Source: Gimesia fumaroli (GTDB lineage: Bacteria; Planctomycetota; Planctomycetia; Planctomycetales; Planctomycetaceae). Taken from it: a stretch of DNA of 64,000 nucleotides. Positions 1-64,000 of the stretch are shown here, in pieces (position 1 is the first letter of the stretch; each line of letters opens with the position of its first letter). Below the pieces are notes generated by a model. That model saw only the letters and a program-made list of their open reading frames with translations, searched no databases and was not told the DNA's origin. Both the position numbers and the translations under genes were made by a program. The stretch spans positions 4,005,164-4,069,163 of the forward strand of contig NZ_CP037452.1 in NCBI RefSeq assembly GCF_007754425.1, given 5' to 3'.

Positions 1-148
1 GCTGGAAACCCGTTCTGTCACTTACCTGCCCCAATTCATTTGCTAAAACTAGCTATCAGCGTCGATACAGTGAGTTCTGACGCTCAGGCTATCTACCTGA
101 TTCCACAAACACGAATTCAAGAATCATACTAAGGTGAGGAACCCCTTT

Positions 149-802
149 ATGTCGGAACGAGGAAAAGTCCATTTGAATATGATCGTCACCAAAACCGGCG
201 ATCAGGGGGAAACGTTTCTGAATGACGGCTCGCGGGTTCCGAAAACGTCCCCGCGGATCAAAGCACTTTCACAGATAGAACAAGTCGCCGTGAAGTTGGG
301 ATATTTTCTCGATGCATGTGACCTGGATGTGCTGCATCTGCCACTACCGGAAGGAATGACATGCCAGATCAACCTGACTCAACTCGCCAACTCATTTCAA
401 CAGGAAATGTACGATCTGGGCTCCGATATTAGTACCCCGATCACAGAGGAAGAAACCAACCCCCGCTTTCCAACAGAAAAAGTCGAAGAGCTGACAGCTC
501 TGATTGCAGACCTCACCCCTGCCCTCGAACCACTGGATTCGTTTATCCTGCCACAGGGCAGTCTGCCTGTGGTGATTTCCCACGATATCAGAACCACTGT
601 GCGTCAGGCTGAAATTCAAGTCTGGGAAATTGAAGAAGCCGTCAACCCGGCTGTTCCCCAATACCTCAATCGGCTCTCGGACTTCTGGTTTGTGTTAGGC
701 CGGATCTTGCATTTTGATGATCAGCAGTCCGATGAAGCCGAAATCAAAAAATGGGAACCCAATCAGAAACACACCCGTGGGATCCAGTTCCAGAAATCCT
801 GA
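149..802 (+). CDS. PduO-type cob(I)alamin adenosyltransferase-like protein
   Basis: Predicted to transfer adenosyl from ATP to cob(I)alamin, or to act as a cobalamin-handling chaperone. The N-terminus carries the PduO-type start TKTGDQGETFL and a PRIKALSQIEQ stretch. The C-terminus carries the family signature RTTVRQAE followed about 20 residues later by YLNRLSDFWFVLGR. The family's usual GTVDEL segment reads SQIEQV here, so the acidic residue at that point is lost. The start at ATG 149 is preferred because AAGGTGAGGA lies 8 bases upstream; a GTG at 134 overlaps that ribosome site. The product is 217 residues, close to family length. It converges on metH with 17 bases between stops, a sensible pairing since MetH needs cobalamin. 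The degenerate ATP-site segment leaves the catalytic activity uncertain. Confidence 0.75.
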   Translation: MSERGKVHLNMIVTKTGDQGETFLNDGSRVPKTSPRIKALSQIEQVAVKLGYFLDACDLDVLHLPLPEGMTCQINLTQLANSFQQEMYDLGSDISTPITEEETNPRFPTEKVEELTALIADLTPALEPLDSFILPQGSLPVVISHDIRTTVRQAEIQVWEIEEAVNPAVPQYLNRLSDFWFVLGRILHFDDQQSDEAEIKKWEPNQKHTRGIQFQKS

Positions 803-819
803 GCATCAGCAAAGGACGA

Positions 820-3800
820 TCAATTATCATCTAGCAATACCGGACGTAACCAGCGCGTGATCTCATCCATACTCATTCCCTTGCGTTCGGCCAATGAAGC
901 CAGTTGGTCTTTATCAATTTTACCCGTATGGAAATACCGTGATTCCGGATAAGAGAAATACCAGCCGGAAACCGCAGCCGTCGGATACATGGCAAAATGC
1001 TCGGTCAACTCGACACCGATTTCACTCTCGGCATTCAACATCTCAAACAGAGTATCTTTCTCCGTATGGTCAGGGCACGCCGGATAACCGGGCGCTGGAC
1101 GGATGCCGCTATACTCTTCCTTGATTAAGGCTTCATTGTCCATTTCTTCCTCGGGCACATAGCCCCAGTACTCTTTTCTGACCCGTTTATGCAGATGCTC
1201 GGCAAACGCTTCTGCCAGCCGATCGGCGAGTGCTTTGACCATGATGCTGTTATAGTCGTCGTGCTCCGCTTCGTAAGCTTTCGCAAGTTCTTCGGCACCG
1301 ATCCCCGCAGTCACCACAAACCCGCCAATATAATCGATCTTTCCGCTCTCTTTGGGAGCAATAAAATCGGCTAGCGACATCAGCGGCTTCTCTTCCTGTC
1401 CCCGCTTGCGAATCTGCTGTCGAATGTGATGTAGTCGAGCGATTACCTTCGTTCGGCTCGTATCCTCATAAACTTCGATATCATCCCCATTCACACGATT
1501 CGCAGGCCAGAAGCCAATCACCGCCCGCGCCGTCAGCAGTTTTTCCTCGATGATTTTCTTGAGCATCGTTTGTGCATTGTCGTACAACTCACGAGCCGCT
1601 TCACCGATGATATCATCTTCCAGAATCTTGGGATATTTTCCGACCAGATCCCAGCTGATAAAGAAGGGAGTCCAGTCAATATAATCGACCAGCTTTTCCA
1701 GCGGATATTGATCGAGCACTTTCGTACCGGTAAAAGTGGGCGCGGGAGGCGTGTAACTCTCCCAGTCAATCTGCACCCCCTGCTTCACCGCGTCCTCGTA
1801 AGGCACGGGAGTTCCCTGTGGTTTGCGATTGGCAACACGTTCGCGTACGGTCACATACTCTTCTTTAATATTTGCGACATAAGCATCATGCTGTTCATCC
1901 GAAATCAACGCAGCCGCAACTCCCACGGCACGCGAGGCATCGGGCACATAAACCACCTGATTCCGCTTGTACTGCGGTTCAATTTTGACTGCCGTATGTG
2001 CCTTGGATGTCGTTGCCCCCCCGATCATTAACGGCAGATTCATCTCCAGACGTTCCATTTCACTGGCGACGGTGACCATCTCATCCAATGAAGGGGTAAT
2101 CAATCCCGACAGACCAATCACATCACATTGCTTTTCAAGAGCCGTCTTTAAAATCGTCTCGCAGGGAACCATCACTCCCAGATCAATCACTTCAAAATTG
2201 TTACACTGCAAGACGACGCCGACAATATTTTTCCCGATATCGTGCACGTCCCCTTTTACGGTCGCCATCAGAATCCGGCCGTTGGGTTTGCTCGCTTCTG
2301 TCTTTTCTTCTTCGATATAGGGTTGCAGATACGCGACTGCCTGTTTCATGACTCGTGCTGATTTTACGACCTGAGGCAGGAACATTTTTCCCGCACCAAA
2401 CAGGTCGCCGACGACATTCATCCCATCCATTAACGGGCCTTCGATCACATCCAGCGGTCGGTTCATTTCCTGCCGTGCCAGCTCGGCGTCTTCGACAATA
2501 TAGGTCGAGATCCCCTTCACCAAAGCGTGCTCGATTCGCTTCGTCACCGGTAATTCCCGCCAAGACAAGTCTTCTGTCTTCCCTGCTCCTGCTTTCCCGT
2601 CGCCACGATACCGTTCGGCAATCTCCAGTAACGCCTCGGTTCCCTCCGGTGTCCGATTCAGAATGACATCTTCAACTTTGTCTTTCAATTCCGCAGGCAG
2701 ATCATCATAGACGGCCAACTGGCTGGCATTCACAATCCCCATATTCATGCCGGCGCGAATCGCATGATACAGAAACACCGAATGAATGGCCTCGCGGACT
2801 GCATTATTCCCGCGAAACGAAAACGAGACGTTCGAGACACCTCCGGATACACTCACGTAAGGCAGGTTCTGTCGAATCCAGGCAGTCGCTTCAATAAAAT
2901 CAACCGCATAGTTGTTATGCTCGTCGATACCCGTTGCCACAGCAAAGATGTTCGGATCGAAGATAATATCCTGCGGTGCAAAATCTAATTTCTCCACCAG
3001 CAGTCGATACGATCGCTCGCAGATTTCAGTCTTGCGCTGTTTGGTATCAGCCTGTCCGTCCTCATCAAAGGCCATCACTACGACAGCGGCGCCGTACAGT
3101 TGACACAGACGAGCCTTTTCTAAAAATTCAGCCTCGCCCTCTTTCAAGCTGATCGAGTTGACGATTGGCTTCCCTTGAATGCACTTGAGACCTGCTTCGA
3201 TAACGTCCCATTTCGAAGAGTCTACCATTACGGGCACGCGGGCAATATCGGGTTCTGTCGCGACCAGATTCAGGAACGTCGTCATCGCGGCAATGGCATC
3301 CAACATGCCTTCATCCATATTGACGTCCATGATATCAGCGCCATTTTGCACCTGCTGTAAGGCCACTTCCAGTGCGGTATCATACTTATCTTCTTTTATC
3401 AGCCGCTTGAATCGGGCAGAACCGGTAACGTTACAACGTTCGCCCACATTGACAAACAGGCTGTCTTTCGTGATATTCAACGGCTCCAGCCCGGAGAGAC
3501 GTAACGCCGGTTCGATCTCTGGCACTTTACGGGGGGAATGCTGTTCCATCGCCTGTGAAATGGCTTTGATATGTGCCGGTGTTGTACCGCAACAGCCGCC
3601 TAGAATATTCAGAAAGCCGCTACTGGCAAATTCATCGACAATCACCGCCATTTCAGCAGCACTTTGGTCGTATTCACCAAATTCATTTGGCAGGCCAGCA
3701 TTCGGATGAGCCGATACATAGGTATCGGCCACGCGAGACATTTCTTTTACATACTGTCGCAGCTCCTCCGCGCCTAACGCACAATTCAATCCGATCGAAA

Positions 3801-4530
3801 AGGGTCTGGCGTGAGAGAGCGAATTCCAGAACGCCTCTGTCGTCTGTCCCGAAAGCGTTCGCCCCGAAGCATCCGTAATGGTTCCGGAAATCATGATCGG
3901 CAGTTCGATCTTTTCTCGCTGAAAATAGGTCCGCACGGCAAACACTGCCGCTTTGGCATTCAGTGTATCGAAGATCGTCTCAATCAGGATCAGATCAGAG
4001 CCCCCTTTGACCAGCCCGTCGATTGACTCCAGATAATTCTCAACCAGTTCATCATAGGTGACATTCCGCGCTCCCGGGTCATTTACATCCGGTGAAATCG
4101 AACAGGTGCGGCTTGTGGGCCCTAAAACCCCTGCCACCCAGCGCGGTTTGTCGGGAGTCTTCTGCGTGATTTCATCGGCGGCGGCACGTGCCAGTTGGGC
4201 AGAAGCCACGTTCAGTTCGTAAACCAGCGATTCCATTTCATAATCGCTTTGGGACAAACGTGTTCCGTTGAACGTGTTCGTCTCGATGATATCCGCCCCC
4301 GCTTCCAGGTACTCACGATGGATTTCCTGGATGATCTGGGGTTGAGTTAATGAGAGCAGGTCGTTGTTGCCGGCAATATCCATATGGTAGTCAGCAAAAC
4401 GTTCTCCCCGGTAATCCGCTTCTTTGAGCTTATGGTTCTGAATCATCGTCCCCATCGCCCCGTCCAGAATCAGTATCCGTTCCTGAATGGCAGTGTAGAG
4501 AGCTTCAATTCGAGCGGAGCGATCAGACAT
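820..4530 (-). CDS. metH: Cobalamin-dependent methionine synthase
   Basis: Catalyses methyl transfer from 5-methyltetrahydrofolate to homocysteine through enzyme-bound methylcobalamin, in the cytoplasm. All four MetH modules are present in 1236 residues. The homocysteine domain covers about 1-340, with zinc ligands C250 (GLNCALG) and C313/C314 (GGCCGTTP). The pterin domain covers about 355-625 ([13 protein letters not shown]). The cap and B12 domain covers about 650-895, with the cobalt-ligand histidine in [11 protein letters not shown]. The AdoMet activation domain covers about 910-1236, including [12 protein letters not shown]. The ATG at 4530 gives the expected MetH N-terminus with [10 protein letters not shown] near residue 22. 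The 224-base upstream region shows no recognisable B12 or SAM riboswitch. Nothing is truncated. Confidence 0.98.
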
Positions 4531-4754
4531 ACTTCTAAAACCTGTACTCTATTTTGAGAATCATCATTCCAGACTGATAAATGGCAGCACTGAAACATAT
4601 GTGAATGGATTGAATTTACGCCGTGAAACATAATCAATGCAGACGTCCCCTGTCAGACAAAATAATGACACTCAGAGGTGTGACCGGGGCGCGCGGCATT
4701 AGTGATGCATTCTAGCAAATCAACGAAAAAGCGAAACAGCGTACGGCCTGCTTT

Positions 4755-7700
4755 TTAGGAGGCTGGCTGATTCAAATCCTTTGCCGGCTCGGCACCAATC
4801 ATTCCTACCAGTGCTTGCAGGTAATCTGGTGAAGAAACATGCGCCAGTTGGTCCTCAATCCATTTTCGCCGCTCGGCAACCTTGAGTCGCTTCACTTCCC
4901 GATCATAACCAGGATGGACCGTAAACTGATCGAGATATTCCAAGTGGCGTTTGAGCAACGCAACTTCCCGTTCCTGCCGCGCAACCAGACGATCCTGATA
5001 CCACTGGCTCTTCAGCAGCGACTCCGGTGTAAACAGAGATCGGACTTCGTCATCATGGATCGTATGTCCCTGCCAGTTCCCGTGTGCCATAATCGAAAGA
5101 ATCGCCTGTAATGGGGGGCAGGCTTCTTCGTAAGAACCATCTGCAAAGTACTGTAGCGCCACGCGCTGCTGTGCCTCGGCGATATGCTGAATACCGTCGA
5201 CAAACGATTCCAGATCCTGCTTTTCCGGCTGGAGAATGGTCTCGTCGAATACCGAGGCCGGATTATCAAACACACGACCAAAGAAACGATGCAGGAACTG
5301 GTACGTAATGCGGTAGCCGAGACGACTTGCCGGAATCTGTTTTCCGTTATGCTCGAAGTCCTTAAGTGGTTCCAGCAGGCCTTCCTCAATTAAATACTTC
5401 GGGTCGCGTTCCTGCGGTTGCATCCGGCACCAGATCTCTGGAATCAACAGACTGACATCATGGTCAACACGCACATTCGGTCCAATATGACCGGCGGCCG
5501 ACGAAAAACCAGCATAGCCGGTGAGAATAAACCCGACCAGCGCGCTATTCAAGTCGGCAGCGGGACGCAGCGCATTGAAGGGGCCTTTGGTCAACGCCCC
5601 TTCACTGCCCGCCCCTGTTGTCGAAGGGCTTTTCCCGGTCAGCGAGCAAATGAAATCCATGAACAGCTCCGGCAGTTCCTGATAATGGATCGGGGAATAT
5701 ACGGCCAGACTGCGAATTCCTTTTTCCCGATCGGGGGGATTGTTACGTCGTCCCAGCATCACGGCATTCACAGGGTTGTGCACCGGTTCATCTGCAGGCA
5801 CCGCACGAAACAGGCGTGTTGCCATTTTGGTGATGTAAGTATGAAATGGTTTGACCAGATCGGGGCGAATTTGAAGATAGCGAGGGTTTTTCGTCGGCTT
5901 ACCATCAATCTGTCGCGGGTTCGCAGAACAGACTACGTAACTGCTGTTGGACTTTTCAGCGGCATGCAGCATCTCCTGCATCGGTGGACTAAAGGCATCA
6001 AAATCAACCACGTATTTGCTCATCTCACGCACTTGCTCAATCGAGAGTGGCTCAAAGTTAGAGATGAAATTACCAGGTCGGGATAGATCAGCTTCCGTCT
6101 GCTTGTCCAGACCTCGAACGATGGCATCATCAGGACGCTGGAATAAACGATACTCACTATTAATCACAAATTTACAACTGGGATTGTTCTCGCCTTCTGC
6201 CAGATAACTCAACATACGAGACGGTACTACAACCGAAGCACTGATGTCATCTTCGGTCTGGATTTTCATCGCAGCGATAAAGTCCTGCCGCACCTTGAAT
6301 GTCCGCCAGCCCAGCAGGGAAAACAGACCGACCCGTAAATAGGTACCCACCAGTTTCCGCTCGCGGTATTTTAATTCATGCCCGTGTGTGCCGTTCACAA
6401 TATCAACGCCAAAATGGCTGGCCCAGTCTTCTCCCCAACTGGTCCAATAAATACGTTTAATAATGAAGACCAACGCGCGAATGTGATCGGGAATCTTATT
6501 CAGCCACTCATTGAATTCCGGTGTATAAGCGGGAGAAGGAGTCAGCAATTTGATCACACTTCCCAGCGAACGATTCATGTCCAATACGCGCCGGCTTGGA
6601 CGAAGTTTGGGATCTCCATCCGACAAAGGTTCCAGCCAGCGATCCGAGTAGTCTTTCTCGATAATTTCACGCACGTATTCCATATCTTCTTTGTAATTGG
6701 AAACGAACACGGGTCCATACAACATGTAATCCAGCAGCGACTTACTGATTTCGCTCTTACCACCACCGGAAACCGTACAAGGCTTGTGACAAAAGATTCC
6801 TTCGCCCGTGGTTCCCACAATTCGCCAGGAAGGGGCAGCCGGATGCTTTTCCATCCGCAGATGATAACCGGAAGGCGCCATATATACGCGGCCCGGCAGC
6901 AGCGGAATGGAATGCGTTTGTCCGCCCCTGGTCCAGCGAATACATTGCTCCGGCAGACTGGCGTAGGCATCCTCGGGAATGTAAATCAAATCAGGATAAA
7001 CTCGGTCGATTCCGTATCCTTCCGGCTGACCGTCAATGTGGTCGCCATAGTCGCGCATCACATCGTCAAACGTACGACCATTGTATTTCACACTATTGAC
7101 CTGGAAGCCTTCACCCAGGTTATAGCTCGGATAGGCAATCGCGCCGCCCGCATGCTCTTCTTCCGCATTACCATACAAATTGGCAGAGTAGCTGATTTGA
7201 GTCTTCACTTCTTTTTTGCAATAACCAAAATAGTTATCAGCAATGAGTGTGACGATCACGCCCTCATCAGTCCGGCAGGTCATTTTGAATGCCAGGCCAT
7301 CGTTATAGAGTTCATCTTCCGCCTTCCAGCACATGCTGTCACGTTGCTGACGTTCGGTCGCATCATCCCAGTGTGGTAAGCCAAGTTCTTTTTTTGTAAA
7401 CGTGGTTAAGTGTGGTGCCAGAATGACCGCGCCGGTATGCCCGGTCCAATGCATCACATCCAGACCGGCATCATTTTCGGGTACAAACGGATCACCGGCA
7501 TTTCCAAAAATGGATTCGACAAAGTCCAGATTACTCACCAGGGTTCCAGGTGCGAAGAAACGAACTTCCATCCGCTTCTCCGGCGTGACACCTTTGACTT
7601 CAGGGCACACAATCGGCCGCAACATCAGGGAAGCCCAGCCGGATGCGGGCTCTTCCTGTTTCGATGTAAAAGGAAATAATTTCATTTCCTGAGGAGGCTG

Positions 7701-8306
7701 CATCGCATGCTGAAACATTTTCACAAAAACCGCACGTGGGACCGCTCGCTTATCTCCCGCAATCGGCAAGCCCCCTTCGGTAACGTGAAATGTGCCGACG
7801 GTCGTGCGTCGATCATGTTTCGGATTATGCAGTACGCCGTTTTTCACCCGATACGACTGCACCAGATCACTGACAAATACATCATCCTCGACGGGAAGGG
7901 AAAGTTCCCGCGCCAGTCCGAACCGGTCCAGTACCAGCGTTTTACCGGGTAATTTTAATTCCTGAGATCCGTCAATATCACTAAAATGGGATTGCAGAAA
8001 TCCTTCAATCCGCTTGTCCGCAGGACAACGGTGATTCGCCAGTAAACGATTTTTTTGTCGATGATTTTCCAGCAACCCTTTCGCTATATCAGCGAAGGTG
8101 CGGTCTGCGTCTGTCAGAGCAGCCGGATAACCATTGGCGATTAACTGCAGATTCAGATACCGTAATATTTCATCACGATCTTCGTTACAGGTGGCGTTCC
8201 CATTCTCATCAAGTCCCAGTGCCTGACGATATTGCTCGTCTGACTTATCTGAACGGTCCTTGAGTGACCTGGGAGGAGAAAGCCTGGGTACTTCGCTATT
8301 TAACAT
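4755..8306 (-). CDS. Large PEPCK-like protein, possibly PPi-type phosphoenolpyruvate carboxykinase
   Basis: A soluble protein of 1183 residues without signal peptide or membrane segments. Two features recall phosphoenolpyruvate carboxykinase. First, a lysine pair K364-K365 ([13 protein letters not shown]) is followed exactly 20 residues later by H385 (EEEHAGG), the spacing of the metal-binding lysine and histidine of GTP-type PEPCK. Second, a P-loop-like [14 protein letters not shown] lies at about 510-523. The length fits the unusually long PPi-dependent PEPCKs (about 1130-1190 residues) known from Entamoeba and propionibacteria, which interconvert oxaloacetate and PEP using pyrophosphate. 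The assignment is inference from spacing, motif order and size. It stands alone, with 224 bases to metH downstream and 349 bases of non-coding DNA upstream. Otherwise it would be called a conserved hypothetical protein. Confidence 0.6.
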
Positions 8307-8655
8307 AATTATTGTTCTTCTGGTAAATTCAGATCAGGAGTATCGAATGATCTAGTTGTGAGCGCACCGAGAGTGGTAATTCTGAGTGAAATCCTGGCGC
8401 GTGATGTTTGAGCTCAGCTTAGCCTGCAGTATATTCAATTTTGCAGGAAAATCAACGGTCCAAATCGACACGATTGTTCATCAGCGACTGCGGCCATCGT
8501 CTCACAAGCATTATGATAGTCATCACTTAAAGGTTTTCTTAAGTGAGAGGGATTTACCGCGTCTCTCCATGAGGTCTGCATCAAAACGCAATTCATCTGC
8601 ACTTCAGAATACATTCTATTCTTTGAATCCAGATCGAACTGCGGCGGACGATAAA
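8307..8655. other. Intergenic region, no gene seen
   Basis: This is 349 bases between the start of the PEPCK-like gene and the stop of the DUF1501 gene, both on the minus strand. It should hold the promoter of the PEPCK-like gene. A 92-codon open frame on the plus strand has no ribosome site or recognisable family and is not called. No strong hairpin was noticed. Confidence 0.5.
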
Positions 8656-10020
8656 TTAATATAATTCACGAATCGGATGTCGACCAGAGTCAACAAGATA
8701 TCGAGGACGACCTGACAAATCCGTAATCTGAGCGGTTTCTGTGTTAATCCCCAGATTATGGAATAGCGTTGCAAAGATTTCCTGCACATGCACCGGACGA
8801 TCGAGAGGTACTCCCCCGACTCGGTCTGTCTTTCCAACAGTTCGACCGCCTTGCATTCCGCCGCCCGCCATCAAAACCGACTGTGTTCCCGGCCAATGAT
8901 CGCGGCCCCCTTTGGCATTGATACGCGGAGTCCGACCAAATTCCCCCCAGACAATCACCGTCGTCTGTTCCAGCAAACCTCGTTCTTCCAGATCCTGGAT
9001 GAATACGGCCAGCGCCTGGTCAAATACGGGCAAATACTTTTTGGATAAATATTCGATCGAACCTTCTCGATTCGCATGCCAATCCCACGCGCCAAAGGCT
9101 ACGGTCACACAACGTACGCCTGCTTCGACTAGCCTGCGCGCCATTAATAAATGTTGAGGACTTTGTGGGGCCCCTCCAAAACTCGGGTCCGTTTTTTGTA
9201 ATTTGCCATAGCGATCCCGCACTGACTGAGGTTCTTTTTCCACATCCATGGCATCGGCAAACCGCCCCGATGTCAGCATTTGAAACGCCTGCTGTTGAAA
9301 ATTATCGAGCCCCTCAACAACAAATGCCTGCTGATTCTGTTTAAATGATTTCAATAACGCTCTGCGCTCATTGAAACGCGCAAGATCAATTCCGTTTAAA
9401 ACCAGATCCGATTTCACTTCGCCTTCGAGTGTAAAAGGGATATGGTTATATCCTGTAAAACCAGGCCACGATGGATTCCCCTGCAAGTGACTTCCATTAT
9501 TGTTATAAGGCGCATAGCTCATCTTAGGGGCAGCATCGACATAGGGAATCATTCCCTGTTTGCCCGGACCAAGTAGTTCTGAAACAATCGAACCGAATGC
9601 AGGCCAGCCTCCAGCGGGTTCGCCATCTTCATTCCGCCCTCCCGGACGTCCGGTATAACACTGGAACGATTCATGTCGATTTTCCATGCCAACCAATGTA
9701 CGAATGACAGAGAACTTGTCTGCGATCGCAGATAACCGCGGCAGCAATTCACAAAACTGAACTCCCGGAACGTTCGTCTGGGTTGGTGAGAAAGAACCGC
9801 GAATCTCGCTTGGAGAATCTGGCTTGGGGTCGAACGTCTCAAATTGTGTCGGCCCTCCGGGGAGATAGATCATCACCACGGATTGCTGACTGTTTTTCTG
9901 CGGCACTGCTGCCTGCAATGCAGTCCACCGCGGAAGAGAAATCCCTCCCGCAACACCAGCTGCGCACGCCTGCAGAAATTGACGACGTGTAACATCAAAT
10001 GAGAATATCGCCTGACTCAT
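8656..10020 (-). CDS. DUF1501 domain-containing exported protein
   Basis: Member of the sulfatase-fold-related DUF1501 family, which is greatly expanded in planctomycetes; the biochemical role is unknown. The N-terminus TRRQFLQACAAGVAGG is a twin-arginine leader, so export by Tat is expected. The body shows family landmarks: VVMIYLPGGPTQFETFDPKP, GRPGGRNEDGEPAGGW, VIVWGEFGRTPRIN and GGRDHWPGTQSVLMAGGG. The start at 10020 is chosen because AGGAGT lies 7 bases upstream and it places the Tat motif near the N-terminus (454 residues). A longer frame reaching 10089 lacks these features. Family members usually follow a DUF1549/DUF1553 gene, but this one is solitary here. Confidence 0.92.
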   Translation of the reverse strand: MSQAIFSFDVTRRQFLQACAAGVAGGISLPRWTALQAAVPQKNSQQSVVMIYLPGGPTQFETFDPKPDSPSEIRGSFSPTQTNVPGVQFCELLPRLSAIADKFSVIRTLVGMENRHESFQCYTGRPGGRNEDGEPAGGWPAFGSIVSELLGPGKQGMIPYVDAAPKMSYAPYNNNGSHLQGNPSWPGFTGYNHIPFTLEGEVKSDLVLNGIDLARFNERRALLKSFKQNQQAFVVEGLDNFQQQAFQMLTSGRFADAMDVEKEPQSVRDRYGKLQKTDPSFGGAPQSPQHLLMARRLVEAGVRCVTVAFGAWDWHANREGSIEYLSKKYLPVFDQALAVFIQDLEERGLLEQTTVIVWGEFGRTPRINAKGGRDHWPGTQSVLMAGGGMQGGRTVGKTDRVGGVPLDRPVHVQEIFATLFHNLGINTETAQITDLSGRPRYLVDSGRHPIRELY

Positions 10021-10294
10021 AAGTCCACTCCTATATGTTTGCCTAAGGTACCAGACTACAGATCCTTTCTCAACCCCAACTAAGTTCAATAGAAAGACTT
10101 GAATCAGATGGACTTAGTCTATGTCAGCTTCTGTCATAGCCTCACATGGCTACAGACCCATCTGGTCCTTTGAATTTATTTCAAAATGCTGAGGTTTCTT
10201 CCACCATCCGTTTTCTTTTTTGAATGACCAGCATAAAATTTTTTAAAGTCACACTAACCCAAGCCGCTCAGATTAAATCTTAGGATTAGATTTA

Positions 10295-11629
10295 ATGATT
10301 CATGAAGAGTACGTGGAACGACTTGTTAATTTACTGGACCCTGCAGCAAATATTCTTTTCAACATGACCGTTGAAGAGGCAACCGAACGAGTCGGAAGTG
10401 GTTCTCCGGAACGAGTGCGAGAAATCGATGGGCAGTTCGCACTCGTCCACAAAGAGGGCACACGAATTCGCATGGCGCGGTCGATCGGTAGACCGATGCG
10501 TTTTTTCCTCGCCAAACGGGCAGAAGGCCCTTGCCTTGTCATCGCTGAGAGAATCGATGAGATCTATGAGTTCCTGAAAACTGAAGGACTCGACGACCAG
10601 TTTCATCCATCCTACACCAGAATGGTTCCCGCGCATTATATTCTTGAGCTGCAATTAATCGGCTGCCCCGATCCGAACCCGAAAACAACACGCTACTTCA
10701 CTCCTGAACGAAACAAACTGTCAACACAACTGGATGAAATCGGGAAAGAGTATATTGGCGCTGTCTCTCAAGAGATCAATAAATGGCTGGACACGATCCC
10801 CCGTATGGAGCCCATCGGCGTGCTCTTTTCCGGAGGAATTGACAGCGGTGCGATTTTCCTGTTGGTTTATCATGCACTGATCACGCGCAACGAATCACCA
10901 TCTCGTTTGAAAGCCTTTTCGCTTTCCATCAATGGTGAAGGGAGTGACTGTCGCCAGGCACAGCAATTTCTGGAACAGATGCAACTCGGCCTGTTCCTGG
11001 AGATACTGGAAGTTCCGCAAAGCAGCCTGGACTGTACAGAAACCATCAAAGTCCTTGAAGATTACAAACAGCTTGATGTCGAAGCCGCAACAATGGCACA
11101 TGCCTCGTGTAAAAAAATCAGAGGGCTGTATCCCCACTGGAAATATCTCATTGACGGCGACGGTGGAGATGAAAATCTGAAAGATTATCCCATTGAAGCC
11201 AATCCGGAATTAACGATTCGCAGTGTCCTGAATAATCTGATGCTCTACCAGGAAGGTTGGGGAGTCGAAGCAGTCAAACATTCTCTCACCTACTCCGGCG
11301 GCCAAAGCCGCGGTCATGTCAGAACTTATGCCCCCGCCCGCAGTCTTGGCTTTCAGGGGTTCAGTCCGTATGCATTACCAAACGTAATTGAAGTCGCCGA
11401 AGGAATTCCCTATATCGAACTGACTGGCTGGGACCATAAAAAACTCTACGCCCTCAAGGGGGATATTGTCTGCCGAGGCGTGAAACAAATTACAGGACTG
11501 TCGATGCCCGTTTATCCTAAACGACGCTTTCAGGAAGGCAGCCTTAATGACCAATCCTTCAATACCGTTTTTTCCGATTCGGAAAATGTGTACCGACAAA
11601 CGTTGCTCTCACTGTATCAGTCATCGTAA
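10295..11629 (+). CDS. Asparagine-synthase-like ATP-PPi family protein lacking glutaminase cysteine
   Basis: A 444-residue protein with an asparagine-synthase-type adenylating domain. The PPi-loop SGGIDS lies at 179-184 and a second nucleotide or Asp-site motif DGDGGDE lies near 289, matching GEGADE of AsnB. Residues 1-140 look like a shrunken class II glutamine amidotransferase fold (DGQFALVHKEGTRIRMARS). The catalytic Cys2 is absent, since the protein begins MIHEEY. It therefore probably uses free ammonia or another amine, or is a beta-lactam-synthetase-like amide or ring former. It is followed after 70 bases by a RaSEA-like radical SAM gene on the same strand, suggesting one pathway. The substrate is unknown. 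The start has only a weak ribosome site (TTAGGATT). Confidence 0.75.
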   Translation: MIHEEYVERLVNLLDPAANILFNMTVEEATERVGSGSPERVREIDGQFALVHKEGTRIRMARSIGRPMRFFLAKRAEGPCLVIAERIDEIYEFLKTEGLDDQFHPSYTRMVPAHYILELQLIGCPDPNPKTTRYFTPERNKLSTQLDEIGKEYIGAVSQEINKWLDTIPRMEPIGVLFSGGIDSGAIFLLVYHALITRNESPSRLKAFSLSINGEGSDCRQAQQFLEQMQLGLFLEILEVPQSSLDCTETIKVLEDYKQLDVEAATMAHASCKKIRGLYPHWKYLIDGDGGDENLKDYPIEANPELTIRSVLNNLMLYQEGWGVEAVKHSLTYSGGQSRGHVRTYAPARSLGFQGFSPYALPNVIEVAEGIPYIELTGWDHKKLYALKGDIVCRGVKQITGLSMPVYPKRRFQEGSLNDQSFNTVFSDSENVYRQTLLSLYQSS

Positions 11630-11631
11630 AC

Positions 11632-11649
11632 ATTCTGCAGCAGCAGAAT
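11632..11649 (+). other. Small hairpin between the AsnB-like and radical SAM genes
   Basis: ATTCTGC and GCAGAAT form a perfect 7-bp stem around a 4-base loop, two bases after the stop codon. No T-run follows, so it is not a clear terminator. It could stabilise mRNA or adjust expression between the two genes. Confidence 0.35.
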
Positions 11650-11699
11650 CATGAAAACACGGGAGATGCTAATTTATCAGACGCAATGAGGCCGACGAA

Positions 11700-12626
11700 A
11701 TGAACCCCGCGATGCCAATGATCGATGACCATCAAATTCTCGCGGCTCGTCCCGCTAAAAACCAGGTTTCGCCCGAACTGCCTTATGCTTTTTTAAACGA
11801 AACAGAATATTCTGCGGCAGGCATTCTCACAGACGTCTCAACCATTTTTCTCACAAATCGTGAGTGCCCCTTTCATTGCCTGATGTGTGACCTTTGGAAA
11901 AACACAACAGAAGAAACGCTCAAACCAGGTCTGATTCCGCATCAGATTGAACATGCCCTTTATCGCCTTCCCCCTGCCAGCCAGATCAAGTTATATAACA
12001 GCGGAAATTTTTTTGATCCGAAAGCCATTCCCCAGCAAGACCTCCCGGCGATTGCTGAGCTGACACGCCACTTCGAACGAGTCATTGTTGAAAATCATCC
12101 GTTACTCTGCAATCAGACCTGCACCGAGTTTCAGCAAATGATCGCTGGACAGCTGGAGGTCGCCTTGGGATTGGAAACAATCCACGAAGAAGTTTTAAAG
12201 TCACTCAATAAAAAAATGACGCTGGATGACTTCGCCAGAGCGGTCGAATTTCTTCAAAGCCACGCCATTTCAGTCAGAGCGTTCATTCTGTTGAAACCAC
12301 CATTCATGGAAGAACAGGCTGGTGTGGAATGGGCCATCAAATCTGCAGAATATGCTTTTTCGCTGGGGGTCGAATGCTGTTCCCTCATTCCCACACGGTC
12401 CGGCAATGGACTTCTGGAACAATTGCAAGAGCGCGAACAGTTTTCTCCACCACAACTCGCTTCGATTGAAACGACTCTCGCAGCCTGTTTGAACCTGAAA
12501 CGAGGCAGAGTCTTCATGGACCTTTGGGACCTGGAACAACAGTACCAAACTGAATCAAATCTACATGCCAGACTGCAACGGCTGCGTCAGATGAATCTCA
12601 CGCAGAAAGTTCCAGAGATGAGATAA
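11700..12626 (+). CDS. Radical SAM protein related to the archaeosine enzyme RaSEA (TIGR01210-like)
   Basis: A cytoplasmic radical SAM enzyme of 308 residues. The 4Fe-4S motif is C56-x3-C60-x2-C63 (RECPFHCLMC). Several stretches follow the RaSEA/TIGR01210 pattern in order: YNSGNFFDPKAIP, QLEVALGLETIHEEVL, LNKKMTLDDFARAVEFL, LLKPPFMEE and IPTRSGNGLLEQL. In archaea RaSEA releases the lysine side chain to form the amidine of archaeosine in tRNA. That a planctomycete homologue does the same is not established. ATG 11700 has GAGG 11 bases upstream. It follows the AsnB-like gene by 70 bases and converges on ligA 10 bases away. Alternatives are another C-N or C-C cleavage in a small-molecule pathway. 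Confidence 0.8.
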   Translation: MNPAMPMIDDHQILAARPAKNQVSPELPYAFLNETEYSAAGILTDVSTIFLTNRECPFHCLMCDLWKNTTEETLKPGLIPHQIEHALYRLPPASQIKLYNSGNFFDPKAIPQQDLPAIAELTRHFERVIVENHPLLCNQTCTEFQQMIAGQLEVALGLETIHEEVLKSLNKKMTLDDFARAVEFLQSHAISVRAFILLKPPFMEEQAGVEWAIKSAEYAFSLGVECCSLIPTRSGNGLLEQLQEREQFSPPQLASIETTLAACLNLKRGRVFMDLWDLEQQYQTESNLHARLQRLRQMNLTQKVPEMR

Positions 12627-12636
12627 CCCGCCTGGT

Positions 12637-15677
<3,041 letters not shown>

Positions 15678-15820
15678 CGCAAACGTCCCTCTATTGAACT
15701 CTGAAATTTTGTGAGGTGCCTCACGTTTAATTCTGTTGATAAATTCAGTTTAGAGTATTTCTGATCTATGGCAAACGCTGGACCAGCGTCCGTTCTTCCC
15801 AATTTCATGATACATAGAAT

Positions 15821-17527
15821 TTACTTCGAATCATTGCTCTGAGCCGAGCGATGACCTTTAATATAATACTTGAGGATTTCCCAACGACGAATAATGCCCA
15901 GCATGCGATGCGGTTGCTCTCGCGCTACTACGGGCAGACAATCATAAGACCCCTCACGAAATTTGGTCCATACCCGAGCTAATGAATCATCGGGATAGAC
16001 CACTGTTTCCAGGTTATTCGCCAGGTCTGCTGCTCTCACTAGCGAACCAATCTTAGGATCAAACAAAGTGTTACTTAGATCCTGATACCGGATCACTCCC
16101 ACAACTTCCTCGTTGGGGCCCAGAACTGGAAACGTATTATCATGACTATGCTCAATGAACGAAATCACTTCGTTGAATGTCGCCGTTTGTGAAATTCCTT
16201 TTACATTCTTGCGATACAATTGCTCAACCAGAATCAGATCGGGGGGCTGATCAATCTCGGAAAGCAGACCAAAAGAGACCAGGAACCGTCTGATCATAGA
16301 CTGAAATTCGCTAATCGGATCTCCAGCCGTATGATGAATAGCATTGATCAATGGAACCTCACCAGCACGCAGCACGGATTGTCGGATCATGATCGGCCCA
16401 ACGATTTCAAAAAATACCACCGAGCCCAGAATAATGGTTTGGAGATGGGTTCCCAGCACTTCATCTCTCCCCACCGCTATCGCCGAGAGCGCAATTGCTG
16501 CCCCCGCTTGTGCAAACAAAGTGGTTCCCAACCATTGGGAAACTTCTGGTTCTTCACCACGCATTTTCGCCGGAACCAGGATACCGAAATATTTACCTAG
16601 TAAGCGTAAGGCAATATAGCTCCCACCAATCAGCCCCGCTTCCATAAACTGCTTCGGTTTGAGTTCCACACCATGAATGATGAAGAAGAGGACGCACAAG
16701 AACCCGGTCAGCGGATACAGCTCCTTTTCAACCTTAGGCACCTCTTCCTCTGCCAGTGAGTTCGCGACAGTAAAGCCCATAGCAAGGAATGTCAGCATGT
16801 AAGGTAATTCCATCGTGCGGCATAATCCCAGTGCCAGGGAAATCAATCCGACGAACATGATGATTCGGCGGCTCCCTTTGATGATGGAGCTGCCATAGCT
16901 AATCATGAATCCACCAAAAACACCGATGAAAATAGAACCGAAGATATCCATGCCCAGATGGGCCAGACCCGAAAAGACGGATCCTCCAGCACTGTCGCCT
17001 TTCAAAAAGAGCACGGCGACAAAAATGACTTCGAATGCAATAATGGATGCCAGATTATTCAGCGCCACCAGAATTCCCGTGTACTCGGAAATCGGTCCTT
17101 CCGACTCCATTTCTCGCAGTACCAGAATGGTGGTCGCGGGCGCTGTGGCTATCGCTAACGCACCAAGCAGAATCGCAGCACTTCCCGATTCGCCGACCAG
17201 TAATAATCCAACATAGACGATAAAAAAGGTAGCGAGAATTTCACTTAGCGACAGTGGGAGCACACGGTGAAATAATCGACGCAGGCGCGAGAGGGTAAAA
17301 TGGTTTCCCAGGCCGAATAAAACCAGCGCCATCGCCAGATCTGTCAGCGGCTCCAGCTCTTCAATATGCTTGTGAGGTACGAGATCAAGTAGCGCGGGGC
17401 CCAGAATCACACCCATTAATAAATAGGCGGTCACCTTAGGCAAACGGAACAACTCACCCAGTGTGCCCGACAGCAGACCTGCAGCGAGAAAGATTCCCAG
17501 TGTAAATATGATATGCCACGAGCCCAT
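15821..17527 (-). CDS. CPA2-type cation/proton antiporter with C-terminal CBS domain pair
   Basis: Inner-membrane monovalent cation:H+ antiporter of the KefB/RosB type. Residues 1 to about 390 hold 11-12 hydrophobic segments (MGSWHIIFTLGIFLAAG, AYLLMGVILGPALLDLV, LAMALVLFGLGNHF). Residues about 430-560 form two CBS motifs (FNEVISFIEHSHDNTFPVLG...GVIRYQDL and VYPDDSLARVWTKF...RMLGIIRRWEILKYY), which probably bind an adenine nucleotide and gate transport. ATG 17527 is chosen because AGGAAG sits 7 bases upstream and membrane segment 1 follows at once; a longer frame to 17605 adds a charged stretch. Length 568 residues. Neighbours are not functionally linked. Confidence 0.9.
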   Translation of the reverse strand: MGSWHIIFTLGIFLAAGLLSGTLGELFRLPKVTAYLLMGVILGPALLDLVPHKHIEELEPLTDLAMALVLFGLGNHFTLSRLRRLFHRVLPLSLSEILATFFIVYVGLLLVGESGSAAILLGALAIATAPATTILVLREMESEGPISEYTGILVALNNLASIIAFEVIFVAVLFLKGDSAGGSVFSGLAHLGMDIFGSIFIGVFGGFMISYGSSIIKGSRRIIMFVGLISLALGLCRTMELPYMLTFLAMGFTVANSLAEEEVPKVEKELYPLTGFLCVLFFIIHGVELKPKQFMEAGLIGGSYIALRLLGKYFGILVPAKMRGEEPEVSQWLGTTLFAQAGAAIALSAIAVGRDEVLGTHLQTIILGSVVFFEIVGPIMIRQSVLRAGEVPLINAIHHTAGDPISEFQSMIRRFLVSFGLLSEIDQPPDLILVEQLYRKNVKGISQTATFNEVISFIEHSHDNTFPVLGPNEEVVGVIRYQDLSNTLFDPKIGSLVRAADLANNLETVVYPDDSLARVWTKFREGSYDCLPVVAREQPHRMLGIIRRWEILKYYIKGHRSAQSNDSK

Positions 17528-17719
17528 TCGAACTTCCTGTTCCAGGTGAATTGATTTCAGATACGGGCCGATTATAGCAAAATATATTGCGCGGTCGATC
17601 CTCACATCACATTCGAGACTATAATTTCACTGATTCTAAACCACTATGAGACAGTGAGTTCGAACTTATCTATGTGAATGAGTTTGCTCTCTAGTACGAC
17701 TGAATGTACGAGAAACCAC

Positions 17720-19198
17720 TTAATCAAGATTCATTGTCACTGTTTTGAGTTCCGTATAACTGGCAAGCCCCGCTGCTCCCAACTCGCGTCCGATTCCACT
17801 CCGTTTGAATCCACCAAACGGCGCGGCGGCATCAAACACATCGTAACAATTGACCCAGACCGTCCCTGCCTTAATTCGATCCGCCATCAGGTGTGCCTTT
17901 TTCACGTCACTCGTCCAGACCGCAGCCGCTAAGCCAAAGTGCGTATTATTCGCCCGGCTGATCACTTCCTCGACATTTTTAAAGGGCAGGATACTTAGTA
18001 CCGGGCCAAAGATTTCATCGGTGGCAATCGGCATTTCATCGGTCACGTTGTCAAAGACGGTCGGTTCTACAAAAAATCCCTTCTCTCCAAAACGGGTTCC
18101 CCCTGTAACGCACTGGGCTCCCGCCTCATTCCCTTTCTTTATATAACTCAAGATTTTTTCCATCTGGGCCTGATCAACCTGAGGTCCCTGAGTTGTTTCT
18201 GGATTGAGCGGGTCACCTAATTTGCGTGCAGCCGCTTTGGCAACGATCTTGGCTACAAATTCTTCATGCACAGACTCTTCGACAAACAATCGACTTCCGG
18301 CACAACAACATTGTCCCTGATTAAAGAACAGTCCAAATTCCGCACCAGCAACGGCTGCATCCAGATCACTGTCAGCAAATACCACATTGGGGCTTTTACC
18401 ACCCAGTTCAAAAGTCAGTCGTTTCAATGTCGCCGCCGCATCCGCCATGATGATCTTGGCCGTCGCATCTTCGCCGGTAAATGCAATCTTATCCACATCG
18501 GGATGTTTCACCAGCGCGGCGCCGGCAGTGGGGCCATACCCGGGAATTACGTTGATCACGCCGGGAGGAAAACCAGCTTCCATCGCCAGTTCCGCCATTC
18601 TCAAACAGGAAAGCGGCGTCTGCTCCGCGGGTTTCATCACGATGGTACACCCTGCAGCCAAGGCGGGGGCCCACTTCCAAGCCACCATCAACAAGGGAAA
18701 ATTCCAGGGAATAATCTGACCTGCGACTCCCAGAGGCTCCCGGCGGGTGTAGCAGAAATGGTTGCCACGAATGGGAATGGTGGTCCCCTCAATTTTGTCT
18801 GACCAGCCGGCATAGTATCGCAGACAATCAATCACCAGCGGTAAATCGGCGGCGCGACTGTCACGAATCGGCTTTCCATTATCGAGCGACTCCAAAGCAG
18901 CCAGCTCTTCAATATTTTCTTCAATCAGATCAGCCAGTCGATATATCAGCCGCCCACGATCACGGGCATCCATCTTGGACCACGGCCCCGATTCAAATGC
19001 CGTCCGTGCTGCTTTGACTGCTAGATCGATATCAGCGGCATCCCCCTCAGCTACATTTGCAATCACCTCTTCCGTCGCAGGATTCACGGTCGCGAAAGTC
19101 TTTCCGCTCAACGCATCACGCCATTCCCCGTTAATCAAAAGTTGTGTCTGTCGTATTTGTGGAATGCTTGCAACCGAATCTAGCACGTCTGTCGCCAT
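17720..19198 (-). CDS. NAD(P)-dependent aldehyde dehydrogenase
   Basis: Oxidises an aldehyde to its carboxylate. The 492 residues span the full ALDH fold: cofactor region [21 protein letters not shown], general-base glutamate in [12 protein letters not shown], and nucleophile in [15 protein letters not shown]. The C-terminal [13 protein letters not shown] is characteristic of ALDH1/2-like (betaine or retinal-type) enzymes. ATG 19198 has AGGAG 9 bases upstream. One oddity is that the nucleotide-binding segment reads [12 protein letters not shown] where most relatives have FTGSTEVG. Substrate cannot be told from sequence; neighbours give no pathway. Confidence 0.95.
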
Positions 19199-19394
19199 GA
19201 CGGAATCTCCTGAGAAAATGTTGAGCGAAATAGTTTTCCCCTGATGGAAGGCAGCACTGAGAGAGAATGTTTTAATGGCCTACCCGAACTATCATTCTGA
19301 TAGTTTTCATTCTCGTTCTCAAGGGGAAGATAGAAAAGCGCGCAAAAAAGGCGCAAACAGGAATGAGAGAACAGCAACGGCTGAAAAGTGAATC

Positions 19395-20684
19395 TTAGAT
19401 CGCCCGTAAAATCGCAGCGGCACTTTGACCAAAGGCAGTTCGACTGACTGACATGGCAGTCGGAATCGAAAGCGGACGAGCTTCACCATGCACCACATTG
19501 AGATTACACAATGGGTCAGGAGTTTCGTAATTCAATGTCGCAGGAGTCGCATTGTGGCGGAGTGAAAGAATACTTGCCGCCAGTTCAACAGCCCCGGAAC
19601 CAGCATCAAAGTGACCGAAGTAACTTTTGAGAGCCGTAATCGGAATCTTCGTCGCATCATCACCAAACAGACGGTGATAAGCTCGGGCTTCTACCTGATC
19701 ATCAATCTTCGTGCTCTTGCCATGAGCGTTAATATGGCCAAGCTGACCGGGGTTCAGATTTGCCTGTCGCATTGCAGATTCGATGGCACGAACCAGTCCG
19801 GTATCATTTTGATGATTATTATCCGAAGAAGCACGGCCGTCACAGCCTGCTCCCAGTCCGATCACTTCGGCATAAATTTCTGCACCACGGCGAACCGCGT
19901 GATCATAATTCTCAACAACGAATGCCGCTGCCCCTTCACCGAGAATCGTACCATCACGATCACGGTCAAACGGTCGACAGGCGCGTTTGGGATCTTCATC
20001 CCGTGACAACAGGTCAATCAGATTCTTGCGTGAAAGGTCAACCGGATTGATGTTAGACGTGCAGGCACCAACAATCATACAGTCGACGGCACCACGCTTG
20101 ATCCATCGCATCGCTTCTGACAATGCCAGCAAAGCTGAAGAATCCTGGCTGGTAATGGTATTGTTTGGGCCTTGCGCATTGTGTTCGATTGAAATATGGC
20201 ATGCGGGCATATTGGGAAGCTGTCTCAGCATCCACAAAGGCGTGATCTGCCCCATGACGCCTTCGCCCCAGCGTGTGATTTCAAAGGTATCATGCTCTGC
20301 ACAGTGTTTGACGGCTTCTACCAACTCGTCAGGGGTCGTCGGAATATGACCAGCACCAAAGGATACGCCAAATCGTTCCGGATCAACAACTCCCTCTTTG
20401 ATTCCGGCATTACGTACAGCATCAGAAGCGGCAGAAACACCCAACTGGATGTCTCGCGACATGACCTTCAAGAATTTTTTATTATACAGGTGAATTTCTG
20501 GCTGAAAGTCTTTGACTTCTGCTGCCAGCTTGGAAGGCAAATTTCCATTAGGAAAGGTCTGGAGACGATCAATCCCCGACTTTCCTGAACATATATTCCG
20601 CCAAAATGCATCGATGCCGATACCAATTGGAGAAACAACTCCAATTCCGGAAATCACCACTCGCGTTTGATTTGACCCAGCCAT
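19395..20684 (-). CDS. Beta-ketoacyl-ACP synthase homologue lacking the catalytic cysteine
   Basis: A 429-residue thiolase-fold protein of the FabF/KAS II type (VVISGIGVVSPIGIGIDAFW). The two active-site histidines are kept, H321 in NAHGKST and H358 in SYFGHFDAGSG, with K353. The nucleophile segment, GPN-x4-TAC in active enzymes, reads GPNNTITSQDSSA, so D181 stands where the cysteine should be. It cannot load an acyl chain by thioester. Known cysteine-less relatives are chain-length factors and KSQ decarboxylases (Cys to Gln). No acyl carrier protein or partner ketosynthase is adjacent. Start at ATG 20684, with AGGCTAAG just upstream. A structural partner or a malonyl decarboxylase role is inference. 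Confidence 0.88.
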   Translation of the reverse strand: MAGSNQTRVVISGIGVVSPIGIGIDAFWRNICSGKSGIDRLQTFPNGNLPSKLAAEVKDFQPEIHLYNKKFLKVMSRDIQLGVSAASDAVRNAGIKEGVVDPERFGVSFGAGHIPTTPDELVEAVKHCAEHDTFEITRWGEGVMGQITPLWMLRQLPNMPACHISIEHNAQGPNNTITSQDSSALLALSEAMRWIKRGAVDCMIVGACTSNINPVDLSRKNLIDLLSRDEDPKRACRPFDRDRDGTILGEGAAAFVVENYDHAVRRGAEIYAEVIGLGAGCDGRASSDNNHQNDTGLVRAIESAMRQANLNPGQLGHINAHGKSTKIDDQVEARAYHRLFGDDATKIPITALKSYFGHFDAGSGAVELAASILSLRHNATPATLNYETPDPLCNLNVVHGEARPLSIPTAMSVSRTAFGQSAAAILRAI

Positions 20685-21294
20685 CTTAGCCTGACCCTCA
20701 ATCTCCTACAGCAAAAACAATGCAAATCCATTAACAACATTGTTTCAAACTATAGTCGTAAGATTGTTGAAACTCTCAGCTTAACACTATTGTGCTCAGT
20801 ACCCTGAGAATTACTACTTCAACTGTATTGAGTTCCTTCTCCTCTTTTATTATCGGAAAAAGGCAACCAGAAATCTGAGAGCGATCTCAAACCCAAAGAA
20901 AAAACCCTTAAACTCTAATAATTAAACAGGTTATATGACTATAACTGTTTAGAACTCGCGCTGTCACAAAGACACTGCCTTGCAGCAAAATGAGCCCACA
21001 GAACTTAAGGAAGGTGCTTTTAAAAAGCATGGGTGTGACTGAGAGCAAAACTCCCGTACATTCAGGTTGGAAATCCTTTTCGCAGATTCGAGTGAAATCA
21101 AATCAGGCCTGCTAATATAATTGAGGTCCCCTTCAACCATATCTAGTACCTAACCGATACCAATCGACTAGTATTACACACTTTACACGTCACTTTGTCA
21201 AGCGAATTCCCAAAAATGTTAATTTCTGAGGTTTATCCGGCCTGAAGACCTATTTCACGTTATCTATGGAAACAGGCCTGATTCTGTTTACTGA
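20685..21294. other. Intergenic region with one imperfect inverted repeat
   Basis: This is 610 bases without a credible gene, between the ketosynthase-like gene start and the RidA-like gene stop (both minus strand). It should hold the ketosynthase-like promoter. At 20924-20950 AAACAGGTTATA and TATAACTGTTT pair around TGAC with one bulged G. On the minus strand the stem is followed by an A/T-rich stretch, so it might end ridA transcription, but it lies about 340 bases beyond that stop. Confidence 0.45.
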
Positions 21295-21738
21295 CTATTC
21301 GTCAACGATCTCAAAAATGGCTTCAATCTCAACAGCGACACCTGTCGGAAGCGCAGCAAAGCCGAGTGCACTGCGAGCATGAAAACCATCTCCCGTCTTG
21401 CCATACAGTTCATGAAACAAGTCTGAAGCCCCATTAATCACCAGATGCTGGTCTGTAAAGTCGGGAGTCGAATTCACACAGCCGAGCAGTTTAATCACCT
21501 TTAAACCATTCAGTGTGCCATGCTCGTCTCGCACGGATTGTAAAATTTTGATGGCACAGTCCCGGGCAGCAGCGATCCCTTCTTCCAGGCTGACATTTTC
21601 TCCCAGCTTTCCTTTTTGATCACTCACATGACCTGAGGTCATCAGAAGGTTTCCGGTCTTGATACAGAGATTCAGATATCCAGGCTCAATCGGTTCAAAC
21701 GTAAGACCTAACTCAGCCGCTTTTTGTTCTACAGACAT
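21295..21738 (-). CDS. RidA/YjgF/YER057c family protein
   Basis: Small trimeric enzyme family that hydrolyses reactive enamines and imines produced by PLP enzymes, in the cytoplasm. The 147-residue protein shows the family pattern: MTSGHVSDQKGKLGENVSLEEG, ARDCAIKILQSV, KLLGCVNSTPDFTDQHLVING and the C-terminal HARSALGFAALPTGVAVEIEAI, whose ARSALG arginine is the key carboxylate-binding residue. The C-terminal order places it with longer, divergent RidA subfamilies rather than archetypal RidA. ATG 21738 has AAGGAATG about 5 bases upstream. It follows yraN by about 90 bases and may be read through from the ribosomal cluster. Confidence 0.9.
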   Translation of the reverse strand: MSVEQKAAELGLTFEPIEPGYLNLCIKTGNLLMTSGHVSDQKGKLGENVSLEEGIAAARDCAIKILQSVRDEHGTLNGLKVIKLLGCVNSTPDFTDQHLVINGASDLFHELYGKTGDGFHARSALGFAALPTGVAVEIEAIFEIVDE

Positions 21739-21824
21739 GTCTCATTCCTTCAGTGGCAAACGTGATAACAAAGTAATTCTACGTTAATGTAGAAGGATCT
21801 GTAGCGTTTTACAATCCAGCAGGA

Positions 21825-22229
21825 TTAAGTAAAAAATTGAAACTCACCAGAGGGTTCGAAGGCATTCTGAAAATGCTGAATTTCGGGAGTTGATTTTTCT
21901 GAGAGCCAGAGAATTGAGATGATATCAAACCGGGCCGGTTGATGAAGCAATTGATGCTTTTTCAGGAATGAGCCTGCCAGCCGGGTTAGCTGCATTTGCT
22001 TCTGCTGTGTGACGGCTTCGAAGGGCTCTCCTTTCGAATTGCTTTTTCGAGTTTTGACTTCGATAAACGCAATCGTCTCACCGTCCAGTGCGATGATATC
22101 GATTTCTCCCAGGTCCGTGCGATACTGTCGGGCGAGAATCGAATACCCCTGCTGCTTCAAAAATCGGACAGCAGTACGTTCTCCCTGATCACCCAGCAAC
22201 TTACCAAACCACTTACCTGCCATAGGCAT
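21825..22229 (-). CDS. yraN: YraN/UPF0102 family endonuclease-fold protein
   Basis: Conserved small protein with a restriction-endonuclease-like fold. Seen are GDQGERTAVRFLKQQGYSIL, the acidic LGEIDIIALDG and EVKTRKS (D-x-n-E-x-K core). The molecular role is unsettled. Start is taken at ATG 22229; an ATG at 22223 is equally possible, and a GTG at 22292 falls inside a hairpin and is unlikely. The product of 134 residues matches the family (about 120-135). It follows rplS by about 100 bases, the common arrangement of yraN downstream of the rpsP-trmD-rplS cluster. Confidence 0.9.
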   Translation of the reverse strand: MPMAGKWFGKLLGDQGERTAVRFLKQQGYSILARQYRTDLGEIDIIALDGETIAFIEVKTRKSNSKGEPFEAVTQQKQMQLTRLAGSFLKKHQLLHQPARFDIISILWLSEKSTPEIQHFQNAFEPSGEFQFFT

Positions 22230-22282
22230 GCACTCGAAAAGGGAAGCCGAGATAAAGGAAAACGACGAGTCAAACGTCTGTG

Positions 22283-22314
22283 CCAGAAGCACTGAGAGAA
22301 ATCAGTGCTTCTGG
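22283..22314 (-). terminator. Strong hairpin downstream of rplS
   Basis: A perfect 13-bp inverted repeat (CCAGAAGCACTGA) with a 6-base loop starts 16 bases after the rplS stop. There is no T-run on either side, so it may act as a partial terminator, or protect the rplS mRNA end while letting some transcripts run into yraN. Confidence 0.55.
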
Positions 22315-22329
22315 TGTGTTTCCAGCAGT

Positions 22330-22692
22330 TTACTCTTCGTCTTTTTTCGCACGGCGTTCGGTCAGACGTGTGGCTTTACCAACCCGGTCACGCAGGTAGT
22401 AAAGTTTTGCCCGACGAACCCGACCATGACGTTTGACGTCCAGCTTGGCAATTTTAGGAGAATTGACGGGAAAAATTCGCTCCACGCCTTCACCGGCAAC
22501 GATACGCCGAACGGTGAAATTTTCACGTGTTCCGCTTCCACGTCGGGCGATGATGACTCCACTGAAAATCTGGATCCGCTGTTTGTCACCTTCTTGAATT
22601 AGAGTGTGCACATCGACGGTGTCCCCGATTTCAAACTCGAGTGGTTCTTCACGAAGGCTGGATGCTTCTACTTTTTTCAATAAATCCTGCAT
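22330..22692 (-). CDS. rplS: 50S ribosomal protein L19
   Basis: Structural protein at the 30S-50S interface. The 120-residue product shows the L19 core: [55 protein letters not shown] and [19 protein letters not shown], with a basic C-terminus. Start ATG 22692 is preceded by an AGGACATTG stretch that may serve as ribosome site. It lies 76 bases downstream of trmD in the usual order. Confidence 0.98.
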
Positions 22693-22711
22693 GACTCAAT
22701 GTCCTCTGAGG

Positions 22712-22748
22712 ACGTTTCCCGAATACCTGATCAGGCAGTCTGAAACGT
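22712..22748 (-). promoter_or_regulatory. Possible structured leader between trmD and rplS
   Basis: ACGTTTC (22712-22718) and GAAACGT (22742-22748) can pair, enclosing the palindrome CCTGATCAGG. The fold would sit in the rplS untranslated region, close to the ribosome site. Leader structures that control L19 are known in some bacteria, but this one has not been matched to any. Confidence 0.3.
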
Positions 22749-22768
22749 TCTGTTTACATTATTTTAGT

Positions 22769-23470
22769 TCAACTTGAATTTGATTCCGACTCAGTCAAAA
22801 GATCTCGACGCCGCTCGCGAGTTCGTTTCAAACTCTGTTCGTGTCGCCAACGTGCAATCTCTTGATGATTTCCACTTAATAACACTTCCGGAACTTCCAT
22901 TCCACGAAAGTTCTGAGGCCGCGTGTATTGAGGATATTCCAGCAGGCCTGATTCAGAAAATGAATCGTATTTGGCACTGCTTTCGTCACCTAATACTCCG
23001 GGAATCAACCGGATCACAGTCTCTATAATCAACATGGCAGGCACTTCCCCTCCGTTGGTAATGAAGTCACCCGCCGATATTTCCATTGGATCGAGACCAA
23101 TGCGGATTCGTTCGTCGAACCCTTCGTATCTTCCACACAACAATGTGAGTTGCGGTTCTTTTGACAGCTCTTGAGCCAGGCTTTGGTTCAGCGTTCTCCC
23201 TTGGGGAGTCAGCATAATCAATTTACCAGGCTCAGGAATCTGCTCCTGAACGTGCTCAACACATTGAAAAACGGTATCACAGCCAATCAACATCCCCGGA
23301 CCACCACCATAAGGGCGATCATCTACCGAAGCATGTTTGTCTGTGGCCCAGTCGCGAAAATTCCAACGCTGAATCTCAACTAGTTGATTTTGAATCGCTC
23401 GCTTGAGCAACCCCTGCTCAAGATAGCTGTCAAATAGCTCAGGAAACAAGGTTAGAATATCAAATCGCAT
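22769..23470 (-). CDS. trmD: tRNA (guanine-37-N1)-methyltransferase
   Basis: Uses SAM to methylate G37 beside the anticodon, preventing frameshifts. The SPOUT trefoil knot is visible: [21 protein letters not shown] at the N-terminus, [34 protein letters not shown], and [10 protein letters not shown]-type sequence ([19 protein letters not shown]). 233 residues, normal length. Start ATG 23470 with GAGAG upstream. It lies 45 bases downstream of rpsP; the rimM gene usually found between them is missing. Confidence 0.98.
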
Positions 23471-23515
23471 TTTGCTCTCTCACAGAGCGGTCCTGTAACA
23501 AATCGACTCAGAAAC

Positions 23516-23899
23516 TTATTCTGAGGGAGTTTCTTCAGTGGCAGCGCCCTCGTCAGAAGCTTCAGCTGTTGCTTCTGCTGATTCTTCCGCAGCTTCTGGC
23601 TCGGGCTCTTTGGGAGCAATCAGAGGTGCTGGCGCAGCCGCTGTTCCGAACTTGTTCTTTTTCACTTTTTTTATCAGCGTCGCAACATTGTCAGAAGGTT
23701 GCGCCCCAACCGACATCCAGTAATCAACACGTTCCATGTTGATTGTCACACGCTTAGATTTGTCAGCAACGGAAGTATCATAAGTCCCGATTTCTTCAAT
23801 TGCTTCACCATCACGTTGTTTGCGTGAATCCATTACACAAATACGATAGAAGGGGCGATGTTTACGACCCATTCTTTTCATACGAATACGAACTGCCAC
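23516..23899 (-). CDS. rpsP: 30S ribosomal protein S16 with acidic alanine-rich tail
   Basis: Ribosomal small-subunit protein. The S16 core AVRIRMKRMGRKHRPFYRI, followed by the IEEIGTYD segment, fills residues 1 to about 85. The last ~40 residues are an Ala/Glu/Pro-rich acidic extension, longer than the E. coli protein (82 residues). GTG 23899 is the start: AAGGAGA lies 6 bases upstream and it gives the canonical N-terminus. An open frame continues to 24076 but lacks support. Product 127 residues. Part of the ffh-rpsP-trmD-rplS cluster. Confidence 0.97.
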   Translation of the reverse strand: MAVRIRMKRMGRKHRPFYRICVMDSRKQRDGEAIEEIGTYDTSVADKSKRVTINMERVDYWMSVGAQPSDNVATLIKKVKKNKFGTAAAPAPLIAPKEPEPEAAEESAEATAEASDEGAATEETPSE

Positions 23900-23993
23900 T
23901 AATTTCTCCTTTTGGAAACGAACTCTTACTTCTTTATGGAAGATACAAATTTTTGCGATATCACTGGAACAGCTTCCAAAACCGTTAGTCCGA

Positions 23994-25472
23994 CTAGCGG
24001 TTCTTCTTACGCTGTTTCTTCTTGGCTTTTCTCTCTTTTTTCTTTTTCTCTCGCAGCTTGACGGGGTCTCCCCCACGTTTGCTGCGTTCTTTTTGTTTGC
24101 TCATGCCGCCCATCGGATCCATCATCCCGCCGGAAGACAACTCACGCATGGCTTTCATCTTATCACGCATGCCCATGCCGGCCATTTTCTGCATCACACC
24201 GGCCATATTGTTGAAGTCTTTCACCAGACGGCTGATATCTGATGGGTCTGACCCACTTCCCAGCGCAATCCGACGACGGCGGCTGTGGTCAATCAATTCA
24301 GGGTTTTCGCGTTCGACTGGCGTCATCGAACTGATAATCGCATCGATGCGCTTCATTTCGGAGCCAGGATCGACATCCGGATTCGTATCCAGCAAGCCGC
24401 CCATACCGGGAATCATTTTCATGATTTCCCGCATCGGCCCCATTTTTCGAATGGTTGCCATTTGCTTTTGGAAGTCATTCAGACTGAATTTTCCCTGCGC
24501 CATCCGATTCTGGAGATCAGCAGCCTCTTCTTCGTCAAACTGCTGTTGTGCCTTCTCAACCAGTGAGACGACATCACCCATTCCCAGAATTCGTCCCGCC
24601 ATCCGGTCTGGATGGAACGGCTCCAGGCGATCTAATGCTTCTCCGACACCAATATATTTAATGGGAACGCCGGTGACTTCTTTGACTGTCAGGGCGGCTC
24701 CACCACGGGTATCACCGTCCAGCTTAGTCAGAACCACACCGTCCAGTTCTAAAGCTTCATTGAATGCTTTAGCACTGTTCACGGCATCTTGACCGGTCAT
24801 CGCATCACAGGCAAAAATCACTTGATCCGGCTGCAGCTTGCGTTCTACCAGCTCCAGCTCCTGCATCAACTCTGCGTCAATGTGCAGGCGACCGGCGGTA
24901 TCGAGAATCACCGTATCAACGTTGCCCAGTTTTTTCGCCTGGCTCAATCCATTCTGGCAGACCTTAACAGCGGTTGTCCCTTGGGGAGATTCGGCATGTA
25001 CCGGCACATCAACCTGACCGGCGATCACCTTCAACTGTTCAATCGCCGCGGGACGCTGCAAGTCGGCTGCGACCAGCATCGGCTTGCGTCCCTGCTCTTT
25101 TAAGAGCCGGGCCAGCTTTCCACAGGTGGTGGTTTTACCACTTCCCTGCAGACCACACATCATAATGACGGTGATGCCAGACGGTCTAAAATCAAATCCG
25201 GGTTCAACCGGGCCCATCAGATTGATCAATTCCTGATGGACAATACCGACGATCTGCTCGTCGGGGCGAACGGCCTTAAGAACTTTTTCACCAACGGCCT
25301 GTTCGGTGACACGTTCAATGAAACTGGTTGCAATTTCATAATTAACGTCTGCTTCCAGCAAGGCCTGCCGTACTTCGCGCAAACCATCCCTGATATTGCC
25401 TTCGGTGAGTTTCCCACCGCGGGCAAGACCGCTGAGTGCACTTTTCAGATTGGACGTTAATCCTTCAAACAC
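23994..25472 (-). CDS. ffh: Signal recognition particle protein Ffh (SRP54)
   Basis: GTPase that binds signal sequences of nascent membrane proteins with SRP RNA and docks to FtsY. The 492-residue protein has the N domain ([20 protein letters not shown]), G domain with [28 protein letters not shown] and [13 protein letters not shown], and a methionine-rich M domain from about 330 ([27 protein letters not shown]). The C-terminus is a run of lysine and arginine from about 460. First gene of the cluster leading to rpsP, about 95 bases away. Confidence 0.98.
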
Positions 25473-26101
25473 TTTTGATATCCAGACCGTTAATCACTAA
25501 AACAGAAGCGTATCATACAAATCTTTTATAATCGATTGCTGCCTTGCAACAGCCCGTTTATGGTAGAAAACGAGCGCAAAAATAGAACCTAACCCGAACA
25601 ACGACAGTAGGTTAAGGCTAAAGGCCCACGTTCCTGCCAATGTTGGTGTTCGCAAAGTGATGATGAGGCAACAACTTGCATCAAGCCGTGGAGTTTAAAA
25701 GCTGTCTGAACATTACACAACGGTTCCAGCACACCTTTTTAAAATTCTTGCTCCTTTTACTCCACAAAATTCCTACAATGTTAAACAAATTGCTGACAAA
25801 TTTGCAATAATGTCATGAGTCATTGCAGTGAGTCTGGTGGATTCTGTGGATTATTTTGAGTCCACGTGATCATTGCCACTGCTTTTTTGGATTTGTCAGG
25901 TTTGGATTCCTTATATTAAGCAAGCGAATCGTGTATATTTCCTGGTTGCAATCTTCCCCCCCGGAAGAAACGTGCCCATAAGTACACAGGAACCGTTGAC
26001 GCTGCCATTGTGTCACACCAACATATCTGGCAATCAAACATCATCGCAGCTGAATTGTCTTCAGTCTGTAAACTACGAGTTGGAACGAAATAAAGAAAAA
26101 G
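25473..26101. other. Divergent intergenic region between ffh and leuC
   Basis: This is 629 bases between divergent ffh (minus) and leuC (plus), so it must hold both promoters. It is A/T-rich around 25740-25830. No recognisable leucine leader peptide, T-box or riboswitch was seen. A 78-codon open frame at 25873-26109 overlaps the leuC start and has no family resemblance. Confidence 0.5.
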
Positions 26102-27523
26102 ATGAGTAACACAAAAAACCTGTTCGATAAAGTTTGGGACTTACACACAGTCAAAACCCTTGATTCTGGCCAGGACCAGTTACTAATTGGTTTACACCTG
26201 ATTCATGAAGTCACCAGCCCCCAGGCATTTGAAATGCTGCGTGACCGTGATCTGAAAGTCATGTTCCCGGAACGAACCATGGCAACCGTGGATCACATTG
26301 TGCCTACACAAAACCAGGCACGTCCGTTCGAAGACAATCTCGCAGAGCAGATGATGTCCGCCATCGAAAAGAACTGTCGAGAGTTTGGCATCACGCTGCT
26401 GGATGTCGATGATGTCCGCCAGGGAATCGTCCATGTAGTCGGTCCTGAGCAAGGTCTCACCCAGCCTGGAATGACCATTGTCTGTGGTGACAGCCATACG
26501 AGTACGCATGGTGCGTTTGGCTCGATTGCTTTGGGAATCGGAACAAGCCAGGTCGCCCATGTCCTCGCCACACAGACCATGGCACTGGGACGTCCTAATG
26601 TACGACAGGTTAAAGTCAACGGCGAATTGGGTCCAGGCGTAACTGCTAAAGATGTAACACTTTACATCATTCGCAAATTAGGCGTTCAAGGTGGCGTTGG
26701 CTATGCCTACGAATATGCCGGTGACGTCTTCGACCGCATGTCGATGGAAGAACGAATGACCGTCTGTAACATGAGTATCGAAGGGGGAGCTCGCTGTGGT
26801 TACATTAACCCCGACCAGACCACCATCGATTACCTCGAAGGCCGCCCGTTTAGTCCCAAGGGAGCAGCATTCGACAAAGCAGCAGAATGGTGGCTCAGCC
26901 TGGCGTCCGGCCCGGATGCCCAGTTTGATGATGTGGTTGAATTCGATGCAGCCGATATCGAACCTACGGTCACTTGGGGAATCACCCCTGCTCAGTCTGT
27001 CGGTGTCTCCGAGAATCTGGCTCCCATTTCCAGCTATCCGGAAGACGAGCAAACGTTGATCAAAGAGGCGTTTCGCTATATGGAACTCGAAGAAAACCAG
27101 CCGATTAAAGGGCAGAAAATCGATGTTGCTTTCATCGGTTCCTGTACAAACTCACGAATTTCCGACCTCAGAGAAGCAGCGAAAGTCGTTGAAGGACGCC
27201 AAGTCTCTGATCACGTTAAAGCGCTGGTTGTGCCTGGTTCACAGCTCGTTCGTAAGCAGGCCATGGAAGAAGGTCTCGATAAAATCTTTATCGATGCCGG
27301 CTTTGAATGGCGCGAGGCCGGTTGCTCGATGTGTCTGGCAATGAACCCGGATAAACTGGTCGGGAACGAATTATGTGCCTCATCCAGCAACCGGAATTTC
27401 AAAGGCCGACAAGGCAGCCCGACTGGACGAACGCTACTGATGAGCCCCACCATGGTCGCCGCAGCTGCCATCAATGGTTGTGTAACCGATGTACGAGAAA
27501 TGCTGAGCGCCGTCACGGCTTAA
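26102..27523 (+). CDS. leuC: 3-isopropylmalate dehydratase large subunit
   Basis: Isomerises 2- and 3-isopropylmalate in leucine synthesis, with LeuD. An aconitase-fold 4Fe-4S protein of 473 residues. Cluster ligands are in [10 protein letters not shown] and in CSMCLAMNP. The substrate and signature regions are [39 protein letters not shown] (split here across two family blocks) and [11 protein letters not shown]. The ATG at 26102 has only an A-rich upstream segment (AAAGAAAAAG). It is followed after 58 bases by leuD. leuA and leuB are not in the window. Confidence 0.98.
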
Positions 27524-27581
27524 AACCGCTTCACCTGAAACCAATCGCACTATCATAGAATAAAACGACAAAGACAGATCA

Positions 27582-28172
27582 ATGACAAAAATCGAAAGCA
27601 TCACTGGAACTGGCATCCCACTCTTACTGGATGACATTGATACAGACCGCATCATCCCAGCACGGTTTTTACGTTGCGTTACCTTTGAAGGACTGGGAGA
27701 ACACGCCTTCGAAGATGATCGCATACAAGACCCGGATCACCCCTTTGATAAACCACAATATCAAAATGCCTCAATCCTGCTTGGTGGCCGTAACTTCGGC
27801 TGTGGTTCATCACGCGAACATGCCCCCCAGTCACTGATTCGCTGGGGAATCAAGGCCATTATCGCCGAATCCTATGCTGAAATCTTTTTCGGAAACTGCA
27901 CTTCACTGGGAGTTCCCGCTGTCTGCGCCCCGCGCGAAACACTGGAAGTCTTGAATCGTGAAATCCAGGACCATCCAGACCAGGAACTCACAGTGGATCT
28001 GACTACAATGAAAATCCGCTGCGGCGACCAGGAATTCGATTGCACATTACCCGAAAATGCACGGTCTGCCTTGATTTCAGGTACTTATGACTTCCTGGCA
28101 CAGTTGTTGAAGAGTGAGTCTGAAATCAAAGAACGGGCTGCGTCCGTGCCTTATTTTACTTCCTTTGCTTGA
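27582..28172 (+). CDS. leuD: 3-isopropylmalate dehydratase small subunit
   Basis: Swivelling-domain partner of LeuC. The 196-residue protein shows the family core [38 protein letters not shown] and [16 protein letters not shown]. Start ATG 27582 lies 58 bases after leuC, consistent with one transcript. Nothing unusual in length or residues. Confidence 0.98.
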
Positions 28173-28195
28173 GCGAACTTAAACCGGCGAAAAAG

Positions 28196-28222
28196 CAGTC
28201 ACTTGCCAGGAGCGAGTGACTG
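28196..28222 (+). terminator. Hairpin after leuD
   Basis: CAGTCACTTG and CGAGTGACTG pair (10 bp including one T-G wobble) around a 7-base loop, 23 bases after the leuD stop. No T-run follows. It probably marks the end of leuCD before the ApbE-like gene. Confidence 0.45.
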
Positions 28223-28272
28223 TCTGCACCGCAAATACGCTCCGGTAATCTACATGATTTCAAGCTGCGCTT

Positions 28273-29379
28273 ATGTCTGAGAAAAAAACGAACAGCAATC
28301 GTCGTGATTTCCTGACGGGTCGCGTTCTAAAACAAGCCGCGGAGCAAGCCGGAGACCAGTTAGCGAACTACCTGAATGACGCGACGGAAGACTTCGCAGC
28401 ACCGACCGGTGGCTCTACCATTCGCTTGAGCACACGAGCCATGGCAACTGAGTTTGCCGTCGTAATGAACCCCAGCCCTGACCCACAGGTCATGCACGCC
28501 TCGGATGCACTGGACATGCTGCATGAGCTCGAGCAGCTCATGACGGTTTACAAAAATGACAGCGAAATGTCGCGTGTGAATTCTACGGCGGCCGCTGGTC
28601 CGGTGAGTATGGATCCCCGACTCTTCGAAATTCTTGACCAGGCTCGTCAAATTTGCCTGGATACCGCCGGTAGTTTCGACCCTTCTTCGGGCCCTTTAAT
28701 CACACTCTGGAGAGAGTGTCGACAGCAGGGACGCATCCCTTCCCAACAGGAAATCGACAACTGCCTTCAACATACCGGCATTGACCAATTTGAATTTGAC
28801 AATTCCAAACAAACGATTCAATTTCGTTCGCCTGAAAACGAACTCAATCTGGGCGGCATCGGAAAAGGCTATGCCCTCGATATTGCAGGACAGTTTTTGA
28901 CAGAACAAGAACTGGAAAACTGGCTGTTTTATGGCGGTTTCAGCAGCATTCTCGCCCGAGGCACACATAATCAGCTTCCCGGTTGGCCCATCGGCATCAA
29001 AAATCCGCTGTTTACCAACCAGCGTCTGGGGACGGTTTTACTGCAAAATACCTCCATGTCGACCAGTGGATCTTCAGTACAGCATTTTCGCCATGATGGA
29101 AAACGCTATGGTCACATTCTGGATCCACGAACTGGCTGGCCGGTCTCAGAATTACTGTCTGTAACGGTTATCGCCCCTCATGCCGCTTTAGCCGATGCAC
29201 TTTCGACGGCTTTTTACGTAATCGGGATCGAAAAGGCCTTGGAGTATTGCGATAATCATAGTGAAGTCGGTACGATTTTAATTCCACCACCCACCCAAGG
29301 TCGAAAACTCTCACCGGTAATTCGCGGAATTCCGAATGAGTTTCTGTTCCTGGATCGCGACCAATTGTTGTCACAATGA
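28273..29379 (+). CDS. apbE: ApbE family FAD:protein FMN transferase
   Basis: ApbE enzymes attach FMN covalently to threonine of exported or membrane flavoproteins such as Rnf/Nqr subunits, using FAD and Mg2+. Seen in 368 residues: RAMATEFAVVMNP near 57, FDPSSGPLITLWR, the conserved LNLGGIGKGYALDIAGQFL, FYGGFSSILARG, STSGSSVQHFRHDGKRYGHILDPRTGWPVS (read as two conserved blocks) and ADALSTAFYVIG. An N-terminal NRRDFLTGR resembles a twin-arginine start but lacks a clear hydrophobic core, so location is uncertain. No target flavoprotein lies nearby. Confidence 0.93.
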   Translation: MSEKKTNSNRRDFLTGRVLKQAAEQAGDQLANYLNDATEDFAAPTGGSTIRLSTRAMATEFAVVMNPSPDPQVMHASDALDMLHELEQLMTVYKNDSEMSRVNSTAAAGPVSMDPRLFEILDQARQICLDTAGSFDPSSGPLITLWRECRQQGRIPSQQEIDNCLQHTGIDQFEFDNSKQTIQFRSPENELNLGGIGKGYALDIAGQFLTEQELENWLFYGGFSSILARGTHNQLPGWPIGIKNPLFTNQRLGTVLLQNTSMSTSGSSVQHFRHDGKRYGHILDPRTGWPVSELLSVTVIAPHAALADALSTAFYVIGIEKALEYCDNHSEVGTILIPPPTQGRKLSPVIRGIPNEFLFLDRDQLLSQ

Positions 29380-29707
29380 TTTATCGCTATAAAGGAATAT
29401 TGAAAGAACGTCTCTGTTCTCGGTGTCGATTCTGCTGCACTTTACCAAGTGTTCCGAACCGATTACTACAGAGTTCAAGTGAGATCTACGCCAGAGACCG
29501 TGTTCTTTTAAGACAGGAATCACATAACAAACGTGTTTCTTTCTTGAGTTCTGCTCAACAACAAAACGGCGTTGTGAGATCACGGAGCACAAGACAACTG
29601 GAATTGACTTCATGCGGAAACAGCAAGCAGTGAAGCAAGTGTCTCCCGAAAACAGATAAGACGAAACAAAATATTGAAATCCCCTTAAAACAATAAAGGG
29701 TTTAAGA
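29380..29707. other. Intergenic region, no gene seen
   Basis: This is 328 bases between the ApbE-like gene and the DoxX-like gene. Short open frames on both strands lack ribosome sites and family signatures. It probably holds the promoter of the DoxX-like gene. No strong hairpin noticed. Confidence 0.45.
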
Positions 29708-30940
29708 GTGAAAGACTTAAAGAAAATCACAGGGATTGCGATCCTGTTCATTGTTGTATTACGACTCAGTATCGGCTGGCAACTGCTGTACGAGGGCCTC
29801 TGGAAGATTGACAGCTTAAGCTCTACCAGACCCTGGACGGCAGCCGGCTATCTGAATAATGCCAAAGGTCCGTTCCGCGATCACTTCCGCAGCATGACCG
29901 GCGATCCCAATGACTTGAACTGGCTGGACGCAGAAAAAGTTAAAGCCAAGTGGACGGCATGGGAACAACGATTCCTGAATCATTATCCCAATCTGACGGA
30001 TGCACAAAAATCAAAACTGAATCAAATGGTTCATGGAAGTAAGTATTTCGCAGCGAAACTGAGTGCATTACCGCCTGAAGTCGAATTCAGAGGCAGCCTG
30101 GGAGGTGTTGTGAAATATGACCCCAAACGAAAGCTGCTCATCGTAGACGGACAGAAACACTTGACCCCGGCAGAAAAACAACGTCTACAGTCAATGGTGC
30201 CTGTCAAAAAAGGTGACAACGGAAAACTGGAAGGCGGAACTGCCCTGGATCGGGAATTTTATGAAGCAGTCGAAAAAGTTTACGCCCGCTCTGCCCGCTT
30301 AAGTTATATAGAGAAAATGCAGGCATCACTGAGAGGCAATCCGGAATTGGCCGGCGAAATCAATGTGAAACAGGAAGGCACAATCGACGGCAGACGCATC
30401 GGTAAAATTGAACAATACAAGCTTGCCCTGGATCGTTACGAAGAAAAACTGGCGAAGGCGGACCAGGCTTACAAAGTTGATCATCTCAATAAAATCTGGT
30501 CGGAAACCCAGCAGATGAAAGCCGACCTTGTCAATCCAATTCGGGCGTTGGAAGATGAAATGGAAACCGAAGCCAATAAGCTCCTCACTCCGGAACAGCT
30601 GGCCGCAGGCCCGATCCCTCACGAAGATACCGAAATCCATCGCATCAATATGATGACGATTGCCGCCCTGACGATTCTGGGGGGGTTACTCCTGGTCGGT
30701 TTTGGCACCCGAATCGCCGCAATCGCTGCCGCTGGAATGCTGCTCTCATTCTATCTCGTCATGCCACCTTGGCCGGGAGTTCCTGAAGCACCAGGACCTG
30801 AACACAGTTTTATCGTTAATAAAAATCTGATCGAAGTCATCGCACTGCTGGCCATTGCTGCCCTGCCAACAGGGACCTGGTTCGGAATTGATGGCCTTGT
30901 TTATCGCTTTTTCCACAAAAAGAAAAAAACGACAAAGTAA
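29708..30940 (+). CDS. DoxX-like membrane protein with long hydrophilic insert
   Basis: A 410-residue membrane protein. Segment 1 (AILFIVVLRLSIGWQLLYEGLWKI) matches the first helix of the DoxX family. A hydrophilic, helix-rich region of about 270 residues follows (about 45-315), then three hydrophobic segments (MMTIAALTILGGLLLVGFG, IAAIAAAGMLLSFYLVMPPW, LIEVIALLAIAALPTGTWFG) complete the DoxX bundle. The insert contains charged, coiled-coil-like stretches (QYKLALDRYEEKLAKADQAY). GTG 29708 is the start, with AAAGGG 8-9 bases upstream. It sits 133 bases before a Gfo/Idh/MocA oxidoreductase, a pair that recurs in planctomycetes. Function is unknown. Confidence 0.8.
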   Translation: MKDLKKITGIAILFIVVLRLSIGWQLLYEGLWKIDSLSSTRPWTAAGYLNNAKGPFRDHFRSMTGDPNDLNWLDAEKVKAKWTAWEQRFLNHYPNLTDAQKSKLNQMVHGSKYFAAKLSALPPEVEFRGSLGGVVKYDPKRKLLIVDGQKHLTPAEKQRLQSMVPVKKGDNGKLEGGTALDREFYEAVEKVYARSARLSYIEKMQASLRGNPELAGEINVKQEGTIDGRRIGKIEQYKLALDRYEEKLAKADQAYKVDHLNKIWSETQQMKADLVNPIRALEDEMETEANKLLTPEQLAAGPIPHEDTEIHRINMMTIAALTILGGLLLVGFGTRIAAIAAAGMLLSFYLVMPPWPGVPEAPGPEHSFIVNKNLIEVIALLAIAALPTGTWFGIDGLVYRFFHKKKKTTK

Positions 30941-31073
30941 ACTCACTGATTCATCTGAAATTTTCGTAGGAAATGAGGATACATCTAACAAATACCTTGT
31001 TTCCCGCCTATAATTGAGTAATTCATTCCTCCCTACCGGAAATCGATACGTGTCGCGTATCAGGAGAAAAAAT

Positions 31074-32621
31074 ATGCAATTAACCCCTGAACAGGAACAA
31101 ATTGGCAAAGACAACTTTAATGAAGCTGTTGCATTTACACGTCGCGATTTTATCACGACCGCAGCTGCTGCAACGACAGGCTTGGGTGCTGCCTATTTTG
31201 GGTATGAGAAACTCAAAGGCGAACCAGTCAAAGTAGGTTTCATCGGAACCGGCGATGAAGGCAGCGTACTGATCACACAACATCCGCCTGAATATATGGA
31301 AATCGTCGCGATCGCTGATCTGCGTCCCACGAATCGCCACAAAGCATTCCACGGACACGGCAACGAACACCGGGTCGGTCTGATCGAAAAACTGGGGCAG
31401 GAAAAAGCATCGAAGATCAAACAGTTTGACGATCATAAAAAACTGATTGCCGCCAAAGATCAACTCGGCCTGGAAGCAGTTGTGATCGCCGTCCCCTTGA
31501 GCCAGCATGCTCCCATTGCCATGGCGGCTCTTGACGCCGGTTTGCATGTGCTTTCTGAAAAACTGATGGCACACAATATTACCGAGTGCAAAGAACTCAT
31601 CAAAAAAGCGCGCGAAAAGAAACTGCTGCTGGCCGTCGGCCACCAGCGTCATTACAGTGTGCTCTATGACAATGCTAACGAGATCGTCAAACGAGGCGAG
31701 CTCGGCGACATTCGTCACATCCGCGCTCAATGGCATCGCAATAACAGCTTCCCCGGACGTGACAGCTGGCGCAAGAGCGTCCCTAAAGAAGATGTAGCAG
31801 CACTGGAAGAAAAAGTCCAAGAATTCGGTTATGACAACATGGACGAACTCGTTAACTGGCGACTCTACAACAAAACTGGTGGCGGCCTGATGGCCGAACT
31901 GGGAAGTCACCAACTCGATGCCTGCAGTATCTTCCTGGGCAAAGTTCATCCCCTGGCCGTTCAAGGTTATGGCGGGAAAAACTTCTACGGTGTCAAAGGA
32001 ATCGGTTCCAAGGACAAACAGGCAGATGACCGAGAAATCGATGACCACGTTTACGTCACCTTCGAGTTCCCTGGTCCCCACTACGATCCCGAAACGAATC
32101 CACGTGATATCTGCATCGTGACCTATTCTTCAATCAATACCAACCGCTGGGAGCCTTACGGTGAGACCGTTCTGGGAAGCCGGGGTACATTGATCATGAA
32201 GACAGAAAAGGAAGCACTGCTCTTCAAAGAATCCAGCCCCTCTACTGGTGGCGGTGGTCCAGATCAACGTCTGTGGGTCATCAACTCCAGCGATGGTAGT
32301 GGCCCGGTCCTGGATGCCTATGAAACGACCGCACCTTCTGCAGCCGCTTCTGACGTCAACCAGGCAATTGGTGATAAAATCAGCCGCGGGTATACAGAAG
32401 AAATGGAACATTTCGCTCACTGTATTCGCACCAACAACTTCAAAGGCCCTTATGAAGGCGGCCTGAAGTGTAACGGAACAGTTGCGATGGCTGATGCCAT
32501 TATGGCCCTGACTTCCAACCTGGCCATGAAGCACAAAATTCGGATTGAGTTCAAACCAGAATGGTTTGATCCTGATAACCCAGCCACTCCCGAAGATGAT
32601 TTTGCAGACAAGACGGCTTAA
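31074..32621 (+). CDS. Gfo/Idh/MocA family oxidoreductase with twin-arginine leader
   Basis: NAD(P)-dependent sugar or sugar-acid dehydrogenase family. The leader [23 protein letters not shown] indicates Tat export, as for many planctomycete members. The Rossmann site is [12 protein letters not shown]. The usual EKP motif reads LSEKLMAHN, and the catalytic-region VGHQRHYS and [17 protein letters not shown] follow. ATG 31074 has CAGGAGA 6-7 bases upstream and is preferred over an upstream in-frame start at 31014. 515 residues, longer than cytoplasmic relatives owing to the leader and a C-terminal extension. Probably co-transcribed with the DoxX-like gene; a strong terminator follows. Confidence 0.93.
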
Positions 32622-32664
32622 TCGTTGTCTATTGTATTCAAAGTCTAATTCGATCATGATTCAG

Positions 32665-32702
32665 CAATGCCGAGGAAACTCATCCTCGGCATTGTTTCTT
32701 TT
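32665..32702 (+). terminator. Rho-independent terminator after the Gfo/Idh/MocA gene
   Basis: A perfect 12-bp stem (CAATGCCGAGGA / TCCTCGGCATTG) with a 6-base loop is followed by TTTCTTTT. It begins 44 bases after the stop codon. Confidence 0.9.
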
Positions 32703-32737
32703 AGTTACACCCGATCACAAGTTTAAAGGGGACCCAC

Positions 32738-34024
32738 GTGTCGGAAGGACGCAAGGCAGGCCTGTTTCTCATCTTTGTTACTGTCTTTATCGATTTGCTC
32801 GGTTTTGGAATCGTTTTACCTCTTCTGCCTCGGTACGGAGAACACTTTGAAGCAGGTGGCGGCACACTGGGACTGCTGATGGCATCGTTTTCTGCGATGC
32901 AGTTTATCTTCGCGCCCATCTGGGGACGCATTTCTGACCGCGTCGGCCGTCGTCCGATTCTGATCCTGGGATTATTAGGCTCCACCGTCTTTTACGGCAT
33001 GTTCGGCTTTGCGACATCACTGGGCAAAGAAGGTATGTTTCTGGGCATTGGCGCTTTGTCGTGGTTGTTCATCACGCGCATTGGTGCCGGAATCGCCGGT
33101 GCCACAATTCCCACAGCCCAGGCCTATATCGCAGATATCACTGGACCGAAAGAACGCGGCAAAGGGATGGCGCTCATCGGTGCGGCTTTTGGAATCGGAT
33201 TTACCTTTGGTCCGTTAATCGGCGCTGCGTTTGTCTCTGCTGAAACCGGCGCGACTCCCAGTGCAGCCCCTGGCTATGTCGCCTGCGTGCTTTCCGGAAT
33301 GGCCGCCCTGCTCTCCATATTCAAACTGCCGGAGTCACTCAATAAACAATCGGCCGAATTACTAGCGAAACGGCGTCACTGGTTTGATGTCGCCAGCTTT
33401 CGGCATGCACTTTCCCGTCCACGCATCGGTTTAATCCTGCTCACCAGTTTTTTAACCACATTTGCGTTTGCCCAGTTTGAATCAACACTCTCCCTGCTGA
33501 CGCAAGAACTCGGATTTGCGGCCCGCAGCAACTTTTTCATCTTCGCTTACATCGGTTTCATCTTAACGCTCAGCCAGGGATTTCTGGTGAGAAGCTTGAT
33601 ACCCAAAGTCGGCGAATACCGTATGGGTCTGGCTGGGATCGTCTTGATGGTAGCTGGCCTGCTCTTGATCGGAGTAGCCGGTAATTCCGGCTCGTACACT
33701 CTGTTGTATGCCGTCCTGCCTATCTCTGTCATCGGATTTTCTGCAACCACTCCCTCTCTACAGTCGCTACTATCTCTGAACACCTCAGAAGACCAGCAAG
33801 GGGGCGTCTTAGGAGTCGGACAGAGTATCTCAGCGTTGGCTCGTATCCTTGGTCCACTGGCGGGAATCATTCTGTTTAAAGGAACACAAAACGAGTTCAT
33901 TCACGGAAGTATCACTTCCCCCTATTGGATAGGTGCGGGTATCATGTTATTCGGATTACTCTTAATGAGTAGCCTGAAATCGAACGCGGGAAATACCGAA
34001 GTTTCCTCGACACTGGAAACTTGA
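32738..34024 (+). CDS. Major facilitator superfamily transporter, TetA-like
   Basis: A 12-helix MFS exporter of 428 residues. The N-terminus FVTVFIDLLGFGIVLPLLPRY and the loop 2-3 motif GRISDRVGRRPIL (MFS motif A) match the drug:H+ antiporter-1 (TetA/multidrug) group. FGIGFTFGPLIGAAF is like motif C region. GTG 32738 is the start with AAAGGGGA upstream at good spacing. It stands alone between two hairpins. Substrate unknown; a drug or metabolite exporter is likely. Confidence 0.9.
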   Translation: MSEGRKAGLFLIFVTVFIDLLGFGIVLPLLPRYGEHFEAGGGTLGLLMASFSAMQFIFAPIWGRISDRVGRRPILILGLLGSTVFYGMFGFATSLGKEGMFLGIGALSWLFITRIGAGIAGATIPTAQAYIADITGPKERGKGMALIGAAFGIGFTFGPLIGAAFVSAETGATPSAAPGYVACVLSGMAALLSIFKLPESLNKQSAELLAKRRHWFDVASFRHALSRPRIGLILLTSFLTTFAFAQFESTLSLLTQELGFAARSNFFIFAYIGFILTLSQGFLVRSLIPKVGEYRMGLAGIVLMVAGLLLIGVAGNSGSYTLLYAVLPISVIGFSATTPSLQSLLSLNTSEDQQGGVLGVGQSISALARILGPLAGIILFKGTQNEFIHGSITSPYWIGAGIMLFGLLLMSSLKSNAGNTEVSSTLET

Positions 34025-34045
34025 GATGTAAAACAGGATGCATCA

Positions 34046-34077
34046 ACAAGACGGTCTTGCTCTAAATACCGTCTTGT
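34046..34077 (+). terminator. Hairpin after the MFS gene
   Basis: ACAAGACGGT and ACCGTCTTGT form a perfect 10-bp stem with a 12-base loop, 21 bases after the stop. There is no T-run, so terminator function is only likely. Confidence 0.45.
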
Positions 34078-34140
34078 GCTAATCATACGCCCTGTTAGAA
34101 ATTTCAGTCTCCAGATCAATATTTAACGGGCACGGAAGCC

Positions 34141-34950
34141 ATGCGCGATAAAATCACAAAATCAAAATGGACCAGACGCACTCTACTTAGTCTAGCTATT
34201 TTGCCGTTCGCGATTGCTATCATCACACACGGAACTGGTTCTCGCGTTCAAACATCACTCGCCGGGAAACCGAAACCCGCTCTGGCATTTGAAACGTATC
34301 TGGTAGATACCGGTCTGGTGAAAGAAACAGCGCGTACGGTTGGTGCCCGCTTTCGCTTCAAAAATCTCAGCGACCAGACTGTTACGGTCAAAGAACTCAT
34401 CCCCAGTTGTGGCTGTCTGAATCCGCAACTGGATAAGAAAGTATATGCTCCGAATGAAGTCGGAGAGTTTCAGCTGAAAATGGAAACCGCCGGAGAATCT
34501 CCCGGCCAGAAAGAGTACTTTGTTGATTTTCGCTATGAGGATACTCAGGAACGAACAACCAGACTGACACTGAAACTGGAACTTCCCATTCGCAGGCTCG
34601 TGGTAAAACCCAAAGCGCTGGTCATTTACCAATTCACACCAGGTCGTACAATTCACCCGATAACGGTCTCCGACTATCGATCCGGTAAAGGTTTTGAAAT
34701 CGTCAGCGTAAAAAGCACTTCCAAATACGCTAAAGTAGAGCTCGGCAAGTTAGAACAGAAAGACGGACTGCGTCAACAAAAGCTGGAAGTGATTGTGGAA
34801 GACGTTGTCCCCCCGGGAAAACATAATGGTCTGATTGTCATCAAGACAAACGACATCGACTTCCCCGAACTCTATGTCCCACTGATCATCCAGGGGCCGG
34901 AGCAGCAAGCGGCTCAAAAAAACAAGCCTACCTCTCCCAAAGCCAACTGA
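34141..34950 (+). CDS. DUF1573 exported protein
   Basis: A 269-residue exported protein with N-terminal signal anchor (RRTLLSLAILPFAIAIITHG). The DUF1573 immunoglobulin-like domain follows, seen as GARFRFKNLSDQTVTVKELIPSCGC: the SCGC motif after a beta-strand is diagnostic. A second beta-rich half ends with GLIVIKTNDIDFPELYVPLIIQG, also typical. The family is abundant in planctomycetes and Bacteroidota; its function is unknown, presumably periplasmic. A Lys/Pro-rich tail ends it. The ATG has ACGGAAG upstream. Confidence 0.9.
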   Translation: MRDKITKSKWTRRTLLSLAILPFAIAIITHGTGSRVQTSLAGKPKPALAFETYLVDTGLVKETARTVGARFRFKNLSDQTVTVKELIPSCGCLNPQLDKKVYAPNEVGEFQLKMETAGESPGQKEYFVDFRYEDTQERTTRLTLKLELPIRRLVVKPKALVIYQFTPGRTIHPITVSDYRSGKGFEIVSVKSTSKYAKVELGKLEQKDGLRQQKLEVIVEDVVPPGKHNGLIVIKTNDIDFPELYVPLIIQGPEQQAAQKNKPTSPKAN

Positions 34951-35119
34951 GTGCCTAAACATCAACACTCACGTGACTTGTGTCGCATCCGAACAGATTT
35001 ATTCTGGCATTTTTTAAAATTCGGAGACATTTTCTGTACGGAATTCAGCCTGTTGGGGCACTAACTATGGTAGAGGCCGTTTTTCTCGGATTCCTATACT
35101 ATAAAGACGATGGTGCCCC

Positions 35120-37486
35120 ATGCGTTTAACTCTGCGAACCTTGATTGCTTATCTTGATGATGTCCTTGAACCAACTCAAATCAAAGAGATTGGTCAGAAG
35201 TTAGAAGAAAGCAGCTATGCATCCTCGCTTGTTGAACGAATTAAAGATGTTCTGCGCAGACGTCGCCTGACAGCCCCTGAAGTAGAAGGCCCCGGCTCCA
35301 GCCCCGACCCGAATTCGATTGCCGAATATCTGGACAACACGCTGTCACCAGAAAGCGTGGCCGACGTAGAAAAAATCTGCTTGAATTCGGATGTAAACCT
35401 GGTTGAAGTAGCAGCCTCGCATCAAATCCTGACATTGGTTCTGGGAGAACCAGCGACCATCAACCCAAACACAAGAGACCGCATCTATGCACTGGGCCCG
35501 GTTTCTGTTGACCACAGCCTGGCCCCTCCGAGTGAAACAGATCAGAGTACTGTGCCGTCAGAATCATTCGAACAGACTGCGCAAACGCCTCTTAAAGCTA
35601 CCGGCACGGCGAGCCAACAGACCATACCAGCAAATGACGTCGAACCATTTTCTTCTCGCATCCCGGATTACCTGAAAACCAAACCACTCTGGAAACGCTT
35701 TACCCCCTACTTTCTGGTCCTGCTTGCCGGTGTTGTCTGGGCAGGCCTCTTCTTTGGAGACGAAACATTTTTCCCAGACCTTTTCTCAGGGCGTGACACT
35801 CAATCACAACAAGCAAACAACCTTCCCGAAAATCAGGAAGTCGATCTTGCCGCTGTCAACAAACAAACCGGCCCCGCAACTCAACCTGAGACGGTAGAAC
35901 CAGCGGCTCCAGAGCTGCCAGAAGAACAACCGATAGCCAAACCCACTAATGCTAAGACGGAACCGAAGGGCGAGGCTCTTGCCATGAATACCAAACCGCC
36001 AGCATTCGATGCACCACCACCAGCCGACGCGGAAAATGGTGCGGCTTCAAAAGTCGTTCCCGCAGAACCACCAGTCGCAAATCTGCTACCAGCAACTCCC
36101 CCAGCAACACAAAATGGAAAAACACCAGAAACGCCGTCTCCGACGACAACGGCTCCCGATAATAAAACAGTCGCCATGACGACAGCCAGCGAGAAACCCA
36201 AAGAATCACAACCACCAAAAATTGAGTTGGCAGATGCCGCCTTACAAGCACCAGCCGCTCAAATTGAGTCAGAAGATGGTTTTTTTCTGGCCAGCGTTGA
36301 TAAAAAACACGAACTGGCAGACAAAAATGACTGGGTCATCCTTTCCAAGGTCAGTCCAATTCAGGTCGACTCAACAGTCGCATCCCCGGAACCATTCACT
36401 GCACGAATTAATATTCCTCAGGCTTTCTGTAAAGTGGTACTCCTTCCAGGCACCGCAGTCACGTATATCGGAAAAAATAAAGCAGCCGAAATGGGGTTTC
36501 AAATTCAGGAAGGCCGACTCCGAATTGAAGCATCGCGAGGTTTGAATGATGCAAAAGATGCCGCAGGTCCTACGTTATCAATCAAAGTAAACGACGAACT
36601 CTGGCGAATTGAACTCGTCACCAGGGACAGCGTATGCGGTATTGAAATTGATCCTGTCCAGCCAACCAAACCAGATGAAACGCTCGGCTCTGCTAATTAT
36701 ACGGGCACTCTTTACACCTATTCCGGAATGATACGCTTCTCTGATGGAAAAGGGAAAGTACATACCATCGACGCTGGCCAGTGGATGTCGCTCTCAGCGA
36801 AAGATCGCGCTGCCGGCATGATCAATCCGTCCCATAAATCCAAACCGCTACGTGTTCCCCACTGGGTCGAACCGGACTATAAAGACAATTCATATCTTTC
36901 ACGTCGCCTGACTGCTTCGTTTGTCAAAGAACTCAACGACGACCAACTCGTCTCACTGACAATGCCTGCCATCACAAAAGATTTGAAGCCCAACATTTCC
37001 GACCTGGCAACCAAATCACTGGCACTAACCAATCGTTATCAGGAACTGGTTAAAGTCCTTGATGAAGTAGACCACCACGAATCTCGCATTGCTGCCATCA
37101 ACGGTATCCGAAACTGGCTGCCACGAGATCCGAAAAACGGGGACTTACTGAAAGAAGCATTACAAAAGCAGTTTTCCCCCGCATTGGCTGAAATTATGGA
37201 GCGGCTGTTATGGGGATTCCAGTCCGAAGACGCTCAGGATCGATTCATCTCAGGCAGACTTGTCGAATGGCTGGAGCACAATCACGTTGCGGTCCGAGAA
37301 CTGGCCTTCAACTATATCAATCAACTGACAGGCCGCGAGATCGATTATTCTGCGATTGCCACACCAACACAACGACGCGCCACAGCCCGACGCTGGTTTT
37401 CTCATATCGAAAAACATGGCGCCTTGGTCGAGCCCAAAGAAGGCCTGCCTGCTCCCCCAGCCAAGCCTGTAACCCCTCCGCAATAG
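35120..37486 (+). CDS. Membrane-anchored protein with anti-sigma-like N-terminus and FecR-like domain
   Basis: Planctomycete-type protein of 788 residues. Residues 1-120 are helical and contain two similar segments (LIAYLDDVLEPTQIKEIGQKL and SIAEYLDNTLSPESVADVEKI), resembling zinc-less anti-sigma N-termini. A Pro/Thr-rich linker leads to one transmembrane helix at about 196-213 (YFLVLLAGVVWAGLFFG). A long Pro/Ala-rich spacer follows. Residues about 410-560 are beta-rich and recall FecR-type domains (LLPGTAVTYIGKN, FQIQEGRLRIEASRG). The C-terminal 200 residues are helical, possibly HEAT-like. A regulatory or envelope-sensing role is inference. No sigma factor gene is adjacent. Confidence 0.75.
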   Translation: MRLTLRTLIAYLDDVLEPTQIKEIGQKLEESSYASSLVERIKDVLRRRRLTAPEVEGPGSSPDPNSIAEYLDNTLSPESVADVEKICLNSDVNLVEVAASHQILTLVLGEPATINPNTRDRIYALGPVSVDHSLAPPSETDQSTVPSESFEQTAQTPLKATGTASQQTIPANDVEPFSSRIPDYLKTKPLWKRFTPYFLVLLAGVVWAGLFFGDETFFPDLFSGRDTQSQQANNLPENQEVDLAAVNKQTGPATQPETVEPAAPELPEEQPIAKPTNAKTEPKGEALAMNTKPPAFDAPPPADAENGAASKVVPAEPPVANLLPATPPATQNGKTPETPSPTTTAPDNKTVAMTTASEKPKESQPPKIELADAALQAPAAQIESEDGFFLASVDKKHELADKNDWVILSKVSPIQVDSTVASPEPFTARINIPQAFCKVVLLPGTAVTYIGKNKAAEMGFQIQEGRLRIEASRGLNDAKDAAGPTLSIKVNDELWRIELVTRDSVCGIEIDPVQPTKPDETLGSANYTGTLYTYSGMIRFSDGKGKVHTIDAGQWMSLSAKDRAAGMINPSHKSKPLRVPHWVEPDYKDNSYLSRRLTASFVKELNDDQLVSLTMPAITKDLKPNISDLATKSLALTNRYQELVKVLDEVDHHESRIAAINGIRNWLPRDPKNGDLLKEALQKQFSPALAEIMERLLWGFQSEDAQDRFISGRLVEWLEHNHVAVRELAFNYINQLTGREIDYSAIATPTQRRATARRWFSHIEKHGALVEPKEGLPAPPAKPVTPPQ

Positions 37487-37487
37487 A

Positions 37488-37508
37488 GCCACGCCTATCC
37501 TGCGTGGC
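37488..37508 (+). terminator. GC-rich hairpin after the FecR-like gene
   Basis: GCCACGC and GCGTGGC pair perfectly (7 bp) with a 7-base loop immediately after the stop codon. No T-run follows. It may end transcription before the TPR lipoprotein gene. Confidence 0.4.
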
Positions 37509-37784
37509 CCTGAGGTAGTGGATGATTAAATTCGCTCTATGTCTCATTATAGAATAAGCTTAGCCACTCCATCATTTTTTAATTCACAACAGAATTTCAG
37601 CGAAAAACTTCAAATTCCTCTTGCTGCAATTTTAGAGGATTGATATCTTCCCCCACACACACCTCATTCTCATTTCAAAATAAAAACAAATCATCAACTC
37701 AAAACTCTCCAAACCATTTTCCGGCAGCATAAACTTCAGCAACGGATTCTGAAGACATGCTTACAAACCATGGAGATGTGCACG

Positions 37785-38810
37785 ATGCACTCAACTCGGA
37801 TCAAACTTTCATTTATCAGCAACTTCGCCGTTTTATTTTCTCTAGGCATACTGGGATTTACCGGATGCAATTCAATGCATGGTGTCGCCAGTAATGAAAT
37901 GGGAAATGGATACTACCAGCGTGGTGAATATGCTCAGGCACATGCCGCGTTCACCCGTGCCATTGCCGACAATCCTGGCAATCCAGACTATGTCCACAAT
38001 CTGGCCGTGGTTATGGAAAAAGAAGGAGATCTGGCAGGTGCCGAACAGACCTACCGCAACGCATTACGCCTTGACCCCTCGCATCAACCTTCTCACCACG
38101 GATTGGCCGAGTTAATGATCAGTCAAGGTCGTCAACAGGAAGCAGCACAGCACATCACGGCATGGCGGGACACTCAACCTTATATCGCAGAATCGCATCT
38201 CGAAATGGCTTGGATGCTCGAGCAGTCAGGGGATCTTTCTGGAGCCGAACAGTCGCTGAAAGCCGCCTCGAACGTCGACCCCAATCATCCTAAAGTGCTT
38301 GCACATTTAGGTCAGGTGTATCAGCAATCCGGTCGCTCAGACGAAGCACTGGCCATGTATAAACAATCCTTGAATTCGGAATGGTACCAGCCACAGGTCC
38401 AGTCGCGGATTGCTTCCATTAAAAAACCATATTCAACGACCAGCCCACAAAATCGCATTGTAGCAAAAGGCTGGGAGCATGGGCCGGTAGGCAATGGTAA
38501 TAGTCTGTTCCGTTACCAGACTCGCACAGCCCAGGCCAGCTATACACACCCCCTGCCCACATACACCAACGGCGGCTCAACAGGTACTATCGCTATGATG
38601 AATGCCCCACAGATGAGCCATGCGTCCGCATTATCCAGTCAATCAATGGCGTCTCAACCAATGCTGGTCGCTCCTGGTGTGGCAGGTCAGCCGGTTCAAC
38701 TGGGAGTCCCGGCGATGGCGGCTTCTCCTGAACCGATCAATGTCGACCCGGCTCATTACCCTTCCGAACAACCGGCTACAGCCGGTGCTCCCGTAGTACA
38801 ACCCTACTAA
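37785..38810 (+). CDS. TPR-repeat lipoprotein
   Basis: A 341-residue lipoprotein. The signal FAVLFSLGILGFTGC ends at a lipobox cysteine, so outer or inner membrane anchoring is expected. Four to five tetratricopeptide repeats follow between about 35 and 215 (GEYAQAHAAFTRAIADNPGNP, GDLAGAEQTYRNALRLDPSH, GDLSGAEQSLKAASNVDPNHP, GRSDEALAMYKQSLN). The last ~130 residues are low-complexity, rich in Ser, Ala, Met and Pro. ATG 37785 is preferred over 37770 because GGAG lies about 9 bases upstream. The TPRs suggest a scaffold or assembly role; partners are unknown. Confidence 0.88.
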   Translation: MHSTRIKLSFISNFAVLFSLGILGFTGCNSMHGVASNEMGNGYYQRGEYAQAHAAFTRAIADNPGNPDYVHNLAVVMEKEGDLAGAEQTYRNALRLDPSHQPSHHGLAELMISQGRQQEAAQHITAWRDTQPYIAESHLEMAWMLEQSGDLSGAEQSLKAASNVDPNHPKVLAHLGQVYQQSGRSDEALAMYKQSLNSEWYQPQVQSRIASIKKPYSTTSPQNRIVAKGWEHGPVGNGNSLFRYQTRTAQASYTHPLPTYTNGGSTGTIAMMNAPQMSHASALSSQSMASQPMLVAPGVAGQPVQLGVPAMAASPEPINVDPAHYPSEQPATAGAPVVQPY

Positions 38811-39000
38811 AACAAGCCAAATCAACGCAGACGAGACGAGGTTGATGTCATAGTAAACCTCCAGAGAAATCTGGAAGATTGCTTAAAAATCAACCGAACA
38901 GTAACCCCTGCGATCACAGCACAATGTTCAAAAAGAGGAAACAGGATTCCCCTCTCCTGCGTTGATTCTAAAAGCCGTCTTGTTAGAATGAGAGTCACAG

Positions 39001-39074
39001 CGGGATGTGGCTCAGCCTGGTAGAGCGCTGCGTTCGGGACGCAGAGGTCGCAAGTTCAAATCTTGTCATCCCGA
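39001..39074 (+). tRNA. tRNA-Pro (anticodon CGG)
   Basis: A full cloverleaf is visible: acceptor CGGGATG/CATCCCG with discriminator A, D stem GCTC/GAGC, anticodon stem CTGCG/CGCAG with loop TTCGGGA (anticodon CGG, codon CCG), and T arm GCAAG-TTCAAAT-CTTGT. The C1-G72 pair is typical of bacterial proline tRNA. No CCA is encoded. It sits just before the carbohydrate locus at 39.2-47.5 kb. Confidence 0.95.
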
Positions 39075-39199
39075 CTAGACCGCGTAAAAGATCAGGTATT
39101 ACCACGAACCATAAGCAAGTGGCCCGGGGCAGAAGTGAACGGTCAACAATCTAAATGGCAAAATGTCTGTTCGTACTGAGTGACTAATTTTGTCTCTCG

Positions 39200-40384
39200 T
39201 CAGGCATAAAACTGCTCGATTTTATAAATCCGCAGAGTAATTTCCGAATCGCGTTTCCACTTGGTGGAACGGGAATAGTAGGCGACTAGTGCTTCATCAC
39301 CAACAAACGTCACCGAGGGATAGGATGCGTCTACCGAAGACTGGTTTTCGATATCCTTGAAGTACTTCCAGGTTTTTCCCTCATCCTGAGAAATCGCTGT
39401 GGTCAACGGCGTACGTGGCCAGTTTGAAGGTGAGGCCACATTATTCCAGATCAGCAACAGATCGCCGGTCTTGGGAATCCGTTTGACGAGCGGAGGTGCT
39501 TCGGGTGCGGGGAGCTCTGACGGCTCGGGAGTGCTCCAGTGCACACCGCCATCCTCGGAAATACTCTGATAAAGTCTCTGGTTTGTATTGCGCAGAAAAC
39601 ACAACAGACGACCGTCTTTCAACTCAACAATCGCCGGTTCATGACAGCCGCGTCCCTTCGCCGTCATACTGTCGACACTTCGCTTCCAGGTGCGAAATCC
39701 GTCATCTGAATAAAAGACGAACGAATGCAGATTTCCTCCTTTATAGGCAGTGCCCCCAATGTATTTTTCTGCGAACGGTCCATGCGCGGGAACGATCACA
39801 CGACCGGTACTCAGTCTCAGTGCATGGTCGGCATTACAGCAGTACCACCCCGATTCGGAAATTTGACGCTGCTCTCCCCAGGTCTGGCAATTATCCGTTG
39901 AACGTCGGCAGTACACATTCCGCTGTTTCGCACTGTCCCAGCCGACGTAAAAGAACAAGACTTCATTTTCAGACAGCCGAACCAGATTCGGATGCTTCAC
40001 ATTGTGTTTCCATTCGTTGGGTTGTATGCCCCGACGCCCTCCCCAGGTCCGTCCTTTATCTTTTGAGACCATGGACGTAATCTGACAGGCTACATGATCG
40101 CCAATACCGGAGTGGCCTTTTTTTTGTGACGGATTTTCCGATTGACTGTAGTATTCCGACCAGACCAGTAGCAGATGCTCGTCATCCAACGGAAAAATCA
40201 ACTGATGATCGTGACGGGGAAAGTGGGGCATCCAGGGACAGACGATCTGATCATGCACCGGCTTCAAGAGTGGACGATTCTTGCCAATCGACTCTCCCTT
40301 TGCATGCAGAATCGAAGTGGAATAGCCCCCCAGTAGGGAACAGGCCAGTGACGACTTTAAAAAAGAGCGACGTGGAATATTCAC
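39200..40384 (-). CDS. Sialidase-like BNR/Asp-box exo-enzyme with Tat leader
   Basis: A 394-residue exported beta-propeller protein of the sialidase superfamily. The leader RRSFLKSSLACSLLGG marks Tat export. Asp-boxes (S-x-D-x-G-x-T-W) are clear: SKDKGRTWGG, STDNCQTWGE, SDDGFRTWKR, SEDGGVHWST and SQDEGKTWKY, about one per propeller blade. Conserved arginines of GH33 active sites cannot be confirmed by eye. GTG 40384 is the apparent start. It lies 28 bases downstream of the esterase-BNR gene on the same strand, likely one operon. Role: release of terminal acidic sugars, or another hydrolase of this fold. Confidence 0.85.
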   Translation of the reverse strand: MNIPRRSFLKSSLACSLLGGYSTSILHAKGESIGKNRPLLKPVHDQIVCPWMPHFPRHDHQLIFPLDDEHLLLVWSEYYSQSENPSQKKGHSGIGDHVACQITSMVSKDKGRTWGGRRGIQPNEWKHNVKHPNLVRLSENEVLFFYVGWDSAKQRNVYCRRSTDNCQTWGEQRQISESGWYCCNADHALRLSTGRVIVPAHGPFAEKYIGGTAYKGGNLHSFVFYSDDGFRTWKRSVDSMTAKGRGCHEPAIVELKDGRLLCFLRNTNQRLYQSISEDGGVHWSTPEPSELPAPEAPPLVKRIPKTGDLLLIWNNVASPSNWPRTPLTTAISQDEGKTWKYFKDIENQSSVDASYPSVTFVGDEALVAYYSRSTKWKRDSEITLRIYKIEQFYA

Positions 40385-40412
40385 AGGGCAATACTTTCTT
40401 TTCTGAGCGCAT

Positions 40413-42446
40413 TCATTTTTGTATTTCCGTTTGGCGATCGGTCGTCAGCAGAGTGGTCTTGAGAGGCCGCGTCATTCGAAACACGCCTGCAGGCCCGCCC
40501 GGTGCACCGGAATAAAAGAAGACATGCTGCACACCGGTTTTCAAATCGACTACGGAACCTCCGGTATGGAAGCCATCGGCTGTCTCATAAAATTTACCTT
40601 CGCGGTCAAACAGTCGGCATTCCATTTTCCATACTGCCGTCTCCCATTTCTCGGGTGCGATGCTGAAAAGATTGATTGACATGCTGCTACGGTCTGACTG
40701 CACCGCTTCGAAGTTTCCGGTCACGGGATTGAATATCAGGTCGGAGGTATCTACCGAGCGTTTACTGATCATGTTGGTCTCTTTGACTTCGATTGGCGCT
40801 CCAGGCTTGCCGCGCATCTGAATCAAATTGCGCGTTGTCTGATTCCGGGCCAGCCCATAAAATTCTCCCTGATGAAAGACAAAATTGGGCTCGGCCTGAT
40901 GGCACCAGTCGGGCAGAGGAATGCTGATGTTTTTCCAGCTTTCGCCCCCATCTTTCGATTGATAGAGTGCCAGTTCCCTCACAATGCTGCCAGGCCGATT
41001 ATTTTTATAGTGAGTATGGTGTCCAAACAACAGCAGGCCTAGTTTCGGATCGTCAATGATCCTGGGGCCGACGTAAACAATGGGACCGGAATGATGGTCT
41101 TCCCGAAAAGCGGTTTTCAGATGACGCCAGGATTTCCCCTCGTCATCCGAACGAAAGACACCATGATTACAGACCAGAATGACCGCCCCGTCCCGCGTCG
41201 TTCCAACAGCATTCAGATGCACTTTGTAGCCGAGCGGACTCAGATTTTTGGGGCCGAATTTGTAACGATGAGACAGGGGGATCATACCGCCACGGTTACG
41301 GTCTGCTGCCTGCATACAGTTCCGTATATCGTAAGGTGTAGACCATTTTTTTCCTCCATCCGTTGAACGCACAATCACGGAATAGGTGGTATCGGCGTCA
41401 GCTTTGCCCGCGACATTCACATTATGTCCCGGCATGGCGCGATGAACGACAATCAGGGAATCCCCCGACTTTGTAGCTACGGGCCAGCCATAATGGTCGT
41501 TGTCTCCCTGGGGATTGTAAGGGAGATTGACGGGAGCAATTTCGAACTGGGCTGCATTCTCGCAACAGGCTTGAGCGTTTGGTTCCGCCTTTAATAATCG
41601 CTTCACCAGAGAGTGTGATTGAGGATCGTCGACCGTTGCCGATGCCAGTTTTAAATATGCTTGTGCCAGGTGGGTCCCCAGATCGATCTGCCCGCGGGAA
41701 CTATAATGTGCCAGAAGTGTCGTTGGCTTTCCGTTAACAGTGATTTCCTCCGGTTTCCGCTCCAATGAATCCGTATCGACCATGATCACGTTTGCCATTT
41801 CATCGGCAACCTGCTGCTGTGCCTGACGGATATTCTCTGTAGATTCCCGTTGCGGAATGATCCTGCTGATCCGGCCGAAGATAACCGGTAATTCAGGCTG
41901 GTCAGACTTCCGGCGAACCTCTTGAATCAGATTACGGAATTTCTTTGCATATGCCGGTTCATGGAAACGGGCATCCCGTTCCCCCTGCATCCAGAACAGG
42001 GCAGCAACTTCTCCCCCGCTGGCTTTTTGCGCGTCATCCAGTTTCTGAAACAGTCCCCTGAGCAGAGGCATGCGCGGCTGCCAAAGTCTGATTGCTGTGC
42101 CTCCTTTGGCATGTTTGATCAGACCAATATCCTGGTCCGGATATGCCTGTGAAAGTTCATGAGCGATCGCTAAATCAGGACCGAATTCCTTTCCGGGTTC
42201 TACATAATCAACTTTATTATGATAGGGAACCCATTTTCCTTTCGACCAGAAATAAACGTTCTTCGGTGGTTGCTGTAAGTTATCCGGCAGTTCGGTGAGC
42301 GTTCCCTGCGAAACCATGTTCGACTGACCTGCCAGGAGAAACAGTTTGTCGATCGCAGGGTCTTTCGCAAAGAGTATGGAAACGTTGAACCATCCCGCCA
42401 ACAAAATTGACAGGAATATGAATCGTCGTAGAGAATTGCAAATAAT
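40413..42446 (-). CDS. Sialate O-acetylesterase-like (SASA) domain fused to a BNR sialidase-like propeller
   Basis: Secreted two-domain protein. After the signal, residues about 30-270 form the SGNH-type SASA/CE6 esterase: LFLLAGQSNM holds the catalytic serine, then GLIKHAKGGTAIRLW and AALFWMQGERDA. The second domain (about 290-670) has Asp-boxes (STDGGKKWST, SDDEGKSWRH, SKDGGESWKN) of a sialidase-type propeller. No ATG lies in frame near the start. An ATT at 42446-42444 has AGGAG 7 bases upstream and yields a classic signal peptide (SLRRFIFLSILLAGWF... ending FAKD). The alternative TTG at 42404 cuts the signal in half. 677 residues from ATT. Deacetylation of sialate or plant-type sugars is the likely reaction. 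Confidence 0.85.
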   Translation of the reverse strand: MICNSLRRFIFLSILLAGWFNVSILFAKDPAIDKLFLLAGQSNMVSQGTLTELPDNLQQPPKNVYFWSKGKWVPYHNKVDYVEPGKEFGPDLAIAHELSQAYPDQDIGLIKHAKGGTAIRLWQPRMPLLRGLFQKLDDAQKASGGEVAALFWMQGERDARFHEPAYAKKFRNLIQEVRRKSDQPELPVIFGRISRIIPQRESTENIRQAQQQVADEMANVIMVDTDSLERKPEEITVNGKPTTLLAHYSSRGQIDLGTHLAQAYLKLASATVDDPQSHSLVKRLLKAEPNAQACCENAAQFEIAPVNLPYNPQGDNDHYGWPVATKSGDSLIVVHRAMPGHNVNVAGKADADTTYSVIVRSTDGGKKWSTPYDIRNCMQAADRNRGGMIPLSHRYKFGPKNLSPLGYKVHLNAVGTTRDGAVILVCNHGVFRSDDEGKSWRHLKTAFREDHHSGPIVYVGPRIIDDPKLGLLLFGHHTHYKNNRPGSIVRELALYQSKDGGESWKNISIPLPDWCHQAEPNFVFHQGEFYGLARNQTTRNLIQMRGKPGAPIEVKETNMISKRSVDTSDLIFNPVTGNFEAVQSDRSSMSINLFSIAPEKWETAVWKMECRLFDREGKFYETADGFHTGGSVVDLKTGVQHVFFYSGAPGGPAGVFRMTRPLKTTLLTTDRQTEIQK

Positions 42447-42742
42447 GTCACTGCTCCTGTACTGAATTGATAAATGTCTATCCTATATCCTACACGAATC
42501 AACGATGCTCTGTCTGATATAATCTGGTGATCTGCCTTGATTCCGCACTCCCATGATTGTCGCTGACGCAACTGACGTCTATTCAACATAGCGAATAACA
42601 TGTTCACTTTTGCGACTTCTGATTTTAAGGGCATAATCGGTTTGCTATTCCAGGTGACAGTCTCTACAAACAGAACTGACAAATAAAATAATATCAACTG
42701 CTTTCGGAAGTTTACTGATTTAAAACAATAAGGCTCATCATT

Positions 42743-43915
42743 GTGAACCGTTTGCGAGTAGCGCTGCTTGTGGAAACGTCGAGAGGGTACGGACGTGGAA
42801 TTCTGCACGGCGTCTGGCAATATATTCAAGAACACGAAACCTGGTCGATTCTGTATCGCCCCTGCGGTTTCGGACAAGTGGCGCCTTCCTGGATCTCATC
42901 CTGGGATGGGGACGGGATTATCGCTTTCATTGATACTGCGAAAACCGCACGACTGTTAAAGCAGTCTGGCGTCCCCACCATCGATCTGCTTGGAGAGCTT
43001 GTTCCTAAACCCAAAGTTCCCTTTGTAGCGCCTGATAATCAGCAGGTCGCTAAATTGGCAGTTCAGTATTTTCTGGACCGGGGTTATCAGTCATTTGCGG
43101 CATGTGGATTTCGTGCCGGTCTGCGTCCCATGCTGGATCAGCGTTGTCTTTATTTTCAGCAACAAATTCAGGAGACCGGAGCCGAATGTGCGTTGTTTAC
43201 GCCACGAGGAGGCGGAAAAGAGGGGCCTTCCTGGGAACGTGAACAGGAACAGATCGCCCGCTGGATACAAAGCCTGCCCAAGCCACTGGCACTCTTCACT
43301 TGTAACGATACACGAGGACGGGAAGTCTTGAACACCTGTCAGACACACAATATTTCCGTTCCGGAAGAGGTCGCGGTACTGGGAGTTGGCAATGACGATA
43401 TTCTCTGTCAGCTCAGTGACGAACGTCTGAGCAGCATCGACGTAGATCCGCAACGGGTGGGGTACCAGGCGGCCGCCGTGTTAGATTCATTCATGCATCA
43501 TAAACAGGTTTCCGATCTGACATTGATCCCTCCCCGCCGGGTTGTGTCTCGGCACTCGACGGATTCATTGGCCGTCACAGATCCGGAACTGGCAACCGCG
43601 ATTCAATATATCAGACGCTATGCCTGTCAGCAGATTCAGGTGGAAGACGTTGTGAAACAGGTAAATCTGGAACGCCGCGTACTTGAACGACGATTTCGAA
43701 AACTGCTGGGACGTTCTCCCAAGGCAGAGATTATTCGCCTGCAACTGGTGCGCGCCCGAGAACTCCTGGCAGAAACTCCCCTGTCTAATACGGAAATCGC
43801 CTACCGCTGCGGGTTCAACAGTGCAGCCTATTTTATGGACCTGTTTCGCCGTAAAGTCGGTCAGACGCCAGGAGAATTTCGCCAGGCCTCTCAGAGCCCC
43901 GAGCATATTGTTTAA
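42743..43915 (+). CDS. XylR-type AraC family transcriptional regulator
   Basis: DNA-binding sugar sensor of 390 residues. Residues 1 to about 275 are a LacI/periplasmic-binding-like ligand domain (VALLVETSRGYGRGILHGVWQY, FVAPDNQQVAKLAVQYFLDRG, EVAVLGVGNDD, SSIDVDPQRVGYQAA). Residues about 285-385 are an AraC helix-turn-helix pair (QVEDVVKQVNLERRVLERRF and SNTEIAYRCGFNSAAYFMDLFRRKVGQTPGEFR). This architecture matches XylR. GTG 42743 is the start with AAGG upstream. It is divergent from the esterase-BNR gene (about 296 bases between), so it probably controls that operon and perhaps the PhyH-symporter pair downstream. Confidence 0.93.
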   Translation: MNRLRVALLVETSRGYGRGILHGVWQYIQEHETWSILYRPCGFGQVAPSWISSWDGDGIIAFIDTAKTARLLKQSGVPTIDLLGELVPKPKVPFVAPDNQQVAKLAVQYFLDRGYQSFAACGFRAGLRPMLDQRCLYFQQQIQETGAECALFTPRGGGKEGPSWEREQEQIARWIQSLPKPLALFTCNDTRGREVLNTCQTHNISVPEEVAVLGVGNDDILCQLSDERLSSIDVDPQRVGYQAAAVLDSFMHHKQVSDLTLIPPRRVVSRHSTDSLAVTDPELATAIQYIRRYACQQIQVEDVVKQVNLERRVLERRFRKLLGRSPKAEIIRLQLVRARELLAETPLSNTEIAYRCGFNSAAYFMDLFRRKVGQTPGEFRQASQSPEHIV

Positions 43916-44145
43916 ACCATAACATTAAATACTCTACAGCACGAAAATGACGCGTATCAGAATACCTGATTCGCAATTGTGAATAGACGATAATCAGGAA
44001 CATGCTACTGTAGTAATCTGGCAGTTTCTCAATCAAGTGATACTGCCGACAGCCTTACTTTTCAGACAATAATCGACTGTATCACATTAACGGGAATACA
44101 GGACAGGCTGAAAAATATCAAACAACTAAAGCAGTAAGAACAACT

Positions 44146-44991
44146 ATGGATCAATTTGAAATTGCCTCTCGCCTCAAACAGGATGGATACTGCGTTGTTG
44201 AAAATGTGATTCCTGCGAACAAGGTCGATTCCATCCGTAAAGAAGTTGTCGCCGCTCAACTGGCGCATCACGAAGAAGCCGAACGCGAGCTCGAAAAAAC
44301 GCGTGCCCGCGGACACCGGATCGGTGTAATCGGTGTGGGGCTGTTAAAGCAGGTCATTAATGCCACACAGTGTTTTGCCCCTTACCTGGCTGATCCCCGT
44401 GTACTGGGAGTTGCAGAAGAGATTTTCGGCGACTTTGTCCGCATCTCCTGTACGGACTGTGTGGTCACGTATCCCGGAAATGATCGGGGGTACTGGCACG
44501 CCGACTGGCCCTACAATGCCACGAACACCACGCACGTCAAGGCACCCTACCCGGATATAATGATGCATCTGGCTTCGATCTGGATGCTGACTCCTTTTAC
44601 AAAAGAGAACGGCGCGACTTACATTCTTCCCGGCAGCCATAAATATGATAACAACCCTGCCGCCGGCGGAATGAGCGGCATCGATCAGGATGCACATCAT
44701 CCAGCTGAACTTCAAGCGACCGGATCTGCAGGCAGCGTCTTATTATACGACAGTCGGCTCTGGCATGCCGTCGCACCGAATTTTAGTGACGAATCGCGAG
44801 CTGCCTTGATCATTCGCTATGCTCCCTGGTGGCTCAATCTGACTCCCACTATTCGCGGCACTCCCGATCATGAGCGGATGGTTCTGGAAACGGGAGGCAA
44901 AAATTACGATGCGATCCCGGTTCGCAGAGAGGCATTCGAAATACTTCCTGACAACATCAAGGATCTGTATCGGCATTGGGTGTCTGAATGA
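44146..44991 (+). CDS. Phytanoyl-CoA dioxygenase (PhyH) family protein
   Basis: Fe(II)/2-oxoglutarate-dependent oxygenase of 281 residues. The iron facial triad is visible as HxD in YWHADWPYN and the distal histidine in SRLWHAVAPNFSDESRAALIIRY, whose arginine should bind 2-oxoglutarate. Substrates of bacterial PhyH proteins are diverse. It overlaps the following symporter gene by ATGA, so translation is coupled, suggesting that it acts on the imported compound. The N-terminus QDGYCVVENVIPANKVDSIR is typical. Confidence 0.92.
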   Translation: MDQFEIASRLKQDGYCVVENVIPANKVDSIRKEVVAAQLAHHEEAERELEKTRARGHRIGVIGVGLLKQVINATQCFAPYLADPRVLGVAEEIFGDFVRISCTDCVVTYPGNDRGYWHADWPYNATNTTHVKAPYPDIMMHLASIWMLTPFTKENGATYILPGSHKYDNNPAAGGMSGIDQDAHHPAELQATGSAGSVLLYDSRLWHAVAPNFSDESRAALIIRYAPWWLNLTPTIRGTPDHERMVLETGGKNYDAIPVRREAFEILPDNIKDLYRHWVSE

Positions 44992-47480
44992 CTTATACAG
45001 CAGGTTTGACTCCTGGTAGAACAGGAGGAAGCTTTCTGCAGTATGTCTTACAGTATTTCCTCCTGATCTGCCTGTGCCTGGCGTTTCTCGGCGGAAGTGC
45101 TTGCGCTGATGTGCCTCTAACTGCTGCGCTAGACTGGCAGGAGCTTCCCTTGCCGGCACCTGAAACCGCTGGCCAGTATGTCGTCCTGCACGATCAACTG
45201 CTTTTTGTCTTCGCCAATCGCATTTTCGCGCTCAACGGGCCCAACGCAACCTGGCAGCAGGCTGACCTCGCATCCCATGAGGAATGGCCATTGCTGTTTC
45301 AACAATTGAAACAGGGTGCCAGTCTGCAACCTACCACGGCCGGCATCATCTGCACTGGGGGAACATCAGCACAAGTACGTCTGATCAGAGCAAGCAATGG
45401 GCAACTGCAACTTTCTACGCTCCCCCCATTGCCGGATCGGATTCAACAGCCAGCTTGTGCCGTTCTGAATGATGTGCTGTATGTACTGGGCCAGCTTGAG
45501 AACAGTGCCAATAGTACAGGCTGGTCGATAGATGTTTCAGCCAACGCAAATCAGCAACCCCACTGGAAGGAATGGCAACTACCAGTTAAGCAGCTCCAGC
45601 AGCCAGTACTCCGGGTTCAGAACGGAAGCCTGTATCTGTTGCAGAAACAATCATCCGAAGTTTTTCTCTACAAAAATCAGGAGATCTGGCAAGCAGCCAC
45701 CCCTGCTCCGACCAGCACTTTCAGTCAGCCGCCCCTCGCTCTGGGCCCCTCTCATTTCCTGCTACCTGCTGATTCCGCAGGCGGCAATGATCTGCTCTAT
45801 CACACGATCACCGATACCTGGCGCATCGCCCCTTTCATACTAGAGCCAATGCCCGATCAATCGCAGTCAACGCTGCAGTCAGTCTGCAACTGGCAAGGTG
45901 GCATGCTGATGGTCTATCCGGAGAGACTGTTCTGGGGACATCCACAGCGGCTCTCGCAAGGCTTTCAAGTAGCCGACCTGATTGTACTCGGGTTGTACTC
46001 GGTGATGCTCATCGCAATGAGCGTCTATTTTACCAGACGGAATCAGGACTGTCGTGAATATTTTCTGGCTGGTCAACGCATTCCCTGGTGGGCTGCCGGA
46101 CTGAGTCTACTGGGCAGTTCGCTTAGTGCCATTACCTTCATGGCATTTCCTGCCATGGCTTTTCGGACCAACTGGGTCTACCTGCTGGGAAACTTCATGA
46201 TATTGGCGGTCGCACCACTGGTGATCTGGTTTTACCTCCCCTTTTACCGTCGCCTGAATGTGACAACAGCCTATGAGTATCTGGAATATCGTTTCGGTCT
46301 GCCCTCGCGACTGGTCGGCAGCAGTGCGTTTCTGCTGTTTCAACTGGGGCGTATGGGGGTCGTGGTTTATCTTCCAGCACTGGCACTTTCGACTGTGAGC
46401 AGTTGGGATATTTATACCTGTATTCTGGTGATCGGCTGCGTGGCGACATTGTATACGACGCTGGGAGGCATCGAAGCTGTTATCTGGACTGATGTCATAC
46501 AGGTTCTCGTGTTGATTGGAGGGGCTCTCGTCAGTCTGTTTGTCATTCTGTCGAAAATTCCGGGCGGGATGGAGACAGCCATTTCCTCAAGTCTCTCAGC
46601 GGGCAAACTGCATGCGGTAAATTACTCTTGGGACGTGGCATCGACGGGAATCGGCGTCGTAATTGTCGGGAGCCTGTTCAAGTTTCTGATTCCCTACAGC
46701 AGTGATCAGGGAGTGATTCAGCGTTACCTGACCACCAGTGACGAACGTCAGGCGGCGCGGGGAATCTGGCTCAACGCCGCTGCATCGATTCCCGTCTGGA
46801 CGCTGTTTTTTGCGCTGGGAACCGGCTTGTGGGTCTTTTACCAAGCCAGCCCGGAGCGACTCGATCCACTCGGTAGAACCGACGAAATTTTTGCCTGGTT
46901 CATTGTGCATGAACTTCCCGCCGGTATCTCGGGTTTAGTGATCGCCGGTCTGTTTGCCGCTTCCATGTCGAGCCTGGATACCAGTCTCAACTCCATGGCG
47001 ACGGCCATCACTGCTGACTTTTATCAGAGTTTCCGACCTCAATCATCTGACCGTAGTGCATTGCGACTGGCACGTTTGCTGACGGTGTTGTTGGGGATCT
47101 TCGGAACACTGACTGCCATCTATCTGGCTCGTGCGAACACACAGTCCATCTGGGATCAGTTTCTAAAGATCATGGGACTGTTCGGTGGAGGACTGGCAGG
47201 AATGTTCATCGCAGGTATTTTCACACGCCGCACCAGCCAGACAGGGATCCTCGTCGGATTTTCGCTGAGTGCGATTGTGCTCTATCAGGTTCAACTACGG
47301 GGCACTGTCCATTTTTTTCTGTACGGTGCCATTGGAATTCTGACCTGTGCTCTCAGCGGCTGGCTGTTCAGCCTGCTACTGCCCCAGAGCAGGAAACAGA
47401 TCGAAGGCCTGACGATTTATACGTTAAACCCACCGAATGCTGTGGAAACTGACATTCAGCCATCAGAGTCAATTGACTAA
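44988..47480 (+). CDS. Kelch-type propeller fused to a sodium/solute symporter
   Basis: An 830-residue fusion. After a signal sequence (YFLLICLCLAFLGGSACA) residues about 40-315 form a kelch-like beta-propeller resembling N-acetylneuraminate epimerase (NanM) (LPAPETAGQYVVLHDQLLFV, LPPLPDRIQQPACAVLNDVLYVLG). From about 325 a 13-14 helix SSS domain follows (VADLIVLGLYSVMLIAMSVYF, REYFLAGQRIPWWAAGLSLLGSSLSA split over two family blocks, LFAASMSSLDTSLNSMATAI). SLDTSLN is the Na+-site segment. The start overlaps the PhyH stop by ATGA. A Na+-driven sialic acid or related sugar importer with built-in mutarotase is likely but not proven. Confidence 0.88.
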   Translation: MTYTAGLTPGRTGGSFLQYVLQYFLLICLCLAFLGGSACADVPLTAALDWQELPLPAPETAGQYVVLHDQLLFVFANRIFALNGPNATWQQADLASHEEWPLLFQQLKQGASLQPTTAGIICTGGTSAQVRLIRASNGQLQLSTLPPLPDRIQQPACAVLNDVLYVLGQLENSANSTGWSIDVSANANQQPHWKEWQLPVKQLQQPVLRVQNGSLYLLQKQSSEVFLYKNQEIWQAATPAPTSTFSQPPLALGPSHFLLPADSAGGNDLLYHTITDTWRIAPFILEPMPDQSQSTLQSVCNWQGGMLMVYPERLFWGHPQRLSQGFQVADLIVLGLYSVMLIAMSVYFTRRNQDCREYFLAGQRIPWWAAGLSLLGSSLSAITFMAFPAMAFRTNWVYLLGNFMILAVAPLVIWFYLPFYRRLNVTTAYEYLEYRFGLPSRLVGSSAFLLFQLGRMGVVVYLPALALSTVSSWDIYTCILVIGCVATLYTTLGGIEAVIWTDVIQVLVLIGGALVSLFVILSKIPGGMETAISSSLSAGKLHAVNYSWDVASTGIGVVIVGSLFKFLIPYSSDQGVIQRYLTTSDERQAARGIWLNAAASIPVWTLFFALGTGLWVFYQASPERLDPLGRTDEIFAWFIVHELPAGISGLVIAGLFAASMSSLDTSLNSMATAITADFYQSFRPQSSDRSALRLARLLTVLLGIFGTLTAIYLARANTQSIWDQFLKIMGLFGGGLAGMFIAGIFTRRTSQTGILVGFSLSAIVLYQVQLRGTVHFFLYGAIGILTCALSGWLFSLLLPQSRKQIEGLTIYTLNPPNAVETDIQPSESID

Positions 47481-47493
47481 ACAGGCCCTCTTT

Positions 47494-47925
47494 TCAGTTT
47501 GCTTCTTTTTTCAGATTGAATTCATGTTTGAGCGGCGCCTTTCCCGCATCGACTTGAAATTCCAGCGTGGAAGCGGAGTTCCATTTCTCTGGCAGAAACT
47601 GTTCTGTGGTCGGACCATCGTCCATAGGGCTGATTTCCGCTTTCTTATCGACGGGGCGATAAGCTTCCACTTGCACACGATGCTTTCCTAGAGGTACGCC
47701 TCCTTTATGATCAATGACGAATGTGCCATTTTCAATATAAGCCGCGGAAGCAGGCCCCCCCTTTTCACCGAGGGGAGTAAACCTGATGAGTCCATCTGTG
47801 ACAGGTGAATCTTCATAAATTACGGTCCCCTGAACAACCCGACGCAACGGTTCATCGTCAAGCTGTGTTCCACAACCAGACAGGACGAGGCTTAATAATC
47901 CGAGAATCAGCCCGTTTCGAATCAT
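47494..47925 (-). CDS. Small lipoprotein with transthyretin-like fold
   Basis: A 143-residue lipoprotein: signal MIRNGLILGLLSLVLSGC ends in a lipobox. The rest resembles carboxypeptidase-regulatory or transthyretin-like domains of planctomycetes (VVQGTVIYEDSPVTDGLIRFTPL, GTFVIDHKGGVPLGKHRVQVEAYRP). AAGGATAC lies about 6 bases upstream of the ATG. It is just downstream of a DUF1559 gene on the same strand, the usual pairing in this phylum, where the role is unknown. Confidence 0.88.
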   Translation of the reverse strand: MIRNGLILGLLSLVLSGCGTQLDDEPLRRVVQGTVIYEDSPVTDGLIRFTPLGEKGGPASAAYIENGTFVIDHKGGVPLGKHRVQVEAYRPVDKKAEISPMDDGPTTEQFLPEKWNSASTLEFQVDAGKAPLKHEFNLKKEAN

Positions 47926-48014
47926 TACTGTGTATCCTTATTAATAAACTGAGAGAGGAACCCTGACTGGTTCACACTCTTTCTTTTGCTAAAAATTAAC
48001 GTCAAAGCTTAAAA

Positions 48015-48935
<921 letters not shown>

Positions 48936-49373
48936 GATAGATTCTCGATTCAAGTAATAAGGTATAAACAGAATCACTCAATCAGTGACGGATTGAATGT
49001 AGAAAACGAAAGAGACAGGAATCTTAACCGAGAATAAAGCGCAACTTGACCGATGCCAATTCGTAATAGCGACATCTCAATTCGTCTTTGCGTCAAGCCA
49101 GAGACAAAGGACATGTCTCCTTAATGCTCTGGGCTATTCAAAATCGCTTCCATGCTTCCTGAACGAGAAAGCATCCTGCCCTCATATTCCCTGTCTGAGG
49201 GACTCTCAGGAAGCTCGCGACCTAAGCATCTGCGGAAACCTGAAACAGGCTGAATTGTCAAATATCGCGACTTTGATGAAATACCGCCAAGTATCTCTCA
49301 AACAACCAGCCCCAGATCTGCATTGATTATCCAGGCTTTAAAGACGAATAGTGTAAAGTGCCAGACAAAGCGT
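48936..49373. other. Intergenic region, no gene seen
   Basis: This is 438 bases between the DUF1559 gene start and the stop of the M56 gene. It probably carries the DUF1559 promoter. No clear terminator or RNA was recognised. Confidence 0.45.
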
Positions 49374-52300
49374 CTATGGCAGTTGTAACAGCAAAGGTGA
49401 CTTGCTGACGACTTTGGCATTCACACGATAGGGCGGACGATTACCGAAGTCGATGCTATATTCTTCGGCCTGAAACCCTCTGGGAACATGCAGTGTGAAC
49501 TTTCCTTCCACATCGGATTTCCCCCGTGAATAGATCCGGCCTGAATCCACCGTCATAATCATAGCTCCTTCGACCGGGCGATCATAAGCATCGATCAGTT
49601 TCCCTTTCTGCGGAAAGGTTGGGACGAGTTCAATCGTTGACAGCTGGAATTCAGTGGCTCCGGCTGGAATTTCAGACGTTTCCGAGATCCCCCCCACCTG
49701 GGTCCATTGGGAATAGTCACGGGGCTTGCTGATTAATTGAATCCGAACCGATTCCCCCGGAAGTAATTCTGCTGTGTAGATCCCATCCTTGTCAGAAAAG
49801 GCTCGTTGAGAATTAAGCCTTCCCCCTTGTCTGACAGAAATCCAAGCCCCAGAGATGGGTGTTTTCTCATCCTTTGTCTGAACAATGCCCCTGGCGGTAA
49901 TCGTCGGTTTGAAGGGAATTGTCAGCCGTGTGGTTTTCCCGGCAACAACCTCGATTGCATCCGGGATGACTGCCCGCAATTTTACTTTGTCATCCGGAAA
50001 ACGGGCATAGACTCGATAGCGGCCCTCCGCCAGTTCGGGAATGGTGAACTGGCCACTGGCGTCAGCAGTGAGACTGGCAGTTCCTTTACTGCTGTGAATG
50101 TCCCGACTTTCCGAATCAATAAAGACACTGACTCCTGAGAAATCAACGGAAGATTCCGCCGTTAGTGTCCCCTGAACGCGCCCCGTTGGTTCGAGCACAA
50201 TGGGCACGATGCCGGGTGATTGATCTGCACCGGGAAGACGTGTTTGCTGTTTACCGTAACCTTCGCCCGTCGAAAGCAGAGAATGCAGCAACCGACGATC
50301 GCAAGCCGGCAGCATGATGTTACCCTGCTCATCAGTCCTGCCACCGATCAGCAGTCTGATTGGTTCTGGAACAATCTCGTATGCGCGACTGGTTTTATAG
50401 TGAAAGGGATCGACGCGAACTCCTGCAATTGGTTTCCCTTCGATATCTTTGACCACAATCGCGGTGTTTGTGGCTGGTCCCAGAACCAGGGCAACCGGAT
50501 CACCGATTTTTTCGCGAAGTTGCTGATACACGTTCGCAGAGCCAATCTGGTGCCCTGGGGCGTAACTCCAGAGTATTCCTACAAAGAATGCTTTATCCTC
50601 TGCGACTACTTTTCGCGGAACGAGGATCGAAAAACGTCCCTGATCGTCGGCTTTGACCTCGGTAAAGTCCTTGTTAACGGTGGCAGGCAACCAGAGTCTG
50701 GCCCCGGGAATGCCTTTGCCGTCAGGAGTCATGACCTGCCCTGCCAGGCGAATCTGATCTTTGGGAACTGGCTGCCCGCCCAGAGGTGGCGGAGTCGGCT
50801 TAGGCTCCCTGGTCATCTCAGTGGGCGTGCCTTGAATCGGAGGCGGTACTTTCGTATCCAGATCCGCTGTCTGTTGTTCTCCAGCACTGATTTTCACAGG
50901 CTGACGAAAGACGACATCACTGTTTCGATAGTTCCTGCCGCCGATCACACGATCCAGCTCGGCGCCGTAGATTTGAATCTGGTAGTTCCCCGGGGAGACA
51001 TCCTTGATCTCATAAGTTTTTCCATCAGCAGAAATGGTGGCATTATAATAAGTTCCCTCGCCACGCAACATTATGCGAGAGATGCCTTTAAATCGCTGGC
51101 GATTGACCTGTCCCCGGAGTGACCCTGTTGCCTGTGTCTTTAATACAATATTCGCCCGTTGTTTTTTGTCGAAGCGTTCCAGGCCGGGAAGACGCCCCTG
51201 GGCCACACCGCCCCCCCAATAGGCAAGTTCGATATCAGGGCTGGAATTCACATCCTTGAATTCAAAGCGTCCCTCTGCATTGGTTGTCGCAGACAGGAAC
51301 TGCGACACCTGGGCGTTCGATTTGAGTTGCCCGTTCTGGACCATCGCCCAGTTGAAGGGAAATTCATTCCGCCCTCCCGTTCGTCGCTTACTCGCGGCGA
51401 TCAGACGCAGCTGGACTCCGGGGACTGGTTTTCCATCCGCGTTGACCACTTTGCCCGCGAATGTGTGCAGCATTGCAGGATCGACCGGAGTCAGGCGGTA
51501 CTCTTCCACCTTCGCGTCAGATTCCGCACGCGCCAGAACGCGCACGTGGACCTCTTTCTGATAGCCTTCTGCTTGAATTGTCACTTGCAGCGGCATTCCC
51601 TGCACGAACTTTCGTAGTTCGAAATCCCCCCTGGCGTTGACAATCCGTTCCCCGTTCATCACACGTACCCCGCTCAAAGTTCCCTGGGGGTCACTCGGCC
51701 TGCGCTCAGGTGAGAAGGTGATCTGTACCTTGAAGTCAGTGACCGGTTTACCAGATTGCGCGTCGACGACTTTGCCGCGAAGGATGCCTTCTGATTTCAT
51801 TGTCACCACAAGTGGCTTGTTCTGGTCCGCCGGAAAATCCCGGTCAGAGATCGTGGAATAGCCTGATAAATTGAATGTCAGCGGTGCCACCTTCGAGAGC
51901 GAATCGAGTGTGAATTCTCCTTGTGCATCGGTTTTGGTAGCACGCCGCAAATGAAGATCATGACCATCCGGACCCGCATAGGAAACTGAGACTCCTGAAA
52001 GTGGCTTACCATCAGGACCGATCACTTTTCCTGTAATCATTCGCCCGAGTTTCATGGTGATATCATACGTGGCTGGCGATTTTTGAGTGCCTGGTGTGAC
52101 CTGGAGTTTTAGGGGGGCGAAGCCATCTGCCTGCACATACACCCTGTATCGTCCAAGGGAATGATAGAGGTCATCCAACTGGTACTTCCCTTTGGCATCG
52201 GTGGTTGTTTTACGTGTTTGATCAGACGATTGTCCCATATTGACGAGTCTGGCACCGGTAATGGGGTTTCCTTCAGAATCCGTAATCGTCCCGCGGATTG

Positions 52301-54323
52301 AGCCCCCTGTCTTTCGTTTGGGAAGCGTGATGTCGTACTTGCGTTCTCCCATCGGGCGGGCAATTGTTTCCACCTTGGGGGAGATCCTGGCATAGCCGTC
52401 CTTGCGGACTAACAAATTCAGCCCCTGCAGGGGCAAAGATTCAATGCGGTATTGCCCTTTCGCGTCGGTCTTCGTGTACCCACCGGCACGATTCGTGTGG
52501 TCGCCTGGTACTCGCGCGCTGATGCCAGCGCCTGGTACCGGACTCCCTGTTTCATCGCGAACTGTTCCATACAAGGTAAATCCCGGCTTCAGTTTTACTG
52601 TGACTCGAGTGGTATCCTGCCCCGCCAGATTAATCGTCTGTGTGTTTTTCTCGAAGCCTTTCGCCAGGACTTCAAATGTCCATTCTTCAGGAGTTAAGCC
52701 GTTAACCACAGCCGTACCTTCAGCATTGGTTGGGTGGTCACGCTGCAGATCGAACCAGGGAAAATGAACGCGTGCATCGGGAACGGGGCGACCATCCGAT
52801 TCTTTCAGAACCTGCACTTCCAAGGTGGACGCAGGAGTCAATTTTAATTCGACCTCATCCCCCGAATTGACCCGCTGCCCTTTAAAACGCTGCTGGCGTG
52901 AAGCCATCTTTTTCCAGTAGGCTGCGATGCGGTGGTTCCCCGGCAAAACCTGATCGAAATGAAACTTGCCCTGGTCATCGGTGCGAGTCGTTCGGTGATC
53001 GTAGTTGCTTTTTGATTTGTCGTAGGTCATCAAGCGGACCTCGGCATTCTTTACCGGCTGGTTCGCAGGCGTCAGAACCGTGCCTGTAACCTGCTGTTTA
53101 GCCTGCTGGGATGGCGCTTTCTCTTCGGCGAGCGCCTGGGCAGTCGAAGCAATGGTCAGCCCCGCTGTGACGATGGATATTCCCGCGATCAAGAACAGTA
53201 ACATAGTTGACGCTTTGAGGCCGATACGCTGTGAAAGTGGCCGCGACGTATCGATAACTCGTTCGATTCGATCTTCGATCTCGGCCTTGCGGGCCATACT
53301 GACACCCAACTGCTGAAAACGGCGACCGGCTGAAGTAACACGGCTGGACATTTCCAGCAGAATACGAGCGTAATCAGTGCGTTCACCTGAAGTGCTAATG
53401 ACGGCGTCGTCACAAGCATGTTCTGCCAGATCAGAAAGGGTTCGCTGCAGTTTCCAGGAAACCGGATGAAACCAGTAAAAGATGGTGCCTATAGCTGCAA
53501 GGAACGAAACGAGCGGGTCGTGCCGGCGAATGTGTTCTGCTTCGTGAGAGAGTACCATGGCTAACAGTGATCGGTCCCATGTTTCCCAGTCTTCCAGGAG
53601 AATAATGGTAGAGTTGACAATTCCCTGACACAGGGGAACACTGACTTCGGCAGACTGTACCACCTGCGCGCTGGCTACCAGATGCTGCACCTCTTCCGGT
53701 AACTTCACCGGCTGACTGCGTCGAACCAGTCGTAGACAATACCCGATGGAACAGGCCAGACGTATCGCCAGTGCCGTACTGACTGTCAGATAGATCACAG
53801 TGAGGATAACCACAAGAAGATCGAACCCTGACGGCAATAAGGATGCTGTCACTGTTCTGGTTTGAGGTTGTACTGCCTGAGTCAACGTATCGGAAGATTG
53901 CCTCACTTCCCTGGGATATGAAGACGGCTGAAGAGAGACTGGGGCGGTCGGGCTGGGCTGGAGTTCGGATGTTGGAACTGCCAGGGATCTAGTATTTACG
54001 TGGGATTTGATCGGTGTTGTTGTGGCGGGAGGATTTGGAATAGGCTCAGACGGTAGAGGAAAAGAAGTTTCAGTCGAAGCAGTCCAAGCCAGCAACGGGA
54101 GTCCGGGAACAGGGATAGCAGGTGCCAGCACCGAAAGGAAAGGCATCACCAGCATGGCCCCCAGGCAGAACAACCAAGCCCGATGACGCCAGGTCGCACT
54201 TTGAACCCGTCCGACGGCAAGCCCGACCCAGACGAATGCTGCCAGCAGTACTACTTTGATTGAGAGAGTCAAAAGCAGCCCCGAGAGCCACCACGCATAT
54301 TCGATGAAGTTAGACGAGATCAT
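49374..54323 (-). CDS. BlaR1-type M56 metalloprotease with about 13 carboxypeptidase-regulatory-like modules
   Basis: A 1649-residue membrane protein. The N-terminal half is M56: helices near 15-35, 50-70, 165-195 and 375-400, with the zinc motif HEAEH at 260-264 (SHEAEHIRRHDPL) facing the cytoplasm as in BlaR1. After the last helix (about 400) come roughly 13 exported Ig-like CarboxypepD_reg modules to the end (VTGTVLTPANQPVKNAEVRL, LYGTVRDETGSPVPGAGISA, FAGKVVNADGKPVPGVQLRL and similar), replacing the penicillin-binding sensor of BlaR1. It starts at ATG 54323 with GAGGAGA, 12 bases after the BlaI-like gene. The protease probably cleaves that repressor when the repeat region senses an envelope signal. 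Confidence 0.9.
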   Translation of the reverse strand: MISSNFIEYAWWLSGLLLTLSIKVVLLAAFVWVGLAVGRVQSATWRHRAWLFCLGAMLVMPFLSVLAPAIPVPGLPLLAWTASTETSFPLPSEPIPNPPATTTPIKSHVNTRSLAVPTSELQPSPTAPVSLQPSSYPREVRQSSDTLTQAVQPQTRTVTASLLPSGFDLLVVILTVIYLTVSTALAIRLACSIGYCLRLVRRSQPVKLPEEVQHLVASAQVVQSAEVSVPLCQGIVNSTIILLEDWETWDRSLLAMVLSHEAEHIRRHDPLVSFLAAIGTIFYWFHPVSWKLQRTLSDLAEHACDDAVISTSGERTDYARILLEMSSRVTSAGRRFQQLGVSMARKAEIEDRIERVIDTSRPLSQRIGLKASTMLLFLIAGISIVTAGLTIASTAQALAEEKAPSQQAKQQVTGTVLTPANQPVKNAEVRLMTYDKSKSNYDHRTTRTDDQGKFHFDQVLPGNHRIAAYWKKMASRQQRFKGQRVNSGDEVELKLTPASTLEVQVLKESDGRPVPDARVHFPWFDLQRDHPTNAEGTAVVNGLTPEEWTFEVLAKGFEKNTQTINLAGQDTTRVTVKLKPGFTLYGTVRDETGSPVPGAGISARVPGDHTNRAGGYTKTDAKGQYRIESLPLQGLNLLVRKDGYARISPKVETIARPMGERKYDITLPKRKTGGSIRGTITDSEGNPITGARLVNMGQSSDQTRKTTTDAKGKYQLDDLYHSLGRYRVYVQADGFAPLKLQVTPGTQKSPATYDITMKLGRMITGKVIGPDGKPLSGVSVSYAGPDGHDLHLRRATKTDAQGEFTLDSLSKVAPLTFNLSGYSTISDRDFPADQNKPLVVTMKSEGILRGKVVDAQSGKPVTDFKVQITFSPERRPSDPQGTLSGVRVMNGERIVNARGDFELRKFVQGMPLQVTIQAEGYQKEVHVRVLARAESDAKVEEYRLTPVDPAMLHTFAGKVVNADGKPVPGVQLRLIAASKRRTGGRNEFPFNWAMVQNGQLKSNAQVSQFLSATTNAEGRFEFKDVNSSPDIELAYWGGGVAQGRLPGLERFDKKQRANIVLKTQATGSLRGQVNRQRFKGISRIMLRGEGTYYNATISADGKTYEIKDVSPGNYQIQIYGAELDRVIGGRNYRNSDVVFRQPVKISAGEQQTADLDTKVPPPIQGTPTEMTREPKPTPPPLGGQPVPKDQIRLAGQVMTPDGKGIPGARLWLPATVNKDFTEVKADDQGRFSILVPRKVVAEDKAFFVGILWSYAPGHQIGSANVYQQLREKIGDPVALVLGPATNTAIVVKDIEGKPIAGVRVDPFHYKTSRAYEIVPEPIRLLIGGRTDEQGNIMLPACDRRLLHSLLSTGEGYGKQQTRLPGADQSPGIVPIVLEPTGRVQGTLTAESSVDFSGVSVFIDSESRDIHSSKGTASLTADASGQFTIPELAEGRYRVYARFPDDKVKLRAVIPDAIEVVAGKTTRLTIPFKPTITARGIVQTKDEKTPISGAWISVRQGGRLNSQRAFSDKDGIYTAELLPGESVRIQLISKPRDYSQWTQVGGISETSEIPAGATEFQLSTIELVPTFPQKGKLIDAYDRPVEGAMIMTVDSGRIYSRGKSDVEGKFTLHVPRGFQAEEYSIDFGNRPPYRVNAKVVSKSPLLLQLP

Positions 54324-54335
54324 GGTCTGTTCTCC

Positions 54336-54755
54336 TCATTTCGGGTCCGACTTTTCCGGACGCCTGGGGCTGGTGTGCTTTTCCTGTTGCGCGATCTTCG
54401 CAGCCAGTTCCTCCAGTTTCTCTGGAGAAATGACCTCTCGATCGACCATGCCAACCAATAGGGCTTCGATTGACCCGCCGCAAAAGCGTTCAATGATCGA
54501 GCGAACCGCGTCGGCCGCGACGTTTTGCGACCGCTCCCTGGGAGCGTAGATATAAGTGCGGCCATCAATGCGATGGCTGACATATCCCTTTTTTTCAAGG
54601 CGACGCAGAATCGTTCGCACAGTCGAGTCTTTCAGAGTCTGACTCGATTCGAGTTGCTGGCGTACCTGATCAGCGGTTGCTTCCTGGAGGTTCCAGACAA
54701 TCGACATGACCTTGTTTTCCAGGTCGCTCAGCGGTGGTTTTTCTTTCGAGGACAT
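54336..54755 (-). CDS. BlaI/MecI/CopY family repressor
   Basis: Winged-helix repressor of 139 residues: LSDLENKVMSIVWNLQEATADQV, TVRTILRRLEKKGYVSHRIDGRTYIYAPR (recognition helix and wing) and a helical dimerisation tail (PEKLEELAAKIAQQE). ATG 54755 is preferred because GGAG lies 8 bases upstream; ATG 54767 lacks a ribosome site. The next gene is the BlaR1-type protease, so this forms a protease-inactivated repressor pair. Dyad operators overlap its own promoter, so autoregulation is expected. Its regulon beyond this operon is unknown; no beta-lactamase is present. Confidence 0.93.
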   Translation of the reverse strand: MSSKEKPPLSDLENKVMSIVWNLQEATADQVRQQLESSQTLKDSTVRTILRRLEKKGYVSHRIDGRTYIYAPRERSQNVAADAVRSIIERFCGGSIEALLVGMVDREVISPEKLEELAAKIAQQEKHTSPRRPEKSDPK

Positions 54756-54771
54756 CAGGGGCTCCATATGC

Positions 54772-54782
54772 TACAACATGTA
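54772..54782 (-). promoter_or_regulatory. Candidate BlaI operator 1 (TACA-N3-TGTA)
   Basis: TACAACATGTA is a dyad of the TACA...TGTA type bound by BlaI/MecI/CopY repressors. It lies 17 bases upstream of the chosen start codon and just downstream of the predicted promoter. Its centre is 30 bp from that of operator 2, about three helical turns. Confidence 0.6.
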
Positions 54783-54791
54783 ACATATGCA

Positions 54792-54820
54792 GTTTTAACG
54801 TTACACTTTGTAACTGTCAA
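54792..54820 (-). promoter_or_regulatory. Promoter of the BlaI-M56 operon
   Basis: On the minus strand a consensus -35 TTGACA (54820-54815) is followed after exactly 17 bases by TAAAAC (54797-54792), a 4-of-6 match to the -10 box. The spacer is filled by operator 2. Confidence 0.6.
54800..54814 (-). promoter_or_regulatory. Candidate BlaI operator 2 inside the promoter spacer
   Basis: GTTACACTTTGTAAC is a perfect 6-3-6 inverted repeat with the same TACA-N3-TGTA core as operator 1. It lies between the -35 and -10 boxes, so a bound repressor would exclude RNA polymerase, as MecI and BlaI do. Confidence 0.65.
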
Positions 54821-54861
54821 CTAAATTCCAGCCCTGAAATGAAACTTTCGGACGAATCAGA

Positions 54862-56424
54862 CTACTGCTGGCTGAAGGTCTGATCCCGCAAGCTGGCATC
54901 GCCGCTGTCATCACGGACGCTCTTGAGTGCTCCTGTCAGGAGGAATCCATCAATCTTGGATTGCGCGGCTGCGAGTTGGGATTGTGCGTCCACAAATTTA
55001 AGATTGGTATCAAAGAATGTTTTCCGGGCCAGCAGAATCTGCACAAAACCAACCTCTCCTGCCTGATATGCCTGATTCGCGATATCCAGCGACTCTTTGG
55101 CACTGGGAAGAATGTTAGTCGAATACAAATCAATAGCTGCGGTGGCTGTATCATACTCCCTGGAAACGACTGCCAAGCGTTCTTCAATGGCGTTTTTAAT
55201 CCGCAGGGCCTCCATCTGAGCTCGACAGATTTCTGCCTGTGCCGCACTGATATTCCCCTGGTTTTTATTACTGATCGGCAAAGGCACACCAACCTGCAGA
55301 TTCAGCATTCCTGAGTTAGTCCCATAGTCAACTCCTGCTCCTAACAGTGCCGTCATGTTGGGAATTGGCTGAACTTCCTGCCGCTCCAAGCCGGCAAAGG
55401 CTCGGGAAATGCGATCGTGCGCGGCGGCGTACTCCGGGCTGGAAGTGACGATATGGGTAGCAAGCCCTTCCCAGTCAACCACATCGATTTTTGTAGGAAG
55501 AGTTCCCTCTAGTTTTGTGTATTCCAACTCGGGAATGCCTGAGATCGCGGCAATTTCTCTCCAGACTGCAGCGAGTTTTGCCCTGGTCTGTCGCTGCGTC
55601 AGATGAACTTCACTTTTTAGGATCTTCGACTGCAGCACATCCACCCGAGTCCCTTCTCCGGCTTCCCTGCGTTGAATGGCAAAGTCCAGTCCCTTTTCTG
55701 CCACCTGCGAGAATTCAGCAATCAAATCCAGCTGTTTCTGCAATGCCAGTGCCTGATAAAACCGGATTTGAATATCAGTTCTGACGCGGAAACGCTGCGA
55801 TTCCAATTCCTGCAATTGCGCGGACAAGGTTGCATTCAAGACTCGATTATTCAGTTCGAGCTTGTTCGCAGTCACGAACTCTCGTTCAATAAAAGCCAGA
55901 TGCTGATCAGTCCCACGGTCCGCAAGCTGTTGTCCCTGATATCCCACGGTCGGGTTCGGACGCGTCGTCACCTGCTCTCGATATCCGGCTGCTTTCTGAG
56001 TCGTGGCAGCGAGTTCCTGTATCGCAGGATTATTTGCCAGGGCAATGGATTCCAGGTCTTGCAGAGACATCCCGCCAGTCAGGACTGGCTGATCTCCGGC
56101 TGCGGGAGCCTGAATTGGTTCCAGTGGAGTCGGATAAAGCTGCTCTTCCGCATCAACCAGTTTTACAGACTCTGTCTTTTCTATATCGCTGGCAGATGTG
56201 TTATGACTGGCAGTCGAAATGGACTTGAATTCCGTATCTCCCTCAGAAGAAATTTCAGGCTTCTCAATCTTGCTGTTAGCAACAAGAGACTTCGGTTGCG
56301 CAATCTCTTTCTTCGTAATGAATGGATTCATAGAACAGCCTGTCACCAGCAGGGAACCTGCAACAACAGCTTTCCCGAACGTCTTTACCTGGAACACATA
56401 ACCGTCATGTTTTGAACGTACCAT
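54862..56424 (-). CDS. TolC/CusC-type outer-membrane efflux lipoprotein
   Basis: Outer-membrane channel of a tripartite export system, 520 residues. The lipobox is AVVAGSLLVTGC. Two long helical repeats flank beta segments, typical of OEP (LQDLESIALANNPAIQELAATTQKA, IQRREAGEGTRVDVLQSKI, GVPLPISNKNQGNISAAQAE, ANQAYQAGEVGFVQILLARKTF). The last block matches the second-repeat signature of CusC/CzcC. ATG 56424 has AAAGGCG upstream and is preferred over GTG 56439. No inner-membrane pump or adaptor gene is present beside it. Confidence 0.9.
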   Translation of the reverse strand: MVRSKHDGYVFQVKTFGKAVVAGSLLVTGCSMNPFITKKEIAQPKSLVANSKIEKPEISSEGDTEFKSISTASHNTSASDIEKTESVKLVDAEEQLYPTPLEPIQAPAAGDQPVLTGGMSLQDLESIALANNPAIQELAATTQKAAGYREQVTTRPNPTVGYQGQQLADRGTDQHLAFIEREFVTANKLELNNRVLNATLSAQLQELESQRFRVRTDIQIRFYQALALQKQLDLIAEFSQVAEKGLDFAIQRREAGEGTRVDVLQSKILKSEVHLTQRQTRAKLAAVWREIAAISGIPELEYTKLEGTLPTKIDVVDWEGLATHIVTSSPEYAAAHDRISRAFAGLERQEVQPIPNMTALLGAGVDYGTNSGMLNLQVGVPLPISNKNQGNISAAQAEICRAQMEALRIKNAIEERLAVVSREYDTATAAIDLYSTNILPSAKESLDIANQAYQAGEVGFVQILLARKTFFDTNLKFVDAQSQLAAAQSKIDGFLLTGALKSVRDDSGDASLRDQTFSQQ

Positions 56425-57532
56425 GATCGCCTTTGACACCTGTAAACGTTTCAGAATTGATGAATCGACCGATTGTCCGTAATCTGACGATACAACTGTT
56501 TTGTTCGGTTATACCATTCGATGAACCTGAGCGATTCCAGTGAAATCAGCCCTGCGATTACTACTATCGCTATAGTAATCAGCAAAACCCACACAACTTA
56601 ACGCCCGGAGCCTGACAGGCAGGATGAAAGCATCCTGCACATATGAACTCGCCCTTCTAAACCAGACACGGATTTCAACTCGATCCATGCAGGATTCGGC
56701 AGTAACGTTTGGCAGGCATCATCACCGCATCTCTCATTGGTCAAGCCCCCTGCTCGCTATATTATGTTCCGGAAACGGTTGAAGGCGAGACGCCAGACTA
56801 GCGATACGCACGGAACAGAAATGGTGCAGTGCTTGATTCCAGTTTCAAACGTAAATCGCATTTCACTTCGCGATCTTCAGCTTGACAGGTTCCCGAAGCC
56901 GGCGAAACTTTGCGGAGATAGCGTCGCGTGCGCGAGGCTATGATTTCTCTTTTTCTCGCATACATTGTGTTTCATTGAACTTAGCGAAATCAGCAGTCAT
57001 AAGGCTCTTTTTTACAATCGAGTGTTTTCTAACATGTCAGACAAATGTTTCAACCAACATATACAGAGTATACTCGATATCACCGGCTCGCGCCAGTTCA
57101 CTCTGAGCAGTACGCAAAAAAGGGGCCATCGAAAGACTTCGTAGATTCTTCGCTGACAAATCACACTTATTCAATGACCATTCAAGTGCGGACCATAAGC
57201 GTTCGTCAGAGTACACACCCTGAAGTCAGCATACCAGCACTTGACCGTCGGACGCAATTGAGGAAACTTGCGAAACAATATCATTGATCACTCACACGGC
57301 GCGTTTCGCTTCTTCAAGCCCCCACCATAAAAAATGAAGATTCCGATTCACTATTCTGAAAAGAGCAATCAATGTCTGACGTTAGCTGCGATTTCGTTTT
57401 CCAAACCAAAGACATTGATCAATCCAGAATCAGCAATTCCCACCGAGATTTACCTTGTATGCTCTGATAGCTTTGATTACGATAAATGGAGATCTGACAG
57501 CGTTCACCCAACCCCACCTGCCAGCGTCACTT
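56425..57532. other. Long divergent intergenic region
   Basis: This is 1108 bases between the TolC-like gene (minus) and the PSCyt1 gene (plus). Several open frames of 60-90 codons occur in different frames; none has a ribosome site with a family signature. No IS end, tRNA or strong hairpin was recognised. It must hold two divergent promoters and may hide a decayed gene. Confidence 0.4.
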
Positions 57533-60406
57533 ATGATCTCCACACGATTTACCTTGCCTCTGTTTGTTGCTGTTTTCGTTTCGTTCCCGATTGGAGCGAA
57601 CCAAGCGGCTGAAAAACCACTCCTCTTCGAAGCGGATATCCAACCGGTTCTCTCTGCCAAATGTGGTAAATGCCACAGTGAGAAGGTTCGCAAAGGGGGG
57701 CTGGATCTCTCTACGGTCGCCGGCGTCCATCGCGGGGGAGAGTCAGGCGAATCCTCCATCGCTGACACTGTGGATGACAGCCTGCTCTGGATTCTGATCG
57801 ACGCGGGTGATATGCCGCCGGAAGGGCAGCCTCAGCTCACCAAAAAAGAGCGCAAACTCATCCAAACCTGGCTCTCCACAGGAGCGAAGTCAGCCAAGCC
57901 ATACCAACCCGAGGAAAAACAGCTCACACAACACGATGTACTGCCAATCATGTTGCTCCGCTGTACCACCTGCCATGGTGCTCGCCTCAAACGAGGGGGC
58001 CTGGATCTCAGAACTCCAGCCAGTATGCAAAAAGGAGGCGAACACGGCCCTGCCTTTATCGCAGGTAAACCAGCTGAAAGCCTGATGATTCAACGGATCG
58101 AAAGCCATGCCTGCCCCCCGCAAGAACAACTGCTGAAGTTTTTTGTCAAACGTCCTCCGCCCTCAGAAGTTGATACCCTGCGACAATGGATCGCCGCCGA
58201 TGCCCCTGTTGACAACATCGCCCCTGATGTTCCCGGCACGGAACCAGACCCACTCGTCACAGAAGAAGACCGCCAGCACTGGGCCTTTCAACCACCTGAA
58301 GCGCCGCTGGGAGTTTCCTCAATCGATGACCTGATCCTCAAGAAGCTTCAAGCACACAACCTCAACTTCTCCCCGGAAGCCGATCGAGACACACTCATCC
58401 GTCGCGTTTATCTGGATCTGACCGGCATCCCACCGACACTCAAAGAATGGAAACGCTGGCATAACACAGATGATCCAAACTGGTATGCCGCGATGATTGA
58501 TCATCTACTCGCTTCCCCCCGTTATGGCGAACGCTGGGGACGGTATTGGCTGGACATCGCCGGTTACGCCGACTCTGAAGGAGGGGTCTCCTCTGATCCG
58601 TTGCGCGAGGTCGCCTGGAAATATCGTGACTATGTTATTGATGCGTTCAATACCGATAAGCCTTATGACCGCTTTCTACTGGAACAGATCGCCGGTGATG
58701 AACTGATTGACTATGAAAACGCTCCTGCCACCACCGAAGAAATGGTACAGAATCTGGTCGCCACCGGTTTCCTCCGCATGGGTATTGACCAGACCGGTTC
58801 CCGCACAATGAATTTTGTGCCGGAACGCCTGGGTGTCGTCAACGACGCCATTAACGTCATGGGTTCCGGCGTTATGGGGCTGACACTGGAATGTGCCCGC
58901 TGCCACTCGCACAAATACGATCCACTACCACACCGTGATTATTATCGCTTCAAAGCGATTTTCCAGGGTGCTCTGGATGAGTACGACTGGCTGACTTTCA
59001 AAAACCGTTCGCTGGAATTAGCCACACCGGAACAGCAGAGCCGTGTCAAACAGATCAACCCCCTGCTCAATAAAAGACTGAAAAAGCTCGAATCAGCTCA
59101 CAAAAAAGCGATTGCAGCTTTGCAAGTCGCGATGCTGCGGCAGTTTTATCCGAAACAATCTGCTGCTGAACAGCAGGAGACCCTCCGCGCTTTAAAGATT
59201 GCCGATAACACGCGCACACAACGTCAACGGATTCTGGTCGAGAAATTACGAATCGCAGAAACCATGCCCGAATCGAAATTCTCAGAATCGGTCAAGCAGG
59301 CACAACAAAATGTAATTTCCATCGAAAAGCAGAAGACTGAAATTAAACAGCAGATGGAACCCCCGCTTACAATCCGTGCCCTCTGGGACCGGGGCGAACC
59401 TTCGCCCACTTACATCCTGCTGCGAGGCGAACATGATCAACCGGGCAAACTTGTAGGGCCCGGAGTCCCCTCTGTTCTGACCGACGGACGTACCCCCTTC
59501 TCGGTGCAACCACCGTTTCCGAAGGGAACTCCCAAAACCGGCCGCCGCCTGGCATTGGCGCGCTGGTTAACAAAGAAAGATCATCCCCTCACAGCACGTG
59601 TAATCGTCAATCGCATCTGGTATCACCACTTCGGCACCGGACTGGTAAAAACACTCGAAAATTTCGGTGTGAAAGGTGAACGTCCTTCGCATCCGGAACT
59701 GCTCGACTGGCTGGCTGTCAAGTTTGTCGAACAGGGCTGGCGCATCAAAGACATGCATCACCTGATGCTGAATTCCCGCACTTACAGGCAATCCAGCACG
59801 ATTACTCCTGAGATACAACAACACGATCCTCAGAATCGCCTGCTCTCTCACATGCCACTCCGCAGAATGAACGCCGAAGCGCTACGCGACTCAATTCTGG
59901 CGGTCTCAGGCAAGCTCGATCTCACCCCCGGCGGCCCTCCAGATTCGGTTACCGTCGACAGAAACGGCCTCGTCAGCGCCAACATCACCAGTAACGAAGG
60001 CTGGCGACGCAGTGTCTACCTGCAGTACCGTCGTACTGAAATTCCCACCATGTTGGATACCTTCGATTACCCTGAAATGGGGCCGAACTGTGTTTCGCGG
60101 ACCATCTCCACGGTTTCACCTCAGTCACTGATGCTGTTGAACAATGAACGTGTTCATTCTTTGTCCCGCGCGTTCGCCTCACGCGTCCGCAATATGCTCG
60201 CAGACCAGAACAAGGATGATTTGAAGACACAGATCGCACTCGTATATCAGCTGGCACTGAATCGCTTACCAACTGCAGAAGAAAAGCAGTTGGGACAGGA
60301 AACCTTACAGGAATTGAAATCGCTCTGGAAAGATAATCCGCAAGCAGCTTTGGATACGTATTGCCATACTATCTTAAACTCTGCCGCGTTTTTGTATATT
60401 GATTGA
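57533..60406 (+). CDS. Planctomycete cytochrome-type protein PSCyt1-DUF1549-DUF1553
   Basis: Exported protein of 957 residues. A signal peptide (RFTLPLFVAVFVSFPIGANQA) is followed by two haem-c-type motifs, CGKCH (KCGKCHSEKVRKGGLDLS) and CTTCH (LRCTTCHGARLKRGGLDLR), in repeated PSCyt1 domains. DUF1549 comes next (LIRRVYLDLTGIPPT, YGERWGRYWLDIAGYADSEG, RFLLEQIAGDEL) and DUF1553 at the C-terminus (LARWLTKKDHPLTARVIVNR, MPLRRMNAEALRDSILAVSGKLD in two blocks). A coiled segment lies around 500-610. Such proteins pair with DUF1501 proteins, as here. Redox or carbohydrate catabolism is proposed in the literature only loosely. ATG 57533 places the signal peptide correctly. Confidence 0.92.
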   Translation: MISTRFTLPLFVAVFVSFPIGANQAAEKPLLFEADIQPVLSAKCGKCHSEKVRKGGLDLSTVAGVHRGGESGESSIADTVDDSLLWILIDAGDMPPEGQPQLTKKERKLIQTWLSTGAKSAKPYQPEEKQLTQHDVLPIMLLRCTTCHGARLKRGGLDLRTPASMQKGGEHGPAFIAGKPAESLMIQRIESHACPPQEQLLKFFVKRPPPSEVDTLRQWIAADAPVDNIAPDVPGTEPDPLVTEEDRQHWAFQPPEAPLGVSSIDDLILKKLQAHNLNFSPEADRDTLIRRVYLDLTGIPPTLKEWKRWHNTDDPNWYAAMIDHLLASPRYGERWGRYWLDIAGYADSEGGVSSDPLREVAWKYRDYVIDAFNTDKPYDRFLLEQIAGDELIDYENAPATTEEMVQNLVATGFLRMGIDQTGSRTMNFVPERLGVVNDAINVMGSGVMGLTLECARCHSHKYDPLPHRDYYRFKAIFQGALDEYDWLTFKNRSLELATPEQQSRVKQINPLLNKRLKKLESAHKKAIAALQVAMLRQFYPKQSAAEQQETLRALKIADNTRTQRQRILVEKLRIAETMPESKFSESVKQAQQNVISIEKQKTEIKQQMEPPLTIRALWDRGEPSPTYILLRGEHDQPGKLVGPGVPSVLTDGRTPFSVQPPFPKGTPKTGRRLALARWLTKKDHPLTARVIVNRIWYHHFGTGLVKTLENFGVKGERPSHPELLDWLAVKFVEQGWRIKDMHHLMLNSRTYRQSSTITPEIQQHDPQNRLLSHMPLRRMNAEALRDSILAVSGKLDLTPGGPPDSVTVDRNGLVSANITSNEGWRRSVYLQYRRTEIPTMLDTFDYPEMGPNCVSRTISTVSPQSLMLLNNERVHSLSRAFASRVRNMLADQNKDDLKTQIALVYQLALNRLPTAEEKQLGQETLQELKSLWKDNPQAALDTYCHTILNSAAFLYID

Positions 60407-60411
60407 CGCTT

Positions 60412-61875
60412 ATGAATCACCAGCCCGAACAACCTCACACTCGTCGCGACTTCTTTGCCCGTACCAGCGATGGCGTCATGGGCGCTGCTCTGACGCACCT
60501 GTTATGCCAGGACTTTTTTGGTGGAACCCAGGCACTGGCGAATGATGCCCCGCATCAACCACAACAGTTTGATCTCAAACCCAAACAACCACACCACACT
60601 CCGAAAGCCACTTCCGTCATTCATCTGTTTATGAATGGCGGGCCGAGCCAGATGGATCTGTTCGATCCTAAACCGGTTCTGAACAAAATGGACGGCAAGC
60701 CGTACCCGGGCAACATTGAAGACCTGGGGAATTCCAACACCACCAGTATCGGCGAAATGCTGGGCGGACAGTACAAATTCGCCTGTCATGGAGAATCCGG
60801 AATGTGGATGGCAGATGTTCTGCCCCACACTGCGAAGATGGCCGATGAACTCTGCCTGATCAACTCCATGTGGACCGATCATCCAAACCACGACAATGCC
60901 TTGTATAAAATTCACAGCGGTCGCCTCTTCATGGGCTACCCCACGATTGGATCCTGGACGGTCTATGGACTGGGAACCGAAAACCAGAACCTGCCCGCCT
61001 ATGTCGTACTCACAGATCCTCTCGGTGCCCCCAAAAACGGTACACGCAACTGGACATCCGGCTTTTTGCCCCCGACATATCAGGGCACGCGACTCCGCCC
61101 CACGGGCTCGCCGATCCTGAATCTCAAGCCGCAATACGAGCAACCGGCGGCTGTCACCGAGTCTGCACGCAAACTGCTCAATCAACTGGACGGAATCCAC
61201 CGCCAGAAACGCCCCCACTATCCTCTGCTTGATGCTCGCATCGAATCGTACAGTCTTGCAGCGCGCATGCAGATGTCGGCCACCGAAGCCCTTGATTTAT
61301 CCAGCGAGACACAACACACCCTCACCGATTATGGCATCGGTGACAAAGAGACCGAATCTTACGGCAAACGCTGTCTGCTTGCCCGCAGACTGGTCGAACG
61401 GGGAGTCCGTTTCGTGCAGATCTTCCTGGAAGAACAACCCTGGGACAGCCATGCGGATCTCTCCGCCAATCACCGCGCCATGTGTCAACGAACCGACAAG
61501 CCGGTCGCCGCACTGCTCCGCGATCTCAAACAGCGCGGACTGCTCGACTCCACACTCGTCATCTGGGGCGGCGAATTTGGTCGCACTCCCACTACGCAAA
61601 AATCCGCCAATGGTTTCTCAGGCCGCGACCATAACATGCAGGCCTTTACATCCTGGATGGCCGGAGGAGGTATTAAAGGGGGAACGACCTACGGTATCAC
61701 TGATGAATTCGGACACAGTGTCGTTGAAAACCCCGTCAGCGTACATGACTTCCATGCGACCATTCTCCACCAGTTGGGGCTGCATCACCAGGAACTATTC
61801 TATACCCGCAGTGGGCTGGAAGAGCGTCTGACTGGTGTCAATCCACCGCGCGTGGTTAAGGAGATCCTCAGTTGA
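60412..61875 (+). CDS. DUF1501 domain-containing exported protein
   Basis: Second complete DUF1501 protein, 487 residues, 5 bases after the PSCyt1 gene and so probably coupled to it. The twin-arginine leader is HTRRDFFARTSDGVMGAAL. Family marks are VIHLFMNGGPSQMDLFDPKP, IWGGEFGRTPTTQ, GRDHNMQAFTSWMAGGGIKGG and VHDFHATILHQLGL. ATG 60412 is preferred to an in-frame TTG at 60403. The C-terminal gene end overlaps the start of the next gene. Function is unknown; Tat export suggests that a folded cofactor-binding protein is moved out. Confidence 0.93.
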   Translation: MNHQPEQPHTRRDFFARTSDGVMGAALTHLLCQDFFGGTQALANDAPHQPQQFDLKPKQPHHTPKATSVIHLFMNGGPSQMDLFDPKPVLNKMDGKPYPGNIEDLGNSNTTSIGEMLGGQYKFACHGESGMWMADVLPHTAKMADELCLINSMWTDHPNHDNALYKIHSGRLFMGYPTIGSWTVYGLGTENQNLPAYVVLTDPLGAPKNGTRNWTSGFLPPTYQGTRLRPTGSPILNLKPQYEQPAAVTESARKLLNQLDGIHRQKRPHYPLLDARIESYSLAARMQMSATEALDLSSETQHTLTDYGIGDKETESYGKRCLLARRLVERGVRFVQIFLEEQPWDSHADLSANHRAMCQRTDKPVAALLRDLKQRGLLDSTLVIWGGEFGRTPTTQKSANGFSGRDHNMQAFTSWMAGGGIKGGTTYGITDEFGHSVVENPVSVHDFHATILHQLGLHHQELFYTRSGLEERLTGVNPPRVVKEILS

Positions 61876-63674
61876 ACAATCCGGACTGTGAAGTCAATCG
61901 ACGCAAGTTTCTGACAACAGCGACCACCGTCAGTCTGGCCACCACACTCGGTATTAATATCGCCCGATCAACTGAGAAGCACTCCTCCGATATCAAATTT
62001 ATCGACACGAATATCAGCCTGTTTCAATGGCCCTTTCGTCGACTTCCACTCGACAATACACAGACACTGATTTATAAACTGCGATCACTTGGCATCGAAC
62101 AAGCCTGGGCAGGCAGCTACGAGGGAATCCTGCATCGAGATATTTCAACCGTCAATCAGCGACTGGCTGAGGAATGCAAGCGTTTTCCACAACTGGTTCC
62201 CATCGGCTCGATCAACCCCACACTTCCCGACTGGGTACACGATCTGCAAGAATGCTTTCACAAATATCAAATGCAGGGAATCCGACTGCACCCCAACTAC
62301 CACGGCTACACACTCGAAGATCCTCGCTTACTGAATCTCTTAAAACAAGTCGCTGAAGAACGTCGCTTCGTACAGTTAGCCGCAACTCTGGAAGATACCC
62401 GTACCCAACATCCCTCGGTGCGGGCAGCCGATGTCGATCTCAAACCACTGCCGGAGTTGGCTGAGAAGGTCCCCGGTCTCAAGCTTCAGATTCTCAACGC
62501 AAAACCCCGTCCTGATCTGATCGACAAACTTAGTAACGTCCCGGGAATCTTCTTTGATACCGCTCGCGTCGAAAGCACCGATGGTGTTCCGGCTCTGATA
62601 CGACGTCTCCCCGAGGGACGTGTCATGTTCGGCTCACATGCACCGTTTTTAATTCCGGAAGCGGCTCTGGTACGTGTCTCTGAATCGTCAACCCTTGATG
62701 CAGCATCTCTGCATTCGGTTCTGTCAGACAATGCAGCTCAGTTTCTGTCCACGATTCACACTACCAAAAGTTCTCCACCAGAGATTAGAGTCAAAAGCCA
62801 CGATTCACAATATACGACGACCGCAAATACCCCCGCTGGTTTACCTTCCTCGCAACAGCTTGAGAAATACCGCATCTGGGATTCGTACTTCACTCCCTCC
62901 CATTCCCATCCGGGACGAGATGGTAGCAGCAGCCTGATCGCAGAAATTGAACGCGCCCTGCCCGCCATCAATACGGGAAAGTTTAAAAAGCTCTGTTATT
63001 TCCCCCACGTTGGCATCGGTACGACCAGTGATACAGAACTGGAACAAAAGCTGAAAACAGACCCGGAAGTCGTGATGCAACCGCTGAAACGCTGGCCCGA
63101 CCTGCTGATGGGAATGATTCAACTCAACGCCAACAATCTACGCGGCTCGCTGGACGCATTAAATCGCTGGTTACAGGACGGCCCAATGCGCGGCGTTTAT
63201 TTTCCGGGAGGCGGACCGGCAGCCCTCACCTGCACTCATCGCAATTTCGATCCCCTCATCGAGCGAATTTCGGAATTGAACGGCGTAATCATGCAACACA
63301 CCTGGTTTATCACCGGAGGAAAACGGAGCCCCGGAGGATCGACGCCGTCCGAACTCGCGGTGCTGGCACAACGATTCCCCCAGCAGAAATTCATCTGCGC
63401 CCATTCCGGCGGCGAATGGGAACGTGGCATACGTGCTGTGCGAGATTCAGAAAATATTCTTGTAGAAACTTCAGGCTTTGATCCCACCGCCGGCTTCATT
63501 GAAATGGCAGTTCGCGAACTTGGTGCGGAACGCATCATCTTCGGCAGCCATCTCCCCTCCCGTTCTCTGGGCACGGAATTATGCAAAGTCACTGCAGCGC
63601 AAATTTCGGAAGCAGATAAACGCCTGATTCTCGGCTCCAATTTCCGCAACCTGTTATCTCTTTCAGACGACTAA
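61872..63674 (+). CDS. Tandem amidohydrolase-2 (TIM-barrel) protein
   Basis: A 600-residue protein with two amidohydrolase-related domains. Domain 1 (about 35-295) shows IDTNISLFQWPF, GIRLHPNYHGYTLEDPR and GRVMFGSHAPFL. Domain 2 (about 330-595) shows WDSYFTPSHSHPGRDG, FICAHSGGEWERG, NILVETSGFD and ERIIFGSHLPSRS. Domain 1 lacks several metal-ligand histidines; domain 2 keeps more. An NRRKFLTTATTVSLATTLG leader indicates Tat export. TTG 61872 is the start: AAGGAG lies 9 bases upstream and the TTGA overlaps the DUF1501 stop, so the triad is translationally coupled. Amidohydrolase-2 proteins act as decarboxylases or hydrolases; the substrate is unknown. Confidence 0.9.
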   Translation: MNNPDCEVNRRKFLTTATTVSLATTLGINIARSTEKHSSDIKFIDTNISLFQWPFRRLPLDNTQTLIYKLRSLGIEQAWAGSYEGILHRDISTVNQRLAEECKRFPQLVPIGSINPTLPDWVHDLQECFHKYQMQGIRLHPNYHGYTLEDPRLLNLLKQVAEERRFVQLAATLEDTRTQHPSVRAADVDLKPLPELAEKVPGLKLQILNAKPRPDLIDKLSNVPGIFFDTARVESTDGVPALIRRLPEGRVMFGSHAPFLIPEAALVRVSESSTLDAASLHSVLSDNAAQFLSTIHTTKSSPPEIRVKSHDSQYTTTANTPAGLPSSQQLEKYRIWDSYFTPSHSHPGRDGSSSLIAEIERALPAINTGKFKKLCYFPHVGIGTTSDTELEQKLKTDPEVVMQPLKRWPDLLMGMIQLNANNLRGSLDALNRWLQDGPMRGVYFPGGGPAALTCTHRNFDPLIERISELNGVIMQHTWFITGGKRSPGGSTPSELAVLAQRFPQQKFICAHSGGEWERGIRAVRDSENILVETSGFDPTAGFIEMAVRELGAERIIFGSHLPSRSLGTELCKVTAAQISEADKRLILGSNFRNLLSLSDD

Positions 63675-63761
63675 TTTGAGTCTGAAAGCAGTATTTCGCA
63701 CCCTTCCTGCAAACGATACGGTATCGTCGCAAGGCACTGCTACCATATTGCAGATTGTACT

Positions 63762-64000
63762 TTAACCTGTCACAAGTTTCGTCTGAAACTCGCCTTCGTT
63801 GATTGTAGGACGTTCAGGACGGCCATTGTATTTGTAGACCAGTTTCATGCGATCCAGGCCTAACAGGTGGAGAATCGATGCATGCAGGTCGTGAACGTGC
63901 ATGCGATCCTCAATGGATCGCAATCCCAATTCATCGGTCGCGCCAATGGTTTGGCCACCTTTAACTCCTCCACCGGCCATCCACATGGTAAATCCGGTGG
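63762..64000 (-). CDS. DUF1501 protein, C-terminal part, cut by the window edge
   Basis: The last 79 residues of a DUF1501 protein; the frame stays open to the edge ([14 protein letters not shown]). [16 protein letters not shown] and a YNGRPERPT tail match the family ending also seen at 61.7 kb. It converges on the amidohydrolase gene. The rest, and any partner gene, lies beyond the window. Confidence 0.9.

Follow-up and report, generated by a model that had tools for sequence, protein, structure and literature searches.

What would a bacterium do with an asparagine-synthetase-like enzyme encoded next to a radical SAM protein that resembles the archaeosine enzyme RaSEA? The question arises from a stretch of 64,000 nucleotides (hereafter the window) that spans positions 4005164-4069163 of the 7.70-Mb single-contig genome of Gimesia fumaroli. 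An original prediction held that the two proteins could install or trim an amine or amidine group, on tRNA or on a small molecule, in planctomycetes. We find, with high confidence, that both genes belong to a conserved three-enzyme system, and we propose a mechanism for it with low to moderate confidence.

Other genes of the window include an ordinary cobalamin-dependent methionine synthase with its complete domain set (MetH, 820-4530), a genus-conserved 1183-aa protein that matches neither Pfam nor NCBIfam at E 1e-4 (4755-8306), and an operon-like row of a PSCyt1/PSCyt2/PSD1 gene, a DUF1501 gene and an amidohydrolase-like gene (57455-63674), which is a common planctomycete arrangement. DUF1501 and LigA genes beside the pair were considered as partners and rejected, being genus-local or scattered.

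Two adjacent enzyme genes and their nearest relatives

The spacing of 70 bases between the two genes was confirmed (Table 1), and gaps of 0-200 bp are found in most pairs of the planctomycete family. Using gene sets of this family obtained by six-frame searches with fixed E-value limits, we found asnB and the radical SAM gene to be co-directional and at most 1.1 kb apart in 39 of the 42 same-contig pairs tabulated. When the AsnB alignment was searched against GTDB as a whole, at least 556 relatives were returned; the same co-directional arrangement recurs in 38 of the 80 loci kept for locus analysis, Bacteroidota included. This adjacency is far above chance, in line with what the original prediction anticipated for related genomes.

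Table 1. Features of the asnB-radical SAM pair and of the large companion protein (window positions, except for the last row)
Feature	Position	Strand	Basis or remark
AsnB-like amide synthetase gene, 444 aa, trio gene 1	10295..11629	+	ORF, profile matches, AF2
Codon 2 = Ile; catalytic Cys in glutamine-hydrolysing AsnB	10298..10300	+	Cys in 0/53 relatives
PPi-loop SGGIDS, residues 179-184	10829..10846	+	S179, G180, G181, D183, S184 invariant
DGDGGDE motif, residues 287-293	11153..11173	+	Alignment of relatives
Lys409 in PKRRFQ	11519..11521	+	Invariant in 53/53
Intergenic gap asnB/radical SAM, 70 bp	11630..11699	+	ORF limits
RaSEA-like radical SAM gene, 308 aa, trio gene 2	11700..12626	+	ORF, TIGR01210 match, AF2
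C56-x3-C60-x2-C63 [4Fe-4S] motif	11865..11888	+	Invariant; CX3CX2C pattern of RaSEA
C-terminal tail, residues 276-308, CxxC...C(x)C motif lost	12525..12623	+	Most relatives keep the motif
~1200-aa protein, Gimesia copy	L213:7212-10925 (own genome ~358211-361924)		UnbV model not significant; C-terminal domain significant

The first protein belongs to the Asn_synthase superfamily (PF00733, 36.7 bits against a gathering cut-off of 21, E 5e-9), and both its PPi-loop and its DGDGGDE motif lie where the original prediction had placed them. The N-domain is short, and the reported loss of the glutaminase Cys2 extends to all 53 relatives compared. AsnB-like enzymes adenylate a carboxylate, and those without Cys2 take free ammonia or another amine as the nitrogen source. 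Besides the PPi-loop residues, E255, G290-E293, K409 and R411 are invariant in the alignment of these relatives; Lys409 presumably corresponds to the synthetase Lys that AsnB conserves close to its C-terminus.

The AF2 model (pLDDT 83) has beta-lactam synthetase as its nearest PDB fold, followed by human and E. coli asparagine synthetase, and supports the assignment of a putative carboxylate-adenylating amide synthetase without glutaminase. A sequence search of the PDB with the family profile gave weak AsnB-type matches only. The two-domain fold (TM about 0.63) and the PPi-loop are common to beta-lactam synthetase, carbapenam synthetase and AsnB, the first of which also lacks the glutaminase Cys. 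Identity to these synthetases is nevertheless 14-16%, the N-domain is reduced, and the window family has invariant C-terminal blocks of its own (EDYK.LD, DGDGGDEN.KDYPI, ELTIRSVLNN and KHSL..GGQSRG).

The similarity of the synthetase domain to AsnB could also indicate ordinary amino-acid metabolism, with a diverged asparagine synthetase lying beside an unrelated radical SAM gene. We consider this barely conceivable: the asparagine synthetase B model TIGR01536 gives 33.8 bits against a cut-off of 267, Cys2 is missing, the conserved C-terminal blocks are unique to the family, and asnB is tightly co-inherited with two other enzymes (see below). A plasmid search with the AsnB-like query gave no match, and a search of viral contigs gave one distant match only.

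For the radical SAM protein, the best NCBIfam model is TIGR01210 (RaSEA), at 111.5 bits (E 4.6e-32) compared to 24.9 bits for the next best. The kinship with RaSEA that was read from the sequence is thus significant, yet the score stays below the equivalog cut-off of 212.15 bits, as do those of three relatives (88-114 bits). The cysteine motif that had been noted is invariant in 28 relatives. In the fold comparison, the AF2 model (pLDDT 95) comes closest to Elp3 and pyruvate formate-lyase activating enzyme, with MiaB also among the nearest PDB folds, and a PDB sequence search with the radical SAM profile gave no match.

RaSEA converts preQ0-Lys to archaeosine after lysine transfer by ArcS (PMC11298593). 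The window protein shares the radical SAM core with RaSEA, is co-linear with it over most of the domain, and may share with the ArcS/RaSEA couple a two-step logic of amine transfer followed by N-C cleavage. It differs in being bacterial, in reaching half the membership score, and in having AsnB-like and halogenase-like partners in place of ArcS, together with an exported protein as companion. In agreement with the earlier remark that no tgt gene is nearby, the single Tgt-family gene of the genome lies ~0.68 Mb from the pair, whose neighbourhood is without archaeosine Tgt context.

Most members of the radical SAM family end in a tail with about four Cys (CxxC plus a terminal pair): at least three are present in 43 of the 53 relatives, a single Cys in one and none in nine. 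That the Cys tend to be kept or lost as a set suggests a metal site which some lineages have given up. The tails without Cys include all six own-genus sequences compared, the window protein among them.

RaSEA-like radical SAM genes also occur on plasmid pFRL3 of Streptomyces sp. FR1 (L274:13716-14831), where the TIGR01210 score of 172.6 bits exceeds that of the window protein, and on pFRL5 of Streptomyces sp. F8 (L275:9716-10831). On the plasmids, the radical SAM gene is the first in a series with P450, SHMT-like, GT9, carbamoyltransferase, GDSL and heptose-type genes, apparently a case of RaSEA-like chemistry in a natural-product cluster.

A third enzyme and the distribution of the trio

In other genera, the radical SAM gene is often followed directly on its 3' side by a gene for a ~510-aa FAD protein. 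The Gimesia copy is unlinked, ~0.27 Mb from the pair (G000:C1:4291395-4292855). Over the catalytic region this protein matches PltM (249 bits, E 8e-73) and CtcP (248 bits), with which it shares the FAD motif, HPRF.xGES and the catalytic Lys (Lys87, present in 53 of 53 sequences). PltM and CtcP halogenate phenolic rings.

By its sequence match and catalytic Lys, we place the FAD protein as halogenase-like in the PltM/CtcP clade. It departs from these enzymes in the WxWxIP motif, of which WxW is kept while Pro is replaced by Arg in 43 of 53 sequences and retained in four, so that most trio members read WxWxLR; no polyketide pathway is nearby. Since the Pro is absent from nearly all of these proteins, the predicted halogenation may be wrong. 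The FAD protein also shows weak matches to QhpG, GoxB and LodB, flavoenzymes that modify peptides.

The three genes are found together across genomes. Among 170 genomes of the planctomycete family, asnB and the radical SAM gene are both present in 109, each without the other in 6 and 5, and both absent from 50. The corresponding numbers are 111, 4 and 3, and 52 for the FAD and radical SAM genes, and 109, 6 and 6, and 49 for asnB and the FAD gene (Fisher p <1e-28, shared ancestry ignored). A number of the genomes that break the pattern are incomplete. Co-occurrence extends to genomes in which the genes are unlinked, for example 4.3 Mb apart in one case (G148), and the distance matrices of the three enzyme families correlate at 0.69-0.81.

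All three genes are present in 29 of the 80 loci kept, and 25 of these 29 have the order asnB, radical SAM, FAD on one strand, in Planctomycetota as well as Bacteroidota. According to the record names, the Bacteroidota among the 80 are Dyadobacter luticola, Parafilimonas terrae, MAGs of Chitinophagaceae and Cytophagales, and Roseithermus. The two genes of the original prediction do form a conserved functional pair, but one that is part of a larger unit, a trio with a PltM/CtcP-type flavoenzyme, and one whose range is wider than the planctomycetes. The original prediction could not take in the third gene or the exported partner described below, as both lie outside the window in the Gimesia genome.

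The trio is carried by 7 of 197 Chitinophagaceae genomes. Given this patchy distribution, it is probably a transferred trait. For such a trait, the identity of 62-65% between the AsnB-like proteins of Planctomycetota and Bacteroidota is striking and points to a single fixed product, a recent transfer or a combination of the two. When the surroundings of the trio were screened for additional conserved genes in the planctomycete family, the three genes alone recurred; we rejected the other clusters as antisense shadows or common planctomycete families such as DUF1501.

A large companion protein, probably exported

At many loci a gene for a ~1200-aa protein adjoins the trio (in Bacteroidota) or asnB (in some planctomycetes). 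The protein comprises TPRs, FG-GAP repeats and a UnbV-type segment, and it ends in a conserved domain of ~400 aa for which Pfam has no model. We infer its export from these domain types and from an N-terminus with either a hydrophobic segment or a lipobox-like start.

In the planctomycete family the ~1200-aa protein is present in 112 of the 115 asnB-positive genomes. Another 17 genomes have it without asnB, indicating that it can exist without the trio, and 38 have neither. In Chitinophagaceae all 7 trio-positive genomes have it, compared to 0 of 37 without the trio (p 2.6e-8, ancestry ignored), and outside the planctomycete family it is present in each of the 16 trio-positive genomes tested. 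Taken by itself, a UnbV domain predicts the trio only weakly in Chitinophagaceae (7 of 7 compared to 19 of 37, p 0.017). The strong predictor of the trio is the ~400-aa C-terminal domain, UnbV domains as such being commoner.

The ~1200-aa protein persists in trio-lacking genomes (G150, G157 and G162, for example). Among the family genomes with the exported protein and without the trio, we found no RaSEA-like radical SAM gene; the sole match, of 30 bits in G329, is weak and belongs to another family.

The ~1200-aa protein is often adjoined by a ~600-aa FG-GAP/UnbV protein (Gimesia copy at L201:2439-4349), whose planctomycete versions have an apparent N-terminal membrane anchor on inspection. 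In Bacteroidota the gene that follows the ~600-aa gene encodes an RnfD/NqrB-like membrane protein, and in some cases an MFS transporter gene comes after it as well. The Chitinophagaceae pair of ~600-aa and RnfD/NqrB-like genes (L196:3171-5860, L267, L268, L269 and L270) accompanies the ~1200-aa protein also at loci distant from the trio.

With the ASPIC/UnbV FG-GAP (CRTAC1-family) proteins, the exported partners have in common FG-GAP repeats and, mostly, UnbV domains. The ~1200-aa partner adds to these the TPRs and the conserved C-terminal domain.

RNA, small molecule, peptide or protein as the target

The companion bears directly on the idea of RNA modification, in which the AsnB-like and radical SAM enzymes would put an amide or amidine on a base of tRNA or another RNA, in the manner of ArcS and RaSEA. 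RaSEA is indeed the best model for the radical SAM protein, and the tRNA enzymes Elp3 and MiaB are among its nearest solved folds. We nevertheless judge RNA modification very improbable. The score lies under the RaSEA cut-off, the Tgt gene is far off, and RaSEA-like proteins are known from the natural-product-like clusters of Streptomyces plasmids. Moreover, a tRNA mark does not fit the exported partner and the flavoenzyme as constant companions, nor the patchy presence of the trio, and these findings oppose the tRNA substrate of the original prediction. Because the trio nearly always accompanies a large exported protein, it probably builds something that the surface protein carries or uses.

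As the best explanation we propose that the trio is a cytoplasmic route that tailors a small aromatic compound used by surface propeller proteins, a reading that is possible, if somewhat short of probable. The AsnB-like synthetase would adenylate a small, probably aromatic, carboxylate and join it to an amine without a glutaminase of its own. If the amine donor were an amino acid, the radical SAM enzyme could then cleave the N-C bond to leave a primary amide, following the ArcS/RaSEA logic, and the PltM/CtcP-type flavoenzyme would halogenate or oxidise the ring. After export, the product would be bound or used by proteins at the surface, in a module made up of the ~1200-aa TPR/FG-GAP/UnbV-type protein and the ~600-aa membrane-anchored or secreted UnbV protein, plus the RnfD/NqrB-like membrane protein in Bacteroidota. 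While the gene content, conservation, co-occurrence, linkage, active-site residues and predicted folds of the trio are established, the substrate class, the order of steps, the chemistry and the link to the surface module are what we infer from them.

An amidating and halogenating or oxidising route is suggested by the known chemistries of the families and by the precedent of ammosamide, in which AsnB-type amidation (a proposed amidase step) and flavin halogenation belong to one small-molecule pathway (PMC12715798). There, the flavin halogenase Amm3 and the putative asparagine-synthetase-type amidase Amm20 tailor the same molecule. The pathway described there differs from the trio in using a peptide scaffold with PEARLs and many more genes, and the passages considered mention neither a RaSEA-like enzyme nor a propeller partner. 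No scaffold-making gene is linked to the trio. The MFS transporter beside several Bacteroidota trio loci, seen in a few related Chitinophagaceae only, is in keeping with a small-molecule product.

AsnB-like enzymes and flavin halogenases are known from RiPP pathways, in which radical SAM enzymes also occur, and the trio might accordingly act on an unlinked precursor peptide. This appears improbable: a leader-binding domain was not seen, and a search of 600-700 bp around each trio gene in the loci examined gave no small ORF that is conserved in the sense direction, which disfavours a linked precursor.

The main rival to small-molecule tailoring is protein modification, in which the trio would modify the exported propeller/UnbV proteins before secretion, giving a protein-derived cofactor, a halogenated residue or a cross-link. 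Possible models are anSME acting on sulfatases and QhpG on quinohemoproteins. This rival would explain why, in both phyla, the trio hardly ever occurs without the ~1200-aa protein and why the gene of that protein can lie directly beside it, and it is consistent with the weak matches of the FAD protein to QhpG, GoxB and LodB and with the peptide-modifying members among AsnB-like enzymes (PMC13060819). We still think it rather unlikely. The FAD protein is far closer to the small-molecule halogenases PltM and CtcP, and none of the three enzymes was found to have an RRE or SPASM-type domain. Comparing trio-positive with trio-negative sequences, we saw no candidate modified residue stand out: in neither the ~1200-aa nor the ~600-aa proteins does a residue conserved across trio-positive genomes disappear group-wise from trio-negative ones, and this result weakens the rival.

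A bolder form of protein modification, in which the AsnB-, RaSEA- and halogenase-like enzymes jointly install a novel protein-derived prosthetic group on the TPR/FG-GAP/UnbV surface proteins, seems doubtful to us. If true, the exported proteins would be a new redox or binding class with an enzymatically built cofactor.

Because we found no description of the trio combination in the open-access literature, where prior work may have escaped us, and because tests of membership in described families failed, we consider the system new. What appears to be novel is the combination of genes and its tie to an exported protein, the folds and superfamilies all being known; in that literature we found no described system that connects enzymes of these kinds with an exported propeller/UnbV protein. 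The novelty would shrink if a known product emerged for which the trio is a tailoring cassette of the ordinary kind.

One consequence is that a RaSEA-like match in a bacterium should not be taken as a sign of tRNA modification. The system also offers a short testable set of three genes in cultured hosts (Gimesia relatives, Dyadobacter luticola and Parafilimonas terrae), and through it the poorly understood bacterial ASPIC/UnbV FG-GAP proteins gain candidate enzymatic partners.
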